Positions 1 through 64,000 of a DNA stretch of 64,000 bases are shown here, in pieces. This DNA comes from Sinimarinibacterium flocculans (lineage in GTDB: Bacteria > Pseudomonadota > Gammaproteobacteria > Nevskiales > Nevskiaceae), in contig NZ_QICN01000010.1 of NCBI RefSeq assembly GCF_003201205.1, positions 1 to 64,000 on the forward strand, read 5' to 3'. Position 1 is the first letter of the stretch. Each line of letters opens with the position of its first letter. The notes under the pieces are model-generated. The model did no database searches. It saw only the letters and a program-made list of their open reading frames with translations, and was not told the DNA's origin. Made by a program: the position numbers and the translations under genes.

Positions 1-740
1 CCTGCTGCTACGTCGTGCGCACGGGCTGCGCGTGGCGGATGCTGCCGAGCGAGTTCCCGCACTGGGACAACGTCTACAAGACCTTTCGTCGATGGAGCGC
101 GCAAGGCAAGTTTGAACAGATGCATGATCGTCTGCGCAGCCTGTGGCGCGAGCGCGAGGCCCGCACCGCCGCACCGACGGCAGCGGTGCTGGATGCGCAA
201 TCCACACGCAGCTCGCCGCAGGGCGGCGAGCGTGGCTTCGATGCCGGCAAGAAGGTGAAGGGGCGCAAGCGCAATCTTGTGGTCGATACCTTGGGCCTGC
301 TGTTGGCCGTGACCGTCACCGCCGCCAGTGTGCAGGACCGCGACGCCGCGCATGCGGTCGTTGCCACCGCCAAGCAGAAGTATCCTTCGGTGCAGACCCT
401 GTTCGTCGATGGCGGCTACGCTGGCCGCTGTGCACAAACCCTTAACCAGACGCACGCGCTGACCGTCGAGGTGGTCCGCCACCCCGCCAATGGCAACGGC
501 GGATCGTGGCATCACGCTGCTCAGGGCCAGTTGTTCCCTGTCAGGGCCGATGCCAACGGCTTCGTCGTCCTTCCCAAGCGCTGGGTGGTTGAACGCACCC
601 ACGGTTGGAACGAGCGCGCGCGCAGACTCATCATGCATCACGATCGCCTGGCGAACGTCTCGGAGGCCTGGATCTGGCTTGCAGAGGCACGGCTCCTCCT
701 GCGTCGTCTGACAACCTGATTGTTTTGTCTACACCCTCTC
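1..740 (+). mobile_element. Right part of an IS5-family insertion sequence
   Basis: The element enters from beyond the left window edge and carries a DDE transposase. Downstream of the transposase stop, 720-740 reads on the minus strand as GAGAGGGTGTAGACAAAACA, which looks like the right inverted repeat of an IS5-type element. The left repeat is outside the window, so the boundary and any target duplication cannot be confirmed. The host sequence resumes about 50 bases before the start of the L,D-transpeptidase gene. Confidence 0.6.
3..719 (+). CDS. IS5-family DDE transposase (5' end outside window)
   Basis: This is the catalytic part of an IS5-family transposase that cuts and re-joins its own element. 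The frame is open from base 3, and the residues just before the first possible internal start (a GTG at 15) still match the family (YVVRTGCAWRMLP), so the true start lies upstream. The DDE triad is visible: Asp in VLDAQS, Asp in FVDGGYAG and Glu in WVVERTHGW. The C-terminal end (WLAEARLLLRRL) is also family-like. The core is therefore intact and the element may be active if the missing N-terminus is complete. It is oriented toward the L,D-transpeptidase gene. Confidence 0.88.
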   Translation, partial: CCYVVRTGCAWRMLPSEFPHWDNVYKTFRRWSAQGKFEQMHDRLRSLWREREARTAAPTAAVLDAQSTRSSPQGGERGFDAGKKVKGRKRNLVVDTLGLLLAVTVTAASVQDRDAAHAVVATAKQKYPSVQTLFVDGGYAGRCAQTLNQTHALTVEVVRHPANGNGGSWHHAAQGQLFPVRADANGFVVLPKRWVVERTHGWNERARRLIMHHDRLANVSEAWIWLAEARLLLRRLTT

Positions 741-790
741 AGTCCTATGCGGCAAACATCGGTGGCGTGAACACCGTGCCGCTTGCTTCG

Positions 791-2446
791 ATGACGTCGA
801 GAAACCTGCTGGCTGCGCTCGCTGCGCTGGCCGCCGTGGCGCTCGGCGCCTGCGCCGAACGCGACGCCGGCCTGCAGGACGTGCGGGCGGCGCTGATCGA
901 ACAGCTTCGCCAGCCGCAGGATCAGGATCGCGCCATCGCCGCGTTCTACGCCCGACGTGACCACGAACCCTTCTGGACCCGCGCCAACGACAACGGTGGC
1001 GACGCTGCCGCCGGCCCGGCCCAGGCCTTGCTCGAACAGCTGCGCAGCGCCGATGCGCGCGGTCTGCTGCGTGCGCCCTACAAGCCGGAATCGGTGGCGG
1101 CGCAACTCGGCCTGCGCATGGACCCGACGCTGCGCGCTCAGACCGAGATCGCCCTGAGCCGCGTCTACCTGCGCTATGCCGGCGACGTGACCCAGGGCCA
1201 CACCGATCCTGCCGACGTCGACGGCTGGCTGATTCCGCGACGCCCTTTCGATCCCGCGCAGGCGCTGATCCTGCTCGACGAGCACGGCGTGGAGGACGCG
1301 ATCGAAGCGCTGGAGCCCCGGACCGACGACTACCGTCGGCTGGTCGCGGCACGCCGCGAGCTGGTGCGGCGGATTCAGGAGGGCGGCTGGGAAACGGTGC
1401 AGTACGAAGGCGTGATCGAGCCGGGCGAGCAGCATCCGGTGCTGCCGAAGATCCGGCAGCGGCTGCTGGCCGGCGGCGAGCTGGCGCGCGACGAATCTGG
1501 TGACGATCCGCAACGCTACGACGAGGCAACGGTCGCGGCGGTCAAGGACTTCCAGCGTCGCCACGGTATCGCCGACGACGGTGTGCTCGGTCCCGAGGTA
1601 CAGGCGATGCTCAACGTCAGCGCTGAGCAGCGGCTCGAACAGGTGGACTGGAATCTCGAACGCCTGCGCTGGCTGCCCGATCCGCCGCAGAGCCGGCATG
1701 TCGCGGTGAATCTCGCCGGCTTCCGGCTGCGCGCCTTCGACGGCGACGAGGTCGTGCTGAGCATGCCGGTGATCGTCGGCAAGGAACGGCACGCGACGCC
1801 GGCGTTCGCCGACGAGATCGAGTACCTACAGATCAACCCGTACTGGAACGTGCCCGACTCGATCATCGTCAACGAGATCGCTCCCAAGATCGTCGACGAC
1901 CCCGACTACCTGCGCGCGAACGACATGGAAGTCGTGCGCGAGCCGGGACCGAATGCCGAGTCGATCGATCCCGCCGGAATCGACTGGGCCGGCTACGCGG
2001 GTTCCGGTGACGACTTTCCGTACCTGCTGCGTCAGCGCCCCGGGCCGAAGAACGCACTGGGCCGCATCAAGTTCATGTTCCCGAACCGGCATGCGATCTA
2101 TCTGCACGACACGCCGGCCGGACACCTGTTCGACGAGGTCCAGCGCACCTTCAGTCATGGCTGCATCCGCGTGCGTGACCCGGTCGAGCTGGCCGACTAC
2201 CTGCTCGACGGCCAGCCGGACTGGGACGCCGAGCGCGTGCGCGAGGCCGTCGACGGTGGCGAGCGCAGCCGCATCGCGCTCGACGACAAGGTGCCGGTGC
2301 GCCTGTACTACCTGACCGCGTGGGTCGACGAGGACGACGAGCGCATCAGCTTCCGCCGTGACATCTACGGTCATGACGAGCGCTTGCGCGCGCGCGTCGA
2401 TGCCTTGCGCCAGCGCGCCGACGCGGGAACGAAACCGCAGGTCTAG
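791..2446 (+). CDS. L,D-transpeptidase, LdtD/YcbB type, probable lipoprotein
   Basis: This enzyme forms 3-3 cross-links in peptidoglycan. The chosen ATG gives 551 residues beginning with a lipoprotein signal (hydrophobic Leu/Ala stretch, then ALGAC), so it should be anchored in the periplasm. The open frame runs back to 605 inside the transposase gene, but that part is shadow sequence. A YcbB-type scaffold comes first, then a peptidoglycan-binding domain (about residues 220-275), then the YkuD catalytic domain (about 300-470) with SHGCIRV; the nucleophile is Cys458. An IS element ends about 50 bases upstream and may have replaced the native promoter. The gene is convergent with the SDR gene. 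Confidence 0.9.
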   Translation: MTSRNLLAALAALAAVALGACAERDAGLQDVRAALIEQLRQPQDQDRAIAAFYARRDHEPFWTRANDNGGDAAAGPAQALLEQLRSADARGLLRAPYKPESVAAQLGLRMDPTLRAQTEIALSRVYLRYAGDVTQGHTDPADVDGWLIPRRPFDPAQALILLDEHGVEDAIEALEPRTDDYRRLVAARRELVRRIQEGGWETVQYEGVIEPGEQHPVLPKIRQRLLAGGELARDESGDDPQRYDEATVAAVKDFQRRHGIADDGVLGPEVQAMLNVSAEQRLEQVDWNLERLRWLPDPPQSRHVAVNLAGFRLRAFDGDEVVLSMPVIVGKERHATPAFADEIEYLQINPYWNVPDSIIVNEIAPKIVDDPDYLRANDMEVVREPGPNAESIDPAGIDWAGYAGSGDDFPYLLRQRPGPKNALGRIKFMFPNRHAIYLHDTPAGHLFDEVQRTFSHGCIRVRDPVELADYLLDGQPDWDAERVREAVDGGERSRIALDDKVPVRLYYLTAWVDEDDERISFRRDIYGHDERLRARVDALRQRADAGTKPQV

Positions 2447-2480
2447 GAGCCCCGGCGGTTCCTGCCGCCCAGGCGCCTAG
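2443..2480. terminator. Dyad between convergent genes, possible bidirectional terminator
   Basis: CTAGGAGCC (2443-2451) and GGCGCCTAG (2472-2480) form an outer imperfect dyad, and GGCGG/CCGCC (2454-2458, 2465-2469) an inner hairpin. The outer arms contain the stop codons of both convergent genes. There is no U-tract, so termination activity is uncertain; it could also be a degenerate REP unit. Confidence 0.4.
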
Positions 2481-3238
2481 CGGCCGTCGTCGCCGCGACG
2501 GTGGATCGCGAGCGGCGCGAAGGCCTGGTCCACCGGCATCACCGAGAGGGTGTTGACGTTGACATGCGCAGGTCGCGTGGCGACCCAGTGCACGGTGTCG
2601 GCGATGTCCTCGGCCGACAGCGGCGTGGTGTTCTCGTAGACCTTCGCGGCGCGGGCGTCGTCGCCGTGGAAGCGCACGTTCGAGAACTCGGTGCCCGCGC
2701 ACAGGCCCGGCTCGATGTCGGTGACGCGCACGCCGGTACCGAGCAGGTCGGCGCGCAGGTTCAGCGAGAACTGCCGCACGAAGGCCTTGGTCGCGCCGTA
2801 GACGTTGCCGCCGGGATACGGCCATTCGCCGGCGATCGAGCCGATGTTGATCACGTGTCCGCGACGACGTTCGGTCATGCCCGGCAGCAGGGCCCTTGTC
2901 ATGTACAGCAGGCCCTTGATGTTGGTATCGACCATCCGCTCCCAGTCGTCGATACGTGCGGCGTGGGCAGGCTCTAGGCCGAGTGCGAGACCGGCGTTGT
3001 TGACGAGCACATCGACGGCCGAAAACCCGGCCGGCAGCTGCGCGGCGGCCTGCTCCACCGCGGCGCGGTCGCGCACGTCGCACTCCAGCGGCAGCACGCG
3101 TGGTCCCAGCTCCGCGGCGAGCTGACGCAGGCGTTCGCCGCGTCGCCCGCTGACGATCACCTGCGCGCCGTCCGCGGCGAAGCGCCGCGCAATCGCGGTA
3201 CCGAAGCCGGCGCTGGCGCCGGTAACGAAGACGATCAT
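2477..3238 (-). CDS. ydfG: NADP-dependent 3-hydroxy acid dehydrogenase, SDR family (YdfG-like)
   Basis: This is a classical short-chain dehydrogenase of 253 residues that matches E. coli YdfG closely along its whole length (for example the LVNNAGLALG, GNVYGATKAFVRQFSLNLR and TDIEPGL segments). YdfG oxidises L-serine, L-allo-threonine and 3-hydroxy acids, and reduces malonic semialdehyde. The cofactor motif TGASAGFG is at residues 6-13, SGRR after the second strand suggests NADP preference, and the catalytic Ser and YxxxK (YGATK) are present near residues 140-156. It is the last gene of a minus-strand run with the hydroxylase and GntR regulator, 63 bases downstream of the hydroxylase. The physiological substrate is inferred. 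Confidence 0.9.
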   Translation of the reverse strand: MIVFVTGASAGFGTAIARRFAADGAQVIVSGRRGERLRQLAAELGPRVLPLECDVRDRAAVEQAAAQLPAGFSAVDVLVNNAGLALGLEPAHAARIDDWERMVDTNIKGLLYMTRALLPGMTERRRGHVINIGSIAGEWPYPGGNVYGATKAFVRQFSLNLRADLLGTGVRVTDIEPGLCAGTEFSNVRFHGDDARAAKVYENTTPLSAEDIADTVHWVATRPAHVNVNTLSVMPVDQAFAPLAIHRRGDDGR

Positions 3239-3301
3239 GACCTCGGGCCGTGTCGGGTTGCGGCGCGCAGGGTGCGCCAGCGGTGCCGATGGCGCAAGCC
3301 G

Positions 3302-4015
3302 TCAGCGGGTGCCTACCGCATGCGTGGTGCCCGAGCGACCGACGTCCTCGACCTTGGGCGCGGTGCCGAACAGACGGTCGCCCAGGCCCATGGACACGCC
3401 CCACCAGTAGTTCTCGTTGCGGAAGTGGTGGTAGCGATGCTCGCGCACGCGGCGCTTGTAGTACGCATGGTCCGGACACCACGGAATGTGCGCGAGAAAG
3501 TGCACCCATTCGTAGTGCAGGCCGAGCAGCAGATAGGCGGTGACGCCGCTGAGCACCCATTCCTTCCACGGCCAGAGCGCCCACAGCAGCAGTGCGACCG
3601 TCGGCGCGACGAGCAGATGCACGTGGCGCGGAATGAAGACCCAGGCCAGATTCCACGGGTCGGCGTGGTGGCGACGGTGAGTCTTCGGCAGGTAGAAGTC
3701 GATCGTGCGGCCGAACAGCCTGCGCGGCCGGAAGTGCAGCATGACCACGTGGATCAGCCACTCGTTGACCGGAAAGTAGGCGAGTACGCCGAGGGCGATA
3801 GCGGCGTCGATCCAGCCGAACCCGCCCAGCGCGATGCGCCAGCCGCCGAACAGCAGCACGAACCCCGCAATGATCAGGCTGCTCGGGTGCGACCAGAACA
3901 CGCGCAACGCGGCACCGGCGTCTCGCGGCAGGCTGTCCGGTGGACGCATCGGGTTGCGCTGCGCCGTCTCGTGGGCCGCGATCATCCGCCCGTCGTCGAT
4001 CTTCGCCTGCTTCAC
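3302..4015 (-). CDS. Fatty acid hydroxylase / sterol desaturase family membrane protein
   Basis: This is a 237-residue integral membrane di-iron oxygenase of the fatty acid hydroxylase superfamily. The histidine clusters that bind iron are visible: HVVMLH, HRRHH, and the late group HEWVHFLAH plus EHRYHH. Several hydrophobic helices precede and separate them. Members hydroxylate or desaturate lipid acyl chains, sterols or carotenoids; the substrate here cannot be told from sequence. The start codon overlaps the stop of the upstream FadR-type regulator by 4 bases (ATGA), so the two are translationally coupled, which suggests a lipid-related signal controls it. Confidence 0.85.
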   Translation of the reverse strand: MKQAKIDDGRMIAAHETAQRNPMRPPDSLPRDAGAALRVFWSHPSSLIIAGFVLLFGGWRIALGGFGWIDAAIALGVLAYFPVNEWLIHVVMLHFRPRRLFGRTIDFYLPKTHRRHHADPWNLAWVFIPRHVHLLVAPTVALLLWALWPWKEWVLSGVTAYLLLGLHYEWVHFLAHIPWCPDHAYYKRRVREHRYHHFRNENYWWGVSMGLGDRLFGTAPKVEDVGRSGTTHAVGTR

Positions 4016-4758
4016 GGCCGACCTCCCTGCGCCTCGACGGCATCGAGTGCGCGCTCCAGGGCCTGACGGCCGATCTCCACGTGGCGCCGACCGGCGGCGC
4101 GGGCCGCTTCCGGGTCGCCGGTGCGCACGGCGCGGGCGATCGCCGTCAGGTTCTCGGCATCGCGGAACTCGGGTTCGAGCACCGTTGCCAGGATGTCCTG
4201 AACCTGGGTGTAGGTCTTGGTCATCGAGTTGAACGCGAGCCGGAAGGCGATGTTGCCGCCGCGCTCGACCAGCTTCTTCCAGAACGCCAGCGCCAGCGCC
4301 TGCAGGGCCCGGGTGTCCCTGGCCTGCGCGCGCATCTGCGCCAGAACCTCATCGAGTTCATCGGCCAGGCGGGCGCCGCCCTTGCGGGCCGCAGCGGCGG
4401 CGATGTCCGGGGCCAGCGCCGACCGCATCGCCATGATCGAGCGTACGACGCCGCCATTGAGTCGGCCGTCGCCATCCACCAGCAGATTCGGCAGCAATTC
4501 CAGCCCCCCCTCGTCGAGATAGTCGAGCACCACGCTGTTGCCGCCCTGGCGCACCGCGACCAGCCCCGCCTGCTGCAGGCGCTTGATCGCCTCGCGCACG
4601 GCGCCGCGGTTCACGCCGGTGACCTCGGACAGCTCCCGCTCCGCCGGCAGCGGCGCGCCGGCGGCCAGTTCGCCGCGCAGGATCTTGCCCCTGATCTGCC
4701 GGTAGACCGAGTCGGACAGCGATTCGCGGCGGGCGACGGAGAAAGCCGATCTTGTCAT
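4012..4758 (-). CDS. GntR-family (FadR subfamily, FCD domain) transcriptional regulator
   Basis: This is a 248-residue repressor or activator. The winged helix-turn-helix is at about residues 12-75 (SDSVYRQIRGKILRGELAAGAPLPAERELSEVTGVNRGAVREAIKRLQQAGLV), followed by an all-helical FCD ligand-binding domain. It heads an operon with the fatty acid hydroxylase (4-base overlap). A TGGT-N11-ACCA dyad touches its start codon and is a likely autoregulatory operator. The ligand is unknown; a fatty acid or acyl-CoA would fit the neighbour. Confidence 0.88.
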   Translation of the reverse strand: MTRSAFSVARRESLSDSVYRQIRGKILRGELAAGAPLPAERELSEVTGVNRGAVREAIKRLQQAGLVAVRQGGNSVVLDYLDEGGLELLPNLLVDGDGRLNGGVVRSIMAMRSALAPDIAAAAARKGGARLADELDEVLAQMRAQARDTRALQALALAFWKKLVERGGNIAFRLAFNSMTKTYTQVQDILATVLEPEFRDAENLTAIARAVRTGDPEAARAAGRRHVEIGRQALERALDAVEAQGGRP

Positions 4759-4759
4759 G

Positions 4760-4783
4760 TGGTCAACTTATCATACCAGTTGA
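4760..4783. promoter_or_regulatory. Candidate GntR operator
   Basis: TGGT (4760-4763) and ACCA (4775-4778) are separated by 11 bases, and TCAACT (4763-4768) with AGTTGA (4778-4783) forms an overlapping dyad. It lies directly before the GntR start codon, in a locally AT-richer stretch. FCD-type GntR proteins typically bind TGGT/ACCA half-sites. Confidence 0.5.
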
Positions 4784-4935
4784 GCGATGCCAACCGTGCC
4801 GGCCCTGCCTCGTGCGTCAGACTTCGGCTATCGTGCGCCTCGTCCGGCCTGGCCGGGCGGCTTCCCCATCCCTTGCCCCCGATGTCCCCGGACCGGCCCT
4901 TGCCGCGTGGCTGCCGGGCTGCTGGAGCATCCCGA

Positions 4936-5721
4936 ATGAGAGAGATCATGTACGACCAGAGCAGTGTCGTGATCGTCATGGTGCTGTTGCTGTCGATGAT
5001 CGCGGTGATCGAACTGGGCTTCCGGATCGGGGCGCGCTGGGCCGCGAGCACGGTCGAGTCGTCGCGCTCGCAGGTCAGCGCGATCCAGGCCTCGCTGCTC
5101 GGCGTACTCGGCCTGCTGTTGGCGTTCACGCTGTCGCTGGCGCTGCAGCGCTTCGACGCCCGCAGCCAGGCCGTCGTCGAGGAGGCCAATGCCATCGGCA
5201 CGGCGTGGTTGCGCACCGATCTGTTGCCGGCGGCGCAGCGCGAGCAGGCGCGCGAGCAGATGCGCCACTACATCGACCTGCGCGTGCAGGCGGGAGCGCG
5301 GGCCACCACCGACGTGGATGCGCGCGCCGGCCTGCTGGCGGCGTCGGCGCATGCGCAAACCGCGATGTGGCGTACCGCCACCGAGGCGGCGGCGGCCGAT
5401 CCGGGGCCGGTGACCTCGGGACTGTTCATCCAGGCGCTGAACGAGGTCTTCGATGCCTACGGACGGCGCGCGGCGGCACTCGAACGTCACGTGCCGGAGA
5501 TCGTGCTGTTCCTGCTCTACGGCACCTTCCTGCTGACCGGCAGCATCGTCGGCTTCACGTCCGGCCTGTCGGGCCAGCGTGCGTCCTTCGTGACCTACGT
5601 GATGGTCGTGCTGATCGTGCTGCTGGTCTTCATCATCATCGACCTCGACCGGCCGCGGCGCGGCTTGATCGAGGTCAACCAGGCCAGCCTCGTCGAGCTG
5701 CAGGCGCTGACCGCGCCCTAG
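4936..5721 (+). CDS. Membrane protein of the DUF4239 (bestrophin-like) type
   Basis: This 261-residue protein has an N-terminal membrane helix ([19 protein letters not shown]), a second helix ([19 protein letters not shown]), a long soluble middle part (about 75-185), and two helices near the C-terminus ([19 protein letters not shown] and [20 protein letters not shown]). This arrangement and the closing IDLDRPRRG motif are typical of DUF4239 proteins, whose function is not established. A second ATG at 4948 would also serve as start. Its stop codon overlaps that of the convergent argH gene by 4 bases. The 177-base gap upstream holds the GntR operator and no other clear signal. Confidence 0.75.
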
Positions 5722-7127
5722 CGGTTCTGCCGCGCCCGCGCGATCGCTGCCCGCACCTGTGCGGGCGCGGTCGCGCCGACATGGTTGCGGGCATTGAGCG
5801 AGCCTTCGAGCGTGATGCGTGCGTAGACATCCTGCCCGATCAGCGGCGAGAAGCCCTTGAGCTCGTCGAGCGACAGCTCCGACAGGTCACAGCCCTTCTT
5901 GGCTGCGAAGCCGACGGCGCTGCCGACGGCGTGGTGGGCGTCGCGGAACGGCAGGCCCTTGCCGACGAGGTAGTCGGCGAGGTCCGTGGCGGTCGAGAAG
6001 CCCTTGGCGGCGGCGGCGCGACAGTTGTCGCGGCGCACCGTGATCGCCGGAATCATCTCGGCGTAGACCTGCAGGCACAGCGACACGGTGTCGACGGTGT
6101 CGAACAGCGGCGGCTTGTCTTCCTGGTTGTCGCGGTTGTAGGCCAGCGGCTGGCCCTTCATCAGCACCAGCAGGGCATTGAGGTTGCCGACCACGCGGCC
6201 GGTCTTGCCGCGCACCAGCTCGGGCACGTCCGGGTTCTTCTTCTGCGGCATGATCGAGCTGCCGGTGCAGAAGCGGTCGGGCAGGTCGACGAAGGCGAAC
6301 ATCGGCGTCGCCCAGAGGATCAGTTCCTCGCTCCAGCGCGACAGGTGCACGAGGGTCAGGCTCGCCGCGAAGCAGAATTCGATCGCGAAGTCGCGGTCCG
6401 ACACCGTGTCCAGCGAGTTCGCGGTCACGCCGTCGAAGCCGAGCTGCTCGGCAACGAAGGCGCGGTCGATCGGGTAGACCGTGCCGGCCAGTGCGGCCGC
6501 GCCCAGCGGCAGCAGGTTCATCCGCTGGCGGCAGTCCAGCAGCCGCGCCCGGTCGCGCAGGATCTGCTCGCGCCAGGCCAGCATGTGGTGGCCGAAGCTG
6601 ACCGGCTGCGCGATCTGCAGGTGGGTGAAGCCGGGCATCACCGTGTCCGCCTCGCGCTCGGCGAGGTCGAGCAGGCCGCCAGCGACACGGTCGATCAGCG
6701 GGACCAGCTCGTCGATGACGTCGCGCACGTACAGGCGCAGGTCGGTGGCGACCTGGTCGTTGCGCGAGCGGCCGGTGTGCAGGCGCTTACCGGCGTTGCC
6801 GATGCGGGCGGTCAGCGCGGCCTCGATGTTCATGTGCACGTCTTCGAGCTCGGTCTTCCACTCGAAGCGGCCGGCCTCGATGTCGGCGAGGATGCCGTCG
6901 AGCCCGGAGACGATGGCGTCCACGTCCGCCGACGACAGCACGCCCACCTTGCCGAGCATGCGCGCATGCGCCTGGCTGCCGCGGATGTCCTGCCGGTACA
7001 GGCGCGCATCGAAGCTCACCGATTCGGAGAAGCGCTCGACCAGCGCCGAGGTCGTTTCGGCGAAGCGGCCGCCCCACAGCTTCTGGCTGGGCTTCTGGCT
7101 GGGTTTCTGATCGGAGTTGCTGGACAT
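5718..7127 (-). CDS. argH: Argininosuccinate lyase
   Basis: It splits argininosuccinate into arginine and fumarate, the last step of arginine synthesis, as a cytoplasmic homotetramer. The chosen ATG gives 469 residues starting MSSNSDQK and reaching KLWGGRF, the conserved beginning of the family. The frame stays open upstream to 7673 but that part is shadow of the histidine kinase gene. The signature loop with the catalytic serine ([12 protein letters not shown]) is present, as are [12 protein letters not shown] and [11 protein letters not shown] small SQKP duplication precedes the core. It is divergent from algZ, as in Pseudomonas. Confidence 0.96.
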
Positions 7128-7275
7128 GGCAGTGCAAACGGGAGCCGGGCGCGAATTATAGGCGTCGGACGCCAGGGGCCTGATAGCAGGCCCCGGCCGG
7201 ACGACGGGCGCGCTTGCCGGCGCGGCGCACCCCTGCGAACCTTGCTGCGGGCCAATACCTGCCGACCATCGCCGC

Positions 7276-8400
7276 GTGCAACGCATCCGACCCTCGACCG
7301 CGCAGGCACTGGACCTGTTTCCCGACTTCTGCTCGCTGCGCAGCGTGCTGACGCTGGCGTTCACGATGGAGCTGGTGGCGATCGTGCTGACGCTGGGCAG
7401 CGGCGCAACCGGACGCGCCGGCGTCGAGAAGCTGCTGCTGATCTCGCTGTACCTGCAGTGGATCAGCCTGTGCTCGGCCGCGGCGATGTGCTGGGCGCGG
7501 CGCTGGATCGGCGTGGCGCGTGCCGGCGTCGTGTTCTTCTTCTGCTGGGGCATGCTCGTGGTGATCGTGATGCTGATCGCCGATCTGGCCCACCGCATCA
7601 CGCATGCGCTGGCCTGGGCGTTCATCGCGCCGTCGCAGTCGCGGCTCGAGTTCGTGCTGCGGCACACCGGCATTGCAGCGATTGTCGCGATGCTGTTGCT
7701 GCGCTACTTCTGGGTGCGCAACCAGTGGACGATGCAGGTGCAGGCGGAGGGCGAAGCGCGCTACCAGGCGCTCAACGCACGCATCCGTCCGCACTTCCTG
7801 TTCAATGCGCTCAACAGCCTCGCCGCGCTGATCCAGGTGCGCCCGAACGAGGCCGAGATGATGGTCGAGGATCTGTCCGACCTGTTTCGCGCTAGCCTGG
7901 AGAAGCGCGGGCAGGTCGCGCCGCTGGTCGAGGAGATCGGCCTGTGCCACGCCTATCTGCGCATCGAGAAACTGCGCCTGGGCGACAAGCTCAAGGTGGA
8001 ATGGGACGTGCCCGAGGAACTGCTGAGCTGGAAGGTTCCCAAGCTGGTCGTGCAGCCGCTGATCGAGAACGCCGTGCATCACGGCGTGTCGCGGCTGGCC
8101 GGCGGCGGGGCGATCCGCATCGCGGCGCGCGAGATCTTCGGCCGCATGATCATCGAGGTGACCAACCCGATGGCCGGCGGCGACGGTCAGCCGAGCAGCG
8201 GTAACCGCATCGCCATCGACAATATTGCTCAGCGCCTGAACCTGATTTACGGTGAGGGGGCGCGCCTCGAGATGGGGCGCGATCTGCGGCTCGAAGGCGG
8301 CGTGTTCCGTGCGCGGCTGGTGCTGCCGGCGCAACCGCGCCGGGAATCGCCGGACGGGCGTGATGCGGCCAGGCGGGCGGACGATACAAGAGGGGAATGA
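7276..8400 (+). CDS. algZ: LytS/AlgZ-type sensor histidine kinase
   Basis: This is a membrane sensor of the unorthodox LytS/YehU class (AlgZ/FimS in Pseudomonas, where it acts with AlgR on alginate and type IV pili). About five hydrophobic segments fill residues 25-155, followed by the His_kinase domain with the phospho-acceptor His173 in [13 protein letters not shown], then an ATPase domain with the N-box ([11 protein letters not shown]). The start used is a GTG at 7276; no better-supported start is visible. Its stop overlaps the start of algR (ATGA), so the pair is coupled. Genes argH, algZ, algR and hemC are in the order known from Pseudomonas aeruginosa. Confidence 0.88.
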
Positions 8401-9145
8401 AGATGCGCGTCGTGATCGTGGACGATGAACCGCTGGCGCGTGAACGCCTGCGCCGCCTGCTGCAGGAGTTTCCGGGCTACGAGGTCGTCGGCGAGGCCGG
8501 CGACGGCGAGACCGCGCTCGACGTGATCGATGACGAGGAGCCCGATCTGGTGCTGCTCGACATCCGCATGGGCGGGATCGACGGTCTGCAGGTCGGTCGC
8601 CAGCTCGCCGAGATGGACGTGCCGCCGGCGGTGATCTTCACCACGGCCTATTCCGAACACGCGCTGTCGGCCTTCGACGCCAGCGCTCAGGGTTACCTGC
8701 TCAAGCCGATCCGGCTCGAGAAGCTGCGCGATGCCCTGCAGCGCGTACGCAAGCCAACCCGGGCGCAGAAGCCGCAGGGTGCGGCCCCCGGCGACGGCGG
8801 CAAGCCCAAGCGTGAGTTCGTGCTGGCGACGACACGCGACGGTCTGGTGCGGGTGCCGGTCGACGAGATCCTGTACTTCCTCGCCGACCAGAAATACACC
8901 ACGGTCTACCACCTGCACGGTGAGGTGCTGATCGAAGAGTCCCTGAAGACGCTGGAAGCAGACTTCGAGCCGCTGTTCCTGCGCGTTCACCGCAAGGCGC
9001 TGGTCAACACGCGCTGCATCGCCGGGCTCGAGCGCGACCGCCAGGGCGATCCGCATCACTGGCTCAAGCTCAAGCACGTCAACGATCCGCTGCCGGTGTC
9101 GCGGCGGCGGCTGGCCGAGGTGCGGAGATTCCTCACCGACACTGA
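8397..9145 (+). CDS. algR: AlgR-type LytTR response regulator (stop codon missing; frame open to 9827)
   Basis: The receiver domain (about residues 1-115) has the acidic pair DDEP and the phospho-acceptor Asp in [10 protein letters not shown]. The LytTR DNA-binding domain (about 140-248) ends with [18 protein letters not shown], where the family normally stops. Here the frame has no stop: it runs on to 9827 through the hemC gene in another frame, giving an implausible 476-residue product. A TGA at 9143-9145 lies one frame away, so one missing base in the last few codons would restore a protein of about 248 residues. I give the conserved part as the gene. It is probably a real or sequencing frameshift, less likely a genuine extension. 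Confidence 0.8.
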
Positions 9146-9216
9146 GCGCGGCGCAGGGCCCGGACCGGAGACTCGTGGGACAATGCGGGCTCCGGACACT
9201 GGGCACGCTTTCTCGC

Positions 9217-10140
9217 ATGACACTTCGCATCGCCACCCGCGAATCGCCGCTTGCGCTCTGGCAGGCCGAACACGTGCGCGTGCGCCTGCAGGCGGCGCAT
9301 CCGCAGCTCGCGGTCGAGCTGGTGCCGATGACCACGCAGGGCGATCGCCTGCTGGGCACCTCGCTGGCGGCCATCGGCGGCAAGGGCCTGTTCGTCAAGG
9401 AGCTCGAACAGGCGATGCTCGAGGGGCGCGCCGACATCGCCGTGCATTCGATGAAGGACGTTCCGGTGGAACAGCCGGACGGACTGGTGCTGACGGCCTG
9501 CCTGCAGGGCGAGGATCCGCGCGACGCCTTCGTCTCCAATGCCCATGCCTCGCTCGACGCCCTGCCGCAGGGGGCGCACGTCGGCACCTCCAGCCTGCGC
9601 CGCCAGACCCAGCTGAGGCGGCTGCGTCCGGACCTTCGCGTCTCCGAGCTGCGCGGCAATGTCGGCACACGCCTGCGCAAGCTCGACGAGGGGCAGTACG
9701 ACGCGATCCTGCTCGCCGCCGCCGGACTGATCCGGCTGGGCCTGGCCGACCGGATCCGCGAGCGCTTCGACGTCGAGCGCTTCGTGCCGGCGATCGGCCA
9801 GGGCATCGTCGGCATCGAGTGCCGTGAAGGTGATGCGCGCACGCGCGCGCTGCTGACTCCGCTGCACGACCTCGACTCCGAGCATCGGCTCGCCGCCGAG
9901 CGGGCGATGAACGCGCGGCTGGGTGGCGCCTGCCAGGTGCCCGTCGCCGGCCACGCGGTGTTTCTCGGCGAGCGCTTGCGGTTGACCGGCCTGGTCGGTG
10001 CGCCGGACGGCTCGACGCTGGTGCGCCGCGCGATCGAAGGACCGCGTGCCGAGGCGGCCACGCTCGGCGAACGCCTCGCGCAGGAGTTGCTGGACGCCGG
10101 CGCGCGCACGATTCTCGCGCCGCTCGGCATCCACGTCTGA
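9217..10140 (+). CDS. hemC: Hydroxymethylbilane synthase (porphobilinogen deaminase)
   Basis: It joins four porphobilinogens into hydroxymethylbilane in tetrapyrrole synthesis. The ATG at 9217 gives 307 residues beginning [16 protein letters not shown], the typical family start. The frame extends to 9175, but those residues are not conserved. Landmarks are [15 protein letters not shown] and the dipyrromethane cofactor cysteine, Cys239, in GGACQVPV. It is followed after 2 bases by hemDX. Its 5' half overlaps the unnatural continuation of the algR frame. Confidence 0.96.
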
Positions 10141-10142
10141 CC

Positions 10143-12041
10143 GTGGACGACCGCAGCCTCGACGGATTGCGCGTGCTGGTCGCCCGGCCGGCCGAGCAGG
10201 CCGAGCCGCTCTGTCGCCTGCTCGAACGCCACGGGGCAACGGTCGTGCAGTTGCCGATGCAGGCGATCGAGCCGATCCGCCAGTCGGCCGCCGCCGCCGC
10301 CCAGCTCCAGCAGCAGCGCGACGCCCTGGCGTGGATCTTCACCAGCGTCAACGCGGTGCGCTACGCACGCGCGCTCGATGCCGGCGTCTGGCCGCCCTGT
10401 ATCGCCATCGGTCCTGCGACGGCGAGCGCCCTGACACAGGCCGGCATCGAGGACGTGAGCGTCCCAGACGGACAACACGACAGCGAGGCGGTGCTGGCGC
10501 TCGAACGCCTGCTCGACGTGCAGGGCCGTCGCATCGTCGTCGTCACCGGCGAGGGCGGTCGCAATGCCCTTGAGCAGGAGCTGACGGCGCGTGGCGCGCA
10601 GGTCAGCCGCGTCGAGGTCTACCGCCGGGTGGCGCTGCCGCACACCGCCGAGGCGCTGGCCGGCGCCGTGTCGTCGGTCGATGCTGCGGTGTTCACCAAC
10701 GGCGAATCACTGCGCCTGATGTTCACGCGCATTGCCGACGAGGCGCGCCTGCGTCTGCTCGATCTTCAACTGGTTGTGCCGAGTCGGCGTGTGGTAGAAC
10801 AGGCGCTCGAACTCGGCTTCAGAACCGCGCCCCTGGTTCCCGAGCAGACGGGCGATACCGGCTGCCTGCGCGTTCTCGAACATTGGTGGCAGAACCGGGA
10901 CAGACCCCCGCTCATGACGGATCAAGAAGACAAGGCAGACGCGACATCCCCCGCGGGCGACGACGCCCGGGAGCAGGGACCGGCGCCGCAGACCGCTGCG
11001 CCGGCAGCGGCACCGGACACCGCCAAGGCCCCGGTCTCGCGCCGTGGCTCCGGCCTGGGCTGGGCCGTGCTGCTGCTCATCGTGCTCGTGGCGGTGGTCG
11101 CCGCGGCGGGCTGGGAAGGCTACCGGCGGCTGGAGGGGATGGTTGCCGAGCGCGATACCCAGATCGAGCGCCTGCGCGCGAGCATGGAAGGCGCTGCGGC
11201 GCAGGTCGAGCGGCTGCAGACGCGCAGCGCCGATCAGGCGGTGGCGGTGCAGCGCAATGCCACGCAGATCGCCCGCTTCGCCGACCGTCTCGACGCGCAG
11301 GACCAGGCCATCGGTGTGCTGCGCGAGGAGCTCGGCGGCGGGCGCAGCCGCGTGCAGCTCGCGGTGATCGAACAACTGCTGATGCAGGCCAACGACCGTC
11401 TGCAGGTCGGGCGCGAAGTCTCCGCCGCCCTCGTCGCGCTGGAGGCCGCCGACGCCCGTCTGGCGGTTCTCGCCGATCCGCGGCTGTTCGGTGTGCGCGA
11501 GGCGATCGCACGCGAGCGAGCCGCGCTGCAGGCCGTGCCGCGTGCCGATGCGCCCGGTGCCGCGCTGACGCTGGCCAGCGTGATCGAACGGGCGCCGCAG
11601 TTCGCCCTCAAGGCCCAGGTGCCGGACAGCTTCCGGCCGGAGGCTGCCGCAGCGGACGCCGAAGCGGCGGGCTCGCGCTGGCAGCGGGCCTGGATGGCGG
11701 TGAAGCGTGCCGTGTCCAGTGCGTTCACGATCCGTCGCGAGGGCGGGCCGCCGCCGCAGCTGCTCAGCGTCGAACAGGATGCGCTGATCCGCCAGGTGCT
11801 CGCACTCAAGCTCGAGGGCGCCCGCGCCGCGCTCCTGCGCCGCGACGTGGCCACCTTCCGCGAGCTGTGCCGGTCCGCGTCGGCGTGGCTCGACGACTAC
11901 TTCAGCGCCAACGATCCCGCCATCGCCGCGGTGCAGGCGGAGCTCGCGCGGCTGCAGGAGCTGCAGCTCGACCCGCCGCTGCCCGACATCAGTGGCAGCC
12001 TCGTGCTGCTGCGGGCTCACCTTGAGCCGGCTGCTCAATGA
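10143..12041 (+). CDS. hemDX: Fused uroporphyrinogen-III synthase HemD / membrane protein HemX
   Basis: One open frame of 632 residues encodes HemD (about 1-255, closing D-ring-inverted uroporphyrinogen III) and then HemX. The HemX part starts around residue 260 (MTDQEDK), has a Pro/Ala-rich cytoplasmic segment, one membrane helix (GLGWAVLLLIVLVAVVAAAGW, about 305-325), a coiled coil and a periplasmic domain. The join at 10890-10920 has no stop codon. In many relatives these are separate genes, and HemD/HemX fusions are also known. An internal ATG at 10915 could start separate HemX synthesis. The start is a GTG 2 bases after hemC. Confidence 0.88.
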   Translation: MDDRSLDGLRVLVARPAEQAEPLCRLLERHGATVVQLPMQAIEPIRQSAAAAAQLQQQRDALAWIFTSVNAVRYARALDAGVWPPCIAIGPATASALTQAGIEDVSVPDGQHDSEAVLALERLLDVQGRRIVVVTGEGGRNALEQELTARGAQVSRVEVYRRVALPHTAEALAGAVSSVDAAVFTNGESLRLMFTRIADEARLRLLDLQLVVPSRRVVEQALELGFRTAPLVPEQTGDTGCLRVLEHWWQNRDRPPLMTDQEDKADATSPAGDDAREQGPAPQTAAPAAAPDTAKAPVSRRGSGLGWAVLLLIVLVAVVAAAGWEGYRRLEGMVAERDTQIERLRASMEGAAAQVERLQTRSADQAVAVQRNATQIARFADRLDAQDQAIGVLREELGGGRSRVQLAVIEQLLMQANDRLQVGREVSAALVALEAADARLAVLADPRLFGVREAIARERAALQAVPRADAPGAALTLASVIERAPQFALKAQVPDSFRPEAAAADAEAAGSRWQRAWMAVKRAVSSAFTIRREGGPPPQLLSVEQDALIRQVLALKLEGARAALLRRDVATFRELCRSASAWLDDYFSANDPAIAAVQAELARLQELQLDPPLPDISGSLVLLRAHLEPAAQ

Positions 12042-13222
12042 TCCGCACGCTGCTGATTGCGGTCGTGGCGCTCGCGCTGGGTGCGGCGGCGGCGTGGTAT
12101 CTGCGCGACGAGACCGGCTACGTGCTGGTGGGCTTCCGTGGCTGGGTCCTCGAGACCTCGCTGCTGGGCCTGTTGCTCGGTCTTGCCGTGCTGGTCTTCG
12201 CAACGTGGCTGCTGCTGCGCCTGCTCGTCGGCAGCGTGCGCCTGCCGCAATCGCTGCGCACGATGATCGACCGCCGTCGGCGCGAACGCGCACAGCGGTC
12301 GTTCGAAACCGGCCTGCTGCACCTGCTCGAAGGCGACTGGCGCCGTGCCGAGGTCGAACTCGTGCGCCGCGCGGCCGATCACCACGCCGCCCAACTCAAC
12401 TACCTGGGCGCGGCACGTGCCGCGCAGCGGCTCGGCGCGGGCGAGCGCCGCGATCACTACCTGCGACTGGCGACCGGGCTGGCGCCGGACATCGAACGCG
12501 CCGCCCTGCTGACCCAGGCCGAGCTGCAGATCGAGCGCGGCGAGTTCGTTGCCGCACGCGAAACCGCCGAGCGCCTGCGGCAGATGGATATCCGCCAGCC
12601 CTACGCCGTCGAACTGCTGGCCGAGGCGCTGCACGGACTCGGCGAATGGGAGGCCCTGCACCTGCTGCTGCAGGACGCGGCCGCCACGGCGAACCTCAAC
12701 CCGTCGAAGCGTCGCGCGATGCTTGAGCGGGCGCTCGGCGAGCGCCTGCGGCTCGCCGAAGGCGAGGCGCGCCTCGAGCGGGTCAAGGCGCTGTGGGCGC
12801 AGACGCCCACCGACGCGCGACAGTGGCCGGTCGTGCGCCTGCAATACGCACGCAGTCTCGCGCGGCTCAACGCGCAGGCCGAGGCGATGGCGCTGGCGAG
12901 CGACACGCTCGCGCGCGAGTGGGATGCCGGCCTCGCCGAACTCTATGGCCAGCTCGAACCGGCGGACGCGCTCGGCCAGCTCGCGGCGATCGAGCAGTGG
13001 CTGACGCGCTACGGCGAGCGGCCGGAACTGCTGATCGCCGCCGGACGTGCCTGCCTGCGCAACCGCCTGTGGGGCAAGGCGCGCAGCTACCTCGATGCCG
13101 TGGTCAAGCTGGCGCCCTCGGCCGCCGCCTACCTCGCGCTGGCGCGCGTCTGCGAACAGACGCAGCAGCCCGAAGAGGCGCAGCGGTTCTACCGTCAGGG
13201 ACTGGAGCTGGCAGCGCAGTAG
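12038..13222 (+). CDS. hemY: HemY-type membrane protein with TPR domain
   Basis: This is a 394-residue protein of the proteobacterial HemY N-terminal family (not the Bacillus protoporphyrinogen oxidase of the same name). Two membrane helices occupy residues 3-20 and 43-68. The rest is a helical TPR array in the periplasm or cytoplasm rich in Arg, Ala and Leu. The start overlaps the hemDX stop by 4 bases, closing the hemC-hemDX-hemY operon. Its exact role in haem synthesis is not settled. The stop codon lies at the edge of a REP-like repeat. Confidence 0.9.
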   Translation: MIRTLLIAVVALALGAAAAWYLRDETGYVLVGFRGWVLETSLLGLLLGLAVLVFATWLLLRLLVGSVRLPQSLRTMIDRRRRERAQRSFETGLLHLLEGDWRRAEVELVRRAADHHAAQLNYLGAARAAQRLGAGERRDHYLRLATGLAPDIERAALLTQAELQIERGEFVAARETAERLRQMDIRQPYAVELLAEALHGLGEWEALHLLLQDAAATANLNPSKRRAMLERALGERLRLAEGEARLERVKALWAQTPTDARQWPVVRLQYARSLARLNAQAEAMALASDTLAREWDAGLAELYGQLEPADALGQLAAIEQWLTRYGERPELLIAAGRACLRNRLWGKARSYLDAVVKLAPSAAAYLALARVCEQTQQPEEAQRFYRQGLELAAQ

Positions 13223-13260
13223 CCCGTTTTCGGCGCGATCGGTCGTCGCAGCGCGCCACG
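13219..13260. repeat. Degenerate REP element at the hemY 3' end
   Basis: The segment aligns with the left half of the element downstream of fahA: both read GTAGC, CGTTTTCG, GCGCGAT, CGG and GTCG in the same order. It includes the hemY stop codon. Elements with a TGTAGGAGCG head are widespread between genes in Pseudomonas and Xanthomonas relatives. Confidence 0.45.
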
Positions 13261-13284
13261 CCAGCCATTGCGGATGGGCCTTCC

Positions 13285-14304
13285 CTAGCCGACCGCCGGC
13301 CAGGTCTCGTGGGCGTAGTCGAAGCTGTCGTAGAACAGATGGTCGGCGTCGAGCCCGGCCGCTGCGAACGCCTGCTTGCCGGCACGGACCATGACCGGCG
13401 GACCCGACAGGTAGGCTTCGACGTCGTGCAGGTCCGGCTGGTCGTGCAGCGCGGCTTCGTGCACCAGGCCGCGGGCGCCGTCCCAGCCGTCGTCGGCGTC
13501 CGAGAGCACCGGGACGTAGCGCAGCCAGTCGTGCTCCCGGGCCCAGCGCAGCAAGCGCTCGTGGATGTAGAGATCGCGCTGGGCGCGCACCCCCCAGTAC
13601 AGCCGTACCGGACGCGTGTGGGTGCCCGCGGTCAGCGCTTCGAGCATGGCGTGGATCGGCGCGATGCCGGTACCGCCGGCCACCATCACCACCGGCCTCG
13701 TCGACTCGTCGCGCAGGTAGAACGCGCCGAGCGGTCCTTCGAAGCGAAGGATCGCGCGCTCGGGCATCTCGTGTGCCGCCCAGTGCGCGAAACGGCCTCC
13801 CGGCGCGACCCGCACATGCAGCTCGAGCATGCCGCGGCCCGGCGCGTTGGCAATCGAAAAGCTGCGGCGGCGGCCATCGTCGAGCAGCAGGTCGATGTAC
13901 TGGCCGGGCAGCCAGGTGAAGTCGCTGTTCTTCGGCAGCTTCAGACTCAGGCCGAGGACATCGTGCGCCAGCCAGGTCTTGGACTGCACGCGGCAGGGCA
14001 GCTGCCGTGGCCGCAGCGATTCGATCTGCGGCGGCTGGTGCAGGTCGATCACCAGGTCCGACCGCGCCTGCGCGAGGCACATGAGGATGTACCCGGCCTC
14101 GATCTCCGCCGCCGACAGCGCAGGCGGCTCGAAGGCATAGGCGACCTCGCCTTCCAGCTTGCGCACGCGACAGGACGCACAGCTTCCGGACTGGCAGCCG
14201 AACGGCAGGGCCAGGTGGTTGCGCAGCCCGGCCTGCAGCACGGTTTCGCCGTCGGCGACGTCGAAGGCCGTCGTGCGCCCGGCCAGACGCACCTGATGTG
14301 TCAT
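13285..14304 (-). CDS. Ferredoxin-fused NAD(P)H-flavin oxidoreductase (CDP-6-deoxy-3,4-glucoseen reductase-like)
   Basis: This 339-residue electron-transfer flavoprotein starts with a plant-type [2Fe-2S] domain (about 1-90; CQSGSCASC and a later LMCLAQ cysteine), followed by an FAD-binding barrel (RRRSFSIANAP) and an NAD-binding domain (VAGGTGIAPIHAML). Such proteins feed electrons to iron-sulfur or di-iron partners. The name ascD/CDP-glucoseen reductase is often attached, but there are no dideoxysugar genes here, so the partner is unknown. The ATG at 14304 fits the usual N-terminus. It is divergent from the epimerase gene with only 12 bases between the start codons. Confidence 0.85.
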   Translation of the reverse strand: MTHQVRLAGRTTAFDVADGETVLQAGLRNHLALPFGCQSGSCASCRVRKLEGEVAYAFEPPALSAAEIEAGYILMCLAQARSDLVIDLHQPPQIESLRPRQLPCRVQSKTWLAHDVLGLSLKLPKNSDFTWLPGQYIDLLLDDGRRRSFSIANAPGRGMLELHVRVAPGGRFAHWAAHEMPERAILRFEGPLGAFYLRDESTRPVVMVAGGTGIAPIHAMLEALTAGTHTRPVRLYWGVRAQRDLYIHERLLRWAREHDWLRYVPVLSDADDGWDGARGLVHEAALHDQPDLHDVEAYLSGPPVMVRAGKQAFAAAGLDADHLFYDSFDYAHETWPAVG

Positions 14305-14316
14305 GCTCGCGGCACC

Positions 14317-15183
14317 ATGAATGAACTCCTGAGTCCGCCGCGCGCGCTGATCGCCGGCTGCGGCGACATCGGTCTGCGCGTGGCGCGACGCTTGCGCGAA
14401 GCGGGCGGCGAGGTTACGGCAATCCTGCGCGACCCGCAAAAGCGGGGGGCCCTCGAGGAGTTGGGTGCACAGGTGCGGATCGAGGACCTCGACCACCCGC
14501 AGGACGCCGGCGACTGGCCGTGGCTGTTCTGGTTCGCGCCGCCGCCGGGCGACGGCGAGACCGACACGCGGCTGCGCGGCTGGCTGTCGGCTCAGCGCGG
14601 AAGCATCGGCCGCGTGGTCTACGTGTCGACCTCCGGGGTCTACGGCGACTGCGACGGCCGCTGGATCGACGAGCGCGAACCGCTCAAGCCGCAGAGTGCC
14701 CGTGCGCGGCGGCGCGCCGATGCCGAGGCCGCCCTCACGCAATGGGCGGCGACCGCGGGGGCGGCAACGGTCGTCCTGCGCGTGCCCGGCATCTACGGGC
14801 CGGGGCGCTGGCCGCTGCAGCGCCTGCGCAGCGGCACGCCGGTGTTGCGCGCCGAAGAGTCGCCGTACTCCAATCGCGTGCACGCCGAGGATCTGGCAAG
14901 CGCGGCAGTGCTCGCCGCGGTCCGTGGCGTCGGCGGCCATGCCTACAACATCGCCGACGGCTCGCCGACGACGATGGCCGACTACTTCACGCGCTGCGCC
15001 CGTCATTTCGGCCTGCCCGAGCCCGAAGCCGTCGGCCTTGAGGAAGCGCGCCGCCGGTTCACGCCGGCGATGTGGTCGTTCATGGAGGAATCCAAGCGGT
15101 TGCGCATCGACCGCGCGCGCGAGGAACTGGGCTTCGTCCCCCGCTATGCGGACCTCGCCGCCGGACTGGCCGCCGGCGACTGA
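14317..15183 (+). CDS. NAD(P)-dependent epimerase/dehydratase family protein (YeeZ-like)
   Basis: This is a 288-residue extended-SDR-like protein. The Rossmann motif is [13 protein letters not shown] (about residues 12-24) and the sequence [10 protein letters not shown] resembles the epimerase active-site strand. [12 protein letters not shown] and the C-terminal substrate part ([28 protein letters not shown]) are shared with the YeeZ family. The substrate is unknown. The frame is open far upstream, but that part is antisense to the reductase gene. An alternative in-frame ATG at 14296 would overlap the divergent gene. Confidence 0.82.
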
Positions 15184-15239
15184 GCGACATCCCGTCGGGC
15201 GGGCATACAATCCCGTCAGTTCATGACAGGGAGCGTGCA

Positions 15240-15644
15240 ATGGGCATGGCCAGCGAGTTCAAGCAGTTCGCGATGCGCGGCAACGTCGTCGACCTCGCCG
15301 TCGGCGTGGTCATCGGCACGGCCTTCGGCAAGATCGTCTCGTCACTGGTCGGCGACGTGGTCATGCCGGTGATCGGCCTGCTCGTCGGCGGCGTCGACTT
15401 CTCCGACATGGCGCTGACGCTCAGGGCGGCACAGGGCGACCAGCCGGCAGTCCTGCTCGGCTATGGCCGGCTGGTGCAGGCGGTGGTCGATTTCCTGATC
15501 ATCGCGCTCGCGGTCTTCTTCGTCGTGCGCGGCATCAACAACCTCAAGCGCAAGGAAGAGGCGGCGCCGCCGCCACCGCCGCCGGGGCCGAGTGCCGAGG
15601 AGAAGCTGCTGACCGAGATCCGCGACCTGCTCAAGGCGCGCTGA
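15240..15644 (+). CDS. mscL: Large-conductance mechanosensitive channel MscL
   Basis: It opens a wide pore in the inner membrane under extreme turgor drop and releases solutes. At 134 residues it has the usual size. The N-terminal helix and first transmembrane segment read [24 protein letters not shown], the second segment is around residues 80-100 ([19 protein letters not shown]), and a charged C-terminal bundle follows a polyproline stretch. A GGGAG-type ribosome site precedes the ATG; a second ATG two codons on is also possible. It is convergent with the MacB-type permease, one base apart. Confidence 0.96.
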
Positions 15645-16880
15645 TCACTCGAATCGGAGTGCCTCGATCGGATCGAGGCGCGAGGCCCTGCGCGCCGGGT
15701 ACAGGCCGAAAGCCACGCCGACCAGGCCGCTGATGCCGACGGCCAGCACGACGATGTCGGCGCGCACCAGCAGCGACCATCCGAACCGCTCGGCGAGTTG
15801 CTGCGCTGTGCCGATGCCGAGCGCGACGCCGACGATGCCGCCGACCACCGACAGCACCAGCGACTCGACGAGGAACTGCGCGAGGATGTCGCCCGGACGC
15901 GCGCCGACCGCCATGCGCACGCCGATCTCCCGTGTACGCTCGGTCACCGAGACCAGCATGATGTTCATGATGCCGATGCCGCCGACCACCAGCGAGACGA
16001 AGGCGATGCCGGCGAGCAGGGCGGTCATCGTCTGCGTGCTCTCGGTCGCGGCGCTGGCCATCTCGGCGAGATTGCGGATCGAGAAGTCGTCCTCGGCGTT
16101 CGGCGCCAGACGGTGGCGCTCGCGCAGCAGCGCGCGAATCTGGGTTTCCGCCGCCTGCGTGCCCTCGGTGCTGTAGGCGCCGATCATCAGCTGGCCGGCG
16201 ACGAACTTGGACAGGCCGCCTTCGATCCGCGACTGGTAGGTGCTCACCGGCACGAAGACGGCGTCGTCGTTGTCGCGGCCCCAGCCGGACTGGCCCTTGG
16301 ACTGCAGCACGCCGACGACGGTGAACGGTGCGTTGCGCACGCGCACGGTCTGTCCCAGCGGATCGCTGCCGGCACCGTACAGCTCGTCGGCAACGGTGCG
16401 CCCGAGCAGCACGACCTTGGCGGCGCTGGCGACGTCGGATTCGGTGAACAGCGTGCCGAGCGCGACGTCCCAGTTGCGGATGGCGAAGTACGCCGGGGTC
16501 GTGCCCTGGACCTGCGTGGTCCAGTTGGCGCCGTCGGCGATGACCTCGGCGCCGGTCCCGAGCAGTGGCGCGGCATAGCGCACCGACGGCAGCTCGTCGC
16601 GGATCGCGTCGAGATCGTCCCAGGTCAGCGTCGGCTGCGAATCGAAGCCGCCGCGCACACCGCCGCCGGAACTCGATCCGCCGCGCACGACCAGCAGGTT
16701 CGAGCCCATCGACTCGATTGTCTGCGCGACCCGCGCCTTGGCCCCCTCGCCGATGGACACCATGGCAATCACCGCGGCGACGCCGATGATGATGCCGAGC
16801 GCGGTGAGGAACGAGCGCAGCTTGTTGCGCGCGAGCGCGCGCACTGCGATGCGCAGGACCGCCAGCGGGCTCATGGACAC
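15645..16880 (-). CDS. MacB-type ABC transporter permease (FtsX family)
   Basis: This 411-residue permease has one N-terminal membrane helix ([21 protein letters not shown]), a large periplasmic domain (about 45-280) of the MacB_PCD type, and three C-terminal helices with the FtsX core ([26 protein letters not shown]). Together with the ATPase and membrane-fusion protein encoded upstream it forms a tripartite-type exporter for macrolides, peptides, lipids or siderophore-like molecules. Classical MacB is one polypeptide; here ATPase and permease are separate genes four bases apart. No outer-membrane TolC gene is in the window. Confidence 0.92.
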
Positions 16881-16884
16881 GGCC

Positions 16885-17580
16885 TCATGCCGCCACCGGG
16901 GTGCGGCGTTCGTCGGCGAGCACGCGGCCGTCGCGCATCGTGATCACGCGCGCGGCGTACTCGGCGATATCCGGCTCGTGCGTGACCAGCACCACCGTGA
17001 TGCCGCTGCGTCCGAGCGCCTGCAGCAGGCGCATGACCTCGATGCTGGTCGCCGAATCCAGGTTGCCGGTCGGCTCGTCGGCAAGCACCAGCCGCGGGTC
17101 GGTGACCAGCGCACGGGCAATGGCGACCCGCTGCTGCTGGCCGCCGGAAAGCTGGCTCGGATGATGATCCAGCCGCGCGCCGAGGCCGACGCGTTCCAGC
17201 GCGGCGCGGGCCCGCTGCAGGCGCTGTGTCGCCGGCACGTTGGCGTAGAGCAGCGGCAGTTCCACGTTCTCGAGGGCCGAGGTGCGGGCCAGCAGATTGA
17301 AGCTCTGGAACACGAAGCCGAGCAGACGGTTGCGGATCGTCGCGAGGCGATCGCGATCCAGGGTCGAGACTTCGTGCCCGGCGAGGCGGTAGTGTCCGCG
17401 CGTCGGCCGGTCGAGGCAGCCGAGCACGTTCATCAGCGTCGACTTGCCGGAACCCGAGGCGCCCATGACCGCGACGAACTCGCCTTCCTCGATCGTCAGG
17501 TCGACGCCGCGCAGCGCCGGCACGACGACGTCGCCCATGCGGTAGAGCTTCTCCACACCGCGCAGCTCGATCAGCGCCAT
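16885..17580 (-). CDS. MacB/LolD-type ABC transporter ATPase
   Basis: This is the 231-residue ATPase of the exporter. Walker A is GASGSGKST (about residues 38-46), the signature is [15 protein letters not shown], and Walker B is [11 protein letters not shown], the form typical of the MacB/LolD group. The ATG at 17580 begins [17 protein letters not shown]; the frame is open further upstream but only as antisense of the adaptor gene. It sits in the middle of an operon: adaptor, ATPase, permease, with gaps of 11 and 4 bases. Confidence 0.94.
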
Positions 17581-17591
17581 TGCCGCGGGCC

Positions 17592-18869
17592 TCAGAGCAT
17601 GCGCATGCGCGGCGGGCCATCGCGCCGCGTCGCCGCGCCCGAGCCGGCGCCGCCCACGCCCGTGAGCACGCGCTCGCCCGGTTGCAGCGCACCGTCGAGC
17701 ACCTCGGTGTAGCTGCCGTCGGTGATGCCGGTGCGGATGCGTCGCGGCCGCGGCTGGCCGTCGTCCAGCACCCAGACGGTGGTCGTTCCGGCCGTCTCGT
17801 CGACGGCCGGGCGGGCCGATGTGGACACGCGGCGCGGGTCGCGGTCGTCCGCCGGGGCCTGCAGCGTTGCCGGCGGACGGAAGCGCAGCGCGGCGTTGGG
17901 GATGCGCAGGACGTCGTCGCGCTCGGCGACGACGAAGGTCACGTTCGCCGTCATCCCGGGCTTGAGGCGCAGGTCGGCGTTGTCGACGTCGATGACCGCG
18001 TCGTAGGTGACCACGTTCTGAAGCACCTGCGGCGCGTGGCGGATCTGGCGGACGTGTCCGGCGAAGCGCTCGCCCGGCCAGGCATCGACGGTGAAGTACA
18101 CCGGCATGTCCGCACCGAGACGCCCGACGTCGGCTTCGGCGACATTGGTGTTGACCTGCATCTGCCGCAGGTCCTGCGCGATCTGGAACAGCACCGGCGC
18201 CTGCAGCGATGCGGCCACGGTCTGGCCGACGTTGACCGAGCGCGAGATGACGATGCCGTCCGTGGGAGAGACGATGTCGGTGTAGTGCAGGTTGGCCTCC
18301 GCCTGCGCCAGCGCGGCGCGCGCCTGTGCGAGCTGGCCTTCGGCCGCGGCGACATCCGCCGATGCCGCCTGCGCGGTGGCGCGTACCGTGTCGCGCTCGC
18401 TCTGAGCGATGAGTTTGCGCTCGAACAGTTCGTCGGCGCGCTGCGCCTGGCGCTGCGCGTCTGTCGCCTGCACCGTCGCCCGCAGCACGCCGGCCTCGGC
18501 GGCGCGCACGTTGGCGCGGGCGCTGGCGACCTGGGTCTCGAACAGCGTCGGGTCGATTTTGGCGATCACCTGTCCTTCGGTGACCTGCGCGTTGTAGTCC
18601 GCGTACAGCGCCTGGATGCGACCGCTCACCTGGCTCCCGACATCGACGGTCACCAGCGCCGACAGCGTACCGGTCGCGGTCACGCGCGCGACGATGGCGC
18701 CGCGCTCGGCCTCGGCGGTGACGTAGGCGGGCGCGGCAGCCGAGCGATCCGGCTGCCACCACCAGAACGCGGCGGCGGCCAGGACCGCGAGCGCGGCGAG
18801 CAGCGGCGCGCGGCGCCGCCATGCGCTGCGCGGGGGCGGCAGGATGTCGATCGGGTCTGGAGTGCTCAT
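17592..18869 (-). CDS. Periplasmic adaptor (membrane fusion protein), MacA-like
   Basis: This is a 425-residue HlyD/MacA-family adaptor linking the inner-membrane transporter to an outer-membrane channel. A single N-terminal anchor (about residues 22-38, LLAALAVLAAAAFWWW) is followed by a beta-barrel/lipoyl half-motif (GSQVSGRIQALYADYNAQVTEGQ), a long helical hairpin (about 105-190, Ala/Gln-rich) and the second lipoyl half (IVSPTDGIVISRSVNVGQTV). It is the first gene of the export operon. The 123-base gap before it (to the lipase gene end) shows no clear promoter to me. Confidence 0.92.
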   Translation of the reverse strand: MSTPDPIDILPPPRSAWRRRAPLLAALAVLAAAAFWWWQPDRSAAAPAYVTAEAERGAIVARVTATGTLSALVTVDVGSQVSGRIQALYADYNAQVTEGQVIAKIDPTLFETQVASARANVRAAEAGVLRATVQATDAQRQAQRADELFERKLIAQSERDTVRATAQAASADVAAAEGQLAQARAALAQAEANLHYTDIVSPTDGIVISRSVNVGQTVAASLQAPVLFQIAQDLRQMQVNTNVAEADVGRLGADMPVYFTVDAWPGERFAGHVRQIRHAPQVLQNVVTYDAVIDVDNADLRLKPGMTANVTFVVAERDDVLRIPNAALRFRPPATLQAPADDRDPRRVSTSARPAVDETAGTTTVWVLDDGQPRPRRIRTGITDGSYTEVLDGALQPGERVLTGVGGAGSGAATRRDGPPRMRML

Positions 18870-18992
18870 CGGATGCGGCCTGGGGCCTCGTGCAGTCGCG
18901 GTGCAGACATGGACCGCGACTGTAGCGCTGCGTTGCGGCGCAATTGCGGAGATTCTGTGTGCAATCGTTTCCGCGGCCGCGCCGCGGCGCGC

Positions 18993-20471
18993 TCAGCGCG
19001 CGGCGCGGCGGACGGACGGGCGTCCGCGCTGCTGCAACAGCTCGTGCTCGCGCCCCTTGAGCAGGCGCAGGCAGTCCTCGAACGCGCGCGAGATGCGCGT
19101 CTGGTTGCGGATGCGTTCGAGCTTGGGCCAGGTGGCACGCTCGCCGGAGCGCACGTAGCGCTGGATGTCCTCGGGCGCCGGGTTGGAGAACGTGCGCAGG
19201 ATGCGCCGCGGCGTGCTGCGCGGGTAGATGTTGATGTCGCCCGAGTAACGCTGGCGGACGACGTTGTCGATCTTGCCGAGCACGCGGCCGCTGGCGTACG
19301 GGTCCAGGTGCTTGCGGGCCAGCGACAGGGCACCGCTGCCGCCGGACTTGACCAGCTCCGCCGCCAGCGGCGCGAGTCCGCGCCGGCCCTGCTGCTGGCG
19401 GTCGATCTGTGCCATGAACGGCACGATATGCGGATTGGTCTGGCTGACAATGTAGTGATTGACGTTGTGCAGCCGTGCGATGCGCAGCATCGGCAGATCG
19501 GAGGAGATCGTGCCGTCGACCCAGCGCTTTCCCGGCATGTACGGAACGATCTGGCCTTCGTAGTTGCGCGCCTGCAGCATCACCGGCGGGAACACGCCGG
19601 GCACGGCACAGGACGCCAGCACCGCCCGGCGCAGCATCACGTGCGGTGCGGTCAGGTAGTTCAGCAGGCGGCCCTGCTGGTGCGGTTCGGCCGGCGACAC
19701 GGTCACGCAGACGATGCGTTTGCTGTGGTCGAAGGCCTCGACGAAGCTCTGGTCGCCGATGTTGGCTTCCAGGCAGCGTTCGAGCTGCGCGCCGTCCATC
19801 ATCGCGCCGCCGCGGAGTGCCTCGCGCAGGCCGAGCGCCTGGAAGGCATCGAGATTGAGGCCGCCCGGTTCGAACAGCGCGTCGAGTTCGCTGTCGACAC
19901 GCGTGCCGACGGTGCCGGCGATGATCGAGCCGGCACTCGAGCCCGAGATCACGCGCGGCAGCAGGCTCTCGGCGTGCAGGGCCTTGATCACGCCGAGGTG
20001 GAACATGCCCAGCGTGCCGCCGCCGGACAGCAGCAGCGCCGAGCGCCCGAACGCGATCGCCGTGCGCTTGAAGAACTGGATCTTCTCCTCGAAGCCGAAA
20101 TCGGCGAAGTCGCCGGCGCAGACGAAATCGAGGCAGCGCGTCACCTCGGCGATGTATTCCTCGATCAGCCGCTTGGTGCCGACGCGGGCGCCGCCGTAGA
20201 GCAGCGGACTCGAGATGTTGCCGAGATTGCCGTGCAGACCTTCGTACAGGTCGAAAGCGAGCTGACGCGCGTCGCCGGCCTGTCGCAGGCGGCGCAGCTC
20301 GGTGAGCCGCTCGCGGATCAGCAGGTAGTCGTAGTCATCGCTGGTGTCGTCCTGCTTCCAGGCGTCGCCGCCTTCGAGGCGGTCGAGCTCCAAGGCGATC
20401 TCGCGCCAGCTGCGGTAGTCGGCGGCGTGGTCGAGGTCCTGGGTCCGCTGCGCGATGAGCTTGCGGGACAT
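18993..20471 (-). CDS. Patatin-like phospholipase with DUF3336 N-terminal domain
   Basis: This is a 492-residue lipid acyl hydrolase. The DUF3336 region fills about residues 1-120 (DYRSWREIALELDRLEGGDAWK). The patatin domain has the oxyanion loop GGGTLGMFHLGV, the nucleophile GSSAGS and a later catalytic Asp in DGTISSD. Bacterial and yeast relatives (Tgl-type triacylglycerol lipases) share this layout. I prefer the ATG at 20471, with an AGGA 11 bases upstream; ATGs at 20489 and 20534 are alternatives that add unconserved residues. The C-terminus is basic. Confidence 0.88.
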   Translation of the reverse strand: MSRKLIAQRTQDLDHAADYRSWREIALELDRLEGGDAWKQDDTSDDYDYLLIRERLTELRRLRQAGDARQLAFDLYEGLHGNLGNISSPLLYGGARVGTKRLIEEYIAEVTRCLDFVCAGDFADFGFEEKIQFFKRTAIAFGRSALLLSGGGTLGMFHLGVIKALHAESLLPRVISGSSAGSIIAGTVGTRVDSELDALFEPGGLNLDAFQALGLREALRGGAMMDGAQLERCLEANIGDQSFVEAFDHSKRIVCVTVSPAEPHQQGRLLNYLTAPHVMLRRAVLASCAVPGVFPPVMLQARNYEGQIVPYMPGKRWVDGTISSDLPMLRIARLHNVNHYIVSQTNPHIVPFMAQIDRQQQGRRGLAPLAAELVKSGGSGALSLARKHLDPYASGRVLGKIDNVVRQRYSGDINIYPRSTPRRILRTFSNPAPEDIQRYVRSGERATWPKLERIRNQTRISRAFEDCLRLLKGREHELLQQRGRPSVRRAAR

Positions 20472-20596
20472 ACGGGGCGGTGTCCTCATTGCAATCGAGT
20501 GTAAGCGATTTTGTGCAGTGCGGAAGCGGGGCATTGCAGCCTTTTGTCGGCGACGAACGTCTAAGCTGTCGCGCCCCTCGTTCCGGAATCGCCTGA

Positions 20597-21088
20597 ATGG
20601 ACCCGATCGTCATCGTCCTGCTGTGGCTCGCCGTCGTCGCCCTGGTCGCGCTCGGCATTGCCGGCGCCGTGCTGCCGGCGCTGCCCGGCGTACCGATGGT
20701 TTTCGCCGGACTGTGGCTCGGGGCCTGGATCGACGGCTACGCGCGTATCGGCACCGGCACGCTGATCGTGCTCGGCGTGCTGACCGCGCTGTCCTTGCTG
20801 ATCGACTTCGTCGCCTCGGCCCTGGGCGCCAAGCGCGTCGGGGCCAGTCCCAAGGCGGTGACCGGCGCGGTGCTCGGCAGTCTCGTCGGCCTGTTCTTCG
20901 GCCTGCCGGGCATCATCCTCGGCCCGTTCATCGGTGCGGTGCTCGGCGAACTGGCTACGCAGCGCAACTTCGATCAGGCCACGCGGGTCGGTATCGCCAC
21001 CTGGATGGGGCTGCTGTTCGGCACCATCGCCAAGCTCGTGACCTCGCTGGTGATGGTCGGGATCTTTGTATTCGCCTACTTCTTCTGA
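20597..21088 (+). CDS. DUF456 family membrane protein
   Basis: This 163-residue protein has about four or five membrane segments, Gly-rich repeats and the LPALPGVPMVFAGLWLGAW and GLPGIILGPFIGAVLGEL motifs that define DUF456. The pseudo-repeated glycine-rich helices resemble small pore or carrier proteins, but no function is established. It is flanked by the divergent lipase gene (126 bases between start codons) and the convergent transglycosylase gene. Confidence 0.9.
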   Translation: MDPIVIVLLWLAVVALVALGIAGAVLPALPGVPMVFAGLWLGAWIDGYARIGTGTLIVLGVLTALSLLIDFVASALGAKRVGASPKAVTGAVLGSLVGLFFGLPGIILGPFIGAVLGELATQRNFDQATRVGIATWMGLLFGTIAKLVTSLVMVGIFVFAYFF

Positions 21089-21122
21089 CGAAACGGGCCG
21101 CGGGCGGCGCGGCGCGTCCGCA

Positions 21123-23120
21123 TCAGTTGGCGGGCACCTGCAGCGTCTGGCCCACCTTGATCAGGTTCGACGAGCCGAGTCCGTTGGCGCTGCGCAGCGC
21201 GTCGATGCTGACGTCGTAGCGGCGTGCGATCGAGGACAGCGTCTGCCCGCTGCTGACGCGGTGTTCGCGCGTGGCCAGCGCGGTGCCGCCGGCAGGAATC
21301 TTCAGCGTCTCGCCGGCGCGGATCAGCGAGGACTGCAGTCCGTTCGCCGTGCGCAGCGCCGCCTCGCTGACGCCGTGACGCCCGGCGATGTCGCTGAGCG
21401 TGTCGCCGCTGACGACGACGTAGTGGCCGGCGGGGGCGGGGCCGCCGTCGGTCCGGCCCGGAATCGCCAGGCGCTGGCCGATGTTGATCAGCGAGGAATC
21501 CAGGCCGTTGGCGGCGCGAAGGCTTGCCTGGCTGACACCGTAACGGCGCGCGATGGCGGCGATGGTGTCGCCGCGGCTGACGACGTGCACGGCCGCATCG
21601 CGTCGCGCCGCCTGCACCTGCGAGCGCGTGAGCGCGGGCTTGGACTCGCCGACGGCGACGCTGATCGGTCCGGGGCGCGCTTCCTCGCGCGGCGGCACCT
21701 TGAGCACTTGGCCGATGCGGATCATCGAACTGCGCAGGCCATTGGCCTTCTGCAGTTCGGCGACGCTGGTGCGGTACTCGTGGGCGATGCCGCCCAGGGT
21801 CTGTCCCTTGCGCACCTTGTGCAGCAGGAAGTAGACGCGCTGACGGTCGAAGCGCTCATGATTGCCGAGACGCGCGTAGGCGACCTCGAAGCCGCGCGCG
21901 GCACCGGCCGGCACGCGGATCAGGTGCCCGGGCGGCACGTAGAGCTTGCCGTCGATGACCTCGGGCCGGTAGGCGGGGTTGAGCCTGCGGAAGAGCTCGT
22001 CGTCGCCGCCGCTGAGGCGACGCAGCGTCTCGTACGGGACGTAGTGCCGGGTTTCGACGACCTCGAAGTCGATGGGATCGAGGCCGGACGGGCGGTCGCT
22101 GCGCGTGCGCCATTCGCGTTCGAGTTCGACCGCCGCGAGGAACTCGGCGTAGTAGTTCTTGCCGGCGAAGCCCCAGCGCTTGTGATTGCCGCGCTCGATC
22201 AGGTCGACGATGGTCTTGCCCTTGATCGCCTTGAGCCCGCGGTCGATGCCGTAGCGGCCGTGGTTGTAGGCGGTGACCGCGAGCGGCCAGTCCTGGAGCA
22301 GCGCGTAGTCGTCGCGCAGGTGGCGGGCCGCGGCGTCGGTCGAGGTCCACGGATCGCGCCGGTCGTCCACGACCTCGTCCAGCCGCATGTAGATCTTCGC
22401 GGAGGTCGGAATGAACTGCCAGACGCCGGCGGCGTGCGAGCGCGAGTAGGCCTCGACGTTGAAGCTCGACTCGACGATGGGCAGGCGGGTGAGCTGCCGG
22501 GGCAGGCCGTAGCCGGCGAAGATCTGCTCCATGTACGGCAGGTAGCGCTCGGAAACCTGCAGGGCCTGTTCGGTGCGCTCGCGGATGCCGCGCTGCGTGC
22601 GGATGGTGCCGCGCAGCTGCGCAAAGCGGCTGTCGGCACGCTGGTCCTTGAACAGCTCGAAGATGCGCCGCTCGTCGGCCGTCATCGACTGCGGCGCGTT
22701 GCGCTTGGCATGCACCGACGCCACCAGCCGCTCCATCGCGTCGCGCGCGTCCTTTTCGGCCTTGCGCCGGTAGTTGTCGAACTGCACCTCCGACATCGTC
22801 GCCGCCTGGCCGCGGAAGTCGATCACGCGCAGGACCTTCCACGGAATCTCGCTGGAATGCACGACGGTCTGCAGCTCGGAGTAGCTGCCGAAGATCTGCT
22901 TCCAGAACTGCACCTTGGGTTCGAGCGCGCTGTAGCGCGGGAACAGCGTGTCGAATGACGCGCCGTCCTTCGGCAACGGCGGCAGGGCCGCGCTACCGAG
23001 TTCGGCGACCCGCGGTTCCGGGACCGTGGAACCGGCCGCCGCGGCGGTCATCGGGAGCAGGAGGGTGCAGCTCAGACACAGTGAACACAATGAAGACTGC
23101 ACGGCACCCCGGTATCCCAC
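21123..23120 (-). CDS. mltD: Membrane-bound lytic murein transglycosylase D-like with four LysM repeats
   Basis: It cleaves peptidoglycan glycan strands with 1,6-anhydro product formation in the periplasm. After a signal sequence (about residues 1-29, ending TAAAAG) and a family-specific helical region, the SLT domain (about 180-320) carries the catalytic Glu in LPIVESSFNVEAYSRSHAAGVWQF. The remaining 230 residues hold four LysM cell-wall-binding motifs, each with the pattern GDTLxxIAxRxxVSxxxLRxANGL. E. coli MltD is shorter with two or three LysM units. The total of 665 residues is large but within family range. Confidence 0.92.
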   Translation of the reverse strand: MGYRGAVQSSLCSLCLSCTLLLPMTAAAAGSTVPEPRVAELGSAALPPLPKDGASFDTLFPRYSALEPKVQFWKQIFGSYSELQTVVHSSEIPWKVLRVIDFRGQAATMSEVQFDNYRRKAEKDARDAMERLVASVHAKRNAPQSMTADERRIFELFKDQRADSRFAQLRGTIRTQRGIRERTEQALQVSERYLPYMEQIFAGYGLPRQLTRLPIVESSFNVEAYSRSHAAGVWQFIPTSAKIYMRLDEVVDDRRDPWTSTDAAARHLRDDYALLQDWPLAVTAYNHGRYGIDRGLKAIKGKTIVDLIERGNHKRWGFAGKNYYAEFLAAVELEREWRTRSDRPSGLDPIDFEVVETRHYVPYETLRRLSGGDDELFRRLNPAYRPEVIDGKLYVPPGHLIRVPAGAARGFEVAYARLGNHERFDRQRVYFLLHKVRKGQTLGGIAHEYRTSVAELQKANGLRSSMIRIGQVLKVPPREEARPGPISVAVGESKPALTRSQVQAARRDAAVHVVSRGDTIAAIARRYGVSQASLRAANGLDSSLINIGQRLAIPGRTDGGPAPAGHYVVVSGDTLSDIAGRHGVSEAALRTANGLQSSLIRAGETLKIPAGGTALATREHRVSSGQTLSSIARRYDVSIDALRSANGLGSSNLIKVGQTLQVPAN

Positions 23121-23267
23121 GTTCGCTCATCCACGACGGCGCTGCCGTCCGTACTTCGGTATGGCGCAGATGGTAGGCGCAGTGCCGCGTGCGCGGCAAT
23201 GGCGCGCACGCGCGATCGATGCGGTTAAGCTAGACCTCCCCCCGCCCGCACCCATCGTGAGCCCGTC

Positions 23268-24215
23268 ATGGCGCAACCTTTCCCCGCCATCGAGCCGTAC
23301 CGCACGCGTCGCCTCAAGGTTTCCGACCTGCACGAGCTGTATGTCGAGGAGAGCGGAAACCCCGAAGGGCAGCCGGTCGTCTTCGTGCACGGGGGGCCGG
23401 GCGGCGGTGTCGAACCCTGGCACCGGCAGTTCTTCAACCCGCAGAAGTACCGCATGGTCCTGTTCGACCAGCGCGGCTGCGGCCGCTCGACGCCGTACGC
23501 CGAGCTGCGCGAGAACACGACCTGGGATCTGGTCGCCGACATGGAGAAGATCCGCGAGGCGCTCGGCATCGAGCGTTGGGTCGTGTTCGGTGGCTCCTGG
23601 GGCTCGACGCTGGGCCTGTCGTACGCGATCACGCATCCGCAACGCTGCAAGGCGCTGGTGCTGCGCGGCATCTTCCTGCTGCGCGAGGCGGAGATCCGCT
23701 GGTTCTACCAGGAGGGCGCGAGCTGGGTGTTCCCCGACGCCTGGGAGGCCTATGTCGAGCCGATTCCCGAGGCCGAGCGCGGCGATTTCGTCAAGGCCTA
23801 CTACAAGCGCCTGACCAGCCCGGACCCGGCGGTGCGGCGCGACGCGGCCAAGGCCTGGAGCATCTGGGAGGGCTCGACGAGCAAGCTGTTCCCGAGTCCC
23901 GAGATGGCCGCGCGTTTCGGCGAGGATCGTTTCGCCGAGGCCTTCGCGCGCATCGAGTGCCACTACTTCATCAACCGCGGGTTCTTCGACCGCGACGACC
24001 TGCTGCTCGCCAACGCGCACAAGCTGCGCGACATTCCCGGCGTGATCGTCCAGGGCCGCTACGACATCGTCTGCCCGATGCGCTCGGCCTGGGATCTGCA
24101 CCGCGCCTGGCCGGAAGCCGAGTTCCACGCGGTCGCGGACGCGGGTCACGCGGCGAGCGAGCCCGGCATCCTGTCGCGGCTGGTCGATGCGACGGAGCGG
24201 TTCGCGACGACCTGA
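23268..24215 (+). CDS. pip: Proline iminopeptidase
   Basis: This cytoplasmic serine peptidase of family S33 removes N-terminal proline from peptides. The 315-residue length matches the family. The oxyanion motif HGGPGGG is at about residues 41-47, the nucleophile elbow is GGSWGS, DQRGCGRSTP follows the family, and the acid and base lie in GRYDIVCP and DAGHAASEPG. It appears monocistronic; the 147-base gap before it holds no sure promoter. It is convergent with the Lrp-type gene, six bases apart. Confidence 0.94.
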   Translation: MAQPFPAIEPYRTRRLKVSDLHELYVEESGNPEGQPVVFVHGGPGGGVEPWHRQFFNPQKYRMVLFDQRGCGRSTPYAELRENTTWDLVADMEKIREALGIERWVVFGGSWGSTLGLSYAITHPQRCKALVLRGIFLLREAEIRWFYQEGASWVFPDAWEAYVEPIPEAERGDFVKAYYKRLTSPDPAVRRDAAKAWSIWEGSTSKLFPSPEMAARFGEDRFAEAFARIECHYFINRGFFDRDDLLLANAHKLRDIPGVIVQGRYDIVCPMRSAWDLHRAWPEAEFHAVADAGHAASEPGILSRLVDATERFATT

Positions 24216-24221
24216 GATCGG

Positions 24222-24686
24222 CTAGAGCGCGAGGCCCTCGTCGCGCTTGATGGCGTCGAGCACCAGGCTCGAGCGCACGTCCTTGACCCCGGGCAGGCCG
24301 ATCAGCACCTTCATCGAGAATTCGGCGAAGGTTTCCAGGTCGGCGACCTGCACGTGCAGCAGAAAGTCGAGGTCGCCGGTCATCACGTAGCAGGCGCGCA
24401 CCTCGGGGCGGGCGCGGATCGCATCCTCGAAGGCCAGCGTCACGTCGCGCGATTGCCGCTCGATGCTGACGCGCACGAAAGCCTCGACGCGGCGTCCGAG
24501 CGCGGCGGCGCTGAGCACCGCCGCGTAGCGGCTGATGATTCCCGACTCCTCCAGCTTGCGCACGCGCCGCTGACACGCGGTCGGCGACAGGGACACCCGC
24601 GTCGCCAGGTCGACGATCGGCAGGCGGCCGTCGCGTTGCAGCTCGCCGAGAATGCGCCGGTCGGTGCGGTCCAGTTGCGTACGCAT
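24222..24686 (-). CDS. Lrp/AsnC-family regulator beside the phenylalanine/tyrosine catabolic genes
   Basis: This 154-residue regulator has an N-terminal AsnC-type helix-turn-helix (LDRTDRRILGELQRDGRLPIVDLATRVSLSPTACQRRVRKLEE) and a C-terminal RAM/AsnC ligand domain (residues about 70-145). It is divergent from phhA, sharing a 131-base intergenic region with two TTTTGCAG repeats, so it likely senses phenylalanine or tyrosine and controls that operon. The ATG at 24686 (MRTQLDRTDRR) is the family-like start; the open frame reaches back to 24728. Confidence 0.9.
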   Translation of the reverse strand: MRTQLDRTDRRILGELQRDGRLPIVDLATRVSLSPTACQRRVRKLEESGIISRYAAVLSAAALGRRVEAFVRVSIERQSRDVTLAFEDAIRARPEVRACYVMTGDLDFLLHVQVADLETFAEFSMKVLIGLPGVKDVRSSLVLDAIKRDEGLAL

Positions 24687-24699
24687 GAAATCACTACTC

Positions 24700-24758
24700 T
24701 TTTGCAGTTTTGGGAACAATATCACCACAAACCCACGGAAGAAGCAGCGATTTTGCAG
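24700..24758. promoter_or_regulatory. Candidate Lrp-type operator: two TTTTGCAG direct repeats
   Basis: TTTTGCAG occurs at 24700-24707 and again at 24751-24758, 51 bases apart start to start, close to five helical turns. The region is much richer in A and T than its surroundings. It sits between the divergent lrp-type gene and phhA. Same-face half-sites fit an octameric Lrp-type protein. Confidence 0.45.
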
Positions 24759-24817
24759 CCAAACGGCGGCATCGACGCGATAGAGTGGGGCGTATCGGAT
24801 CTGCCGAGGAGAGCAGC

Positions 24818-25708
24818 ATGTACGGCGCCAACACCAACAGCCCGCTGCGCGGCGACTATTCGCGGGCCCGTGCGGACTTCACCGTCGAGCAGTCCTGGCA
24901 TCCCTATACGCAGGACGATCACGCGCTGTGGCGCCGGCTGTACCAGCGTCAGTCGCAGCTGGTGGCCGACCATGCCTGCCGTGAGTTCGCGCAGGGGCTG
25001 GCGCGCACCGACTGCAGCGCGCGCATCCCCGACCTCGAAGACATCAACGCCATGCTCACGCCGGCGTCCGGCTGGCGGCTGGTGGCCGTGCCGGGGTTCA
25101 TCCCCGACGAGCAGTTTTTCCGGCATCTCGCCGCCCGGCAGTTTCCGGTGACGGTGTGGCTGCGCAAGCCCGAGGAATTCGACTATCTGGTCGAGCCGGA
25201 CATCTTCCACGACTTCTTCGGCCACGTGCCGATGCTGTTCGACCGCGGCTTCGGCGACTTCGTCCAGCGTTACGGCGAGCAGGGGCTCAGGGCGCTGGAA
25301 GTCGGCGCACTGCCGCTGATCGCCCGGCTGTACTGGTACACCGTCGAGTTCGGCCTGATCGAGGATCGCGCGCATCCGCAGGACGGCCTGCGCGCCTACG
25401 GTGCCGGCATCCTCTCGTCCGGCGGCGAGACGCCCTACTCGACCGAAAGCCCGCTGCCGCTGCGCGTGCGTTTCGACATGCGACGGTGCATGCGCACCCG
25501 CTACATGATCGACGACTTCCAGAAGACCTATTTCGTCATCCGCTCGATCGACGAACTCAAGGCCGCCGTCGCGCAGGACACCGTGCCGCTGCTGCGCCAG
25601 CTTCAGGGCGAGCCCGAACTGCAGCCGGACACGCTGTATCCGGGCGATCAGCCGGTGCCGCCGCGTCCGGCGGCGGCCGCTGCATCACGCCCGCGCGCAG
25701 CCGCGTAA
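24818..25708 (+). CDS. phhA: Phenylalanine 4-monooxygenase
   Basis: It hydroxylates phenylalanine to tyrosine using tetrahydropterin and non-haem iron. The ATG at 24818 has a GAGGAGA ribosome site 5 bases upstream and gives 296 residues. The iron-binding motif is DIFHDFFGHVPMLF (two His) with the glutamate in YWYTVEFGLI. SSGGETPYSTES is another family signature. The C-terminus ends in a Pro/Ala tail. It opens the Phe/Tyr catabolic run. The pterin-recycling gene phhB is not in the window. Confidence 0.95.
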   Translation: MYGANTNSPLRGDYSRARADFTVEQSWHPYTQDDHALWRRLYQRQSQLVADHACREFAQGLARTDCSARIPDLEDINAMLTPASGWRLVAVPGFIPDEQFFRHLAARQFPVTVWLRKPEEFDYLVEPDIFHDFFGHVPMLFDRGFGDFVQRYGEQGLRALEVGALPLIARLYWYTVEFGLIEDRAHPQDGLRAYGAGILSSGGETPYSTESPLPLRVRFDMRRCMRTRYMIDDFQKTYFVIRSIDELKAAVAQDTVPLLRQLQGEPELQPDTLYPGDQPVPPRPAAAAASRPRAAA

Positions 25709-25812
25709 CCCCCATCGCGCCGGTCCGTCGCGACGCCGCGGCCGCGCCGGAATACCCACTGTCATCCATTCGGCATACAGTCCCCGCAGGGCCGGGGCGG
25801 AGAACATTCGTC

Positions 25813-26883
25813 ATGACGCAATCCACGCAGAACCCCATGGGCACCGACGGCTTCGAGTTCGTCGAGTACACGGCACCGACCGCCGAAGGCATCCGCCAGC
25901 TGCATACGCTGTTCGAGATGCTCGGCTTCGTCGCGGTGGCGAAGCACCGCAGCAAGGACGTCACCCTGTACAGTCAGGGCGACATCAACTTCCTGGTCAA
26001 CGGCACGCCGTATACCCACTTCGAACAGTTCGCGCGTGCGCACGGCCCCAGCGCCTGCGCGATGGGCTGGCGGGTGAAGGATGCGGTCAAGGCCTACGAG
26101 CACGCCGTGGCCCAGGGCGCCGTGCCCTTCGACGCGAAGCCCGGGCTGATGGAGCTGCGGCTGCCGGCGCTCTACGGCATCGGTTCGAGCGTGCTCTACC
26201 TGGTCGACCGCTACGGCCCCGAGTACTCGCTCTACGACGTCGACTTCCGCTGGTTCGACGGCGTCGACCGCCAGCCGAAGGGCGTGGGCCTGACCGCGAT
26301 CGACCATCTGACGCACAACGTCGAGCGCGGCAACATGGACACCTGGTGCGGTTTCTACGAGCGCATCGCCAATTTCCGCCAGATCCGCTACTTCGACATC
26401 GAGGGCAAGCTCACCGGCCTGGTGTCGCGGGCGATGACCTCGCCCTGCGGCCAGATCCGCATTCCGATAAACGAGAGCGCCGACGACAAGTCGCAGATCG
26501 AGGAATTCCTGCGCCAGTACCGCGGCGAGGGCATCCAGCACATCGCGCTGTCGACGAACGATATCTACGCCACCGTCGAGGCTCTGCGTGCGCGCGGCGT
26601 GCAGTTCATGGACACGCCGGACACCTATTACGACAAGGTCGATCAGCGCGTGCCGGACCACGGCGAGCCGCTGGCTCGCCTGCGCGAGCTGAACATCTTG
26701 ATCGACGGCGCCCCGGTCGAGGGCGTCCTGCTGCAGATCTTCACCAGCACGGTGATCGGGCCGATCTTCTTCGAGATCATCCAGCGCAAGGGCAACGAGG
26801 GCTTCGGCGAGGGCAACTTCAAGGCCTTGTTCGAGTCCATCGAGGACGACCAGATCAAGCGCGGCGTGCTCGGCGATGCGTAA
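25813..26883 (+). CDS. hppD: 4-hydroxyphenylpyruvate dioxygenase
   Basis: It converts 4-hydroxyphenylpyruvate to homogentisate with iron and O2. It is 356 residues long with two vicinal-oxygen-chelate halves. The metal ligands are His in IDHLTHNV, His in IQHIALST and Glu in IFFEIIQRKG. The ATG at 25813 begins MTQSTQNPMGTDGFEFVEY. A 104-base gap after phhA contains CATACAGT about 40 bases upstream and may hold a separate promoter. The 3' end overlaps hmgA by 8 bases. The tyrosine aminotransferase that supplies its substrate is not in the window. Confidence 0.96.
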   Translation: MTQSTQNPMGTDGFEFVEYTAPTAEGIRQLHTLFEMLGFVAVAKHRSKDVTLYSQGDINFLVNGTPYTHFEQFARAHGPSACAMGWRVKDAVKAYEHAVAQGAVPFDAKPGLMELRLPALYGIGSSVLYLVDRYGPEYSLYDVDFRWFDGVDRQPKGVGLTAIDHLTHNVERGNMDTWCGFYERIANFRQIRYFDIEGKLTGLVSRAMTSPCGQIRIPINESADDKSQIEEFLRQYRGEGIQHIALSTNDIYATVEALRARGVQFMDTPDTYYDKVDQRVPDHGEPLARLRELNILIDGAPVEGVLLQIFTSTVIGPIFFEIIQRKGNEGFGEGNFKALFESIEDDQIKRGVLGDA

Positions 26884-28015
26884 GTGGATCTACCGCCCGA
26901 CCGTCGAGGGCAAGGCCTCGCGGCAGGCGCATGCCGACCTGCCGGAGGGCACGGTCGAGCGCGAACTCGGCAAGGAAGGCTTCTTCGGCCCGTCGACGCA
27001 GATGATCCATCCGCGGCCGCCGACCGGCTGGACGAGCTGGGAAGGGCCGCTGCGTCCGCGCGCCTTCGATCTCGCGCGCCTCGGCGCGGTCGCGGCGCTG
27101 CCGTGGGCCGCACGCACGGTGCTGCACAACGCGCATCTGCGGCTGCGTCACTGGGTCTGCCCGTCGTCGATGGACCGGCTGGCGCGCAACGCCGACGGCG
27201 ACGAACTGCTGTTCCTGCATGCAGGTTCGGCGGAGCTGTACTGCGACTACGGTCACCTGACGCTCGCCACCGGCGACTACGTGGTGCTGCCGCGCGGCAC
27301 GATGTGGCGGATCGAATGCGAACGGCCGACGGTGTGGCTGCTGCTCGAAGCCACCAACGGCAGCTACCAGCTCCCGGACAAGGGACTGGTCGGCGAGCAG
27401 GCCATCTTCGATCCGGCGATGCTCGACTACCCGCGCATCGACGATGCCTTCCGGGCCCAGCAGCAGGCCGGAGCCCCCGAGAGCCGCGAGTGGCGCGTCG
27501 AGATCAAGCGCCGCGAACGCATCTCGACGGTGACCTATCCGTACAACCCGCTCGACGCGCTCGGCTGGCACGGCACGCTGATGCCGGTGCGCATCAACGT
27601 GCGCGACCTCCGGCCGCTGATGTCGCACCGCTATCACCTGCCGCCGAGCGCGCACACGACCTTCGTCGCCCAGCGCTTCGTCGTCTGCACCTTCGCGCCA
27701 CGGCCGTTCGAGACGGATCCGGGCGCGATCAAGGTGCCGTTCTTCCACAACAACGACGACTTCGACGAGGCGATCTTCTATCACGCGGGCGACTTCTTCT
27801 CGCGCGACAACATCCACCCCGGCATGCTGACGCTGCACCCCTGCGGCTTCACGCATGGACCGCACCCCAAGGCCCTGAACAACATGCTCACGCCGAAGAA
27901 GCTCGTCACTGACGAATACGCGGTGATGATCGACGCGCGCGACGCCCTCGAGGTCGGCGACGACATGCCGGCAGTCGAGTGGACCGACTACCATCGCTCC
28001 TGGCGCACGGACTGA
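26876..28015 (+). CDS. hmgA: Homogentisate 1,2-dioxygenase (short form)
   Basis: It opens the ring of homogentisate to maleylacetoacetate with iron. The C-terminal cupin carries the iron ligands in the HPCGFTHGPHP region and an upstream acidic/His cluster (FFHNNDDFDEAIFYHAGDFF). MHYHLP-like residues are represented by HRYHLPPSAHTTF. At 379 residues it is shorter than the usual 430-445 form, mainly in the N-terminal and middle parts; position between hppD and fahA makes the assignment firm. The start codon overlaps hppD by 8 bases, implying coupling. Confidence 0.92.
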   Translation: MRKWIYRPTVEGKASRQAHADLPEGTVERELGKEGFFGPSTQMIHPRPPTGWTSWEGPLRPRAFDLARLGAVAALPWAARTVLHNAHLRLRHWVCPSSMDRLARNADGDELLFLHAGSAELYCDYGHLTLATGDYVVLPRGTMWRIECERPTVWLLLEATNGSYQLPDKGLVGEQAIFDPAMLDYPRIDDAFRAQQQAGAPESREWRVEIKRRERISTVTYPYNPLDALGWHGTLMPVRINVRDLRPLMSHRYHLPPSAHTTFVAQRFVVCTFAPRPFETDPGAIKVPFFHNNDDFDEAIFYHAGDFFSRDNIHPGMLTLHPCGFTHGPHPKALNNMLTPKKLVTDEYAVMIDARDALEVGDDMPAVEWTDYHRSWRTD

Positions 28016-28022
28016 GCCCGAC

Positions 28023-29054
28023 ATGAAGCTTGCAAGCCTGAAGGACGGCAGCCGCGACGGACGTCTGGTCGTCGTCTCCGCCGACCTGTCGCGCTGCGTG
28101 CCTGCAGCCGGCATCGCGCCGACGCTGCAGGCGGCGCTCGATCGCTGGGAGCAGACCGAACCGGCGCTGCGCGCGCTCGCCGCCCGGCTGGATGCAGGCG
28201 ATGGCGGCGGCGACGCCGAAGATTTCCATCCGATCGCCTGCCACTCGCCGCTGCCGCGGGCCTACCAGTGGGCCGACGGCTCGGCCTACGTCAATCACGT
28301 CGAGCTGGTGCGCAAGGCGCGGGGCGCCCAGATGCCCGAGAGCTTCTGGACCGATCCGCTGATCTATCAGGGCGGCAGCGACAGCTTCCTCGATCCGATG
28401 GGGCCGATCGAGGCGGCCAGCGAGGACTGGGGCATCGACCTCGAGGCCGAGATCGCCGTGATCACCGGTGACGTGCCGGTGGGCGCGGACGCCGCCCGCG
28501 CGCGGGAACAGGTGCGCCTGCTGATGCTGGTCAACGACGTCTCCCTGCGCAACCTGATTCCCGGCGAACTGGCCAAGGGCTTCGGCTTCTTCCAGTCCAA
28601 GCCTTCGTCCGCGTTCTCGCCGGTGGCGGTCACGCCGGACGAGCTCGGTGCGGCCTGGGACGGCGGGCGCGTGCACCTGCCGCTGCGTTCGCAGATCAAC
28701 GGCCAGCCCCTCGGAGTGCCGAACGCCGGCATCGACATGACCTTCGACTTTCCGACGCTGATCGCGCATGCCGCGCGGACACGACCGCTCGCGGCCGGCA
28801 GCATCATCGGCTCGGGGACGGTGTCGAACCGCGATGCCGATGGCGGTCCCGGCAAGCCGGTAGCGGACGGCGGCGTCGGCTATTCCTGCCTCGCCGAGAT
28901 CCGCATGATCGAGACCATCCTGCACGGCAAGCCGAAGACCCCCTTCCTGCGCTTCGGCGACGAGGTGCGCATCGAGATGCTCGACGCGCAGGGGCGTTCG
29001 ATCTTCGGCGCGATCGAGCAGGTCGTGGCGCGATACAAGCCGCAGGGCCTGTAG
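28023..29054 (+). CDS. fahA: Fumarylacetoacetate hydrolase
   Basis: It hydrolyses fumarylacetoacetate to fumarate and acetoacetate, the last step of tyrosine breakdown. This is the 343-residue bacterial form with an N-terminal capping part (about 1-75) and the FAA hydrolase barrel. Acidic metal ligands lie in the DWGIDLEAEIAVITGDV segment, and the GSGTVSNRD motif and GDEVRIEMLDAQGRSIFG ending are typical. It follows hmgA by 7 bases. Its TAG stop is supplied by the first bases of a REPIN-like repeat. Confidence 0.93.
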   Translation: MKLASLKDGSRDGRLVVVSADLSRCVPAAGIAPTLQAALDRWEQTEPALRALAARLDAGDGGGDAEDFHPIACHSPLPRAYQWADGSAYVNHVELVRKARGAQMPESFWTDPLIYQGGSDSFLDPMGPIEAASEDWGIDLEAEIAVITGDVPVGADAARAREQVRLLMLVNDVSLRNLIPGELAKGFGFFQSKPSSAFSPVAVTPDELGAAWDGGRVHLPLRSQINGQPLGVPNAGIDMTFDFPTLIAHAARTRPLAAGSIIGSGTVSNRDADGGPGKPVADGGVGYSCLAEIRMIETILHGKPKTPFLRFGDEVRIEMLDAQGRSIFGAIEQVVARYKPQGL

Positions 29055-29107
29055 CAGCGTTTTCGAGGCGCGATATCGGCGGTCGCTGCCTCGAAGGCGC
29101 TCCTACA
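29050..29107. repeat. REPIN-like pair of inverted REP units between fahA and maiA
   Basis: The left unit begins TGTAGCAGCG and the right unit, read on the minus strand, begins TGTAGGAGCGCC; both continue TTCGAGGC. TTCGAGGC (29062-29069) and GCCTCGAA (29088-29095) are perfect 8-base arms of a hairpin with an 18-base loop. The TGTAGGAGCG head is characteristic of REP elements in Pseudomonas and Xanthomonas relatives. It can form a stable hairpin in the fahA-maiA transcript. Confidence 0.7.
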
Positions 29108-29135
29108 ATGGCGCACCACCTCGCGGGAGAGACCG

Positions 29136-29783
29136 ATGCTCAAGCTCTATTCCTACTGGCGTTCGTCGGCGAGCTACCGCGTGCGCATCGCGCTCAACCT
29201 CAAGGGGCTGGCTTACGAGATCGTGCCGGTGCATCTGGTGCGCGAGGGCGGGCAGCAGTTCTCCGATGCCTATCGTGCGCTCAATCCGCAGTCGCGCGTG
29301 CCGCTGCTGGTCGATGGCGATTTCGCGCTGAACCAGTCGCTGGCGATTCTGGAATACCTCGAGGCACTGCACCCGCAACCGGCCCTGCTCGCCGGCGATG
29401 TCCGCACGCAGGCCCGCATCCGCGCGTTCTGCCAGACGATCAATGCCGACATCCAGCCGCTGCAGAACACCGGCGTGCTGAAGTATCTCGGCGAGACCCT
29501 GCAGGTCGATGAACAGGCGCGTGCCGCCTGGCTGCGGCACTGGATCACGCGCGGACTGGCCGCTCTGGAGGACGGACTGCGCGCGATGCCGGACGCGCCG
29601 TTCGTGTTCGGCGAGACGGCGGGCTGGGCGGAGTGCCTGCTGGTTCCGCAGATCTACGCGGCAACGCGGTTCGGCTGTGATGCGGCGCGCTACCCGCGGC
29701 TGTCGCGGGTGGCGGCGCATTGTGCGAGCCTGCCGGCCTTCCAGCGCGCGCACCCGGATGCACAGCCGGATGCCGGCGGTTGA
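29136..29783 (+). CDS. maiA: Maleylacetoacetate isomerase (zeta-class glutathione S-transferase)
   Basis: It isomerises maleylacetoacetate to fumarylacetoacetate using glutathione. At 215 residues it has the thioredoxin-like N-terminal domain with the zeta-class signature SSASYRVRIALNLKGL at about residues 10-25, then SLAILEYLE, and a helical C-terminal domain (about 88-210). It is the last gene of the Phe/Tyr route and lies 81 bases after fahA, the gap being mostly the REPIN-like element. It is convergent with the thioesterase gene, 4 bases apart. Confidence 0.95.
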   Translation: MLKLYSYWRSSASYRVRIALNLKGLAYEIVPVHLVREGGQQFSDAYRALNPQSRVPLLVDGDFALNQSLAILEYLEALHPQPALLAGDVRTQARIRAFCQTINADIQPLQNTGVLKYLGETLQVDEQARAAWLRHWITRGLAALEDGLRAMPDAPFVFGETAGWAECLLVPQIYAATRFGCDAARYPRLSRVAAHCASLPAFQRAHPDAQPDAGG

Positions 29784-29787
29784 AGCA

Positions 29788-30306
29788 TCAGCGTTTGCTG
29801 CGACCGGCCCGCAGTGCTTTCAGGTCTTCGGCGTGACGCAAACGTAGTTCGCGCCGCAGTTGCGCTTCTTCGTATCGGTGCCGTTCGGCCTGGGTTTTGG
29901 GGGTCAGCGCTGGCACCGATACCGGCTTGCCGTCGGTATCAACGGCCACGAAGGTCAGGTAGGCCGACAGGATGTGACGCCGCTCGCCGCCGCCGGTGCA
30001 CTCGGCCTCGACCTTGCAGCCCACTTCCATCGAGGTTGTCCACGCGCGATTGACCGAGCAGTTGAAGATCAGCACATCACCGCCCTTGGCCGGCGCGACG
30101 AAGTGCACCGCGTCGACGCTCGCGGTGACGCAGATTCCGCCCGCGTGGCGGTCGGCGGCGACCGCGGCGAAGCGATCCATCAGCGCCATGATCTGACCGC
30201 CGAACACGGTGTTGTTGGCATTCAGGTCGTTCGGGAACACCATATAAACCTGCTCGCGCACGGCAGAGTAGGCGACCGTCTTCGGGGGTGCTTCGTGTTT
30301 CGGCAT
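29788..30306 (-). CDS. Acyl-CoA thioesterase, hotdog fold (YciA/BFIT-like)
   Basis: This is a 172-residue hotdog-fold thioesterase. The pattern VFPNDLNANNTVFGGQIMALMDRFAAVAA includes the conserved Asn/Gly-Gly and Asp of the active site, and VDAVHFVAPAKGGDVL and AYLTFVAVDTDGKPVSVP match the 4HBT acyl-CoA group. A charged Arg/Glu-rich tail (about 140-172) extends the fold. It lies 25 bases downstream of the Lrp-type gene on the same strand and may be co-transcribed with it, perhaps relieving acyl-CoA build-up during amino-acid breakdown (inference). Confidence 0.88.
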   Translation of the reverse strand: MPKHEAPPKTVAYSAVREQVYMVFPNDLNANNTVFGGQIMALMDRFAAVAADRHAGGICVTASVDAVHFVAPAKGGDVLIFNCSVNRAWTTSMEVGCKVEAECTGGGERRHILSAYLTFVAVDTDGKPVSVPALTPKTQAERHRYEEAQLRRELRLRHAEDLKALRAGRSKR

Positions 30307-30331
30307 CTCGGATGTCGGTGTCGGCGGCAGC

Positions 30332-30817
30332 CTATTCTTTCACGCGACCGACGCGCAGCGGCAAGCGCGTCGTGTTCACCGTCTGGCTCATCGAGATCGA
30401 CGAACTGATCTCCTGCACACCCTCGATCTTCGACAGCTTCTGCCAGAAGAACTGTTCGTACTCCTCGATGCTGCCGACGAGGATCTTCAGCAGGAAGTCG
30501 ACGTCGCCCATCAGCGTGTGACACTCGATCACCTGCGGGAACAGCTTTACCGCGGCGAGAAAGTTCGGCAGCACGTCGCGACCGTGTCGCGCCATCTTCA
30601 CGTGCGAGATGACCATGACGCCGAGACCCACCTTGCGATGGTCGAGCACCGCGACGCGGCCGCGGATCACGCCGGTGTCGAGCAGGCGCTGGATGCGGCG
30701 CCAGACCACCGTGCGCGACGAGGCGGCCTGTTCCGCGATCTCGGCGATCGGCAGCGAGGCATCGCGTTGCAGCAGATCGAGGATGCGCACATCCAGAGCG
30801 TCGAGTTCCTGATCCAT
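30332..30817 (-). CDS. bkdR: Lrp/AsnC-family regulator of the branched-chain oxoacid dehydrogenase operon (BkdR-like)
   Basis: This 161-residue protein has an AsnC-type helix-turn-helix (LDALDVRILDLLQRDASLPIAEIAEQAASSRTVVWRRIQRLLDTGVI) and a RAM ligand domain (about 70-150). It is divergent from the bkd operon, the same placement as BkdR in Pseudomonas putida, an Lrp homologue that activates bkd in response to branched-chain amino acids. The 127-base region between the two starts contains nested inverted repeats. The gene name rests on context. Confidence 0.85.
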   Translation of the reverse strand: MDQELDALDVRILDLLQRDASLPIAEIAEQAASSRTVVWRRIQRLLDTGVIRGRVAVLDHRKVGLGVMVISHVKMARHGRDVLPNFLAAVKLFPQVIECHTLMGDVDFLLKILVGSIEEYEQFFWQKLSKIEGVQEISSSISMSQTVNTTRLPLRVGRVKE

Positions 30818-30840
30818 GTGTTCCAGAAATGGCCTTTCAA

Positions 30841-32207
<1,367 letters not shown>

Positions 32208-32210
32208 GTC

Positions 32211-33224
32211 ATGCCCAAGATGAACATGATCCAGGCGATCAACTCCGCGCTCGACGTGATGCTCGACCGCGACGACACCGTCGTGATCTTCGGCGAGGAC
32301 GTCGGCTATTTCGGCGGCGTGTTCCGCTGTACCGCCGGACTGCAGAAGAAGTACGGCAAGACGCGCGTGTTCGACACGCCGATCGCCGAGGGCGGCATCC
32401 TCGGCGCGGCGATCGGCATGGGCGTCTACGGCCTGCGCCCGGTGCCGGAGATCCAGTTCGCCGACTACATCTACCCGGCCTTCGACCAGCTCGTCTCCGA
32501 GGCCGCGCGCCTGCGCTACCGCTCCGGTGGCGAGTTCTCGGCGCCGATCACGGTGCGCGCGCCCTGCGGCGGCGGCATCTTCGGCGGGCAGACGCACTCG
32601 CAGTCGCCGGAAGGCATCTTCACCCACGTCAGCGGCCTGAAGACGGTGATGCCGTCGAACCCCTATGACGCCAAGGGTCTGCTGATCGCGGCGATCGAGG
32701 ACGACGACCCGGTGATGTTCTTCGAGCCCAAGCGCATCTACAACGGACCGTTCGACGGTCACCACGACCGGCCGCTGCAGCCCTGGTCGAAGTTTCCGCA
32801 GTCCGAAGTGCCCGACGGCTACTACCGCATCGACCTGGGCAAGGCCGCGGTCGCCCGGCCCGGCAACGAGGTCACCGTACTCGCCTACGGCACGATGGTG
32901 CATGTCAGCGTCGCCGCGGTGGAAGAAGCCGAGATCGACGGCGAGGTCATCGACCTGCGCTCGCTGCTGCCGATCGATCTCGATGCGATCGTCGAGTCGG
33001 TGAAGAAGACCGGCCGCTGCGTGATCGTCCACGAGGCCACGCGCACCGGCGGCTTCGGTGCAGAGTTGTCGGCGCTGGTGCAGGAGCATTGCTTCCATCA
33101 TCTCGAAGCCCCGATCGAACGCGTCACCGGCTGGGACACGCCGTACCCGCACGCCTTCGAGTGGCATTACTTCCCCGGGCCCGAACGCGTCACGCGCGCG
33201 CTCAAGAAAGTGATGGAGGGCTGA
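32211..33224 (+). CDS. bkdA2: Branched-chain 2-oxoacid dehydrogenase E1 beta subunit
   Basis: This is the 337-residue partner that completes the E1 active site. Typical sequences are IFGEDVGYFGGVFRCTAGLQKKYG, RVFDTPIAEGGILGAAIGMG and APCGGGIFGGQTHSQSPE. A second domain (about 215-337; ALVQEHCFHHLEAPIERVTGWDTPYPH) corresponds to the transketolase C-terminal fold. It sits three bases after E1 alpha and two bases before E2, so the complex subunits are made together in the cytoplasm. Confidence 0.96.
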   Translation: MPKMNMIQAINSALDVMLDRDDTVVIFGEDVGYFGGVFRCTAGLQKKYGKTRVFDTPIAEGGILGAAIGMGVYGLRPVPEIQFADYIYPAFDQLVSEAARLRYRSGGEFSAPITVRAPCGGGIFGGQTHSQSPEGIFTHVSGLKTVMPSNPYDAKGLLIAAIEDDDPVMFFEPKRIYNGPFDGHHDRPLQPWSKFPQSEVPDGYYRIDLGKAAVARPGNEVTVLAYGTMVHVSVAAVEEAEIDGEVIDLRSLLPIDLDAIVESVKKTGRCVIVHEATRTGGFGAELSALVQEHCFHHLEAPIERVTGWDTPYPHAFEWHYFPGPERVTRALKKVMEG

Positions 33225-33226
33225 GC

Positions 33227-34555
33227 ATGGGACGCTATGTGTTCAAGCTGTCTGACGTCGGCGAAGGGATTGCCGAGTGCGAGATCGCGACCTGGCGCGT
33301 CGCCGTCGGCGACGTCGTGACCGAGGACCAGCCCCTGGTCGACATGCTCACCGAGAAGGCGGCCGTGGAGCTGCCGTCGCCGGTGGCCGGCAAGATCATC
33401 GAGTTGCACGGCGAGGCGGGCGACATGATTGCCGTCGGATCGCCGCTGGTGGTGCTGGAAGTCGAAGGCGCGGGTAACGCGAAGGACGAGCCGCCGAAGA
33501 ACGAACCTCAGAAGAAGATTTCCTCGCCCCCCGCAGGGGGGAGAGGGCAGGGTGAGGGGGGCGGCGGCGCAGCCGCCGTATCCGTCCCTGCTTCCGCCGC
33601 CGCGCCTGCGGCGCGGCCCTCTCCCCCAGCCCCTCTCCCGCAAGCGGGAGAGGGGAGCAGCAGCGTGCGCAGGCCCGGCGAGAAGCCGGTTGCCGCGCCC
33701 GCCGTACGTCAGCGCGCCCGCGACCTGGGCATCGACCTGCGCCTCGTCGCCGGCAGTGGCCCGGCCGGGCGCATCACCCATGCCGACCTCGACAGCTACG
33801 TGGAGGGCGCGGGCCGCGTCGCCGCGAGCACGCAGGCCGCGCCGCGCACCGGCGTCGAGGACATCAAGATCATCGGCCTGCGCCGCAGGATCGCCGAGGC
33901 GATGCAGCGTGCCAAGCAGCGCATCCCGCATTTCGCCTACGTCGAGGAACTCGATGTCACCGAGCTGGAAGCGCTGCGCATCCATCTCAACGAGACGCGC
34001 CGTCCCGAGCAGGCGAAGCTGACACTGCTGCCGTTCCTGCTGCGCGCGCTGGTGCAGGTGCTGCCGCGCTTCCCGCAGGTCAACGCGACCTATGACGACG
34101 AGGCTGGCGTGCTGCGTCGCTACGCCGCGGTGCACTGCGGTGTCGCCACGCAGACGCCCAACGGCCTCGTCGTGCCGGTGCTGCGGCATGCGGAGACCCT
34201 GGATGTGTGGCAGATGGCCTCCGAGATCCGGCGCCTGGCCGAGGCCGCGCGCAGCGGCAAGGCCACGCGCGAGGAGCTGTCCGGCTCCAGCATCACGATC
34301 AGCAGTCTCGGCGCGCTCGGCGGCATCGTCTCCACGCCGGTCATCAACGCACCGGAAGTGGCGATCGTCGGCGTCAACAAGCTGGTCGAGCGCGCGGTGT
34401 TCCGCAACGGCGTGGTGGTGCCACGGCTGACGATGAACCTGTCCTCGTCCTTCGATCACCGCATCGTCGACGGCTACGACGCCGCACAGTTCATCCAGGC
34501 GGTGAAGCAGCGGCTCGAGCACCCGGCGACGCTGTTCATGACGGAGGCCGTGTGA
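33227..34555 (+). CDS. bkdB: Branched-chain 2-oxoacid dehydrogenase E2 (dihydrolipoyl acyltransferase) with a repeat-derived linker
   Basis: It moves acyl groups from E1 to CoA. The product is 442 residues. The lipoyl domain (about 1-80) has the lipoyl-lysine in DMLTEKAAVELPSP. The E3-binding domain is around 155-195 (AVRQRARDLGIDLRLVAGSGPAGRITHADL). The catalytic domain (about 215-440) ends with SFDHRIVDGYDA, carrying the HxxxDG motif. The linker between the first two domains, about residues 99-144, is encoded by a palindromic repeat of the kind usually found between genes (33522-33657) and reads as Gly/Pro/Ala-rich sequence. The start lies two bases after E1 beta. Confidence 0.95.
   Translation: MGRYVFKLSDVGEGIAECEIATWRVAVGDVVTEDQPLVDMLTEKAAVELPSPVAGKIIELHGEAGDMIAVGSPLVVLEVEGAGNAKDEPPKNEPQKKISSPPAGGRGQGEGGGGAAAVSVPASAAAPAARPSPPAPLPQAGEGSSSVRRPGEKPVAAPAVRQRARDLGIDLRLVAGSGPAGRITHADLDSYVEGAGRVAASTQAAPRTGVEDIKIIGLRRRIAEAMQRAKQRIPHFAYVEELDVTELEALRIHLNETRRPEQAKLTLLPFLLRALVQVLPRFPQVNATYDDEAGVLRRYAAVHCGVATQTPNGLVVPVLRHAETLDVWQMASEIRRLAEAARSGKATREELSGSSITISSLGALGGIVSTPVINAPEVAIVGVNKLVERAVFRNGVVVPRLTMNLSSSFDHRIVDGYDAAQFIQAVKQRLEHPATLFMTEAV
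33522..33657. repeat. REPIN-like palindromic element read through inside bkdB
   Basis: The left unit (33522-33560) begins with a hairpin CCTCGCCCCCC / GGGGGGAGAGG (one mismatch, loop GCA) followed by GCAGGGTGAGGGGG. The right unit (33618-33657) is its inverted relative with perfect 12-base arms CCCCTCTCCCGC / GCGGGAGAGGGG. A 57-base GC-rich spacer separates them. Read in other frames the units give LTLPSPPCGGRG and LSRLRERGWGRG, peptides often seen when such repeats are mis-called as genes in other high-GC proteobacteria. Here the element has no stop codon in the bkdB frame. Confidence 0.8.
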
Positions 34556-35967
34556 TGAGCGGGAAGATCACGACGCAGGTGCTTGTCGTCGGCGGGGGTC
34601 CCGGCGGTTATGTCGCGGCCATCCGCGCCGGCCAGCTCGGGCTCGACACGACGCTGGTCGAGGCTGACCGGCTCGGCGGCACCTGCCTGATCCGCGGCTG
34701 CATTCCGTCGAAGGCGCTGATCCATGTGGCGAGCAGGTTCGCCGGGCTGCAGCAGCTCTCGGTCGCGCCGCATGCCGGCATCGCCCTGAAATCGGAACCG
34801 GACTTCGATCTGCCGGCCGCGATTCAGTGGAAGGACGGGATCGTCGACAAGCTCAGCACCGGCGTCGCCGGCCTGCTGAAGAAGGCGAAAGTGCGCGTCG
34901 TTCACGGCACCGCGAAGTTCGCCGACGCCAAGACCTGTACCGTGCAGACCGGCGATGCGCCGGTCGAGATCACCGCCGAGCACGTGATCCTGGCCACCGG
35001 TTCGGTGGCGGCCGGCCTGCCGCAACTGCCCTGGGGCGACGGCGTGATCTCGTCGACCGAGGCGCTGTCGCTGCCCGCGCTGCCCAAGCGGCTGGTCGTC
35101 GTCGGTGCCGGCTACATCGGCCTGGAACTGGGCATCGCCTTCGCCAAGCTCGGCGTCGAGGTGCGCTTCGTCGAGGCGCTGGATCGCATGTTGCCGAGCT
35201 ACGACCGCGCGCTGGTGCGGCCGGTCGAGCAGTGGCTGAAGAAGCGCGGCATCGAAGTGCTGCTGAACACGAAGGCGCAGGACGTCGCGCGCGCGAACGG
35301 CGGCCTGCGTGTCACCGTGCAGACCGGCGATGCGGCGCCGCAGGATCTGGCCTGCGACACGCTGCTGGTCGCCGTCGGGCGCAGGCCGAACACCCAGGGC
35401 TGGGGGCTCGAACACATGGCGCTGACGATGGACGGCGCTTTCGTGAAGGTCGACGCGCAGTGCCGCACGGCGATGCACAATGTCTGGGCGATCGGCGATC
35501 TGGTCGGCGAGCCGATGCTCGCGCACAAGGCCTCGGCGCAGGGCGAGATGGTGGCCGAGATCATCGCCGGCAAGCGACGCAGCTTCGATCCCGTCGCGAT
35601 TCCGGCGGTGTGCTTCACCGAACCCGAGATCGTCGCTGTCGGCCTCTCGCCGGACGAGGCCAAGGCGCAGGGCATCGAGACCGTCACCGGCCAGTTCCCG
35701 TTCGCCGCCAACGGTCGCGCGCTGACGATGGACGCCGGTGGCGACGGCGGGTTCGTGCGCGTGACCGCGCGCGCCGACAACCATCTGGTACTCGGCATCC
35801 ACGCCGTCGGCGCGCACGTGTCCGACCTGTCCGGCGAGTTCGCGCATGCGCTGGAGATGGGCGCACGACTCGAGGACATCGCGCACACGATCCACGTCCA
35901 TCCGACACTGACCGAGGCCGTGCCGGAAGCCGCGCTCGGCGCGCTCGGGCACGCCCTTCACATCTGA
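34555..35967 (+). CDS. lpdV: Dihydrolipoyl dehydrogenase (E3) of the branched-chain complex
   Basis: It re-oxidises dihydrolipoamide with FAD and NAD. The 470-residue product has the FAD motif VVGGGPGGYVAAIRAGQLG, the redox-active disulfide in GGTCLIRGCIPSKALIH, the NAD-binding VVVGAGYIGLELG, a second FAD motif NVWAIGDLVGEPMLAHKA and the C-terminal catalytic HIHVHPTLTEA-type end (HTIHVHPTLTEAVPEA). ATG overlaps the bkdB stop by one base, so it is the dedicated E3 of this operon. The frame is open upstream inside bkdB only as shadow. Confidence 0.96.
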   Translation: MSGKITTQVLVVGGGPGGYVAAIRAGQLGLDTTLVEADRLGGTCLIRGCIPSKALIHVASRFAGLQQLSVAPHAGIALKSEPDFDLPAAIQWKDGIVDKLSTGVAGLLKKAKVRVVHGTAKFADAKTCTVQTGDAPVEITAEHVILATGSVAAGLPQLPWGDGVISSTEALSLPALPKRLVVVGAGYIGLELGIAFAKLGVEVRFVEALDRMLPSYDRALVRPVEQWLKKRGIEVLLNTKAQDVARANGGLRVTVQTGDAAPQDLACDTLLVAVGRRPNTQGWGLEHMALTMDGAFVKVDAQCRTAMHNVWAIGDLVGEPMLAHKASAQGEMVAEIIAGKRRSFDPVAIPAVCFTEPEIVAVGLSPDEAKAQGIETVTGQFPFAANGRALTMDAGGDGGFVRVTARADNHLVLGIHAVGAHVSDLSGEFAHALEMGARLEDIAHTIHVHPTLTEAVPEAALGALGHALHI

Positions 35968-36020
35968 CGCGGTACCCCGCGCGCCGGGATTTGCGAACGG
36001 CGTCACGTCGCCAGGGCGGC

Positions 36021-36038
36021 ATTAGCCGTTCGGCTAAT
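36021..36038. promoter_or_regulatory. Perfect 18-base palindrome upstream of the 76-residue gene
   Basis: ATTAGCCG TT CGGCTAAT: two 8-base arms around a 2-base centre, 57 bases before the next ATG. No U-tract follows, so it resembles a repressor operator more than a terminator, although it also lies 54 bases beyond the lpdV stop. Confidence 0.5.
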
Positions 36039-36095
36039 ACCCGGCACCCGTGCGTCGGCGCAAGCTGGCCGTCAGTCAGACAGGAGTCCGCGCCC

Positions 36096-36326
36096 ATGGG
36101 TGCCGCCGCCAAATCGATGCAGGTCCGCGAAGTGATGATGGAAGTTGCCGAACGTGTCGAAGTGATCCGACACGGCGACCAGCTGATCCTCATGATCGAC
36201 AACCAGCCCTACCGCCTGTCGGAGGCGCTTGCCTTGCAGTTCGCCTGGGAGCTGTGCAGCAAGCTCGAGCAGATGCGCGAGCAGCACCTGGATTGGAGTG
36301 GCGCGGAGCTGGCCGCCGCGGTCTGA
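36096..36326 (+). CDS. Small conserved-looking hypothetical protein, 76 residues
   Basis: I do not recognise the family. A GGAG ribosome site precedes the ATG. The product is mixed alpha/beta: residues 8-22 (VREVMMEVAERVEVI) and 25-40 (GDQLILMIDNQPYRLSEA) look like a beta hairpin leading to an amphipathic helix (LALQFAWELCSKLEQMREQHL). No signal or membrane segment is visible. The base composition of the codons is like that of neighbouring genes. It is separated from lpdV by 128 bases with a perfect palindrome and is convergent with dnaE2, so it has its own promoter. The opposite strand is also open here, but its product looks like a shadow. Confidence 0.6.
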   Translation: MGAAAKSMQVREVMMEVAERVEVIRHGDQLILMIDNQPYRLSEALALQFAWELCSKLEQMREQHLDWSGAELAAAV

Positions 36327-36343
36327 AGATCGCGGCTCGTGCC

Positions 36344-39300
36344 TCAGCGGAAATCGCGGGACAGATAGGGCAACTCGCCGACCCAGTGCGAGCGGTCGAA
36401 GAAACGCTCGGCAATGACATGGGTGACGTCGTGCTGCCGCTGCAGCCGTCCCTGCACGACGAGAAAGGCGGCGCCGACGACCGCCTCGCGTTCGGTTTCG
36501 ATCAGCGTGGGCCGGACGATGAGATTGACGATGCCGCTGTCGTCCTCGAGCGTCATGAACATCGTGCCCTTGGCCGAGCCGGGGCGCTGGCGGAACATCA
36601 CGATTCCGGCCACGCGCACCGCCGAGCCGTCCGGCTTCCGGTGCAGACTGCCGTTCGGGGTCACGCGCGCGCGCTCGAGCCGTTCGCGCAGCAGGGCGAC
36701 CGGGTGTCGGCGCAGGCTCAGGCCGGTGCTGCGGTAATCGTCGAGGATGTCCTCGCCTTCGCGCGGAGCCGGCAGCGCGACCGGCTCGTCGGCGGCCGCG
36801 GTTCCGGCGAGGATGCCGTCAAGGATTTCGTGGCCGCGGGCCTGCCATCGCGCCTGATGGCGGTGACCTGACAGGGCGTGCAGGGCGTCGGCAGCGGCGA
36901 GCGCGTCGAGTTCGCGCCGCGACAGCGCCGCGCGCCGCGCGAGATCGCGCACGTTCGTGAAGGGCCGCAGGGATCGCTGCTCGCCGATGCGGTGCGCGGC
37001 CTGCTCGTTGAATCCCTGGACCAGACGCAGTCCGAGCCGAATCGCCGGCGCACCGTCTGTTGCTGCTTCGAGGCGGCAATCCCAGTCGCTGCGCCGCACA
37101 TCCACCGCCTCCACCCGCACGCCCATGCGCCGTGCCTCGGTCACGAGCATCGAGGCCGGGTAGAAGCCCATCGGCTGCGAGTTGATCAGGCCGGCGAAGA
37201 AGGCTGCCGGGTAGTGGCACTTCAGGTAGGCGCTGACATAGGCGAGCAGGGCGAAGCTCGCCGCGTGACTTTCCGGAAAGCCGTAGGAGCCGAAGCCGAG
37301 TATCTGCTTGTAGATACGCTCGGCGAATTCGGCCGGGAAGCCTCGCAAGGCCATGCCGTCCTTGATCTTCCTCTCGTACTTTTCCAGGCCGCCCGAGCGC
37401 TTCCAGGCGGCCATCGACCGGCGCAGCTGGTCGGCCTCGCCCGGCGTGAAGCCGGCGGCGACGACGACCAGCTGCATGACCTGTTCCTGGAAGATCGGCA
37501 CTCCCCAGGTGCGGTCGAGCACAGCGGCGACGTCTGGTGTCGGCTGCTGCGGCCGGATGCCCGACATCCGGTTCTTCAGGTAGGGGTGCACCATGCCGCC
37601 CTGGATCGGCCCGGGACGCACGATCGCGACCTGCACGGTGATGTCGTAGAGGTTCTTCGGTTGCAGGCGCGGCAGCATCGACATCTGCGCGCGCGACTCG
37701 ATCTGGAACACGCCGACGGTTTCGGCGCGCCGGATCATTTCATAGGTCCGGTCATCGTTCTGCGGAATGCCTTGCAAGCAGAGCGCAGTGCCGTCGAAGC
37801 TGCGCTGCAGCTCGAAGCTGCGCCGCAGCGCAGTGAGCATGCCGAGCGCGAGCACATCGACCTTGAGCAGGCCCAGGGCTTCGAGATCGTCCTTGTCCCA
37901 CTGGATGATCGTGCGATCCGGCATTGCCGCGTTCTCCACCGGCACCAGCTGCGACAGCGGGGCGTCCGAGATCACGAAGCCGCCGACGTGCTGCGACAGG
38001 TGCCGCGGAAAGCCGACCAGCTCGCGTGCGAGCCGCAGCCACAGGCTCACGAGCGGCGCCTGCGGGTCGATGCCGACGGCGCGCAGGCGCTCGTCCAGGG
38101 TGTCGGGATCGTCCCACCAGGCCAGCGACTTGGCGACGCGATCGACGGTTTCGGCGCCGATGTCGAGCGCGCGACCGACGTCGCGCAATGCCGAGCGCGG
38201 CCGGTAGCCGATGACCGTCGCCGCGATCGCCGCGCGTTCGCGGCCGTACTTGCCGTAGACGTACTGGATCACCTCCTCGCGACGCTGGTGTTCGAAGTCG
38301 ACGTCGATGTCCGGCGCCTCGTCCCGCTCCCTGGAGACGAAACGTTCGAACAGCAGGGAGTTGGTTTCCGGGCTGACCTCGGTGATGCCCAGTACGTAGC
38401 AGACCACCGAATTCGCGGCGCTGCCGCGACCCTGGCAGAGGATATGGTGCGCGCGCGCGAAGCGGACGATGTCGTAGACCGTCAGGAAGAAGGCTTCGTA
38501 CTTCTTGTCGGCGATGATCGCCAGCTCATGCTCGATGCGTGCGCGCATCGCGGTGCCGGGGCCCTGCGGCCAGCGGTCGGGCAGGTGCTGCTCGACCAGA
38601 TGACGCAGGTAGAGGGTTGCGCTGCCGAATTCGCGCGGCACCAGTTCATGCGGATACGCGTATTGCAGCTCGCCGAGCCGGAAGCGGCAGCGCTCGGCGA
38701 CGGCCAGGGTCTCGCGCAGCAGCGCGGGCGGGTACAGCGCGGCGAGATCGGCCAGCGGCCGCAGATGGCGCTCGGCGTTCGGGAAGAGACGATCTCCGCA
38801 GCGCGCGACCGGCAGATGATGTCGCAGCGCCGTCATCACGTCCTGCAGGGCGCGGCGTTCGCGCACGTGCATGTGGACATCGCCGGCGGCGACCATCGGC
38901 ACGCCGTAGCGGCGCGACAGCGCGGTCAGGCATTCGAGCCTGCGGCGATCGTCGCCGTCACGGTGCCGTTCCACCGCGATCCACAGGCGTCCCGGATAGC
39001 GCTCGTGCAGCCAGGCGAGCTCGGACTCGTCGAGCATCGCGCGCGGCGTCCACAGTGCGCAGGTATCGACGCAGGCGGCATCGATCCCGTCCCGGGCGAG
39101 GCGATAGGTTCCCTTGGGTGCGGCGCGCCGTGCGCGCGTGATCGTCTCGCAGATCGCGGCGTAGCCGCGCTGGCTTTCCGACAGCAGCACGAAGCGCGGG
39201 CCGTCCTGCATGGGGAATTCGGCGCCGACGATCAGCGGCCAGTCGGGCGTCTCGCACACCCGGGTCTGCTGCCAGGCGCGAACCACGCCGGCCATCGAAC

Positions 39301-39436
39301 ATTCGTCGGTGATCGCCAGACCTGCGTAGCCGAGCGCGAGGGCGCGTTCGACCAGTTCCTCGGGGAGCGATGCACCGCGCTGGAAGCTGAAGGCGGTCAG
39401 CGCGTGCAGTTCGACATAGTCGGGCAGGCGCGTCAT
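36344..39436 (-). CDS. dnaE2: Error-prone DNA polymerase DnaE2 (ImuC)
   Basis: This is the second alpha-subunit-type polymerase, which carries out damage-induced translesion synthesis with ImuA and ImuB. It is 1030 residues: the N-terminal PHP domain (about 1-260; YVELHALTAFSFQRGASLPEELVERA), the polymerase core with the acidic catalytic motif DEAPDIDVDFEHQRREEVIQYVYGKYG, the finger and thumb parts, and a C-terminal OB domain (VAGIVMFRQRPGSAKGTMFMTLEDDSG). It is on the same strand as imuBA but 2.3 kb away, separated by three unrelated genes. No CTGT-N8-ACAG box is visible in the 148 bases upstream. Confidence 0.95.
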   Translation of the reverse strand: MTRLPDYVELHALTAFSFQRGASLPEELVERALALGYAGLAITDECSMAGVVRAWQQTRVCETPDWPLIVGAEFPMQDGPRFVLLSESQRGYAAICETITRARRAAPKGTYRLARDGIDAACVDTCALWTPRAMLDESELAWLHERYPGRLWIAVERHRDGDDRRRLECLTALSRRYGVPMVAAGDVHMHVRERRALQDVMTALRHHLPVARCGDRLFPNAERHLRPLADLAALYPPALLRETLAVAERCRFRLGELQYAYPHELVPREFGSATLYLRHLVEQHLPDRWPQGPGTAMRARIEHELAIIADKKYEAFFLTVYDIVRFARAHHILCQGRGSAANSVVCYVLGITEVSPETNSLLFERFVSRERDEAPDIDVDFEHQRREEVIQYVYGKYGRERAAIAATVIGYRPRSALRDVGRALDIGAETVDRVAKSLAWWDDPDTLDERLRAVGIDPQAPLVSLWLRLARELVGFPRHLSQHVGGFVISDAPLSQLVPVENAAMPDRTIIQWDKDDLEALGLLKVDVLALGMLTALRRSFELQRSFDGTALCLQGIPQNDDRTYEMIRRAETVGVFQIESRAQMSMLPRLQPKNLYDITVQVAIVRPGPIQGGMVHPYLKNRMSGIRPQQPTPDVAAVLDRTWGVPIFQEQVMQLVVVAAGFTPGEADQLRRSMAAWKRSGGLEKYERKIKDGMALRGFPAEFAERIYKQILGFGSYGFPESHAASFALLAYVSAYLKCHYPAAFFAGLINSQPMGFYPASMLVTEARRMGVRVEAVDVRRSDWDCRLEAATDGAPAIRLGLRLVQGFNEQAAHRIGEQRSLRPFTNVRDLARRAALSRRELDALAAADALHALSGHRHQARWQARGHEILDGILAGTAAADEPVALPAPREGEDILDDYRSTGLSLRRHPVALLRERLERARVTPNGSLHRKPDGSAVRVAGIVMFRQRPGSAKGTMFMTLEDDSGIVNLIVRPTLIETEREAVVGAAFLVVQGRLQRQHDVTHVIAERFFDRSHWVGELPYLSRDFR

Positions 39437-39584
39437 CGGCGGGCCTGCGGCGATGACGTGCGGGCGCGGATAAACGGGACCGCGACGGCGCGCAACCGGA
39501 CGCCGCCGCGGTCAATGCGATCGACCGCGCCAGGGGAAGAGGAGAGTGGCCGATCGCGGGGGGAAAGCGTGTCGCCGCGGCGTC

Positions 39585-39980
39585 CTAGCGCGCCGACTGC
39601 ACGCGCTTCTGCAGGTCGGGATCGCCCTGCACCGCCATCGCGATGCGGTTGTAGTCCTCGACGCTCATGCCGACGGCCTCGACCGCGATCACCATTTCCT
39701 GATGCGCGCTTTCGCGGGCCTTGCGGATGTCTTCGGGCGAGGGCTCGCCCTGCTCCTGCACCTGCTGGTTCCACTTCTGGCCGATCTCGACGACGCGTTC
39801 CTGCGCCTTGGCGAAGGTCTCGATCTGCTGGTCGCTGACGTCGACGGCCTGCTGCGGCACGGGCGGCAATCCCGTGCCCGGATCCTGCGCGAGCGCCGGT
39901 GCGGCGAAGCCGAAGGCGGACGCTGCGCAGAGGCCGAGCAGGGCGCCCGGAAGGTTCTTGCGGATCACGCGGATGGACAT
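39585..39980 (-). CDS. Exported DUF4168 protein
   Basis: This 131-residue protein has a cleavable signal (about residues 1-31, ending APALAQ) and a helical mature part matching DUF4168, with VSDQQIETFAKAQERVVEIGQKWNQQVQ and a final FNRIA-like YNRIAMAVQGDPDLQKRV motif. Function is unknown; relatives are periplasmic and often stress-induced. GGAG precedes the ATG at 39980. It is divergent from the ECF sigma gene, and a 21-base motif lying 120 bases upstream recurs upstream of the BON gene, hinting at shared control. It lies between dnaE2 and imuB, where the cassette is normally continuous. Confidence 0.85.
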   Translation of the reverse strand: MSIRVIRKNLPGALLGLCAASAFGFAAPALAQDPGTGLPPVPQQAVDVSDQQIETFAKAQERVVEIGQKWNQQVQEQGEPSPEDIRKARESAHQEMVIAVEAVGMSVEDYNRIAMAVQGDPDLQKRVQSAR

Positions 39981-40100
39981 GTGCGACTCCTCTGGGGTCG
40001 TGGGTGAAAGGCGGGACGCGGCGCGCCCCATGCCCCCACTCACACGTCGCTGCAGGGACCGGTTCCATGGGTATCGGCATTTCGTCGTTGCCGGCCGCCG

Positions 40101-40121
40101 GAACATAAACGCGGGCTGAAC
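40101..40121. promoter_or_regulatory. Copy 1 of a 21-base motif (GAACATAAACGCGGGCTGAA + C)
   Basis: This stretch is identical at 20 of 21 positions to 52352-52372. It lies in the 306-base region between the divergent DUF4168 and ECF sigma genes, 165 bases before the sigma gene start and 120 bases before the DUF4168 start. GAAC at both ends gives it a partial direct-repeat character. The remaining part of this region is GC-rich with no other clear signal. Confidence 0.5.
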
Positions 40122-40286
40122 CGGGAACCGCCGGGCACCGGCCGGTGTGTTTGCAGCAGGCCCGGGCGGACGGGCCGGGCGGCGCGCTCAGCGCAGTGCA
40201 AGCCGTGGCCGGCAAGCCTGTGTGGCCGGCGCACGGCCATGGCAGGCACGACGCGCCACCGGATTTCAGCAAGGAGACGCTGCCGC

Positions 40287-40817
40287 ATGCACAAGCATGA
40301 CGATTTCGACTGGCTGCTCGAGCAGGAGATTCCGCACCTTCGCCGCTATGCGATGGCCCTTTGCGGTCACGACGCGGAAGCCGACGACCTGGTGCAGGAC
40401 TGCCTCGAGCGCGCCCTGCGCAAACGCTGCCTGTGGCTGCGCCAGGGGCGCCTGCGCAGCTGGCTGTTCCGCATGCTGTACCGGGTCTACCTGAACCGGC
40501 GGCGCGACCAGCGGCACGAGCGCGCGCATCTGTCGCTCGACGGGCTGCCGCTCGAACCCGCGCAGGCGGCGACACAACTCCCGCATGCCGAATGCCTCGA
40601 CATGCTGCTGGCCTTGCGACACCTGCCGGAGGAGCAGCGCAGCGCAATCCTGCTGATCGCCCTCGAGGATCTGAGTTACGAAGAAGCCGCATGGGTGCTG
40701 CGCGTGCCCATCGGAACCCTGCGTTCGCGCATCGCACGCGGACGCGCGGCGCTGCGCAGCCTGTGCGAGCCGTCGGTGCAGGCGACGGCGCCGGTCGTGT
40801 TACGGAGAGTCAAATGA
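40287..40817 (+). CDS. ECF-type RNA polymerase sigma factor
   Basis: This 176-residue sigma factor has region 2 at about 12-75 (RRYAMALCGHDAEADDLVQDCLERALR) and region 4 at about 110-160 (LPEEQRSAILLIALEDLSYEEAAWVLRVPIGTLRSRIARGRAAL). AAGGAG lies 10 bases before the ATG. Its stop overlaps the start of the anti-sigma gene by 4 bases, the usual arrangement. It is divergent from the DUF4168 gene; a recurrent 21-base motif upstream is a candidate for an autoregulated promoter. Confidence 0.92.
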   Translation: MHKHDDFDWLLEQEIPHLRRYAMALCGHDAEADDLVQDCLERALRKRCLWLRQGRLRSWLFRMLYRVYLNRRRDQRHERAHLSLDGLPLEPAQAATQLPHAECLDMLLALRHLPEEQRSAILLIALEDLSYEEAAWVLRVPIGTLRSRIARGRAALRSLCEPSVQATAPVVLRRVK

Positions 40818-41710
40818 ACGAGCGCATCGACCCGGGCCGCGCGCCCGGCGAACTGGAACTGATCGCCTTCGCGGAGGGCCGGATCGACGCCGACGCCCTG
40901 CGCGGCCGCGAGATCGCGGCGTGGCTGCAGACGCAGCCGCAGGCCCGGCAACGCGTGGACGGGTACGTCCGCCAGGATCGGGCGATCCGCGCGGCGTTCG
41001 CGTCGAAGCTGGGCGAGCCGGTTCCCGCGCGTCTGCGGCTGGCGACGATCCGTCGGCGCCGGCATCGCGCGCGCAGACGCTGGACGGGCGCCGTTGCCGC
41101 AATGACGGCAGGTGCTGCCGTGCTGGTTCTGGTGATGCGCCCGGAGTCGCCGGCGCGCAGCGACAGTCTCGAGGTCTTCGCACAGACGGTGCTGGAGCAG
41201 ATCGAAACCGATGCGCCGCCCGCGTGGAACGTCGCTGTCGCGGCGCAGGCATCGCCCGTGTTCATTCCGGGCACGTTCGAACTCGCCGGGGCGCGTCGCA
41301 TGGAGACGTCCGGCGGTGTCGTGACCGAGCAGCTCTATCGCGATGCGGACGGCCGCAGCCTGCGGCTGTTCATCGGCGAAGAGCCGCCGCTCGCGGCTGC
41401 CGCGCCGCGCTGGCGGCAGGTGGGTGGGCAGCAACTCGTGTACTGGGAGAGCGGCGATCGCCATTACGCGCTCTCCGGCGGCATCGACGCAACGGAGTTG
41501 CAGCAGCTGGCGGCACGCGCGATGCAGGCGCCCGCCGAACCCCTGCAGCTGGCGAGCGAGGCGGTGCCCGAACCCGCCGTCGCCGAGACGATCGAGTCCG
41601 TCACCCTGCCGCCGGAAACCGCGCAACCGGTCGGTGCGACGCCTGCCATGGGCATCGATCCGCTCGGGCAGATCGAAATGCCGCCTGCCGCCGAACAGCA
41701 GCCGCTGTAG
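40814..41710 (+). CDS. Probable membrane-bound anti-sigma factor
   Basis: This 298-residue protein has a cytoplasmic N-terminus (about 1-75) with an anti-sigma-like helical start (ELELIAFAEGRIDADALRGREIAAWLQTQPQARQRVDGYVRQD), one membrane helix (about 90-108, GAVAAMTAGAAVLVLVM) and a periplasmic domain of about 190 residues with a Pro/Glu-rich tail. Position directly after the sigma gene with a 4-base overlap supports the role; no zinc-binding HxxxCxxC motif is visible, so it is not the ZAS type. It is convergent with imuB. Confidence 0.8.
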   Translation: MNERIDPGRAPGELELIAFAEGRIDADALRGREIAAWLQTQPQARQRVDGYVRQDRAIRAAFASKLGEPVPARLRLATIRRRRHRARRRWTGAVAAMTAGAAVLVLVMRPESPARSDSLEVFAQTVLEQIETDAPPAWNVAVAAQASPVFIPGTFELAGARRMETSGGVVTEQLYRDADGRSLRLFIGEEPPLAAAAPRWRQVGGQQLVYWESGDRHYALSGGIDATELQQLAARAMQAPAEPLQLASEAVPEPAVAETIESVTLPPETAQPVGATPAMGIDPLGQIEMPPAAEQQPL

Positions 41711-41733
41711 CGCAACCGGCCGGTCCGCCGGAT

Positions 41734-43176
41734 TCACGACCACCAGCCGTGCAGGTACCAGCGGCCGCTGGCGTGATCGCGGAACACCCAGGCGCGCGCC
41801 TGCTGCCAGTCGGCCGTGTGGTAATCGCGTCTCGCGTCGTCGCCGTCCCACCAGCCGCTTTCGATGCGTTCCGGTGCATCGAGCACCTGCGGCGCATGCG
41901 GCAATGCAACGGGTTGCGGCAGCAGCAGCAGGGGCCGCACGGGTCTTTCCCCCTCGTCTGTCGCGAGGTGGGGGGCGAGGCTCGGAGTGAGCGGCGCGAC
42001 GCCCGGCGCCGTCATCGCCGTTGCACGCTCCGGCCGGTGATCCTCGACGACCGCCGGTGTCCACAGCGCCGACTCGCCGAGCCGCGCGAGCAGGCGCTCG
42101 ACGGTTTCGGTCCATTGCAGTTGCACATCGCTGGCACCGTCGAACAGCGCCATCTGGCCGCTCGCCACGGTGCCCAGGTCCCTGGCCCGCAGACGCAGTG
42201 CGCGCACCGGCGCCTGTAGCGGTTCGCGGTTCAGGCGTTCGCGCAGCGCATCGAACAGGCGCGCGCCGTCGCGATGCGTGGACAGGAAACGCAGTCCGAA
42301 GCGTGTGCGCCGCCGCCGGGCGTGTTCGCACTCGAGTTCGATGCTGCGCACCCCGGTGTCGCGTGCGCGCAGCCAGGCCTGCAGTTCGAAGCTCATGCGC
42401 CGCAGCGGGAACAGCAAGGATTCCAGGCTGTCGGTCTCGCCCGGCAGCTCGAAGCGGCGCTGGAACGATGGCGGCGGCACGATCGCCTGCACCGCATCGG
42501 GCACGCGTCCGCGCAGGCGATCGAGCGCGTGCAGGCGCTCGACGCCGAAGCGGCGTGCGAAGCCGGCACGCGGCAGCGCGAACAGATCGCCGAGCCGGCG
42601 CAAGCCCATGCCGTAGAGCGCATCGATCTGGGTCTGCGGCCAGGGCAGCAGAGACACCGGCAGACGCGCGAGACGCCGCTCCAGTTCAGCGAGTGTCGTT
42701 GCCGGCTCGGCTTGGCCGGCGAGGGCGAGCAGGGCGGCGCCGTCGCGGGTCGGCGCCACGCCGAGCTGCGCCGACTGCTGCAGTTCGGCCAGATCGGCAC
42801 ACACCGCATCGCGCAGGGCATCGAATCCGCCGAACAGCCGCAGGCTGCGGCCGATTTCGACCCAGGCCAGTGCGCGGGGTGCGCGGCCCGGTTCCTGCAG
42901 CTCCTCGATGGTCGCGCTCACCGGGCTGCCGTAGCGGTACAGCGCATGCGCGAGTCGCCGCAGTGCGGCGCGTTCGGCCGCCGGCTTTCGTGTGTGCGCC
43001 CGCAGCTGCGGCTGGCGCGCCAGGGCATCGCCAAGCGCGATCCCCGGCGCCAGGCCGGCGCCCGGCGTGATCAGCCAGCGTTGTGCGCCGCGGCTGTCGG
43101 TGACGGCATCGCAGGGATCGCGGAGACCCCGGGCCTCCGCGGGCAGATGCGGGAAGTGCAGACAGAGCCAGAGCAT
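41734..43176 (-). CDS. imuB: ImuB, Y-family-like translesion synthesis protein
   Basis: ImuB is a catalytically inactive Y-family polymerase relative that links DnaE2 and ImuA to the sliding clamp. The ATG at 43176 (MLWLCLHFPHLPAEA), with AGG upstream, gives 480 residues; the frame is open to 43206 inside imuA. The polymerase-like part (about 1-340) lacks the acidic catalytic residues of active Y polymerases. GQMALFDG at about residues 365-372 fits the beta-clamp binding motif. The linker after it (GVAPLTPSLAPHLATDEGERP) resembles translated intergenic repeat. It starts 7 bases after imuA ends. Confidence 0.92.
   Translation of the reverse strand: MLWLCLHFPHLPAEARGLRDPCDAVTDSRGAQRWLITPGAGLAPGIALGDALARQPQLRAHTRKPAAERAALRRLAHALYRYGSPVSATIEELQEPGRAPRALAWVEIGRSLRLFGGFDALRDAVCADLAELQQSAQLGVAPTRDGAALLALAGQAEPATTLAELERRLARLPVSLLPWPQTQIDALYGMGLRRLGDLFALPRAGFARRFGVERLHALDRLRGRVPDAVQAIVPPPSFQRRFELPGETDSLESLLFPLRRMSFELQAWLRARDTGVRSIELECEHARRRRTRFGLRFLSTHRDGARLFDALRERLNREPLQAPVRALRLRARDLGTVASGQMALFDGASDVQLQWTETVERLLARLGESALWTPAVVEDHRPERATAMTAPGVAPLTPSLAPHLATDEGERPVRPLLLLPQPVALPHAPQVLDAPERIESGWWDGDDARRDYHTADWQQARAWVFRDHASGRWYLHGWWS
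41946..41993. repeat. Decayed copy of the palindromic repeat inside imuB
   Basis: The plus strand reads CCCCCTCG, a short loop, CGAGGTGGGGGGCGAGG, then CTCGGAGTGAG, the same order as the hairpin plus GGGTGAGG tail of the element in bkdB. In the imuB frame it encodes TPSLAPHLATDEGERP. Several mismatches make the assignment tentative. Confidence 0.4.
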
Positions 43177-43183
43177 CGTCGCC

Positions 43184-43894
43184 TCATGCCGTCGATCGGT
43201 CGGCAAGGACCTGCGTACCGGCCTGCCAGCGCGCCAGCGTACGCGCCGGCGATGCCGTAACCCGCGTCGGTGTGCGCAGCGCCGGCACTGTCAGTGCGAT
43301 GCACTGCGTCGGGCGGGCGCCGCGACACTTGAGCACCTCCACCGTCGGCGTGCCGTCGATGCGCTCGATGCGCAGGCGCAGGGCGGCAACGGACGGTGAT
43401 GCCGCTGCCGCGAGAGGCCGCATCAGCAAGGCCAGACCGTCACCCTTCTCCGCGGCGAGCTGCAGGCGGCGCATCGCCGTGGTTTCGATGTCGCGGCACC
43501 ACAGCAGCAAGGCGGCGCTGCCGGCGTGCAGCAACTGCTCGGCGCTCCACAGCGCATCGGCACCGCACGGCGTCTGCACGACCAGCGTGTGAGGCAGCGC
43601 CACACCGCCGGCCGCGAGTGCCGGCGCATGCAGCTGGCAGGGCGGCGAAACGAAGGCGACCGGCTGGCCGCCGCGTGTCAGCCGCGCCAGCAGCGGCAGC
43701 AACAGCGACAGCTCGCCGACCCCAGGCTGTGCGTACAGCACTTCGCTGAGCGCGCCGCGGGGCCAGCCGCCACCCGGCAGCACGGCATCGAGCGCAGTCC
43801 AGCCGGTCGCCTGCGCACGCAGCGGCGCCGCGCCCGATCCGCGCCACAGGCGCGGGTCGGTAAGTGCAGCCTGCAGTGCCGGGCGATGGTTCAT
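43184..43894 (-). CDS. imuA: ImuA, SulA/RecA-like translesion synthesis protein
   Basis: ImuA is needed with ImuB and DnaE2 for damage-induced mutagenesis. The 236-residue product begins MNHRPALQAALTDPRLWRG and contains a RecA-like core without an intact Walker A: GWTALDAVLPGGGWPRGALSEVL replaces the start, and LLLPLLARLTRGGQPVAFVSPPCQLHAPAL follows. The C-terminus is basic. It heads the imuA-imuB pair. Its start faces the toxin gene across 50 bases that contain a 24-base palindrome and no CTGT-N8-ACAG box. Confidence 0.9.
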   Translation of the reverse strand: MNHRPALQAALTDPRLWRGSGAAPLRAQATGWTALDAVLPGGGWPRGALSEVLYAQPGVGELSLLLPLLARLTRGGQPVAFVSPPCQLHAPALAAGGVALPHTLVVQTPCGADALWSAEQLLHAGSAALLLWCRDIETTAMRRLQLAAEKGDGLALLMRPLAAAASPSVAALRLRIERIDGTPTVEVLKCRGARPTQCIALTVPALRTPTRVTASPARTLARWQAGTQVLADRSTA

Positions 43895-43914
43895 GCGGAG
43901 CCGAAGGCTTGGAT

Positions 43915-43938
43915 GATTGTAGTCCGCGGGCTACAATC
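43915..43938. promoter_or_regulatory. 24-base palindromic operator with opposed -10 boxes between imuA and the toxin gene
   Basis: GATTGTAG (43915-43922) and CTACAATC (43931-43938) are perfect arms around an 8-base centre TCCGCGGG. Each arm holds TACAAT, a good -10 sequence: on the plus strand at 43932-43937, 8 bases before the toxin ATG, and on the minus strand at 43916-43921, 22 bases before the imuA ATG. It is probably the autoregulatory operator of the toxin-antitoxin pair. Confidence 0.6.
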
Positions 43939-43944
43939 CCAGGC

Positions 43945-44235
43945 ATGTTCACGGTTCTCGAAACCGAGGAATTCAGTGCCTGGCTGGCCGGATTGAAAGA
44001 CCCGCCGACACGCGCTCGTCTGCTCAAGCGGTTGCGGCGCGCTGCGCTGGGGCATCTGGGCGACGTCAAATCGGTCGGGCAAGGCGTTTTCGAGATGCGC
44101 GAGGCTTTCGGTCCCGGCTGGCGCCTCTACTACACCCAACGCGGCAGCGTGCTGCTGGTCATGCTCGGCGGGGGCGACAAATCCACGCAGGCGCGCGATA
44201 TCCGCCGTGCCATTGCCCTGTCGAAGGAGATTTGA
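43945..44235 (+). CDS. Type II toxin, RelE/ParE superfamily (HigB-like, addiction-module killer type)
   Basis: This 96-residue basic protein is of the phage Gp49-like/HigB toxin group, which cleaves ribosome-bound mRNA. The sequence FTVLETEEFSAWLAGLKDPPTRARLLKRLRRAALGHLGDVKSVGQGVFEMREAFGPGWRLYYTQRG is typical. The ATG lies 8 bases from a TACAAT box, leaving no room for a ribosome site, so the message may be leaderless. The antitoxin ATG follows the TGA directly. The pair separates lexA from imuA, which are adjacent in classical cassettes. Confidence 0.9.
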   Translation: MFTVLETEEFSAWLAGLKDPPTRARLLKRLRRAALGHLGDVKSVGQGVFEMREAFGPGWRLYYTQRGSVLLVMLGGGDKSTQARDIRRAIALSKEI

Positions 44236-44529
44236 ATGCGTAAGGCAACACTCAGGACGCGGGCCTTCGATCCCGCCAACTATCTGGAGAGCGATGCTGA
44301 CATCGCCGCCTATCTCGATGCCGTGCTGGAAGAAAACGATCCCGCCTTGCTGGCGGCGGCGCTCGGCGACATTGCCCGTGCCAAGGGCATGAGCCAGCTG
44401 GCGCGTGACACCGGCCTGTCTCGCGAAAGTCTGTACAAGGGGCTTTCGGGCGAGCGTGTCCCCAGCGCGGAAACGCTGATGAAGGTGATTCGCGGGCTTG
44501 GTTTCAAGCTCACGGTCAGCCCTTCCTGA
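44236..44529 (+). CDS. Antitoxin with helix-turn-helix (HigA-like, addiction-module antidote type)
   Basis: This 97-residue antitoxin has an N-terminal toxin-binding part (RTRAFDPANYLESDADIAAYLDAVLEENDPALLAAALGDIARAKG) and a C-terminal Xre-type helix-turn-helix (MSQLARDTGLSRESLYKGLSGERVPSAETLMKVIRGLGFKL). It neutralises the upstream toxin and probably binds the palindrome before the pair. It starts immediately at the toxin stop. It is convergent with lexA, 38 bases apart. Confidence 0.92.
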   Translation: MRKATLRTRAFDPANYLESDADIAAYLDAVLEENDPALLAAALGDIARAKGMSQLARDTGLSRESLYKGLSGERVPSAETLMKVIRGLGFKLTVSPS

Positions 44530-44567
44530 TCTGCACCCGACCCTGGCGGCAGACATGACAGCAGTGC

Positions 44568-45242
44568 TCATGCCGCCGACGACATGTCCGCGTGCAGCGG
44601 TGCCGGCGACGGGCCGGCGAAACCGCCGGTGCGCAGCAGGCCGACGGCGCGGCCTTCGATCACCAGGTCCTGCTGGGCGAGGTCGATGCGGATCGGCGCG
44701 AAGTCCGGGTTCGCCGGCAGCAGGCGCACGATGTCGCCACGGCGCTCGAAGCGCTTGACGGTGACGTCCTCGCCCATGCGCGCGACGACGATCTCGCCGT
44801 TCTGCGCCGTCGGCACGCGTTTCACCGCGAGCAGGTCGCCCGGCAGGATGCCGGCATCGCGCATCGACCAGCCCTGCACGCGCAGCAGGAAATCCGGTTG
44901 CGGATGGAATAGCTTGCGATCGATCTTGTACCAGGACTCCACCGATTCCTGCGCCAGGATCGGGTTGCCCGCGGCCACGCGTCCCACCAGCGGCAGGCTG
45001 TCGCCGTCGTTGGCGGCGGCGTCCTCGTCGCCGGTCAGGCGGATGCCGCGCGAGGCGCCCGGCAGCAGCTCGATGACGCCCTTGCGCGCCAGCGCGCGCA
45101 AATGATCCTCGGCCGCCGTGACGGAGCGAAAGCCGAAAGCCGTGGTGATCTCGGCGCGCGTCGGCGGAATGCCCTGCTTGGCGATGTGCCGGCGGACGAA
45201 GTCGAGAATCTGCTGCTGCCGGGGCGTCAGGGTGAAGTCCAT
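44568..45242 (-). CDS. lexA: LexA repressor
   Basis: It represses SOS genes and cleaves itself when RecA is activated. The 224-residue product has the winged helix-turn-helix at about 1-70 ([55 protein letters not shown]), the Ala-Gly cleavage site in [12 protein letters not shown], the catalytic Ser in GWSMRDAGI and Lys in LLAVKRVP. It is about 20 residues longer than E. coli LexA at the C-terminus (a tail of Pro/Ala/Ser). Two SOS boxes lie before it, so it is autoregulated. Confidence 0.96.
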
Positions 45243-45259
45243 GGGGGCATCCAGGGAGA

Positions 45260-45275
45260 CTGTTCGGGCATACAG
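45260..45275. promoter_or_regulatory. lexA: LexA box 1 (CTGTTCGGGCATACAG)
   Basis: A perfect CTGT-N8-ACAG site, the E. coli-type SOS box, 17 bases upstream of the lexA start codon. This shows that LexA here reads the enterobacterial/pseudomonad-type sequence rather than the TTAGTA-N6-TACTAA form known from Xanthomonas. Confidence 0.85.
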
Positions 45276-45293
45276 TCAACCATTGATGGACGA

Positions 45294-45309
45294 CTGTCAA
45301 TACATGCAG
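45294..45309. promoter_or_regulatory. lexA: LexA box 2 (CTGTCAATACATGCAG)
   Basis: CTGT-N8-GCAG, one mismatch from the consensus, 34 bases (about three turns) from box 1. Two tandem boxes before lexA are also seen in E. coli. It may also affect the divergent membrane-protein gene starting at 45446. The rest of the 203-base gap to that gene shows no clear element. Confidence 0.65.
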
Positions 45310-45445
45310 CTGTCCGGCGAATGCCTTCCGGTGCGACTCCTCCCGTCCGCGACCAGCGGGGTGTGGCGCGACAGCCTCCGCCCCTGCATGGTGTCGCCGG
45401 CGCCGGATCGACCGTCGCCACAGCCATCCCCTGCGAGGAGACCCC

Positions 45446-45934
45446 ATGACCCCCGAGAGCCTGAGCGCGCCTGAGCGCGCCCGCATTCTGGCGCCGGCCG
45501 CCGCGTTGTTCGCGCTGGGCCTGGTGATCGGCCTGATCTTCACCTTCGAGGCGATCGGCCACGTGGCGGTGTGGCCGCTGATTCCGGCGCTCGAGTTCGA
45601 TATGCCCGGTACCGAGGCCGCATGGCGGCGCACCCATCTGGGCGCGCTGATGAATGCCCTGGCGATGATCGCCTTCGCTGCCGCCGGCAGTGGCATCCGC
45701 CTCGGGGCGCGTGCGCGACAGGTCTACATCTGGAGCGTCTGCATCACCGGCTGGGGCAATTCGCTGGGCTTTCTCGTCGGTGCGCTGTTCGGCGTTCGCG
45801 GACTGGCCTTCGGCGCGCCGTGGACCAATTCGCTGAACTACCTGCTGTTCCTGATCGCGGCGCTCACGGCCTTCGTCCAGGCCTGGCTGCTGTGGCAGGG
45901 CGCGCGTGCCCAGCGGCACGCGACCGCCGCATGA
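45446..45934 (+). CDS. Four-helix membrane protein, possibly related to styrene-oxide isomerase
   Basis: This 162-residue protein has four predicted membrane helices (about 14-36, 64-82, 92-113, 125-148). A polar motif RRTHLGALMNALAMIA at about 61-76 and WGNSLGFLVGALFG later resemble the small isomerase StyC, which has a similar size and topology; the resemblance is by eye and tentative. The next gene starts within its stop codon (ATGA) and encodes a SnoaL/zinc-ribbon fusion, so the two proteins probably act together. It is divergent from lexA. Confidence 0.65.
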   Translation: MTPESLSAPERARILAPAAALFALGLVIGLIFTFEAIGHVAVWPLIPALEFDMPGTEAAWRRTHLGALMNALAMIAFAAAGSGIRLGARARQVYIWSVCITGWGNSLGFLVGALFGVRGLAFGAPWTNSLNYLLFLIAALTAFVQAWLLWQGARAQRHATAA

Positions 45935-46899
45935 ATGCGCTGGCGATCGTCGCAGGCCTGCTTCGCGGCCTGCTGCAGGCGCCACGCCACCTCATGTTCG
46001 CGCGGCGCTTTCTCGATCAGTGGAACGCACACGACGTCGAGGCCATCCGTGCGTCGATGGGTGGTGGCACCTATCGCGATCCGCTGACGCTGACACACCT
46101 GCGCGACGCGGCGCTGGTGCAGCACGTGCAGGCCCTGTTCACGGCGTTTCCGGATCTGCGACTGAGCCTCACCGGGCCGGTGATGACCGGCCGCGATGCG
46201 GTGTCGGCGCGCTATCGCCTCGAGGGGCTGCACACCGGCCCGCTGCCCGGTGGACTGGGCATCGAATCGGTGGCGCCGACCGGGCGGCGCCTGTCGATCA
46301 AGGCCACGCTGTTCATCGCCTTCGACGCGGACGGCCGGCCGCAGGTCGAGAACCACTTCGACGTGCCCGAGCTTGCCGAGCAGCTCGGCTTTCTCGCCTT
46401 GCTGATGCCGCGCCAGCAGAACGACTACCAGTTCGGCGCCTACTACCGGCTGCATCGCGGCAACCCGAAGCCGCCGGAAGCCATCGGCATCACCTGGCTG
46501 CAGGTACGCGGCGGTCAGGCGCCGTTCGATCAGGCCGCACAGGTCACCAATGCCGTGCTCGAAAGCTTCGCCGGCAAGCCGGGCTTCGTCACCGGCATCA
46601 TCGGTGCGCGCCCGCCGGACGCCGACGGTCATTCCTCCGGGTTCACGCTGTCGGCCTGGGAGAATCTCGAAGCGCTGGAGGCGAACCTGCTGCCCAACGC
46701 GGACCACCAGCGCGTCGTGCAGCAGTTCATGAAGGAAGGTCTGGCCTATGCCACGCATTCGCGCGTGTACCAGCTCGTGCGCGCCAAGCCGGTGATGATC
46801 GCCTGCGTGGCCTGCGGCAAGAAGAACAACGCACACAAGCCCCAACACGTCTGCTCGGCCTGCGGCACGGCACTGGAGCCGGCGCCGGTGTACTGGTGA
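45931..46899 (+). CDS. Three-part fusion: SnoaL-like domain, ABM-like domain, C-terminal zinc ribbon
   Basis: This is a 322-residue protein. Residues about 20-150 resemble a SnoaL/nuclear-transport-factor-2-like fold (ARRFLDQWNAHDVEAIRASM, FDADGRPQVENHFDVPELAEQLG). Residues about 175-285 resemble an antibiotic-biosynthesis-monooxygenase-like ferredoxin fold (ITWLQVRGGQAPFDQAAQVTNAVLESFAGKPGFVTGIIG and a WENLEALEANL end). The last 30 residues form a four-cysteine zinc ribbon, CVACG...CSACG. I know of no characterised protein with this order. It is translationally coupled to the upstream membrane protein. Function is unknown; small-molecule turnover is the best guess. Confidence 0.65.
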   Translation: MNALAIVAGLLRGLLQAPRHLMFARRFLDQWNAHDVEAIRASMGGGTYRDPLTLTHLRDAALVQHVQALFTAFPDLRLSLTGPVMTGRDAVSARYRLEGLHTGPLPGGLGIESVAPTGRRLSIKATLFIAFDADGRPQVENHFDVPELAEQLGFLALLMPRQQNDYQFGAYYRLHRGNPKPPEAIGITWLQVRGGQAPFDQAAQVTNAVLESFAGKPGFVTGIIGARPPDADGHSSGFTLSAWENLEALEANLLPNADHQRVVQQFMKEGLAYATHSRVYQLVRAKPVMIACVACGKKNNAHKPQHVCSACGTALEPAPVYW

Positions 46900-46903
46900 G
46901 GCG

Positions 46904-47830
46904 CTAGTTCAGCGCTGCGGTGCCCTGCAGCGATTGCAGGCTGATCTCGCGGATCAGCCGCACGAACTCCTGCAGGTAGGCGGCGGACGCAAGGCTTGGT
47001 GAAGTGGCCGCGTGCAGTTCGCACCACAGGCCCTTTCTGCCGATGCCGCGGGCGGCGATGTAACCGCGTTCGAGGTACGGCTGCACGCTCCAGCGTGGCA
47101 GTGCGGCGATGCCGCGATTGCTGGCGACGAGCTGCAGGATCGCGACGGTGAGTTCCGACGTGCGCTTGCGCGGCGCGATGCCGGCCGGTTCGAGCACGTG
47201 CCTGAATACGTCGAGCATCGCGTCCGGCACCGGGTAGGTGATCAGCACCGGTTCCGCGAAGTCCTTCGCGCGCAGCCATTCGCGCCGGGCCAGCGGATGC
47301 TTCGGCGACATCAGCGCCACGCTTTCGTAGCGGAACAGCGGCAGGAAGGTGGCGGCACTGCGCGACGGCGGCCGGTCGTGAACGATGACCAGATCCGCCT
47401 CGCCACGGTCGAGCAGGCTCAGCGCGTCGCTCTGGAAACCGGAGACGAGGTCCATCTCCACGTCCGGCCAGCGCTCGCGGAAGGCATCCATCGCCGGCAT
47501 CAGCCAGTCGAAGCAGGTGTGGCACTCCACGGCTACGCGCAGCTGGCCGACATCGCCCTGGACCAGTTGCGCGACGCGCCGTTCGGCGTCCTCCACCTGC
47601 GGCAGCACCGCCTGTGCCAGTTCCATCAACCGCCGGCCGGCGGCAGTGAAGCGCAGCGGCCGTGCATCGCGCTCGACCAGCGGCGTGTCGTACTGCGTCT
47701 CCAGCATGCGCAGTTGATGCGACAGCGCCGATTGCGTCAGGTGCAGGCGTTCGGCGGACTTCGACAGGCTGCCGGTGTCGCGCAGCGCGAGCAGGGTGCG
47801 CAGGTGGCGCAGTTCGAGCATCGAGGCCAT
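46904..47830 (-). CDS. metR: LysR-family regulator MetR
   Basis: It activates metE and other methionine genes with homocysteine as co-effector. The 308-residue product has the LysR helix-turn-helix (LELRHLRTLLALRDTGSLSKSAERLHLTQSALSHQLRMLE) and a substrate domain with the MetR-like LRVAVECHTCFDWLMPAMDAFRERWPDVEMDLVSGF. It is divergent from metE with 96 bases between starts, the classical arrangement. An ATG three codons later (47821) is an equally good start. Confidence 0.93.
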   Translation of the reverse strand: MASMLELRHLRTLLALRDTGSLSKSAERLHLTQSALSHQLRMLETQYDTPLVERDARPLRFTAAGRRLMELAQAVLPQVEDAERRVAQLVQGDVGQLRVAVECHTCFDWLMPAMDAFRERWPDVEMDLVSGFQSDALSLLDRGEADLVIVHDRPPSRSAATFLPLFRYESVALMSPKHPLARREWLRAKDFAEPVLITYPVPDAMLDVFRHVLEPAGIAPRKRTSELTVAILQLVASNRGIAALPRWSVQPYLERGYIAARGIGRKGLWCELHAATSPSLASAAYLQEFVRLIREISLQSLQGTAALN

Positions 47831-47843
47831 GAGAATGATTCAG

Positions 47844-47860
47844 TTATTTCGTGAAAATAA
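47844..47860. promoter_or_regulatory. AT-rich dyad in the metR-metE divergent region
   Basis: TTATTT (47844-47849) and AAATAA (47855-47860) form a dyad in a strongly AT-rich segment, overlapped by TTCA-N9-TGAA. MetR sites in enterobacteria are TGAA-N5-TTCA; that exact form is not seen, so this is only a candidate binding or promoter site. Confidence 0.4.
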
Positions 47861-47926
47861 TGAGATGGACGAATAGTAGTCGCTGACCGATCCTGCCGCC
47901 TCCGATTGCTCCATCGAGGCTGCGGC

Positions 47927-50269
47927 ATGACACAGGCACACGTTCTGGGTTTTCCCCGGATCGGCGCGAAGCGCGAACTCAAGACCGCCGTCGAGGCGTA
48001 CTGGAAAGGCGTACTGGACGAGGCCGGCTTGCGGGCGGCGGGACGCGAACTGCGGTTGCGGCACTGGGCCTTGCAGAAGGGCGCGGGTCTGGACCTGGTC
48101 ACCGTGGGCGACTTCGCGTTCTACGATCATCTGCACAACGCGACCGCACTGTTCTCGGCGGCGCCGGCGCGTTTCGGTATCGAGCGCATTGATCTTCCGG
48201 GCTACTTCGCGATGGCGCGCGGGACGGCGGCACAGCCGGCGCTGGCGATGAAGAAGTGGTTCGACACCAATTACCACTACATCCAACCCGAGCTGTCGGC
48301 CGACACGCGCTTCGCCCTCAACCGCGACTGGCTGTTCCCGGAAGTCAGCGAGGCCCTGGCTGCGGGGCACACGGTCAAGGTCGTGCTGCCGGGGCCGCTG
48401 ACCTGGCTGTGGCTGGCCAGCGGCGAGGCGGGCTTCGACAAGCTGCGCCTGCTGTCGCCGCTGCTCAACGTCTACTACGCCGCCGTCGAAGAGCTCAAGC
48501 GCCGCGGCGTGTCCTGGCTGCAGTTCGACGAGCCGGTGCTTGCGCTCGATCTGCCGGCCGAATGGCAGGCGGCGTATCCGGTCGTCTACCGCGAACTCGC
48601 GCCGGCAGCGCCGCCGATCCTGCTCGCAACCTACTTCGGCAGCGTGGCCGAACACGCGGACCTGCTGCAGGCGCTGCCGGTTGCCGGACTGCACCTGGAT
48701 CTGGTGCGCGCGCCCGATCAGCTTGACGTATTCGTCAATAACACATCAGAAGACAAGATTTTATCACTTGGTGTTGTCGACGGGCGCAACCTGTGGCGTA
48801 CCGACCTGGCGCGGGTGCTCTCGGTCCTGCACCCCGTCAAGGCGCGGCTCGGCACCCGCCTTTGGCTGTCGGCGTCGTGTTCGCTGCTGCATGTGCCCCA
48901 CGACCTCGCGCAGGAATCCAGACTCGATCCGCGTATCAGGAACTGGATGGCCTTCGCCCACCAGAAGCTCGACGAACTGGCCGTGCTCAGGCGCGCGCTC
49001 GACGATGGCGAGGCCGCCGTCTGGCAGGCGCTGCAGGCCAGCGCGCAGGCCATCGAGGACCGCCGACGCGCGCCGAGCACGACGGTGGCGGCGGTGCGCG
49101 CCCGCGTCGCTGCGCTGCGCGACGACGACGCCCGGCGCGCTTCCGGCTTTGCGCAGCGCATCGCCGCGCAGCAGGCGGTGCTCGGGCTGCCCTTGTTGCC
49201 GACGACGACCATCGGATCGTTCCCGCAGACGGCGGACATCCGCGCCGCGCGCGCCGCATTCAAGGCCGGCCAGCTCGGCGAGACTGACTACGTCGCGGCG
49301 ATGAAGGCCGAGATCCGGCTCGCCGTCGAGCGGCAGGAGCAGCTCGGGCTCGACGTGCTCGTGCATGGCGAGCCGGAGCGCAACGACATGGTCGAATACT
49401 TCGGCGAACAGCTGGACGGCTACGCGTTCACGCAGTCCGGCTGGGTGCAGAGCTACGGCTCGCGCTGCGTGAAGCCGCCGGTGATCTACGGCGACGTGTC
49501 GCGGCCGACGCCGATGACGGTCGAGTGGTCGACCTACGCGCAGACGCTGACGGACAAGCCGATGAAGGGCATGCTCAGCGGCCCGCTGACGATGCTGTTC
49601 TGGAGCTTCGTGCGCGACGACCTGCCGAAGCAGGACGTGGCCCTGCAACTGGCGCTGGCGCTGCGCGACGAGGTCGTGGACCTGGAGCGGGCCGGCATCG
49701 GCGTGATCCAGATCGACGAGCCGGCGATCCGCGAAGGCCTGCCGCTGAAGCGGGCCGACTGGCCGGCGTATCTGGACTGGGCGGTGCGCGCGTTTCGCAT
49801 CGCCGCCTCGGGTGTGCGCGATGAAACGCAGATCCACACGCACATGTGCTACTCGGAGTTCAACGACATCCTGCCGGCCATCGCCGCACTGGACGCCGAC
49901 GTGATCACCATCGAGACCTCGCGTTCGCGCATGAAACTGCTTGATGGCTTCGCCGAGTTCCAATACCCGAACGACATCGGTCCCGGCGTCTACGACATCC
50001 ACTCGCCGCGCGTACCGGCGCAGGCGGAGATGACGGCGCTGCTCGAACGCGCTCTGAAGCTCGTTCCGGCCGAGCGCCTGTGGGTGAATCCGGACTGCGG
50101 CCTCAAGACCCGTGGTTGGCCGGAAGTCGAAGCCGCGCTGGCGCGGATGGTCGCGAGTGCACGCGCGCTGCGCGCACGATGGCAGGCTCAGCCGTCGGCG
50201 AGCGCCTCTGCGAGCGCGACCGCCGACAGCGGCGCCGAGCCTTCGGCCTTGTTGCCGAGCGTGACGTAG
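47927..50269 (+). CDS. metE: Cobalamin-independent methionine synthase
   Basis: It transfers the methyl group of 5-methyltetrahydropteroyltriglutamate to homocysteine. The 780-residue product starts [23 protein letters not shown] precedes the ATG. Zinc ligands are in HTHMCYSEF and [11 protein letters not shown], and [23 protein letters not shown] is conserved. Codons 266-284 (48722-48778) are only about 37% G+C and use codons rare in the neighbours, yet the protein alignment is uninterrupted. The C-terminal 20 or so residues ([14 protein letters not shown]) are an unusual tail overlapping the convergent gene by 82 bases. Confidence 0.95.
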
Positions 50270-51210
50270 GCCGGGTAGCCGGCGGCGGTCGTGCCCTTGA
50301 TCACGCGGGCGAGGGTGGTGCGCGTCTGCGGGTCGGGATCGACCAGCGCGTTGAAGTCGCCGTACTTCTGCCGGGCGTCCTCGTAGCCGTAGGCGCCATG
50401 CTTGCGGTGCAGGTTCCAGCGGCAGACCAGCGGGCCGGGCCACAGCGCGCGCAGGATCGGCAACTGGTCCTCGATCGGCGGCATCTTCGCGTGCAGGCCC
50501 AGGCAGTAGGTGGCGCCGGCATCGCGCAGCGTGGCGACGAAGTCCGGCGTCAGCCACTCGGCGTTGCGCACCTCGACGGCGACCACCGCGTCGGGGGCGG
50601 CGGTCTTGAGCGCCGGCAGTGCGCGCAGCATCGCACCGAGACGCGGGATGAAGTTTGGAATCCCGCGCAGCATCGCATCGGGCAGCGGACTGATCTGGAA
50701 CACCAGTACTCCGAGCTTGTGACGCAAGCCTTCGAGCGCCGGTTCGGCAAACAGCAACTGCGCGCGCTGGGGATCGAGGAAACCCGGATTCGGCTGCAGC
50801 CCGCGGCCGGACTCGTCACGCTCCATCGCATCGACCACACGGGCCGGCGCCTTGACGACGAAGCGGAAGTCCTCGGGCACCTGCGCAGCATAGGCCGCGT
50901 ACTGGTCCACGGTCAGTGGCTGGTAGAACGCGCGGTCCAGGCTCACCGTGCGCAGCAGCGGGTGCTGCGCATAGGCGCGCAGTCCCTGCTTCGACAGCTT
51001 CTGCGGCGAGTAGTCCTGCGCCCAGACGCTGCCGATCCAGCCCGGATAACTCCACGACGAGGTGCCGAGCCGCAGCAACGGCGGCAGGCGCTCGCGCAGG
51101 CTGCGCAGCGCCGGTGCGGCGCTCGCGGCCTCGACGCCGCGTCCGCGCGTCCTGGGCTTGGGCGGCGGCGCGCCAAGGTTGTCGGTGTCCGGAAACAGCG
51201 GGTCCTGCAT
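50188..51210 (-). CDS. DUF72 (YecE) family protein
   Basis: This 340-residue protein has the DUF72 TIM-barrel-like fold: [18 protein letters not shown] at about residues 50-67, then [28 protein letters not shown] and [11 protein letters not shown]. Its function is not known; conserved charged residues suggest an enzyme. A Lys/Arg/Pro-rich N-terminus of about 45 residues precedes the fold. Its last 82 bases overlap the metE tail in convergent orientation. Confidence 0.88.
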
Positions 51211-51308
51211 CGGCGGGGTCGCCTCCCGTGAGAGAACGGCCAGTGTAGCCGTCGACCTCGCGGGGTCTGCGGTACAGTCCTCCCGCCCTTCGCATTCCGG
51301 AGCTGTCG

Positions 51309-52370
51309 ATGTCGATCACGCACGCCTACGCTGCCATGTCCGCCACCACGCCGCTCGTGCCGTGGACCCTGCAGCGCCGTGCGCCCGGTGCGCAGGACGT
51401 GGACATCGACATCCTCTACTGCGGGGTCTGCCATTCCGACTTGCACGCGGCGCGCAGCGACTGGGGCGGCACCGTGTACCCGATCGTGCCGGGGCACGAG
51501 ATCGTCGGCCGCGTGACAGCGGTTGGCGCGGGAGTGACGCGATTTTCGCCGGGACAGCTCGTCGGTGTCGGCTGCCTGGTCGACAGTTGCCGGCAGTGCG
51601 GGAGCTGCGCGGACGGCCTGGAGCAGTACTGCGAGCGCGGCTCCACCGGCACCTACAACGCGCCGGACAAGCACGGCGGCATCACCTACGGCGGCTATTC
51701 CACGCGCATCGTCGTCGACGAGGCCTTCGTCCTGCGCATTCCCGAGACGCTCGACCCGGCAGCCGCCGCGCCGCTGCTGTGCGCCGGCATCACCACCTAC
51801 TCGCCGCTGCGCCACTGGCAGGTGAAGCCGGGCATGGCCGTCGGCGTCGTCGGCCTGGGCGGGCTCGGCCACATGGCGATCAAGCTGGCCAAGGCGATGG
51901 GTGCGCGCGTGGCGCTGTTCACCACCTCGCCGGCGAAGGCGGAGGATGCCCGGCGGCTCGGTGCGGACGAGGTGATCGTCTCCACCGACCGCGCACAGAT
52001 GAAGGCGCAGTCGCGGCGGCTCGACCTGGTGCTCGATACGATCGCGGCATCGCACGACCTCGACGTCTACCTGCGCACGCTCAAGCGCGACGGCACGCTG
52101 GTGCTGATCGGCGTGCCCGACCGGCCGCACGCCGCCCCCAATGTCGCCAACCTCGTGTTCCAGCGGCGCAGCATCGCCGGCTCGCTGATCGGCGGGATCA
52201 AAGAGACGCAGGAGATGCTCGACTTCTGCGGCGCGCACGGCATCGTCTCCGACATCGAGGCGATTCCGATGGGTCGGATCAACGACGCCTACGAACGCAT
52301 GCTGCGCAGCGACGTGCGCTATCGCTTCGTCATCGACATGTCATCGTTGAAGAACGTAAACGCGGGCTGA
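51309..52370 (+). CDS. Zinc-dependent NADP alcohol dehydrogenase (YahK/CAD-like)
   Basis: This is a 353-residue medium-chain dehydrogenase of the cinnamyl-alcohol/YahK group that reduces aldehydes broadly. Catalytic zinc ligands are in YCGVCHSDLH and GHEIVG, the structural zinc cysteines in CRQCGSCADGLEQYC, and the cofactor motif is VGVVGLGGLGHMAIKLAKAMGA. The final residues NVNAG are additional to the usual SLK-type ending and are encoded by the second copy of a 21-base motif, which also supplies the stop codon. The gene stands alone between DUF72 (divergent) and the BON gene. Confidence 0.93.
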   Translation: MSITHAYAAMSATTPLVPWTLQRRAPGAQDVDIDILYCGVCHSDLHAARSDWGGTVYPIVPGHEIVGRVTAVGAGVTRFSPGQLVGVGCLVDSCRQCGSCADGLEQYCERGSTGTYNAPDKHGGITYGGYSTRIVVDEAFVLRIPETLDPAAAAPLLCAGITTYSPLRHWQVKPGMAVGVVGLGGLGHMAIKLAKAMGARVALFTTSPAKAEDARRLGADEVIVSTDRAQMKAQSRRLDLVLDTIAASHDLDVYLRTLKRDGTLVLIGVPDRPHAAPNVANLVFQRRSIAGSLIGGIKETQEMLDFCGAHGIVSDIEAIPMGRINDAYERMLRSDVRYRFVIDMSSLKNVNAG

Positions 52371-52372
52371 AC
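52352..52372. promoter_or_regulatory. Copy 2 of the 21-base motif, upstream of the BON gene
   Basis: It starts GAACGTAAACGCGGGCTGAA and differs from the copy at 40101-40121 at one base. It overlaps the last codons and stop of the dehydrogenase gene and ends 122 bases before the BON start codon, in the same orientation as the other copy has toward the ECF sigma gene. It may be a promoter or operator shared by both. Confidence 0.5.
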
Positions 52373-52494
52373 GCGACGGGTCCGGGATTCACATCGAATT
52401 CAGTCGGCGGGCGCCAGACTGGGTTCGCGACATCCGGAGTGGTCATGAACATCTCATGCCGCTTCGCATTCATCCCAAGCACAAGGAGAGTGAC

Positions 52495-52839
52495 ATGAAG
52501 ACCCGTACCCTGAAGCCTTATCTGATCGCTGCGATGCTCGGTGCGGCCGCGCCGCTGGCCGCCACTGCCGGCGACGGCAAGGACATGGCCGACAAGAGCG
52601 CCATGGAGCGCACCGGCGACTACATCTCCGATGCGGCGCTGACGACGAAGATCAACGCCGCCCTGGTGGCCGAGGGCGAACTGAGCGCGCTCGACATCGA
52701 GGTCGACAGCAACGAGGGCGTCGTGACGCTCAGCGGCACCGTCGACAGCGAGGCGCAGGTGGATCTCGCCGAGCGGGTCGTCGAGGATCTCGACGGCGTG
52801 AAGGGGATCAACAACCGCCTGGAAGCGCGCGACAGCTGA
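52495..52839 (+). CDS. Exported BON-domain protein (OsmY-like)
   Basis: This 114-residue protein has a signal peptide (about 1-25, ending ATAG) and a single BON domain (about 45-112; DAALTTKINAALVAEGELSALDIEVDSNEGVVTLSGTVDSEAQVDLAERVV...GVKGINNRLE). OsmY-type proteins are periplasmic, bind phospholipid surfaces and are induced by osmotic or envelope stress. AAGGAGA precedes the ATG. Control by the ECF sigma at 40.3 kb is possible given the shared upstream motif. A strong hairpin follows the gene. Confidence 0.92.
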   Translation: MKTRTLKPYLIAAMLGAAAPLAATAGDGKDMADKSAMERTGDYISDAALTTKINAALVAEGELSALDIEVDSNEGVVTLSGTVDSEAQVDLAERVVEDLDGVKGINNRLEARDS

Positions 52840-52858
52840 TCGGCCCTCACTGCAGTGG

Positions 52859-52886
52859 ACAACGCCGGCCTCATGGCCGGCGTTGT
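52859..52886. terminator. Rho-independent-type hairpin after the BON gene
   Basis: ACAACGCCGGCC / GGCCGGCGTTGT, perfect 12-base arms around TCAT, followed by CGTTT. It lies between the convergent BON and EamA genes and probably serves both directions, although the T run is short. Confidence 0.8.
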
Positions 52887-52890
52887 CGTT

Positions 52891-53766
52891 TCAGCGCCGC
52901 TGGCCCAGCCAGACGCCGGCCGCGGCGAGGGCGAAACCGCCGATCTCGCGTCCGCCGAAGCCGGCGCCCAGAACGATCGCCGCCATCAGGGCGGTCGCCG
53001 GCGGCACCAGGTAGAACAGGCCGGCGACGCGAGCGGCGGCTCCGCGATGCAGCAGCCACAGGTACAGCAGAAGACCGGCGCAGGAGTTGACCAGAATCAC
53101 CCAGGCCAGCCCGCCGAATGCCGCCGGGCCGGGCGTGTACTGCAGGCCTTCGAGTGCCGCGGCGAACGGCAGCAGCACGAGGCCGGCGGCGACGAGCTGG
53201 ACCCACAACGACAGGCGCGGGTCGAGCGCACCGCTGTGACGCTTCTGGTAGAGCGTTCCGCCGGACAGCGACAGCAGCGCCGCGAGCATCGCGGCATAGC
53301 CGAGCGCCGAGTCGGGCGCCCGCAGTTGCGGGGCGATGACCAGCAGCACGCCGGCCAGACCCAGCAGCAGACCGGGCACGGTCCAGCGCGTCATCCGTTC
53401 GCCGAGCAGCACGGCAGCGCCCAGCGCGGTGACCAGCGGCATCAGTCCGGCGATCAGGCCGGCGGCGGCCGGCGGCACACCGGCGCGCATGCCGGCGTAG
53501 GTGAAGCCGAAGAATCCGGCCTGCAGCAGCACGCCCGCGACCGCCGCACGTCGCAGCGCACTGCGGCCTGCCGGCGGTGCCGGACGCCACAGCAGCCAGC
53601 CGCCGATGATCAGCGCCGAGAGGGCGAATCGCAGCACCGCGACCGTGAAGGCGCCACCGCCGCCGAGCGCGAACTCCGCGGCGATGTAGCCGCTGCTCCA
53701 CAGGCCGACGAAGGCCAGCCCGCCCAGCGTGTCCTTGCTTGTTGCGCTGGTGGGTGGGGCGGTCAT
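52891..53766 (-). CDS. EamA/DMT-family transporter
   Basis: This 291-residue inner-membrane protein has ten predicted helices in two EamA repeats (about 15-145 and 155-288), the usual layout of drug/metabolite exporters such as RhtA/YdcZ-type amino-acid exporters. Representative segments are GLAFVGLWSSGYIAAEFALG and GLAWVILVNSCAGLLLYLWLLHRGAA, the latter the EamA signature in the second half. The substrate cannot be told. It stands 36 bases downstream of the alpha/beta hydrolase gene start region on the same strand. Confidence 0.9.
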   Translation of the reverse strand: MTAPPTSATSKDTLGGLAFVGLWSSGYIAAEFALGGGGAFTVAVLRFALSALIIGGWLLWRPAPPAGRSALRRAAVAGVLLQAGFFGFTYAGMRAGVPPAAAGLIAGLMPLVTALGAAVLLGERMTRWTVPGLLLGLAGVLLVIAPQLRAPDSALGYAAMLAALLSLSGGTLYQKRHSGALDPRLSLWVQLVAAGLVLLPFAAALEGLQYTPGPAAFGGLAWVILVNSCAGLLLYLWLLHRGAAARVAGLFYLVPPATALMAAIVLGAGFGGREIGGFALAAAGVWLGQRR

Positions 53767-53802
53767 GGCGACGCATGATAGCCGCGGCGCGCGTCCGATT
53801 CG

Positions 53803-54582
53803 TTATCGGTGCCGTTCGAGAAACGCGGCCAGCGCGCGATTGAAGGCCTCGGGACGCTCCATCGGCAGCGCGTGGCGGGAATCGGGGATCACGACCAGCT
53901 CGGCGCCGGGAATCCGCGCCGTGTAGTCCTGCTTGAAGGCGACGGGCGTGTAGTCCTGGTCGGCGGCCAGGATCAGCGTCGGCATGCGGATCTCGCCTAG
54001 GCGATCGACGACGCTCCAGCCGATCAGCGCATTGAGCGTGTCGGTGTAGGGCCGCTCGCGGTTGGCGGCGAAGTGCCCGGCGAACGCGGCCGCCTGCGCC
54101 GGATCGTCCGGGAACAGCTTGCGGCTGAGGATGCGACCGAAGCGCGGCAGCCCGAGCCACTTCACCAGCTTGCGCCGCTGCCAGATCGCGAACTTCTGCA
54201 TCGCCGTGCGCAGGATCATTTCCGGCGCGCTGTTGACGACGACGAGGCTGCGCACGCGTTCGGGCGCGTCGAGGGCGAGCTGGAAGGCGATGCCGCCGCC
54301 CAGAGACACGCCGACGACGTGCGCCGGACCGCAGCCGAGATGATCGAGCAGGCGCGTGATGTCGCGCGCGAAGCCGGCGATGGAGTACGGCCCGGCCGGG
54401 TCGCCGGAGCGGCCGTGGCCGCGCAGATCGACGGCGATCACGAAGTGGTCCTTCGCGAACGCCGCCATCTGCGGTGCCCAGTCCCGCGCACTCGAACCGA
54501 GGCCGTGGATGAACAGCAGCGGCGTGCCGCTGCCGGCGGTCTCGTAGTAGAGGTCGAAGTCGTCGAGGCGCAGCGTGGGCAT
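53803..54582 (-). CDS. Alpha/beta-fold hydrolase
   Basis: This is a 259-residue hydrolase. The oxyanion motif FIHGLGSSARDW is at about residues 23-34, DLRGHGRSGDP follows, the nucleophile elbow is GVSLGGG and the acid/base residues lie in AADQDYTPV and DSRHALPMERPEAF. It is closest by eye to 3-oxoadipate enol-lactonase/BioH-type esterases, but there is no pathway context for that. It lies 9 bases downstream of the secreted esterase gene and probably belongs to the esterase/acyl-CoA ligase operon. Confidence 0.88.
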   Translation of the reverse strand: MPTLRLDDFDLYYETAGSGTPLLFIHGLGSSARDWAPQMAAFAKDHFVIAVDLRGHGRSGDPAGPYSIAGFARDITRLLDHLGCGPAHVVGVSLGGGIAFQLALDAPERVRSLVVVNSAPEMILRTAMQKFAIWQRRKLVKWLGLPRFGRILSRKLFPDDPAQAAAFAGHFAANRERPYTDTLNALIGWSVVDRLGEIRMPTLILAADQDYTPVAFKQDYTARIPGAELVVIPDSRHALPMERPEAFNRALAAFLERHR

Positions 54583-54591
54583 GGTGTCTTC

Positions 54592-55500
54592 TCAGGGGTG
54601 CAGGTCGAACCAGGCCTTGATGCCGGACGGTCCGATCGTGTCGGCGGTGAACTCGTGGCCGCCCGGGTGCTCGATCTTCTGCGTGGTGAAGCCGCCGCTG
54701 GCGAGCTTGTTGTAGTAGGCCAGCATCGTCGTCAGCGGCACCAGCGGATCGTTCTGGCCGTGCCAGAACTTGGTCGGCGGATGGTTGGCCGGCAGCGTCG
54801 GGATCGACGGACAGGAGTACGAGCAGGTCGCATAGCTCGCGGCGACGATGCCGAGCGCACGCCAGGTGTTCGCGTTGCCGCTGCCGCTGTTGTACGTGAC
54901 CGCCATGCGGCTGCTGTTGAAGCCGCCGCTGGACGCGCCATAGGCGTAGCGCCGGTTCATGTTGTACTGAGAGGCCGCGCCGTAGCTGCCGCTCTTGATC
55001 TCGCCGAAGAAGTCCGGGAAGAACTGCGCGTCGCAGCTCGCGCTGTACGGATGCACGACATTGGTGTGCCAGGCCTGCACCCAGCCGCCGGACGCCGGCG
55101 GGTCGGCGACGAACACTGCGTACTTCTTGCCGGTGAGATACGGATCGTCGAGCAGTTCGTGGATGATCTGCGGCTCGTAACCCATGCCGAAGGCCTCGTC
55201 TTGGTCGCGGTCGAAGGCATGGTCGAAGTCCGTCGGCTGCGTGCCGGCATAGTAGAACGCGACCGGCCAGCCGCCCGGCGGCGGCGTGCCCTCCGGCACC
55301 TGCCAGCGCACGGCGCGCGGCACGTAGGCCCAGCCGCACCAGTAGTAGTTGTAACGGTGCTGATGGCTGCAGCTCCAGTTGTCGTCGGCATCGGCGCTGC
55401 AGCGCGCCGCCTCGGCGCGTCCGCTCCAGCCCGTCGAGATGCTGCACGCCGCGAGCAGCATCAGTGCGGCCAGGCCGCGTGTCCCCGTTCTCCTCGTCAT
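54592..55500 (-). CDS. Secreted esterase, PHB-depolymerase-like alpha/beta hydrolase
   Basis: This 302-residue exported protein has a signal (about 1-31) containing LLAAC, so a lipoprotein form is possible. The mature part is rich in Tyr, Trp and Cys (CSADADDNWSCSHQHRYNYYWCGWAY). The nucleophile elbow is YGASSGGFNSSRMA, and FWHGQNDPLVPL and HPGGHEF supply the acid and histidine, as in the poly(3-hydroxybutyrate) depolymerase/feruloyl esterase group. GGAGA precedes the ATG at 55500. The gene is followed by another hydrolase and preceded by an acyl-CoA ligase, suggesting ester cleavage followed by activation of the freed acid. Confidence 0.82.
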   Translation of the reverse strand: MTRRTGTRGLAALMLLAACSISTGWSGRAEAARCSADADDNWSCSHQHRYNYYWCGWAYVPRAVRWQVPEGTPPPGGWPVAFYYAGTQPTDFDHAFDRDQDEAFGMGYEPQIIHELLDDPYLTGKKYAVFVADPPASGGWVQAWHTNVVHPYSASCDAQFFPDFFGEIKSGSYGAASQYNMNRRYAYGASSGGFNSSRMAVTYNSGSGNANTWRALGIVAASYATCSYSCPSIPTLPANHPPTKFWHGQNDPLVPLTTMLAYYNKLASGGFTTQKIEHPGGHEFTADTIGPSGIKAWFDLHP

Positions 55501-55516
55501 CGCCGTCTCCTGCGGG

Positions 55517-57160
<1,644 letters not shown>

Positions 57161-57170
57161 GCGGGTGTCC

Positions 57171-59783
57171 TCAGAACTCGTAGCGCAGCTGCGCGTAGAA
57201 CTGCCGCGGCGCTTCCTGGATGTTCACGAACAGTCCGGGTACGACGTCGCCCTGGCGGATCGAGGTGCGCGCGTCGCCCAGGTTTTCGCCGAAGACGCGA
57301 AACGACCAGCCCTGCATCGGATTGGAGATGCCGATGTTGGCGCGATAGCGGAAGAAGCCTTCCTGGGTCTTGCGCGGATCGAGGTCGATGTCGAGGTACT
57401 GCAGCGACTGGTACTCGGCGCCGCCGCCGAAGCCCCAGCGCAGGCCGCCGTCGCCGATCGGGAAGCTGAGGTTGGCGAACAGCGTGTAGCTCTGGCGCGG
57501 TGCGAACGCGAAGCCCTTGCCGGTGGCGTCGCAGCGCTGGTCATCGTCGCCGTCGGTGTTGTCCTGGTCCGCCGGACAGTCGTTGGTCTTGAAGTCGAGA
57601 TACTCGGTGTCGTTGAACGCGGCGGTGCCGATCAGCGTCAGCCACTCGGTCACCAGCCAGGTGAAGTCGGCCTCGACGCCCTGCGAGCGCGCCTTCGCCG
57701 CGTTCTCGACCTTGGTCACGCCCAGGCCGACGGTGAGCGCGTCGGGGATGCGCGTCAGCACCTGGAAGTCGTCGATGTCGAGGCGGTACAGCGAAACGTT
57801 GAGCTTGGCGCGGCCATCGAGCAGCGAGCCCTTGAAGTCGAAGCCCCACTCGGTGGCGACCTCCGGCTGGAACACCAGCTCGTCGTCGCGATCGCGGAAG
57901 GCGAAGGCGTTGAAGCCGCCACCCTTGTACGCGCGCGCCCAGTGCAGGAACAGGCTCACGTCGTCGGTCGGCTGCCAGTTCAGCGACAGCTTGGGCTGCA
58001 GCTGTTCCTCGGACTGCGAGCGCTCGGCGCTGAACTGCGAGATGCCGGCGAGCGGCAGCAGCACGCTCGGGCCCGGCGAGGTGTAGACGGAGTTCCAGCG
58101 TGCGGACTTGTCCTCGACGCTGTAGCGCAGGCCGAGCTGGGCAGTCCAGCGCGGCGCAAAAGACCACTCGAACTGGCCGAACAGGGCGCTGGCGTCGGCC
58201 TGCTGCTCGAAGCCCTGCTTGACCTCCTCGTAGAGGTTGTCGCCCCCCGGCGGGCTGGCCGGGATCGCGGCGAACAGCAATGCGAACACCTGCGGCGGCA
58301 AGGCGGCGAGCAGTGTTTCGGCGGGCGCGTCCTGGGTGCCGGCGAGCGTCAGTTCGAGAAACGGCAGCGTGCCGATGCGGAACTCGAAGCCGCCGCCCTG
58401 GATTTCGCGATGCTGGTGGTAGAGGCCGACGAGCAGGTTGCTCGATCCGAGGTCCGCTCCGAACAGCACCGGCAGGCCGAACAGGCCGTCGAACTCGGGC
58501 GATTCGGCGCGCAGCTCGAAGCTCGTCGTCGGCGAGCGGTCGCGATCCTCGCCGTAGATCGCCGGTGCCGGTGAGAAGTCGGTATCGACCTGCAGCTCGT
58601 TCTTGAGCACGGAGTGACCGGCGAGCGCGACGAGATTCCAGTCGCCGAGGCCGGTCCCGAACTCGGCGTTGATCGTGTCGATCTGCGCAATCCGGCCGTC
58701 GGGCTGGTCGATCGAGGCGGTGTAGTTGTTGCGCTCGAAGTCGGCGTTCGGGTCGTAGCGGCGCAGCACGGCCTGGATGCGTTCGCTGGCGTTGTACATC
58801 TCCGCACCGGCGCCCCCGGATTCGAGCTCGACGGTCTCGACGCTCAACCGCAGCGTCGCGCCGAGCAGGTCGATGAAGTCGAGCTTGGCGCGGACGCCGC
58901 GCCGCCCTTGCGAGCGCAGCTCCGACGGCAGGCCGGGGACCAGCGGCGCGGTGGTGTTGCGGATGAAGCCGTCGCGTTCGTCGTAGAGGCCGGCGATGCG
59001 GAAGTTCAGTACGTCGGTGATCAGCGGTCCGCCCACGGCCGCCTCAATGCGCAGGCGGTCCAGTTCGCCGCGCTGCACGTCGGCGTAGCCGGTGAAGTCG
59101 TCGGTCGGGTTCTGCGTGACCACGTGGATCAGGCCCGCGGTCGTGTTCTTGCCGAAGGTCGTGCCCTGCGGGCCGCGCAGGGCTTCGATGCGCTGCACGT
59201 CGAACAGGGCGGCATTGAAGTACTCGACGCGGGTGTACGGAATGCCATCGAGCGCGATGCCGGCCGGCGGCTCGAAGGCCTTATTGTTGTTGTTGAAGCT
59301 GAAGCCGCGCACGCGCGGCGAGGCGAAGAAGCCGGCTTCCTCGACCTTGACGTTGGGCACGAACAGCATCGCCTCGCGCACGTCGGTGATGCCCCAGCTG
59401 GCGATGAACTTGTGGTCGACGACCGACAGCGAGATCGGCACGTCCTCGACGAACTGCGCCTTCTTCTGCGCGGTGACGACGATCTCCTCGAGGCGCGGGC
59501 CGCTCGGCGCCGGCCGCGGCGTGGGTGTCGGCTCGGCCGGCGGCTCCAGCGGAATGGTCGCCAGGGGCGCGGCATCGGCGGATGGAAGCGTTTCCGGTGC
59601 GGGCGCCGGCTCGGGCGTCGGTGCTGGCTGCGCCGGTTCATCGGCCGGCGCGGCCAGCAGGAAGTCCAGCGCGTCCTCGTTCGCCGGTGCGGCGGCGTGC
59701 GCCAGCGCCAGCGCGGCCGCCATCAGGCCCGCGGTGTGCCGGCGCCGCCGGCTGCGTCGTGTCCCGCCTCTCCCCCGCGCCAT
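57171..59783 (-). CDS. TonB-dependent outer-membrane receptor
   Basis: This 870-residue receptor starts at the ATG at 59783, preceded by GGAGA. An Arg-rich N-terminus and signal (about 1-34) are followed by an unusual Pro/Ala/Glu/Thr stretch (about 45-95; PAPTPEPAPAPETLP) and then the plug domain (LEEIVVTAQKKAQFVEDVPISLSVV; about 98-220) and the beta-barrel ending in YAQLRYEF. It resembles the receptors for steroids, sugars or complex organic substrates rather than siderophores, but the ligand is unknown. The Pro-rich linker may span the periplasm. It is probably controlled by the adjacent TetR gene. Confidence 0.92.
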   Translation of the reverse strand: MARGRGGTRRSRRRRHTAGLMAAALALAHAAAPANEDALDFLLAAPADEPAQPAPTPEPAPAPETLPSADAAPLATIPLEPPAEPTPTPRPAPSGPRLEEIVVTAQKKAQFVEDVPISLSVVDHKFIASWGITDVREAMLFVPNVKVEEAGFFASPRVRGFSFNNNNKAFEPPAGIALDGIPYTRVEYFNAALFDVQRIEALRGPQGTTFGKNTTAGLIHVVTQNPTDDFTGYADVQRGELDRLRIEAAVGGPLITDVLNFRIAGLYDERDGFIRNTTAPLVPGLPSELRSQGRRGVRAKLDFIDLLGATLRLSVETVELESGGAGAEMYNASERIQAVLRRYDPNADFERNNYTASIDQPDGRIAQIDTINAEFGTGLGDWNLVALAGHSVLKNELQVDTDFSPAPAIYGEDRDRSPTTSFELRAESPEFDGLFGLPVLFGADLGSSNLLVGLYHQHREIQGGGFEFRIGTLPFLELTLAGTQDAPAETLLAALPPQVFALLFAAIPASPPGGDNLYEEVKQGFEQQADASALFGQFEWSFAPRWTAQLGLRYSVEDKSARWNSVYTSPGPSVLLPLAGISQFSAERSQSEEQLQPKLSLNWQPTDDVSLFLHWARAYKGGGFNAFAFRDRDDELVFQPEVATEWGFDFKGSLLDGRAKLNVSLYRLDIDDFQVLTRIPDALTVGLGVTKVENAAKARSQGVEADFTWLVTEWLTLIGTAAFNDTEYLDFKTNDCPADQDNTDGDDDQRCDATGKGFAFAPRQSYTLFANLSFPIGDGGLRWGFGGGAEYQSLQYLDIDLDPRKTQEGFFRYRANIGISNPMQGWSFRVFGENLGDARTSIRQGDVVPGLFVNIQEAPRQFYAQLRYEF

Positions 59784-59853
59784 CGCGGTCTCCTCTCGCT
59801 GGTCTTGCGCGGGTGCCGTTCTGGCGCGGCACCGTCCTGCGCCGGAAATCGAC

Positions 59854-60498
59854 TTACTGCGGTTTCGCGCCGACGATGCGCCAGGCGAACTCGACATAGG
59901 CATCGGCGACCGCATCGGCGCTCATGCCGAGGTCAGGCGTGTACCAGTTGGCCACGCGCAGGCCCATCGAACCGATCGCCGCGACGGCCAGCCACGGCTG
60001 CGCCACCGAAAACTCGCCGAGGCGCACTCCGCGCTCGACGATCTCCAGCAGCAGTTGCTCGCTCTCCCGCCGCAGTTGCAGTGCCGGGGCCGCCAGCTCC
60101 GCCGGCAGGGCGTGCAGCTCGGCGTTGGCGACGACGGCGAGCATCGGGTAGTCCGCGTGCATCGATACATGTGCTCGCACCATCGCCGCCAGCTGCAGCC
60201 GCGGCGCCGGCTGCACCTCGAGCAGCGCTTCGCGGAAGCGTTGCTGATGGACCTCGTGGCCGATGCGGACCAGCTCGGCGAGCACGTGCGCCTTCGACGG
60301 GAAGTGCGCGTACAGCGTCGCCGGCTGCACCTCGGCCACCGTTGCGATGTCGCGCACCGAGGTGCCGCCGTAGCCGCGTTCCGCGAACAGCCGCAGCGCG
60401 GCATCGAGCACCACGGCGTAGGCGCCGCGGCGGGCCGGCAGTTCAGGCAGGCGTGGCTTCTCGGCGGCAACGCGGCGGTGCGGACTGGCTTTGCTCAT
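59854..60498 (-). CDS. TetR/AcrR-family transcriptional regulator
   Basis: This is a 214-residue regulator. The helix-turn-helix is at about 28-72 (VVLDAALRLFAERGYGGTSVRDIATVAEVQPATLYAHFPSKAHVL), followed by a helical ligand domain. It is encoded directly upstream of the TonB receptor on the same strand and preceded by two AACGAACGAWCGTTTCAA operators, so autoregulation and control of the receptor/acyl-CoA ligase run is likely. A -35 TTGAAG (60550-60555) and -10 TATCAT (60526-60531) with an 18-base spacer read toward it. Confidence 0.9.
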   Translation of the reverse strand: MSKASPHRRVAAEKPRLPELPARRGAYAVVLDAALRLFAERGYGGTSVRDIATVAEVQPATLYAHFPSKAHVLAELVRIGHEVHQQRFREALLEVQPAPRLQLAAMVRAHVSMHADYPMLAVVANAELHALPAELAAPALQLRRESEQLLLEIVERGVRLGEFSVAQPWLAVAAIGSMGLRVANWYTPDLGMSADAVADAYVEFAWRIVGAKPQ

Positions 60499-60503
60499 CG
60501 TTT

Positions 60504-60521
60504 AACGAACGAACGTTTCAA
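60504..60521. promoter_or_regulatory. TetR operator 1
   Basis: AACGAACGAACGTTTCAA, ending 5 bases before the TetR start codon and overlapping its leader. It is 17 of 18 bases identical to operator 2, 56 bases away. Confidence 0.65.
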
Positions 60522-60525
60522 GCTA

Positions 60526-60555
60526 ATGATATTTGTAGATCAATATACTCTTCAA
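60526..60555 (-). promoter_or_regulatory. Candidate sigma-70 promoter of the TetR gene
   Basis: On the minus strand TTGAAG (60555-60550) and TATCAT (60531-60526) are 18 bases apart. The region is the most AT-rich in the neighbourhood, and the promoter lies exactly between the two operators. Confidence 0.5.
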
Positions 60556-60559
60556 TGTC

Positions 60560-60577
60560 AACGAACGATCGTTTCAA
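60560..60577. promoter_or_regulatory. TetR operator 2
   Basis: AACGAACGATCGTTTCAA, containing the perfect palindrome AACGATCGTT (60564-60573). It lies just upstream of the TetR -35 box and 74 bases before the ArsC-like gene, so both divergent transcripts could be controlled. Confidence 0.65.
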
Positions 60578-60650
60578 ATAATACGAACCCCATGGCTCAT
60601 GGCCGGGCCTTCTCTATACTCGCCGCCCACCCGCCGACGAGACCGGACCG

Positions 60651-61010
60651 ATGCGCGACGGCATCCTCCACAACCCGCGCTGTTCGAAGAGCCGCGAGAC
60701 CCTCAACCTGCTGCGGGATCGCGGTGTCGACCTGCCGGTGATCGAATACCTGCAGACGCCGCCGACGAAGGCCGAGCTGGCCGAGATCTGCCGGCTGCTG
60801 GGCGTGAAGCCGCTGCAGCTCGTGCGCACCAAGGAAGCGCTGTTCGCCGAACTGGGCCTGGGCAAGGACAACGGCTACAGCGACGCGCAGTGGCTGGCGG
60901 TGCTCGCCGAGCACCCGAAGCTGCTGGAGCGGCCGATCGTGATCCACAAGGGCCGGGCGGCGATCGGACGACCGCCCGAGCAGGTGCTGGCGCTGTTCGA
61001 CGGACGGTGA
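60651..61010 (+). CDS. ArsC-family reductase (arsenate reductase/YfjG-like)
   Basis: This is a 119-residue thioredoxin-fold protein of the ArsC (glutaredoxin-coupled) family. The catalytic Cys lies in NPRCSKSRETLNLL (about residue 11), and RPIVIHKGRAAIGRPPEQVL carries the conserved arginine. True ArsC proteins reduce arsenate; many close relatives have no proven substrate, and no ars operon genes are near. It lies 4 bases before the MscS-like gene. The start codon is an ATG at 60651 with no strong ribosome site. Confidence 0.88.
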   Translation: MRDGILHNPRCSKSRETLNLLRDRGVDLPVIEYLQTPPTKAELAEICRLLGVKPLQLVRTKEALFAELGLGKDNGYSDAQWLAVLAEHPKLLERPIVIHKGRAAIGRPPEQVLALFDGR

Positions 61011-61014
61011 CGCG

Positions 61015-61557
61015 ATGAAGGATCTTCTGCCGGTCTGGGCGCACGGCTGGCTGAACGTGATCGTGCCGGCGGTGCAGGTCGTGCTGGTGCTGGCGGTGGC
61101 GGTGCTGCTGCGCGTGCTCGTGCATCGCGTCATCCGCCGCACCTGCGAACGCTACCGGCTGCCGACCGAGATGGCCGTGGGCATGCGCCGCGGTTCGGGC
61201 TTCCTGATCTACGGCGCCGCGCTGCTGCTGTGCCTGGAGCGCATCGGCGTGTCCGGCATGGTGTTGTGGACGGCGTTCACCGGCTTCGCCACGGTCGGCG
61301 CGGTGGCCTTCTTCGCGGCGTGGAGCGTGCTGTCCAACATCTTCTGCATGCTGCTGATCGCCACCACGCGTCCGTTCCGACTGCACGACCAGATCGAGGT
61401 GCTCGAAAGCGGCGACAAGCCGGGCCTCAAGGGTCGCGTGCTCGACATCAACCTGATCTACACGACGCTGGAGGAGTCGGGCGAGAACGGCGCCGGCACG
61501 CTGCTGCAGATTCCCAACAGCCTGTTCTTCCAGCGCATCACGCGTCGCTGGCAGTAG
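61015..61557 (+). CDS. Small mechanosensitive channel protein (MscS family, short form)
   Basis: This 180-residue protein has three membrane helices (about 10-38, 58-78, 84-112) and then a short beta domain (RPFRLHDQIEVLESGDKPGLKGRVLDINLIYTTLEESGENGAGTLLQIPNSLFFQRITRRW) typical of MscS up to the middle beta region; the C-terminal alpha/beta cage domain of full MscS (286 residues in E. coli) is absent. Such truncated forms occur in other proteobacteria. The third helix AFFAAWSVLSNIFCMLLIA lacks the usual Gly/Ala-rich pore packing, so channel activity is uncertain. Confidence 0.82.
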   Translation: MKDLLPVWAHGWLNVIVPAVQVVLVLAVAVLLRVLVHRVIRRTCERYRLPTEMAVGMRRGSGFLIYGAALLLCLERIGVSGMVLWTAFTGFATVGAVAFFAAWSVLSNIFCMLLIATTRPFRLHDQIEVLESGDKPGLKGRVLDINLIYTTLEESGENGAGTLLQIPNSLFFQRITRRWQ

Positions 61558-61561
61558 CGGT

Positions 61562-62056
61562 CTACCGCGTGCGACGCCCCAGGGCGCGCAGCAGCGGGCA
61601 GCTTCCGTAGTAGAGCCCGGCGAGCAGCAGCGGCGCGACCAGCGCCCAGACGACGATGCCGTAGACGCCGACCATGCCGTAGTCGACGAGGAACTGCGTC
61701 GGCGAGGACTGGAAGCGCTGCATCAGCTCGGTGACCGAGAAGATCGGCACGTGCGGCTGGCCGAACAGGGTTTCGCCGGCACGGTAGAACGGCAGCAGCA
61801 GCGCGATCTGCACCGGGTACATGAAGTAGTTCACGATCTGGATCACCGGCTGGTTGAGCTTCAGCCAGATGCCGATGGCGGCGCACAGGATCGTCGTCGA
61901 ACCGAGAATCGGGAAGATGCCGAGCACGGCGCCGAGCGCGAGCGTCAGCGCGATCTTCTCCGGCGTGATGCCCTGCTTGAGCTGCGCGACGATGGGCGCG
62001 ACGACGCGGCGCTGCCAGAAGCCGCCGAACTGCGCTTTCTCGGTTGCGGTGCTCAA
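61562..62056 (-). CDS. DUF2062 family membrane protein
   Basis: This is a 164-residue protein with the DUF2062 pattern: LKQGITPEKIALTLALGAVLGIFPILGSTTILCAAIGIWLKLNQPVIQIVNYFMYPVQI, and two or three further helices. Function is unknown; relatives often lie beside lipid or glycosyltransferase genes. It is 4 bases downstream of the DUF1475-like gene on the minus strand and so is part of the cyclopropane-fatty-acid operon here. It is convergent with the MscS-like gene. Confidence 0.88.
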   Translation of the reverse strand: MSTATEKAQFGGFWQRRVVAPIVAQLKQGITPEKIALTLALGAVLGIFPILGSTTILCAAIGIWLKLNQPVIQIVNYFMYPVQIALLLPFYRAGETLFGQPHVPIFSVTELMQRFQSSPTQFLVDYGMVGVYGIVVWALVAPLLLAGLYYGSCPLLRALGRRTR

Positions 62057-62060
62057 GGCC

Positions 62061-62411
62061 TCAGGCCCGCCGCAGCAGCAGGTCTTCGACGGTCGCGCCC
62101 CTGGGCAGCCGGGCGATGCGGATCAGCATGTAGGCACCCATCGCGATGTTGCCGAGGCCGAGCACGAGCACCAGCCACAGCAGCCGCATCGACCAGCGCG
62201 TCTCCTTGTACGCGATCCACAGCCAGAACCAGATGAAGCCGAAATAGGCGTCGAACAGCGTCGCGACCAGCCACGGCGTGTACCCGGCCGAGGGATTCGC
62301 GATCAGGTCCTGGATGGCGGGGACGATGCTGACGTGGCCGGTGGCCCAGGTCGAGACACCGATCAGGCCGGCGATGGCGATGACGGCGAAGACACCCGCG
62401 ATTCGGATCAT
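62061..62411 (-). CDS. Small membrane protein of DUF1475 type
   Basis: This 116-residue protein has three or four hydrophobic helices (about 4-24, 46-70, 76-100) and the segment TPWLVATLFDAYFGFIWFWLWIAYKETRW, which matches DUF1475. The ATG overlaps the stop of the cyclopropane-fatty-acid synthase gene by 4 bases. The open frame continues upstream as shadow. A role in lipid modification is inferred from position only. Confidence 0.78.
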   Translation of the reverse strand: MIRIAGVFAVIAIAGLIGVSTWATGHVSIVPAIQDLIANPSAGYTPWLVATLFDAYFGFIWFWLWIAYKETRWSMRLLWLVLVLGLGNIAMGAYMLIRIARLPRGATVEDLLLRRA

Positions 62412-63682
62412 GCCGGTTTCCTCAAGGTGATCTGCATCAGATCGATGCTGCCGGTGCGAAAGCCGCACTCGCAGTAGCTCAGGTAGTAGCGCCACATGCG
62501 CAGGAAGCGCTCGTCGAACTGCTGCACGATCCGCTCGCGCGCGGCAAGCACATTGCGATGCCAGTGGGCGAGCGTGTCGGCGTAGTCCCGGGCGTAGAAC
62601 TTCGCGTCTTCGGCGACGAGCCCGGCTTTCGCGGCGAGTGCCTGGAACAGCTCGGGCGGACACAGCATGCCGCCGGGGAAGATGTACTTCTGGATGAAGT
62701 CGCGCTTGCGGCGGTAGTCGTCGAAGATCTTCGGGCTGATGGTGATGCCCTGGATCGCCGCGTATCCGCCGGGCTTGAGCGCCTTCTCGATCGTCGAGAA
62801 GTAGCCGGGCCAGTAGGCCTCGCCGACGGCTTCGTACATCTCGATCGACACCACGCGGTCGTAGGTCTCGGCGACGTCGCGATAGTCGCGCAGCTCGAAT
62901 CGCACGCGGTCGGCGAGGCCGGCGGCATCGGCGCGGCGCTGGGCTTCGGCAAGCTGCTCTCTGGACAGCGTGATGCTGGTGACGCGGCAGCCGTGATGCT
63001 TCGCCGCATGGATCGCGAAGCCGCCCCAGCCGGAGCCGATCTCCAGCAGATGGTGCTCGGGACGCAGGTCCAGGCGTTCGGCCATCAGCCGGAACTTGTT
63101 GAGCTGCGCGTCCATCAGCGTTTCGTTGGGTCTGATGAACATGCCCGCTGAGTACGCCATCGTGTCGTCGAGCCACATCCTGTAGAACTCGTTGCCGAGG
63201 TCGTAGTGGTGCTCGATGTTCTCGCGCGCGCCGGACTTGGTGTTGGCGCGCAGCTTGTGGCGCAGCCAGCCGTAGAAGCGGCCGAAGATGTTCTTCTCGT
63301 ACGGGCCCTTGTAGTAGGGCTCGTTGAGATACATCACCGCGAGCAGCGGCGACAGGTCGGGAGAATCCCAGAGACCGTCGAGATAGGCCTCGCCGAAGCC
63401 GACTTCGCCGCCGCGCAGCACGTGACCGATCATTGCGCCGGAGCGGATGTGCAGCACGCCGTGCGGGCCGGGCTCGGTGCCGCGGAAGCTGCGCAGTTCG
63501 CCGTTGGGCAGCGTCACGTCCAGCGTGCCGACGCGCAGGCCGCGCAGCATGTACATCATCAGGCGCAGGCCCCATGACAGGCGGCCATCGCCGGCGAGCG
63601 ATGCCGGCAGGTCGGGCGAGAAGCCGTCGCGCCGCAGGATGCGGTTCAGGTCGGCACCGTGTTCGAGGTCGCGATCGTCCAT
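62408..63682 (-). CDS. cfa: Cyclopropane-fatty-acyl-phospholipid synthase family methyltransferase
   Basis: It adds a methylene (or related one-carbon) group to unsaturated acyl chains of membrane phospholipids, using S-adenosylmethionine. The ATG at 63682, with GGGAG before it, gives 424 residues. The SAM motif is LLEIGSGWGGFAIHAA (about residues 200-215), TSITLSREQLAEAQRR follows, and SIEMYEAVGEAYWP and the C-terminal WRYYLSYCECGFRTGSIDLMQITL are typical. It lies between a DUF1365 gene and two small membrane-protein genes, a known clustering. Confidence 0.93.
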   Translation of the reverse strand: MDDRDLEHGADLNRILRRDGFSPDLPASLAGDGRLSWGLRLMMYMLRGLRVGTLDVTLPNGELRSFRGTEPGPHGVLHIRSGAMIGHVLRGGEVGFGEAYLDGLWDSPDLSPLLAVMYLNEPYYKGPYEKNIFGRFYGWLRHKLRANTKSGARENIEHHYDLGNEFYRMWLDDTMAYSAGMFIRPNETLMDAQLNKFRLMAERLDLRPEHHLLEIGSGWGGFAIHAAKHHGCRVTSITLSREQLAEAQRRADAAGLADRVRFELRDYRDVAETYDRVVSIEMYEAVGEAYWPGYFSTIEKALKPGGYAAIQGITISPKIFDDYRRKRDFIQKYIFPGGMLCPPELFQALAAKAGLVAEDAKFYARDYADTLAHWHRNVLAARERIVQQFDERFLRMWRYYLSYCECGFRTGSIDLMQITLRKPA

Positions 63683-63705
63683 GCGTCTCCCTGCAGGTCT
63701 GTCCG

Positions 63706-63999
63706 TCAGCTCACGTCCGGCCGCAGCGGCTCCGGCTTGCGATGGAATCGCGCGCCGCGCAGCCACAGCTTCAGGGCCTCCCAGTGGATGCCCGCCACGA
63801 CCTTGGCCGTCATCCACGGCATGCGCAGGACCTGTCCGAGTATCGCCGCATCGGTCAGCGCCCGGCGCTCGCCGGCCAGCGTCGCATCGAGAATCGCCTC
63901 GCCCTCCCGTGTTTCGTGGATCGCCACGCGGACACGCGCATCGGGCGCCCCCAGCGTGAAGCGATACTGCCCGAGCCGGTCGAGAAACGGCGAGACATG
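63706..63999 (-). CDS. DUF1365 family protein (5' end outside window)
   Basis: This is the C-terminal part of a DUF1365 protein, reading in from the right edge. The visible residues start HVSPFLDRLGQYRF, then VAIHETREGEAILDATLAGERRALTDAAILGQVLRMPWMTAKVVAGIHWEALKLWLRGARFHRKP, which is the family's typical ending. The first Met in view (63927) is not the true start. DUF1365 genes commonly precede cyclopropane-fatty-acid synthase genes, as here, 23 bases upstream. Function is unknown. Confidence 0.85.
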   Translation of the reverse strand, partial: HVSPFLDRLGQYRFTLGAPDARVRVAIHETREGEAILDATLAGERRALTDAAILGQVLRMPWMTAKVVAGIHWEALKLWLRGARFHRKPEPLRPDVS

Positions 64000-64000
64000 G

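Follow-up and report, generated by a model that had tools for sequence, protein, structure and literature searches.

Inverted pair of triplex-motif repeats as coding sequence of the E2 interdomain linker in Sinimarinibacterium flocculans

In this work, we are describing a genomic repeat that is read as protein-coding sequence. Within the analysed stretch of 64,000 nucleotides (contig NZ_QICN01000010.1, positions 1 to 64,000; called the window below) an inverted pair of hairpin units lies in frame in bkdB, where it makes up most of the linker between the lipoyl and E3-binding domains of the E2 subunit. We assign a probability of about 0.8 to the reading that a palindromic triplex-motif pair entered bkdB in frame, became most of the E2 linker, and that this was recurrent elsewhere. 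The presence of similar repeats in the same E2 linker of other bacteria suggests a recurrent source of protein linkers.

The repeat element and its genomic setting

The features of the locus and the further coding copies of the repeat are collected in Table 1. The sequence-only reading had placed two inverted hairpin units inside bkdB without an in-frame stop; both are there, and the reading frame is open across them, the stem of the right unit being perfect and that of the left one irregular. Positions 33522-33657 encode E2 residues 99-144, between the two Pfam domains, which agrees with the earlier claim that the element supplies the interdomain linker. The triplex-motif finder marked this element as the sole place in the 64-kb window. 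Its RNA has a predicted fold of -96.3 kcal/mol (z = -3.6), and none of 200 shuffled sequences folded as low.

The bkd operon appears intact, with putative E1-alpha and E1-beta genes upstream of bkdB and a putative lipoamide dehydrogenase gene downstream, the start of which overlaps the bkdB stop; the "branched-chain" label rests on this context and on reading of the sequence. The genome's sole other E2-like match at E <= 1e-40 is 38% identical, and bkdB is therefore probably the only BCKDH E2 gene of this genome. The protein is presumably made and active.

Table 1. Coordinates of the bkdB locus in the window, and coding copies of the repeat in the genome
Feature	Position	Strand	Basis or remark
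ORFs, putative E1-alpha and E1-beta (two), same operon	31008..33224	+	names by reading of sequence
bkdB, branched-chain 2-oxoacid dehydrogenase E2, 442 aa	33227..34555	+	ORF; Pfam lipoyl, E3_binding and 2-oxoacid_dh
Lipoyl domain (PF00364), residues 6-77	33242..33457	+	Pfam
Whole repeat element, inverted pair of triplex-motif units and spacer (coding copy: bkdB E2 linker)	33519..33657	.	in frame as most of E2 linker
Left triplex-motif unit, encodes SSPPAGGRGQGEG	33522..33559	+	motif finder, 1 mismatch
Spacer, 58 bases, blocks common to other genomic copies	33560..33617	.	alignment of 22 paired elements
Right triplex-motif unit, plus strand encodes ...PLPQAGEG	33618..33655	-	motif finder, 0 mismatches
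E3-binding domain (PF02817), residues 155-188	33689..33790	+	Pfam
Acyltransferase domain (PF00198), residues 210-438	33854..34540	+	Pfam
ORF, putative lipoamide dehydrogenase (E3)	34555..35967	+	name by reading of sequence
Coding copy: methionyl-tRNA synthetase (MetG)			linker, before tRNA-binding domain
Coding copy: AtuA-like protein			linker between AtuA domain and ferredoxin-like domain
Coding copy: fused CoA-transferase	L016, G000:C2:160796-160817		linker, one hairpin
Coding copy: NuoK			C-terminal tail
Coding copy: nitronate monooxygenase			C-terminal tail
Coding copy: COX3-like protein			N-terminus, start codon doubtful

Nature of the repeat family

In each unit a C-rich block and its G-rich complement enclose a first loop, and a second loop separates that complement from another G-rich block. 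Judged by sequence, the units are built like the published intrastrand-triplex motif (TM, formerly PIT; PMC4666352, Holder et al. 2015) rather than like a RAYT-linked REPIN. The likeness covers the order of the blocks with a short second loop and the occurrence of inverted pairs, and by eye the left bkdB unit resembles motif 5 of Table 1 in that paper (CCCTCGCCCCCTTGGGGAGAGGGTTAGGGTGAGGGG). Both E2 units have three consecutive blocks with a short loop 2, and the motif finder (stem 9, at most one mismatch per block, loop 2 at most 6) detected at least one unit in 21 of the 22 paired elements. The copy number also conforms to the motif: with one mismatch allowed the hairpin pattern has 49 sites in the genome and the reversed-pattern control none; with two mismatches the counts are 54 and 1. 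The family differs from the published description in that some copies are coding and that part of the units have a loop 2 longer than 6. In E. coli K-12 the motif was stated to be "always located intergenically" (PMC4666352); this property, which does not belong to the definition, fails for the bkdB copy and holds, by a crude gene caller, for 30 of 37 loci here.

The name "REPIN-like", given in the sequence-only reading, fits the shape of the bkdB element. As in REPIN/RAYT systems, two inverted units lie roughly 100 bp apart around a spacer (22 such pairs were aligned), the copies are many and they are mainly extragenic. Membership of these systems is a different matter, and the triplex motif is the better match. 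REPs are described as associated with RAYT (PMC3733652), while here no cognate RAYT flanked by family units was found, no unit lies within the 3.3-kb locus that holds the single RAYT-like gene, and none of the 22 paired elements bears a GTAG/CGTC tag within 8 nt of its outer ends. A hairpin with at most two mismatches is present in one of 31 Y1-transposase loci (30 family loci and the genome's own, all scanned whole; L210, L212 and L228 are shortened by contig ends). RAYT as the driver was rejected on the strength of these loci, and because the genome's sole PF01797 match scores below the curated Pfam cut-off. The corresponding RAYT-like Y1 transposase gene (locus L009, G000:C13:38280-41621; ORF 1366-1893, minus strand, 175 aa) seems to be flanked on both sides by another short repeat, seen as VGRAQRNPP and GWVERSETH in six-frame translation.

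Palindromic elements inside genes had been taken to be mainly a feature of Rickettsia, a view that needs correction, since Di Nocera et al. (2013; PMC3733652) describe intragenic GTAG and CGTC REPs in many bacteria, free-living ones among them, with tRNA synthetase genes as one of the sites, and offer flexible linkers or loops as the likely reason for their tolerance. Our case is similar in that palindromic repeats lie within genes, a tRNA synthetase gene included, but the repeat is another one, lacking the outer tag named above. The main text of that paper, to which our search was confined, does not contain the words "lipoyl", "acyltransferase" or "methionyl". Rickettsia palindromic elements (RPE) are described as about 150 bp long and in frame in unrelated genes (PMC10969869); compared by description, they share the size and the in-frame insertion with the element studied here, but belong to another lineage, and repeated use of one linker across genera does not appear in that description. 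The stem of the family is the same as in the CCCTCTCCCXX(X)GGGAGAGGG repeats reported for Enterobacter sp. 638 in one hundred copies (PMC2869309), which differ in being described as often placed at 3' gene ends and presumed terminators. Intragenic repeats have been reported in PMC3733652 and PMC10969869 and are already known as a kind; what is new is that triplex motifs took over one linker repeatedly. We found no publication on the triplex-motif family as coding sequence, on takeover with little lengthening or on repeated insertion into the E2 linker; the search left subscription journals mostly aside, so this absence carries little weight.

A 136-bp query of the element gave at least 75 BLAST matches in the genome (40 of 148 first-look candidates were scored). 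From hairpin and BLAST sites we grouped about 37 loci, that is 38 minus a weak match at C8:155875, which lies in a long ORF, has no hairpin and was set aside as chance. The list was drawn from these 40 scored candidates and from 100 of 108 hairpin-pattern rows, and diverged copies may be missing from it. Alignment of the 22 paired elements revealed spacer blocks shared with that of bkdB, which makes the bkdB spacer part of the family as well. In the host's family the hairpin pattern is present in 42 of 58 genomes, with 1 to 212 sites each.

Coding copies, reading frames and linker length

The sequence-only reading proposed a mostly intergenic, genome-wide repeat now coding for the E2 linker, and suggested counting genic and intergenic copies. 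With a crude gene caller that had been trained on codon usage in the window, we obtained 7 of 37 loci wholly in frame within called genes and 30 of 37 intergenic, in line with the proposal; an eighth locus, overlapping a called gene by 2 bases, was counted as intergenic. Six or seven of the copies are coding, that of the COX3-like protein being doubtful, as the true start codon may be further downstream, which would put the copy outside the gene. All seven coding stretches are outside the printed Pfam limits; in the CoA-transferase, with the element at residues 374-381, this refers to the second of two Pfam stretches (388-745), the only one printed. Its single hairpin is perhaps the remnant of a former pair. 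The same gene caller finds the window to be 92% coding, and if this held genome-wide, random insertion would place 7 or fewer of 37 loci in genes with P of about 2e-27. Copies in genes are therefore strongly depleted, and those remaining there sit in linkers and tails.

Perfect hairpins lie in called genes in 10 of 38 cases in this genome and in 2 of 45 sampled from two repeat-rich relatives (Fisher p = 0.01; the sample comprises 30 of 172 in G048 and 15 of 82 in G016). Both of the relatives' genic hairpins are at gene ends, and when only internal ones are counted the figures become 6/38 and 0/45 (p = 0.007). The high coding share is thus particular to this genome and not a trait of the repeat everywhere. 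The motif finder was also run over 487 kb of loci around E2 and the other genes (L042-L164), where it marked the E2 linkers of the five carriers described below together with the duplicate L106, the MetG, AtuA-like and COX3 copies of this genome, and two places, one of them weak, in nitronate-monooxygenase loci of congeners. The tails of two congeneric nitronate monooxygenases (L147, L149) look like translated repeats (LSPASGRGEQ..., PLPLAGEG).

The repeat is well suited to serve as a linker: stop codons are scarce whichever frame is read, and the peptides of two of the three frames are rich in Pro, Gly and Ala (PLPQAGEG, PSPAGGRG), the third being basic. In the elements 105 of 132 frames are open, as compared with 73 +- 5.8 when their bases were shuffled 300 times, no shuffle reaching the observed count; the elements are related and so are not independent samples. 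Among coding arms read by eye, 16 of 18 are in PLPQAGEG- or PSPAGGRG-like frames and 2 in the basic frame (p = 0.03, with arms belonging to the same element being dependent on each other). This count includes L172, with a doubtful N-terminus in the third frame, and leaving it out gives p = 0.01. Both basic-frame arms come from doubtful N-terminal copies (COX3 and L172), without which the basic frame is used by 0/15 arms (p = 0.002). Tolerance of the insert would follow if the linker needs only flexibility and a length of roughly 40-80 residues.

Among the genus's ten remaining genomes, eight contributed nine E2 genes for comparison, one gene being covered only from the linker on, and no unit was found in any of them. 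The expectation that the closest relatives would lack the element held for the three nearest congeners (G005, G007 and G009); the clean breakpoint expected along with it did not appear, because the closest E2s share 73-75% identity and do not allow a base-by-base alignment in the linker. Empty sites were sought in E2, MetG, AtuA-like, CoA-transferase, NuoK, nitronate monooxygenase and COX3, and a simple boundary was seen only in NuoK, where ten congeneric sequences, one per genome, stop about where the element-derived tail starts. For E2, MetG and AtuA-like the available relatives are too distant to show such a site.

The idea that the element simply lengthens the linker was not borne out by comparison. 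Total E2 linkers of the five carriers are 77, 73, 43, 78 and 62 aa long, and those of 28 non-carriers 41-82 aa, with a median of 59.5 (p = 0.27). The non-element part is reduced to 31, 34, 6, 41 and 25 aa in the carriers, against 41-82 aa in the non-carriers (p = 0.0003; in the other carriers the extent of the element was judged by eye). Two further proteins were compared: the MetG linker has 46 aa, of which the element contributes 42, and 28-39 in 10 congeners, while the AtuA-like one has 58 aa with an element of 43, and 41-51 in 10 congeners. The 51-aa linker among the latter (L111, G008) seems to hold a decayed palindromic element at the same place. The E2, MetG and AtuA-like linkers of this genome are thus about 13-18 residues longer than those of a typical relative and not 42-46, which means that either native linker was lost or the element is accepted by short linkers alone.

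On the latter reading, insertions would have persisted only where the linker had been short from the start. We prefer loss of native linker, since frequent small changes and deletions around triplex motifs are reported for E. coli loci (PMC4666352), the connection between the two being our own. The native sequence would have been lost after the insertion or simultaneously with it, perhaps with help from the instability described near such motifs, and the total length would have stayed within the usual range.

Recurrence in E2 linkers and other origins considered

Five E2 linkers out of 35 non-redundant ones contain the triplex motif, and the remaining 30 lack it. The carriers are this genome, G016, G040, G055 and Sphingobium nicotianae; a Stagnimonas MAG (L106) has the same linker as G055. 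Two further linkers of the 35, from Lysobacterales MAGs (L092, L093), contain a different local repeat, one of them with a 30-base inverted repeat; this repeat is of GGGACTCGGG type, is translated as GTRDSGLG / ESRVPSPA and has more than 100 query matches per genome. The sample came mainly from 58 family genomes and 21 loci of a named-contig scan, and the query contained the bkdB element linker, which may slightly favour carriers. Seven duplicate rows were removed before the count of 35, and L105, L108 and L109 were outside the set. E2 translations shorter than 380 aa (L053, L082-L086) and the double-lipoyl E2s L097 and L107 were left out of linker statistics. In a class-wide E2 survey, 7 of 370 genomes were above threshold. 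As separate observations, L097 and L107 have two tandem lipoyl domains, the second nearly copying the first in L097, and G016, an assembly listed with 9% contamination, has two BCKDH-type E2 genes (L080, L088), one with the element.

A single old insertion into an ancestral E2, lost in most descendants, would account for units in the same order in L080 and L081, which fall into one supported clade; for these two, lying in one clade with non-carriers, a shared insertion followed by losses may have taken place. Extended to all carriers, we consider this explanation quite unlikely. The stems differ between carriers (CCCTCTCCC, CCCTCCCC and CCCCTCCC types), the position within the linker varies, and in a tree built without the linker the 7 carriers require 6 changes of state, 4 of them forced by well-supported branches. 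In addition, linker sequence from G055, Sphingobium and the two MAGs recurs elsewhere in the respective genome, with at least 16, 43, 111 and 126 matches to the joined query, in that order and with E2 itself included; the figures for G016 and G040 (94 and 39 sites) refer to the general hairpin pattern alone.

That a native Ala/Pro linker drifted into a palindrome through low-complexity, GC-rich codons is least credible of all, even though most of the compared E2 linkers are Ala/Pro-rich and the spacer-encoded peptide resembles native linker. The same hairpins, with spacer blocks shared with bkdB, exist at about 37 loci mostly between called genes, and these genome-wide copies refute drift for practical purposes; the 30 of 35 E2 linkers without such a motif speak against it as well. 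They also weigh against selection of the coding copies for a DNA or RNA function, such as a pause between domains, induced by hairpin or triplex, that would help co-translational folding or lipoylation, with the peptide being incidental. We rate such selection as improbable, though less so than either of the preceding explanations. The very stable RNA fold given above would suit it, as would the location of the E2, MetG and AtuA-like copies between folded domains. On the other hand, two of seven coding copies are C-terminal tails, the COX3 one may be outside its gene, an earlier study reportedly detected neither promoter nor terminator activity for the E. coli motif, and the data of PMC4666352, which gives that report, are described there as not supporting stable triplexes in vivo.

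Insertion remains our preferred explanation. An inverted pair of intrastrand-triplex motifs, mobile or amplifying, would have entered bkdB between the lipoyl and E3-binding domains and, staying in frame, become most of the E2 linker. The same process may have acted in other linkers and tails of this genome and in the E2 linker of the four other sampled genomes. In a broader and more tentative form, which we hold somewhat short of an even chance, triplex-motif pairs would be ready-made linker modules that spread between genes and repeatedly invade and replace flexible linkers, the E2 lipoyl linker would be a standing sink for them across Proteobacteria, and part of bacterial linker diversity would be fossil repeat DNA, with repeat instability trimming the native linker to length.

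Obtained results point to a concrete source of new linker sequence in bacterial multidomain proteins. The old idea that linkers tolerate repeats becomes countable, as several repeat families have landed in one well-studied linker, and a repeat class called always intergenic in E. coli K-12 occurs here in open reading frames. They also raise a testable link between repeat instability and the turnover of linkers.
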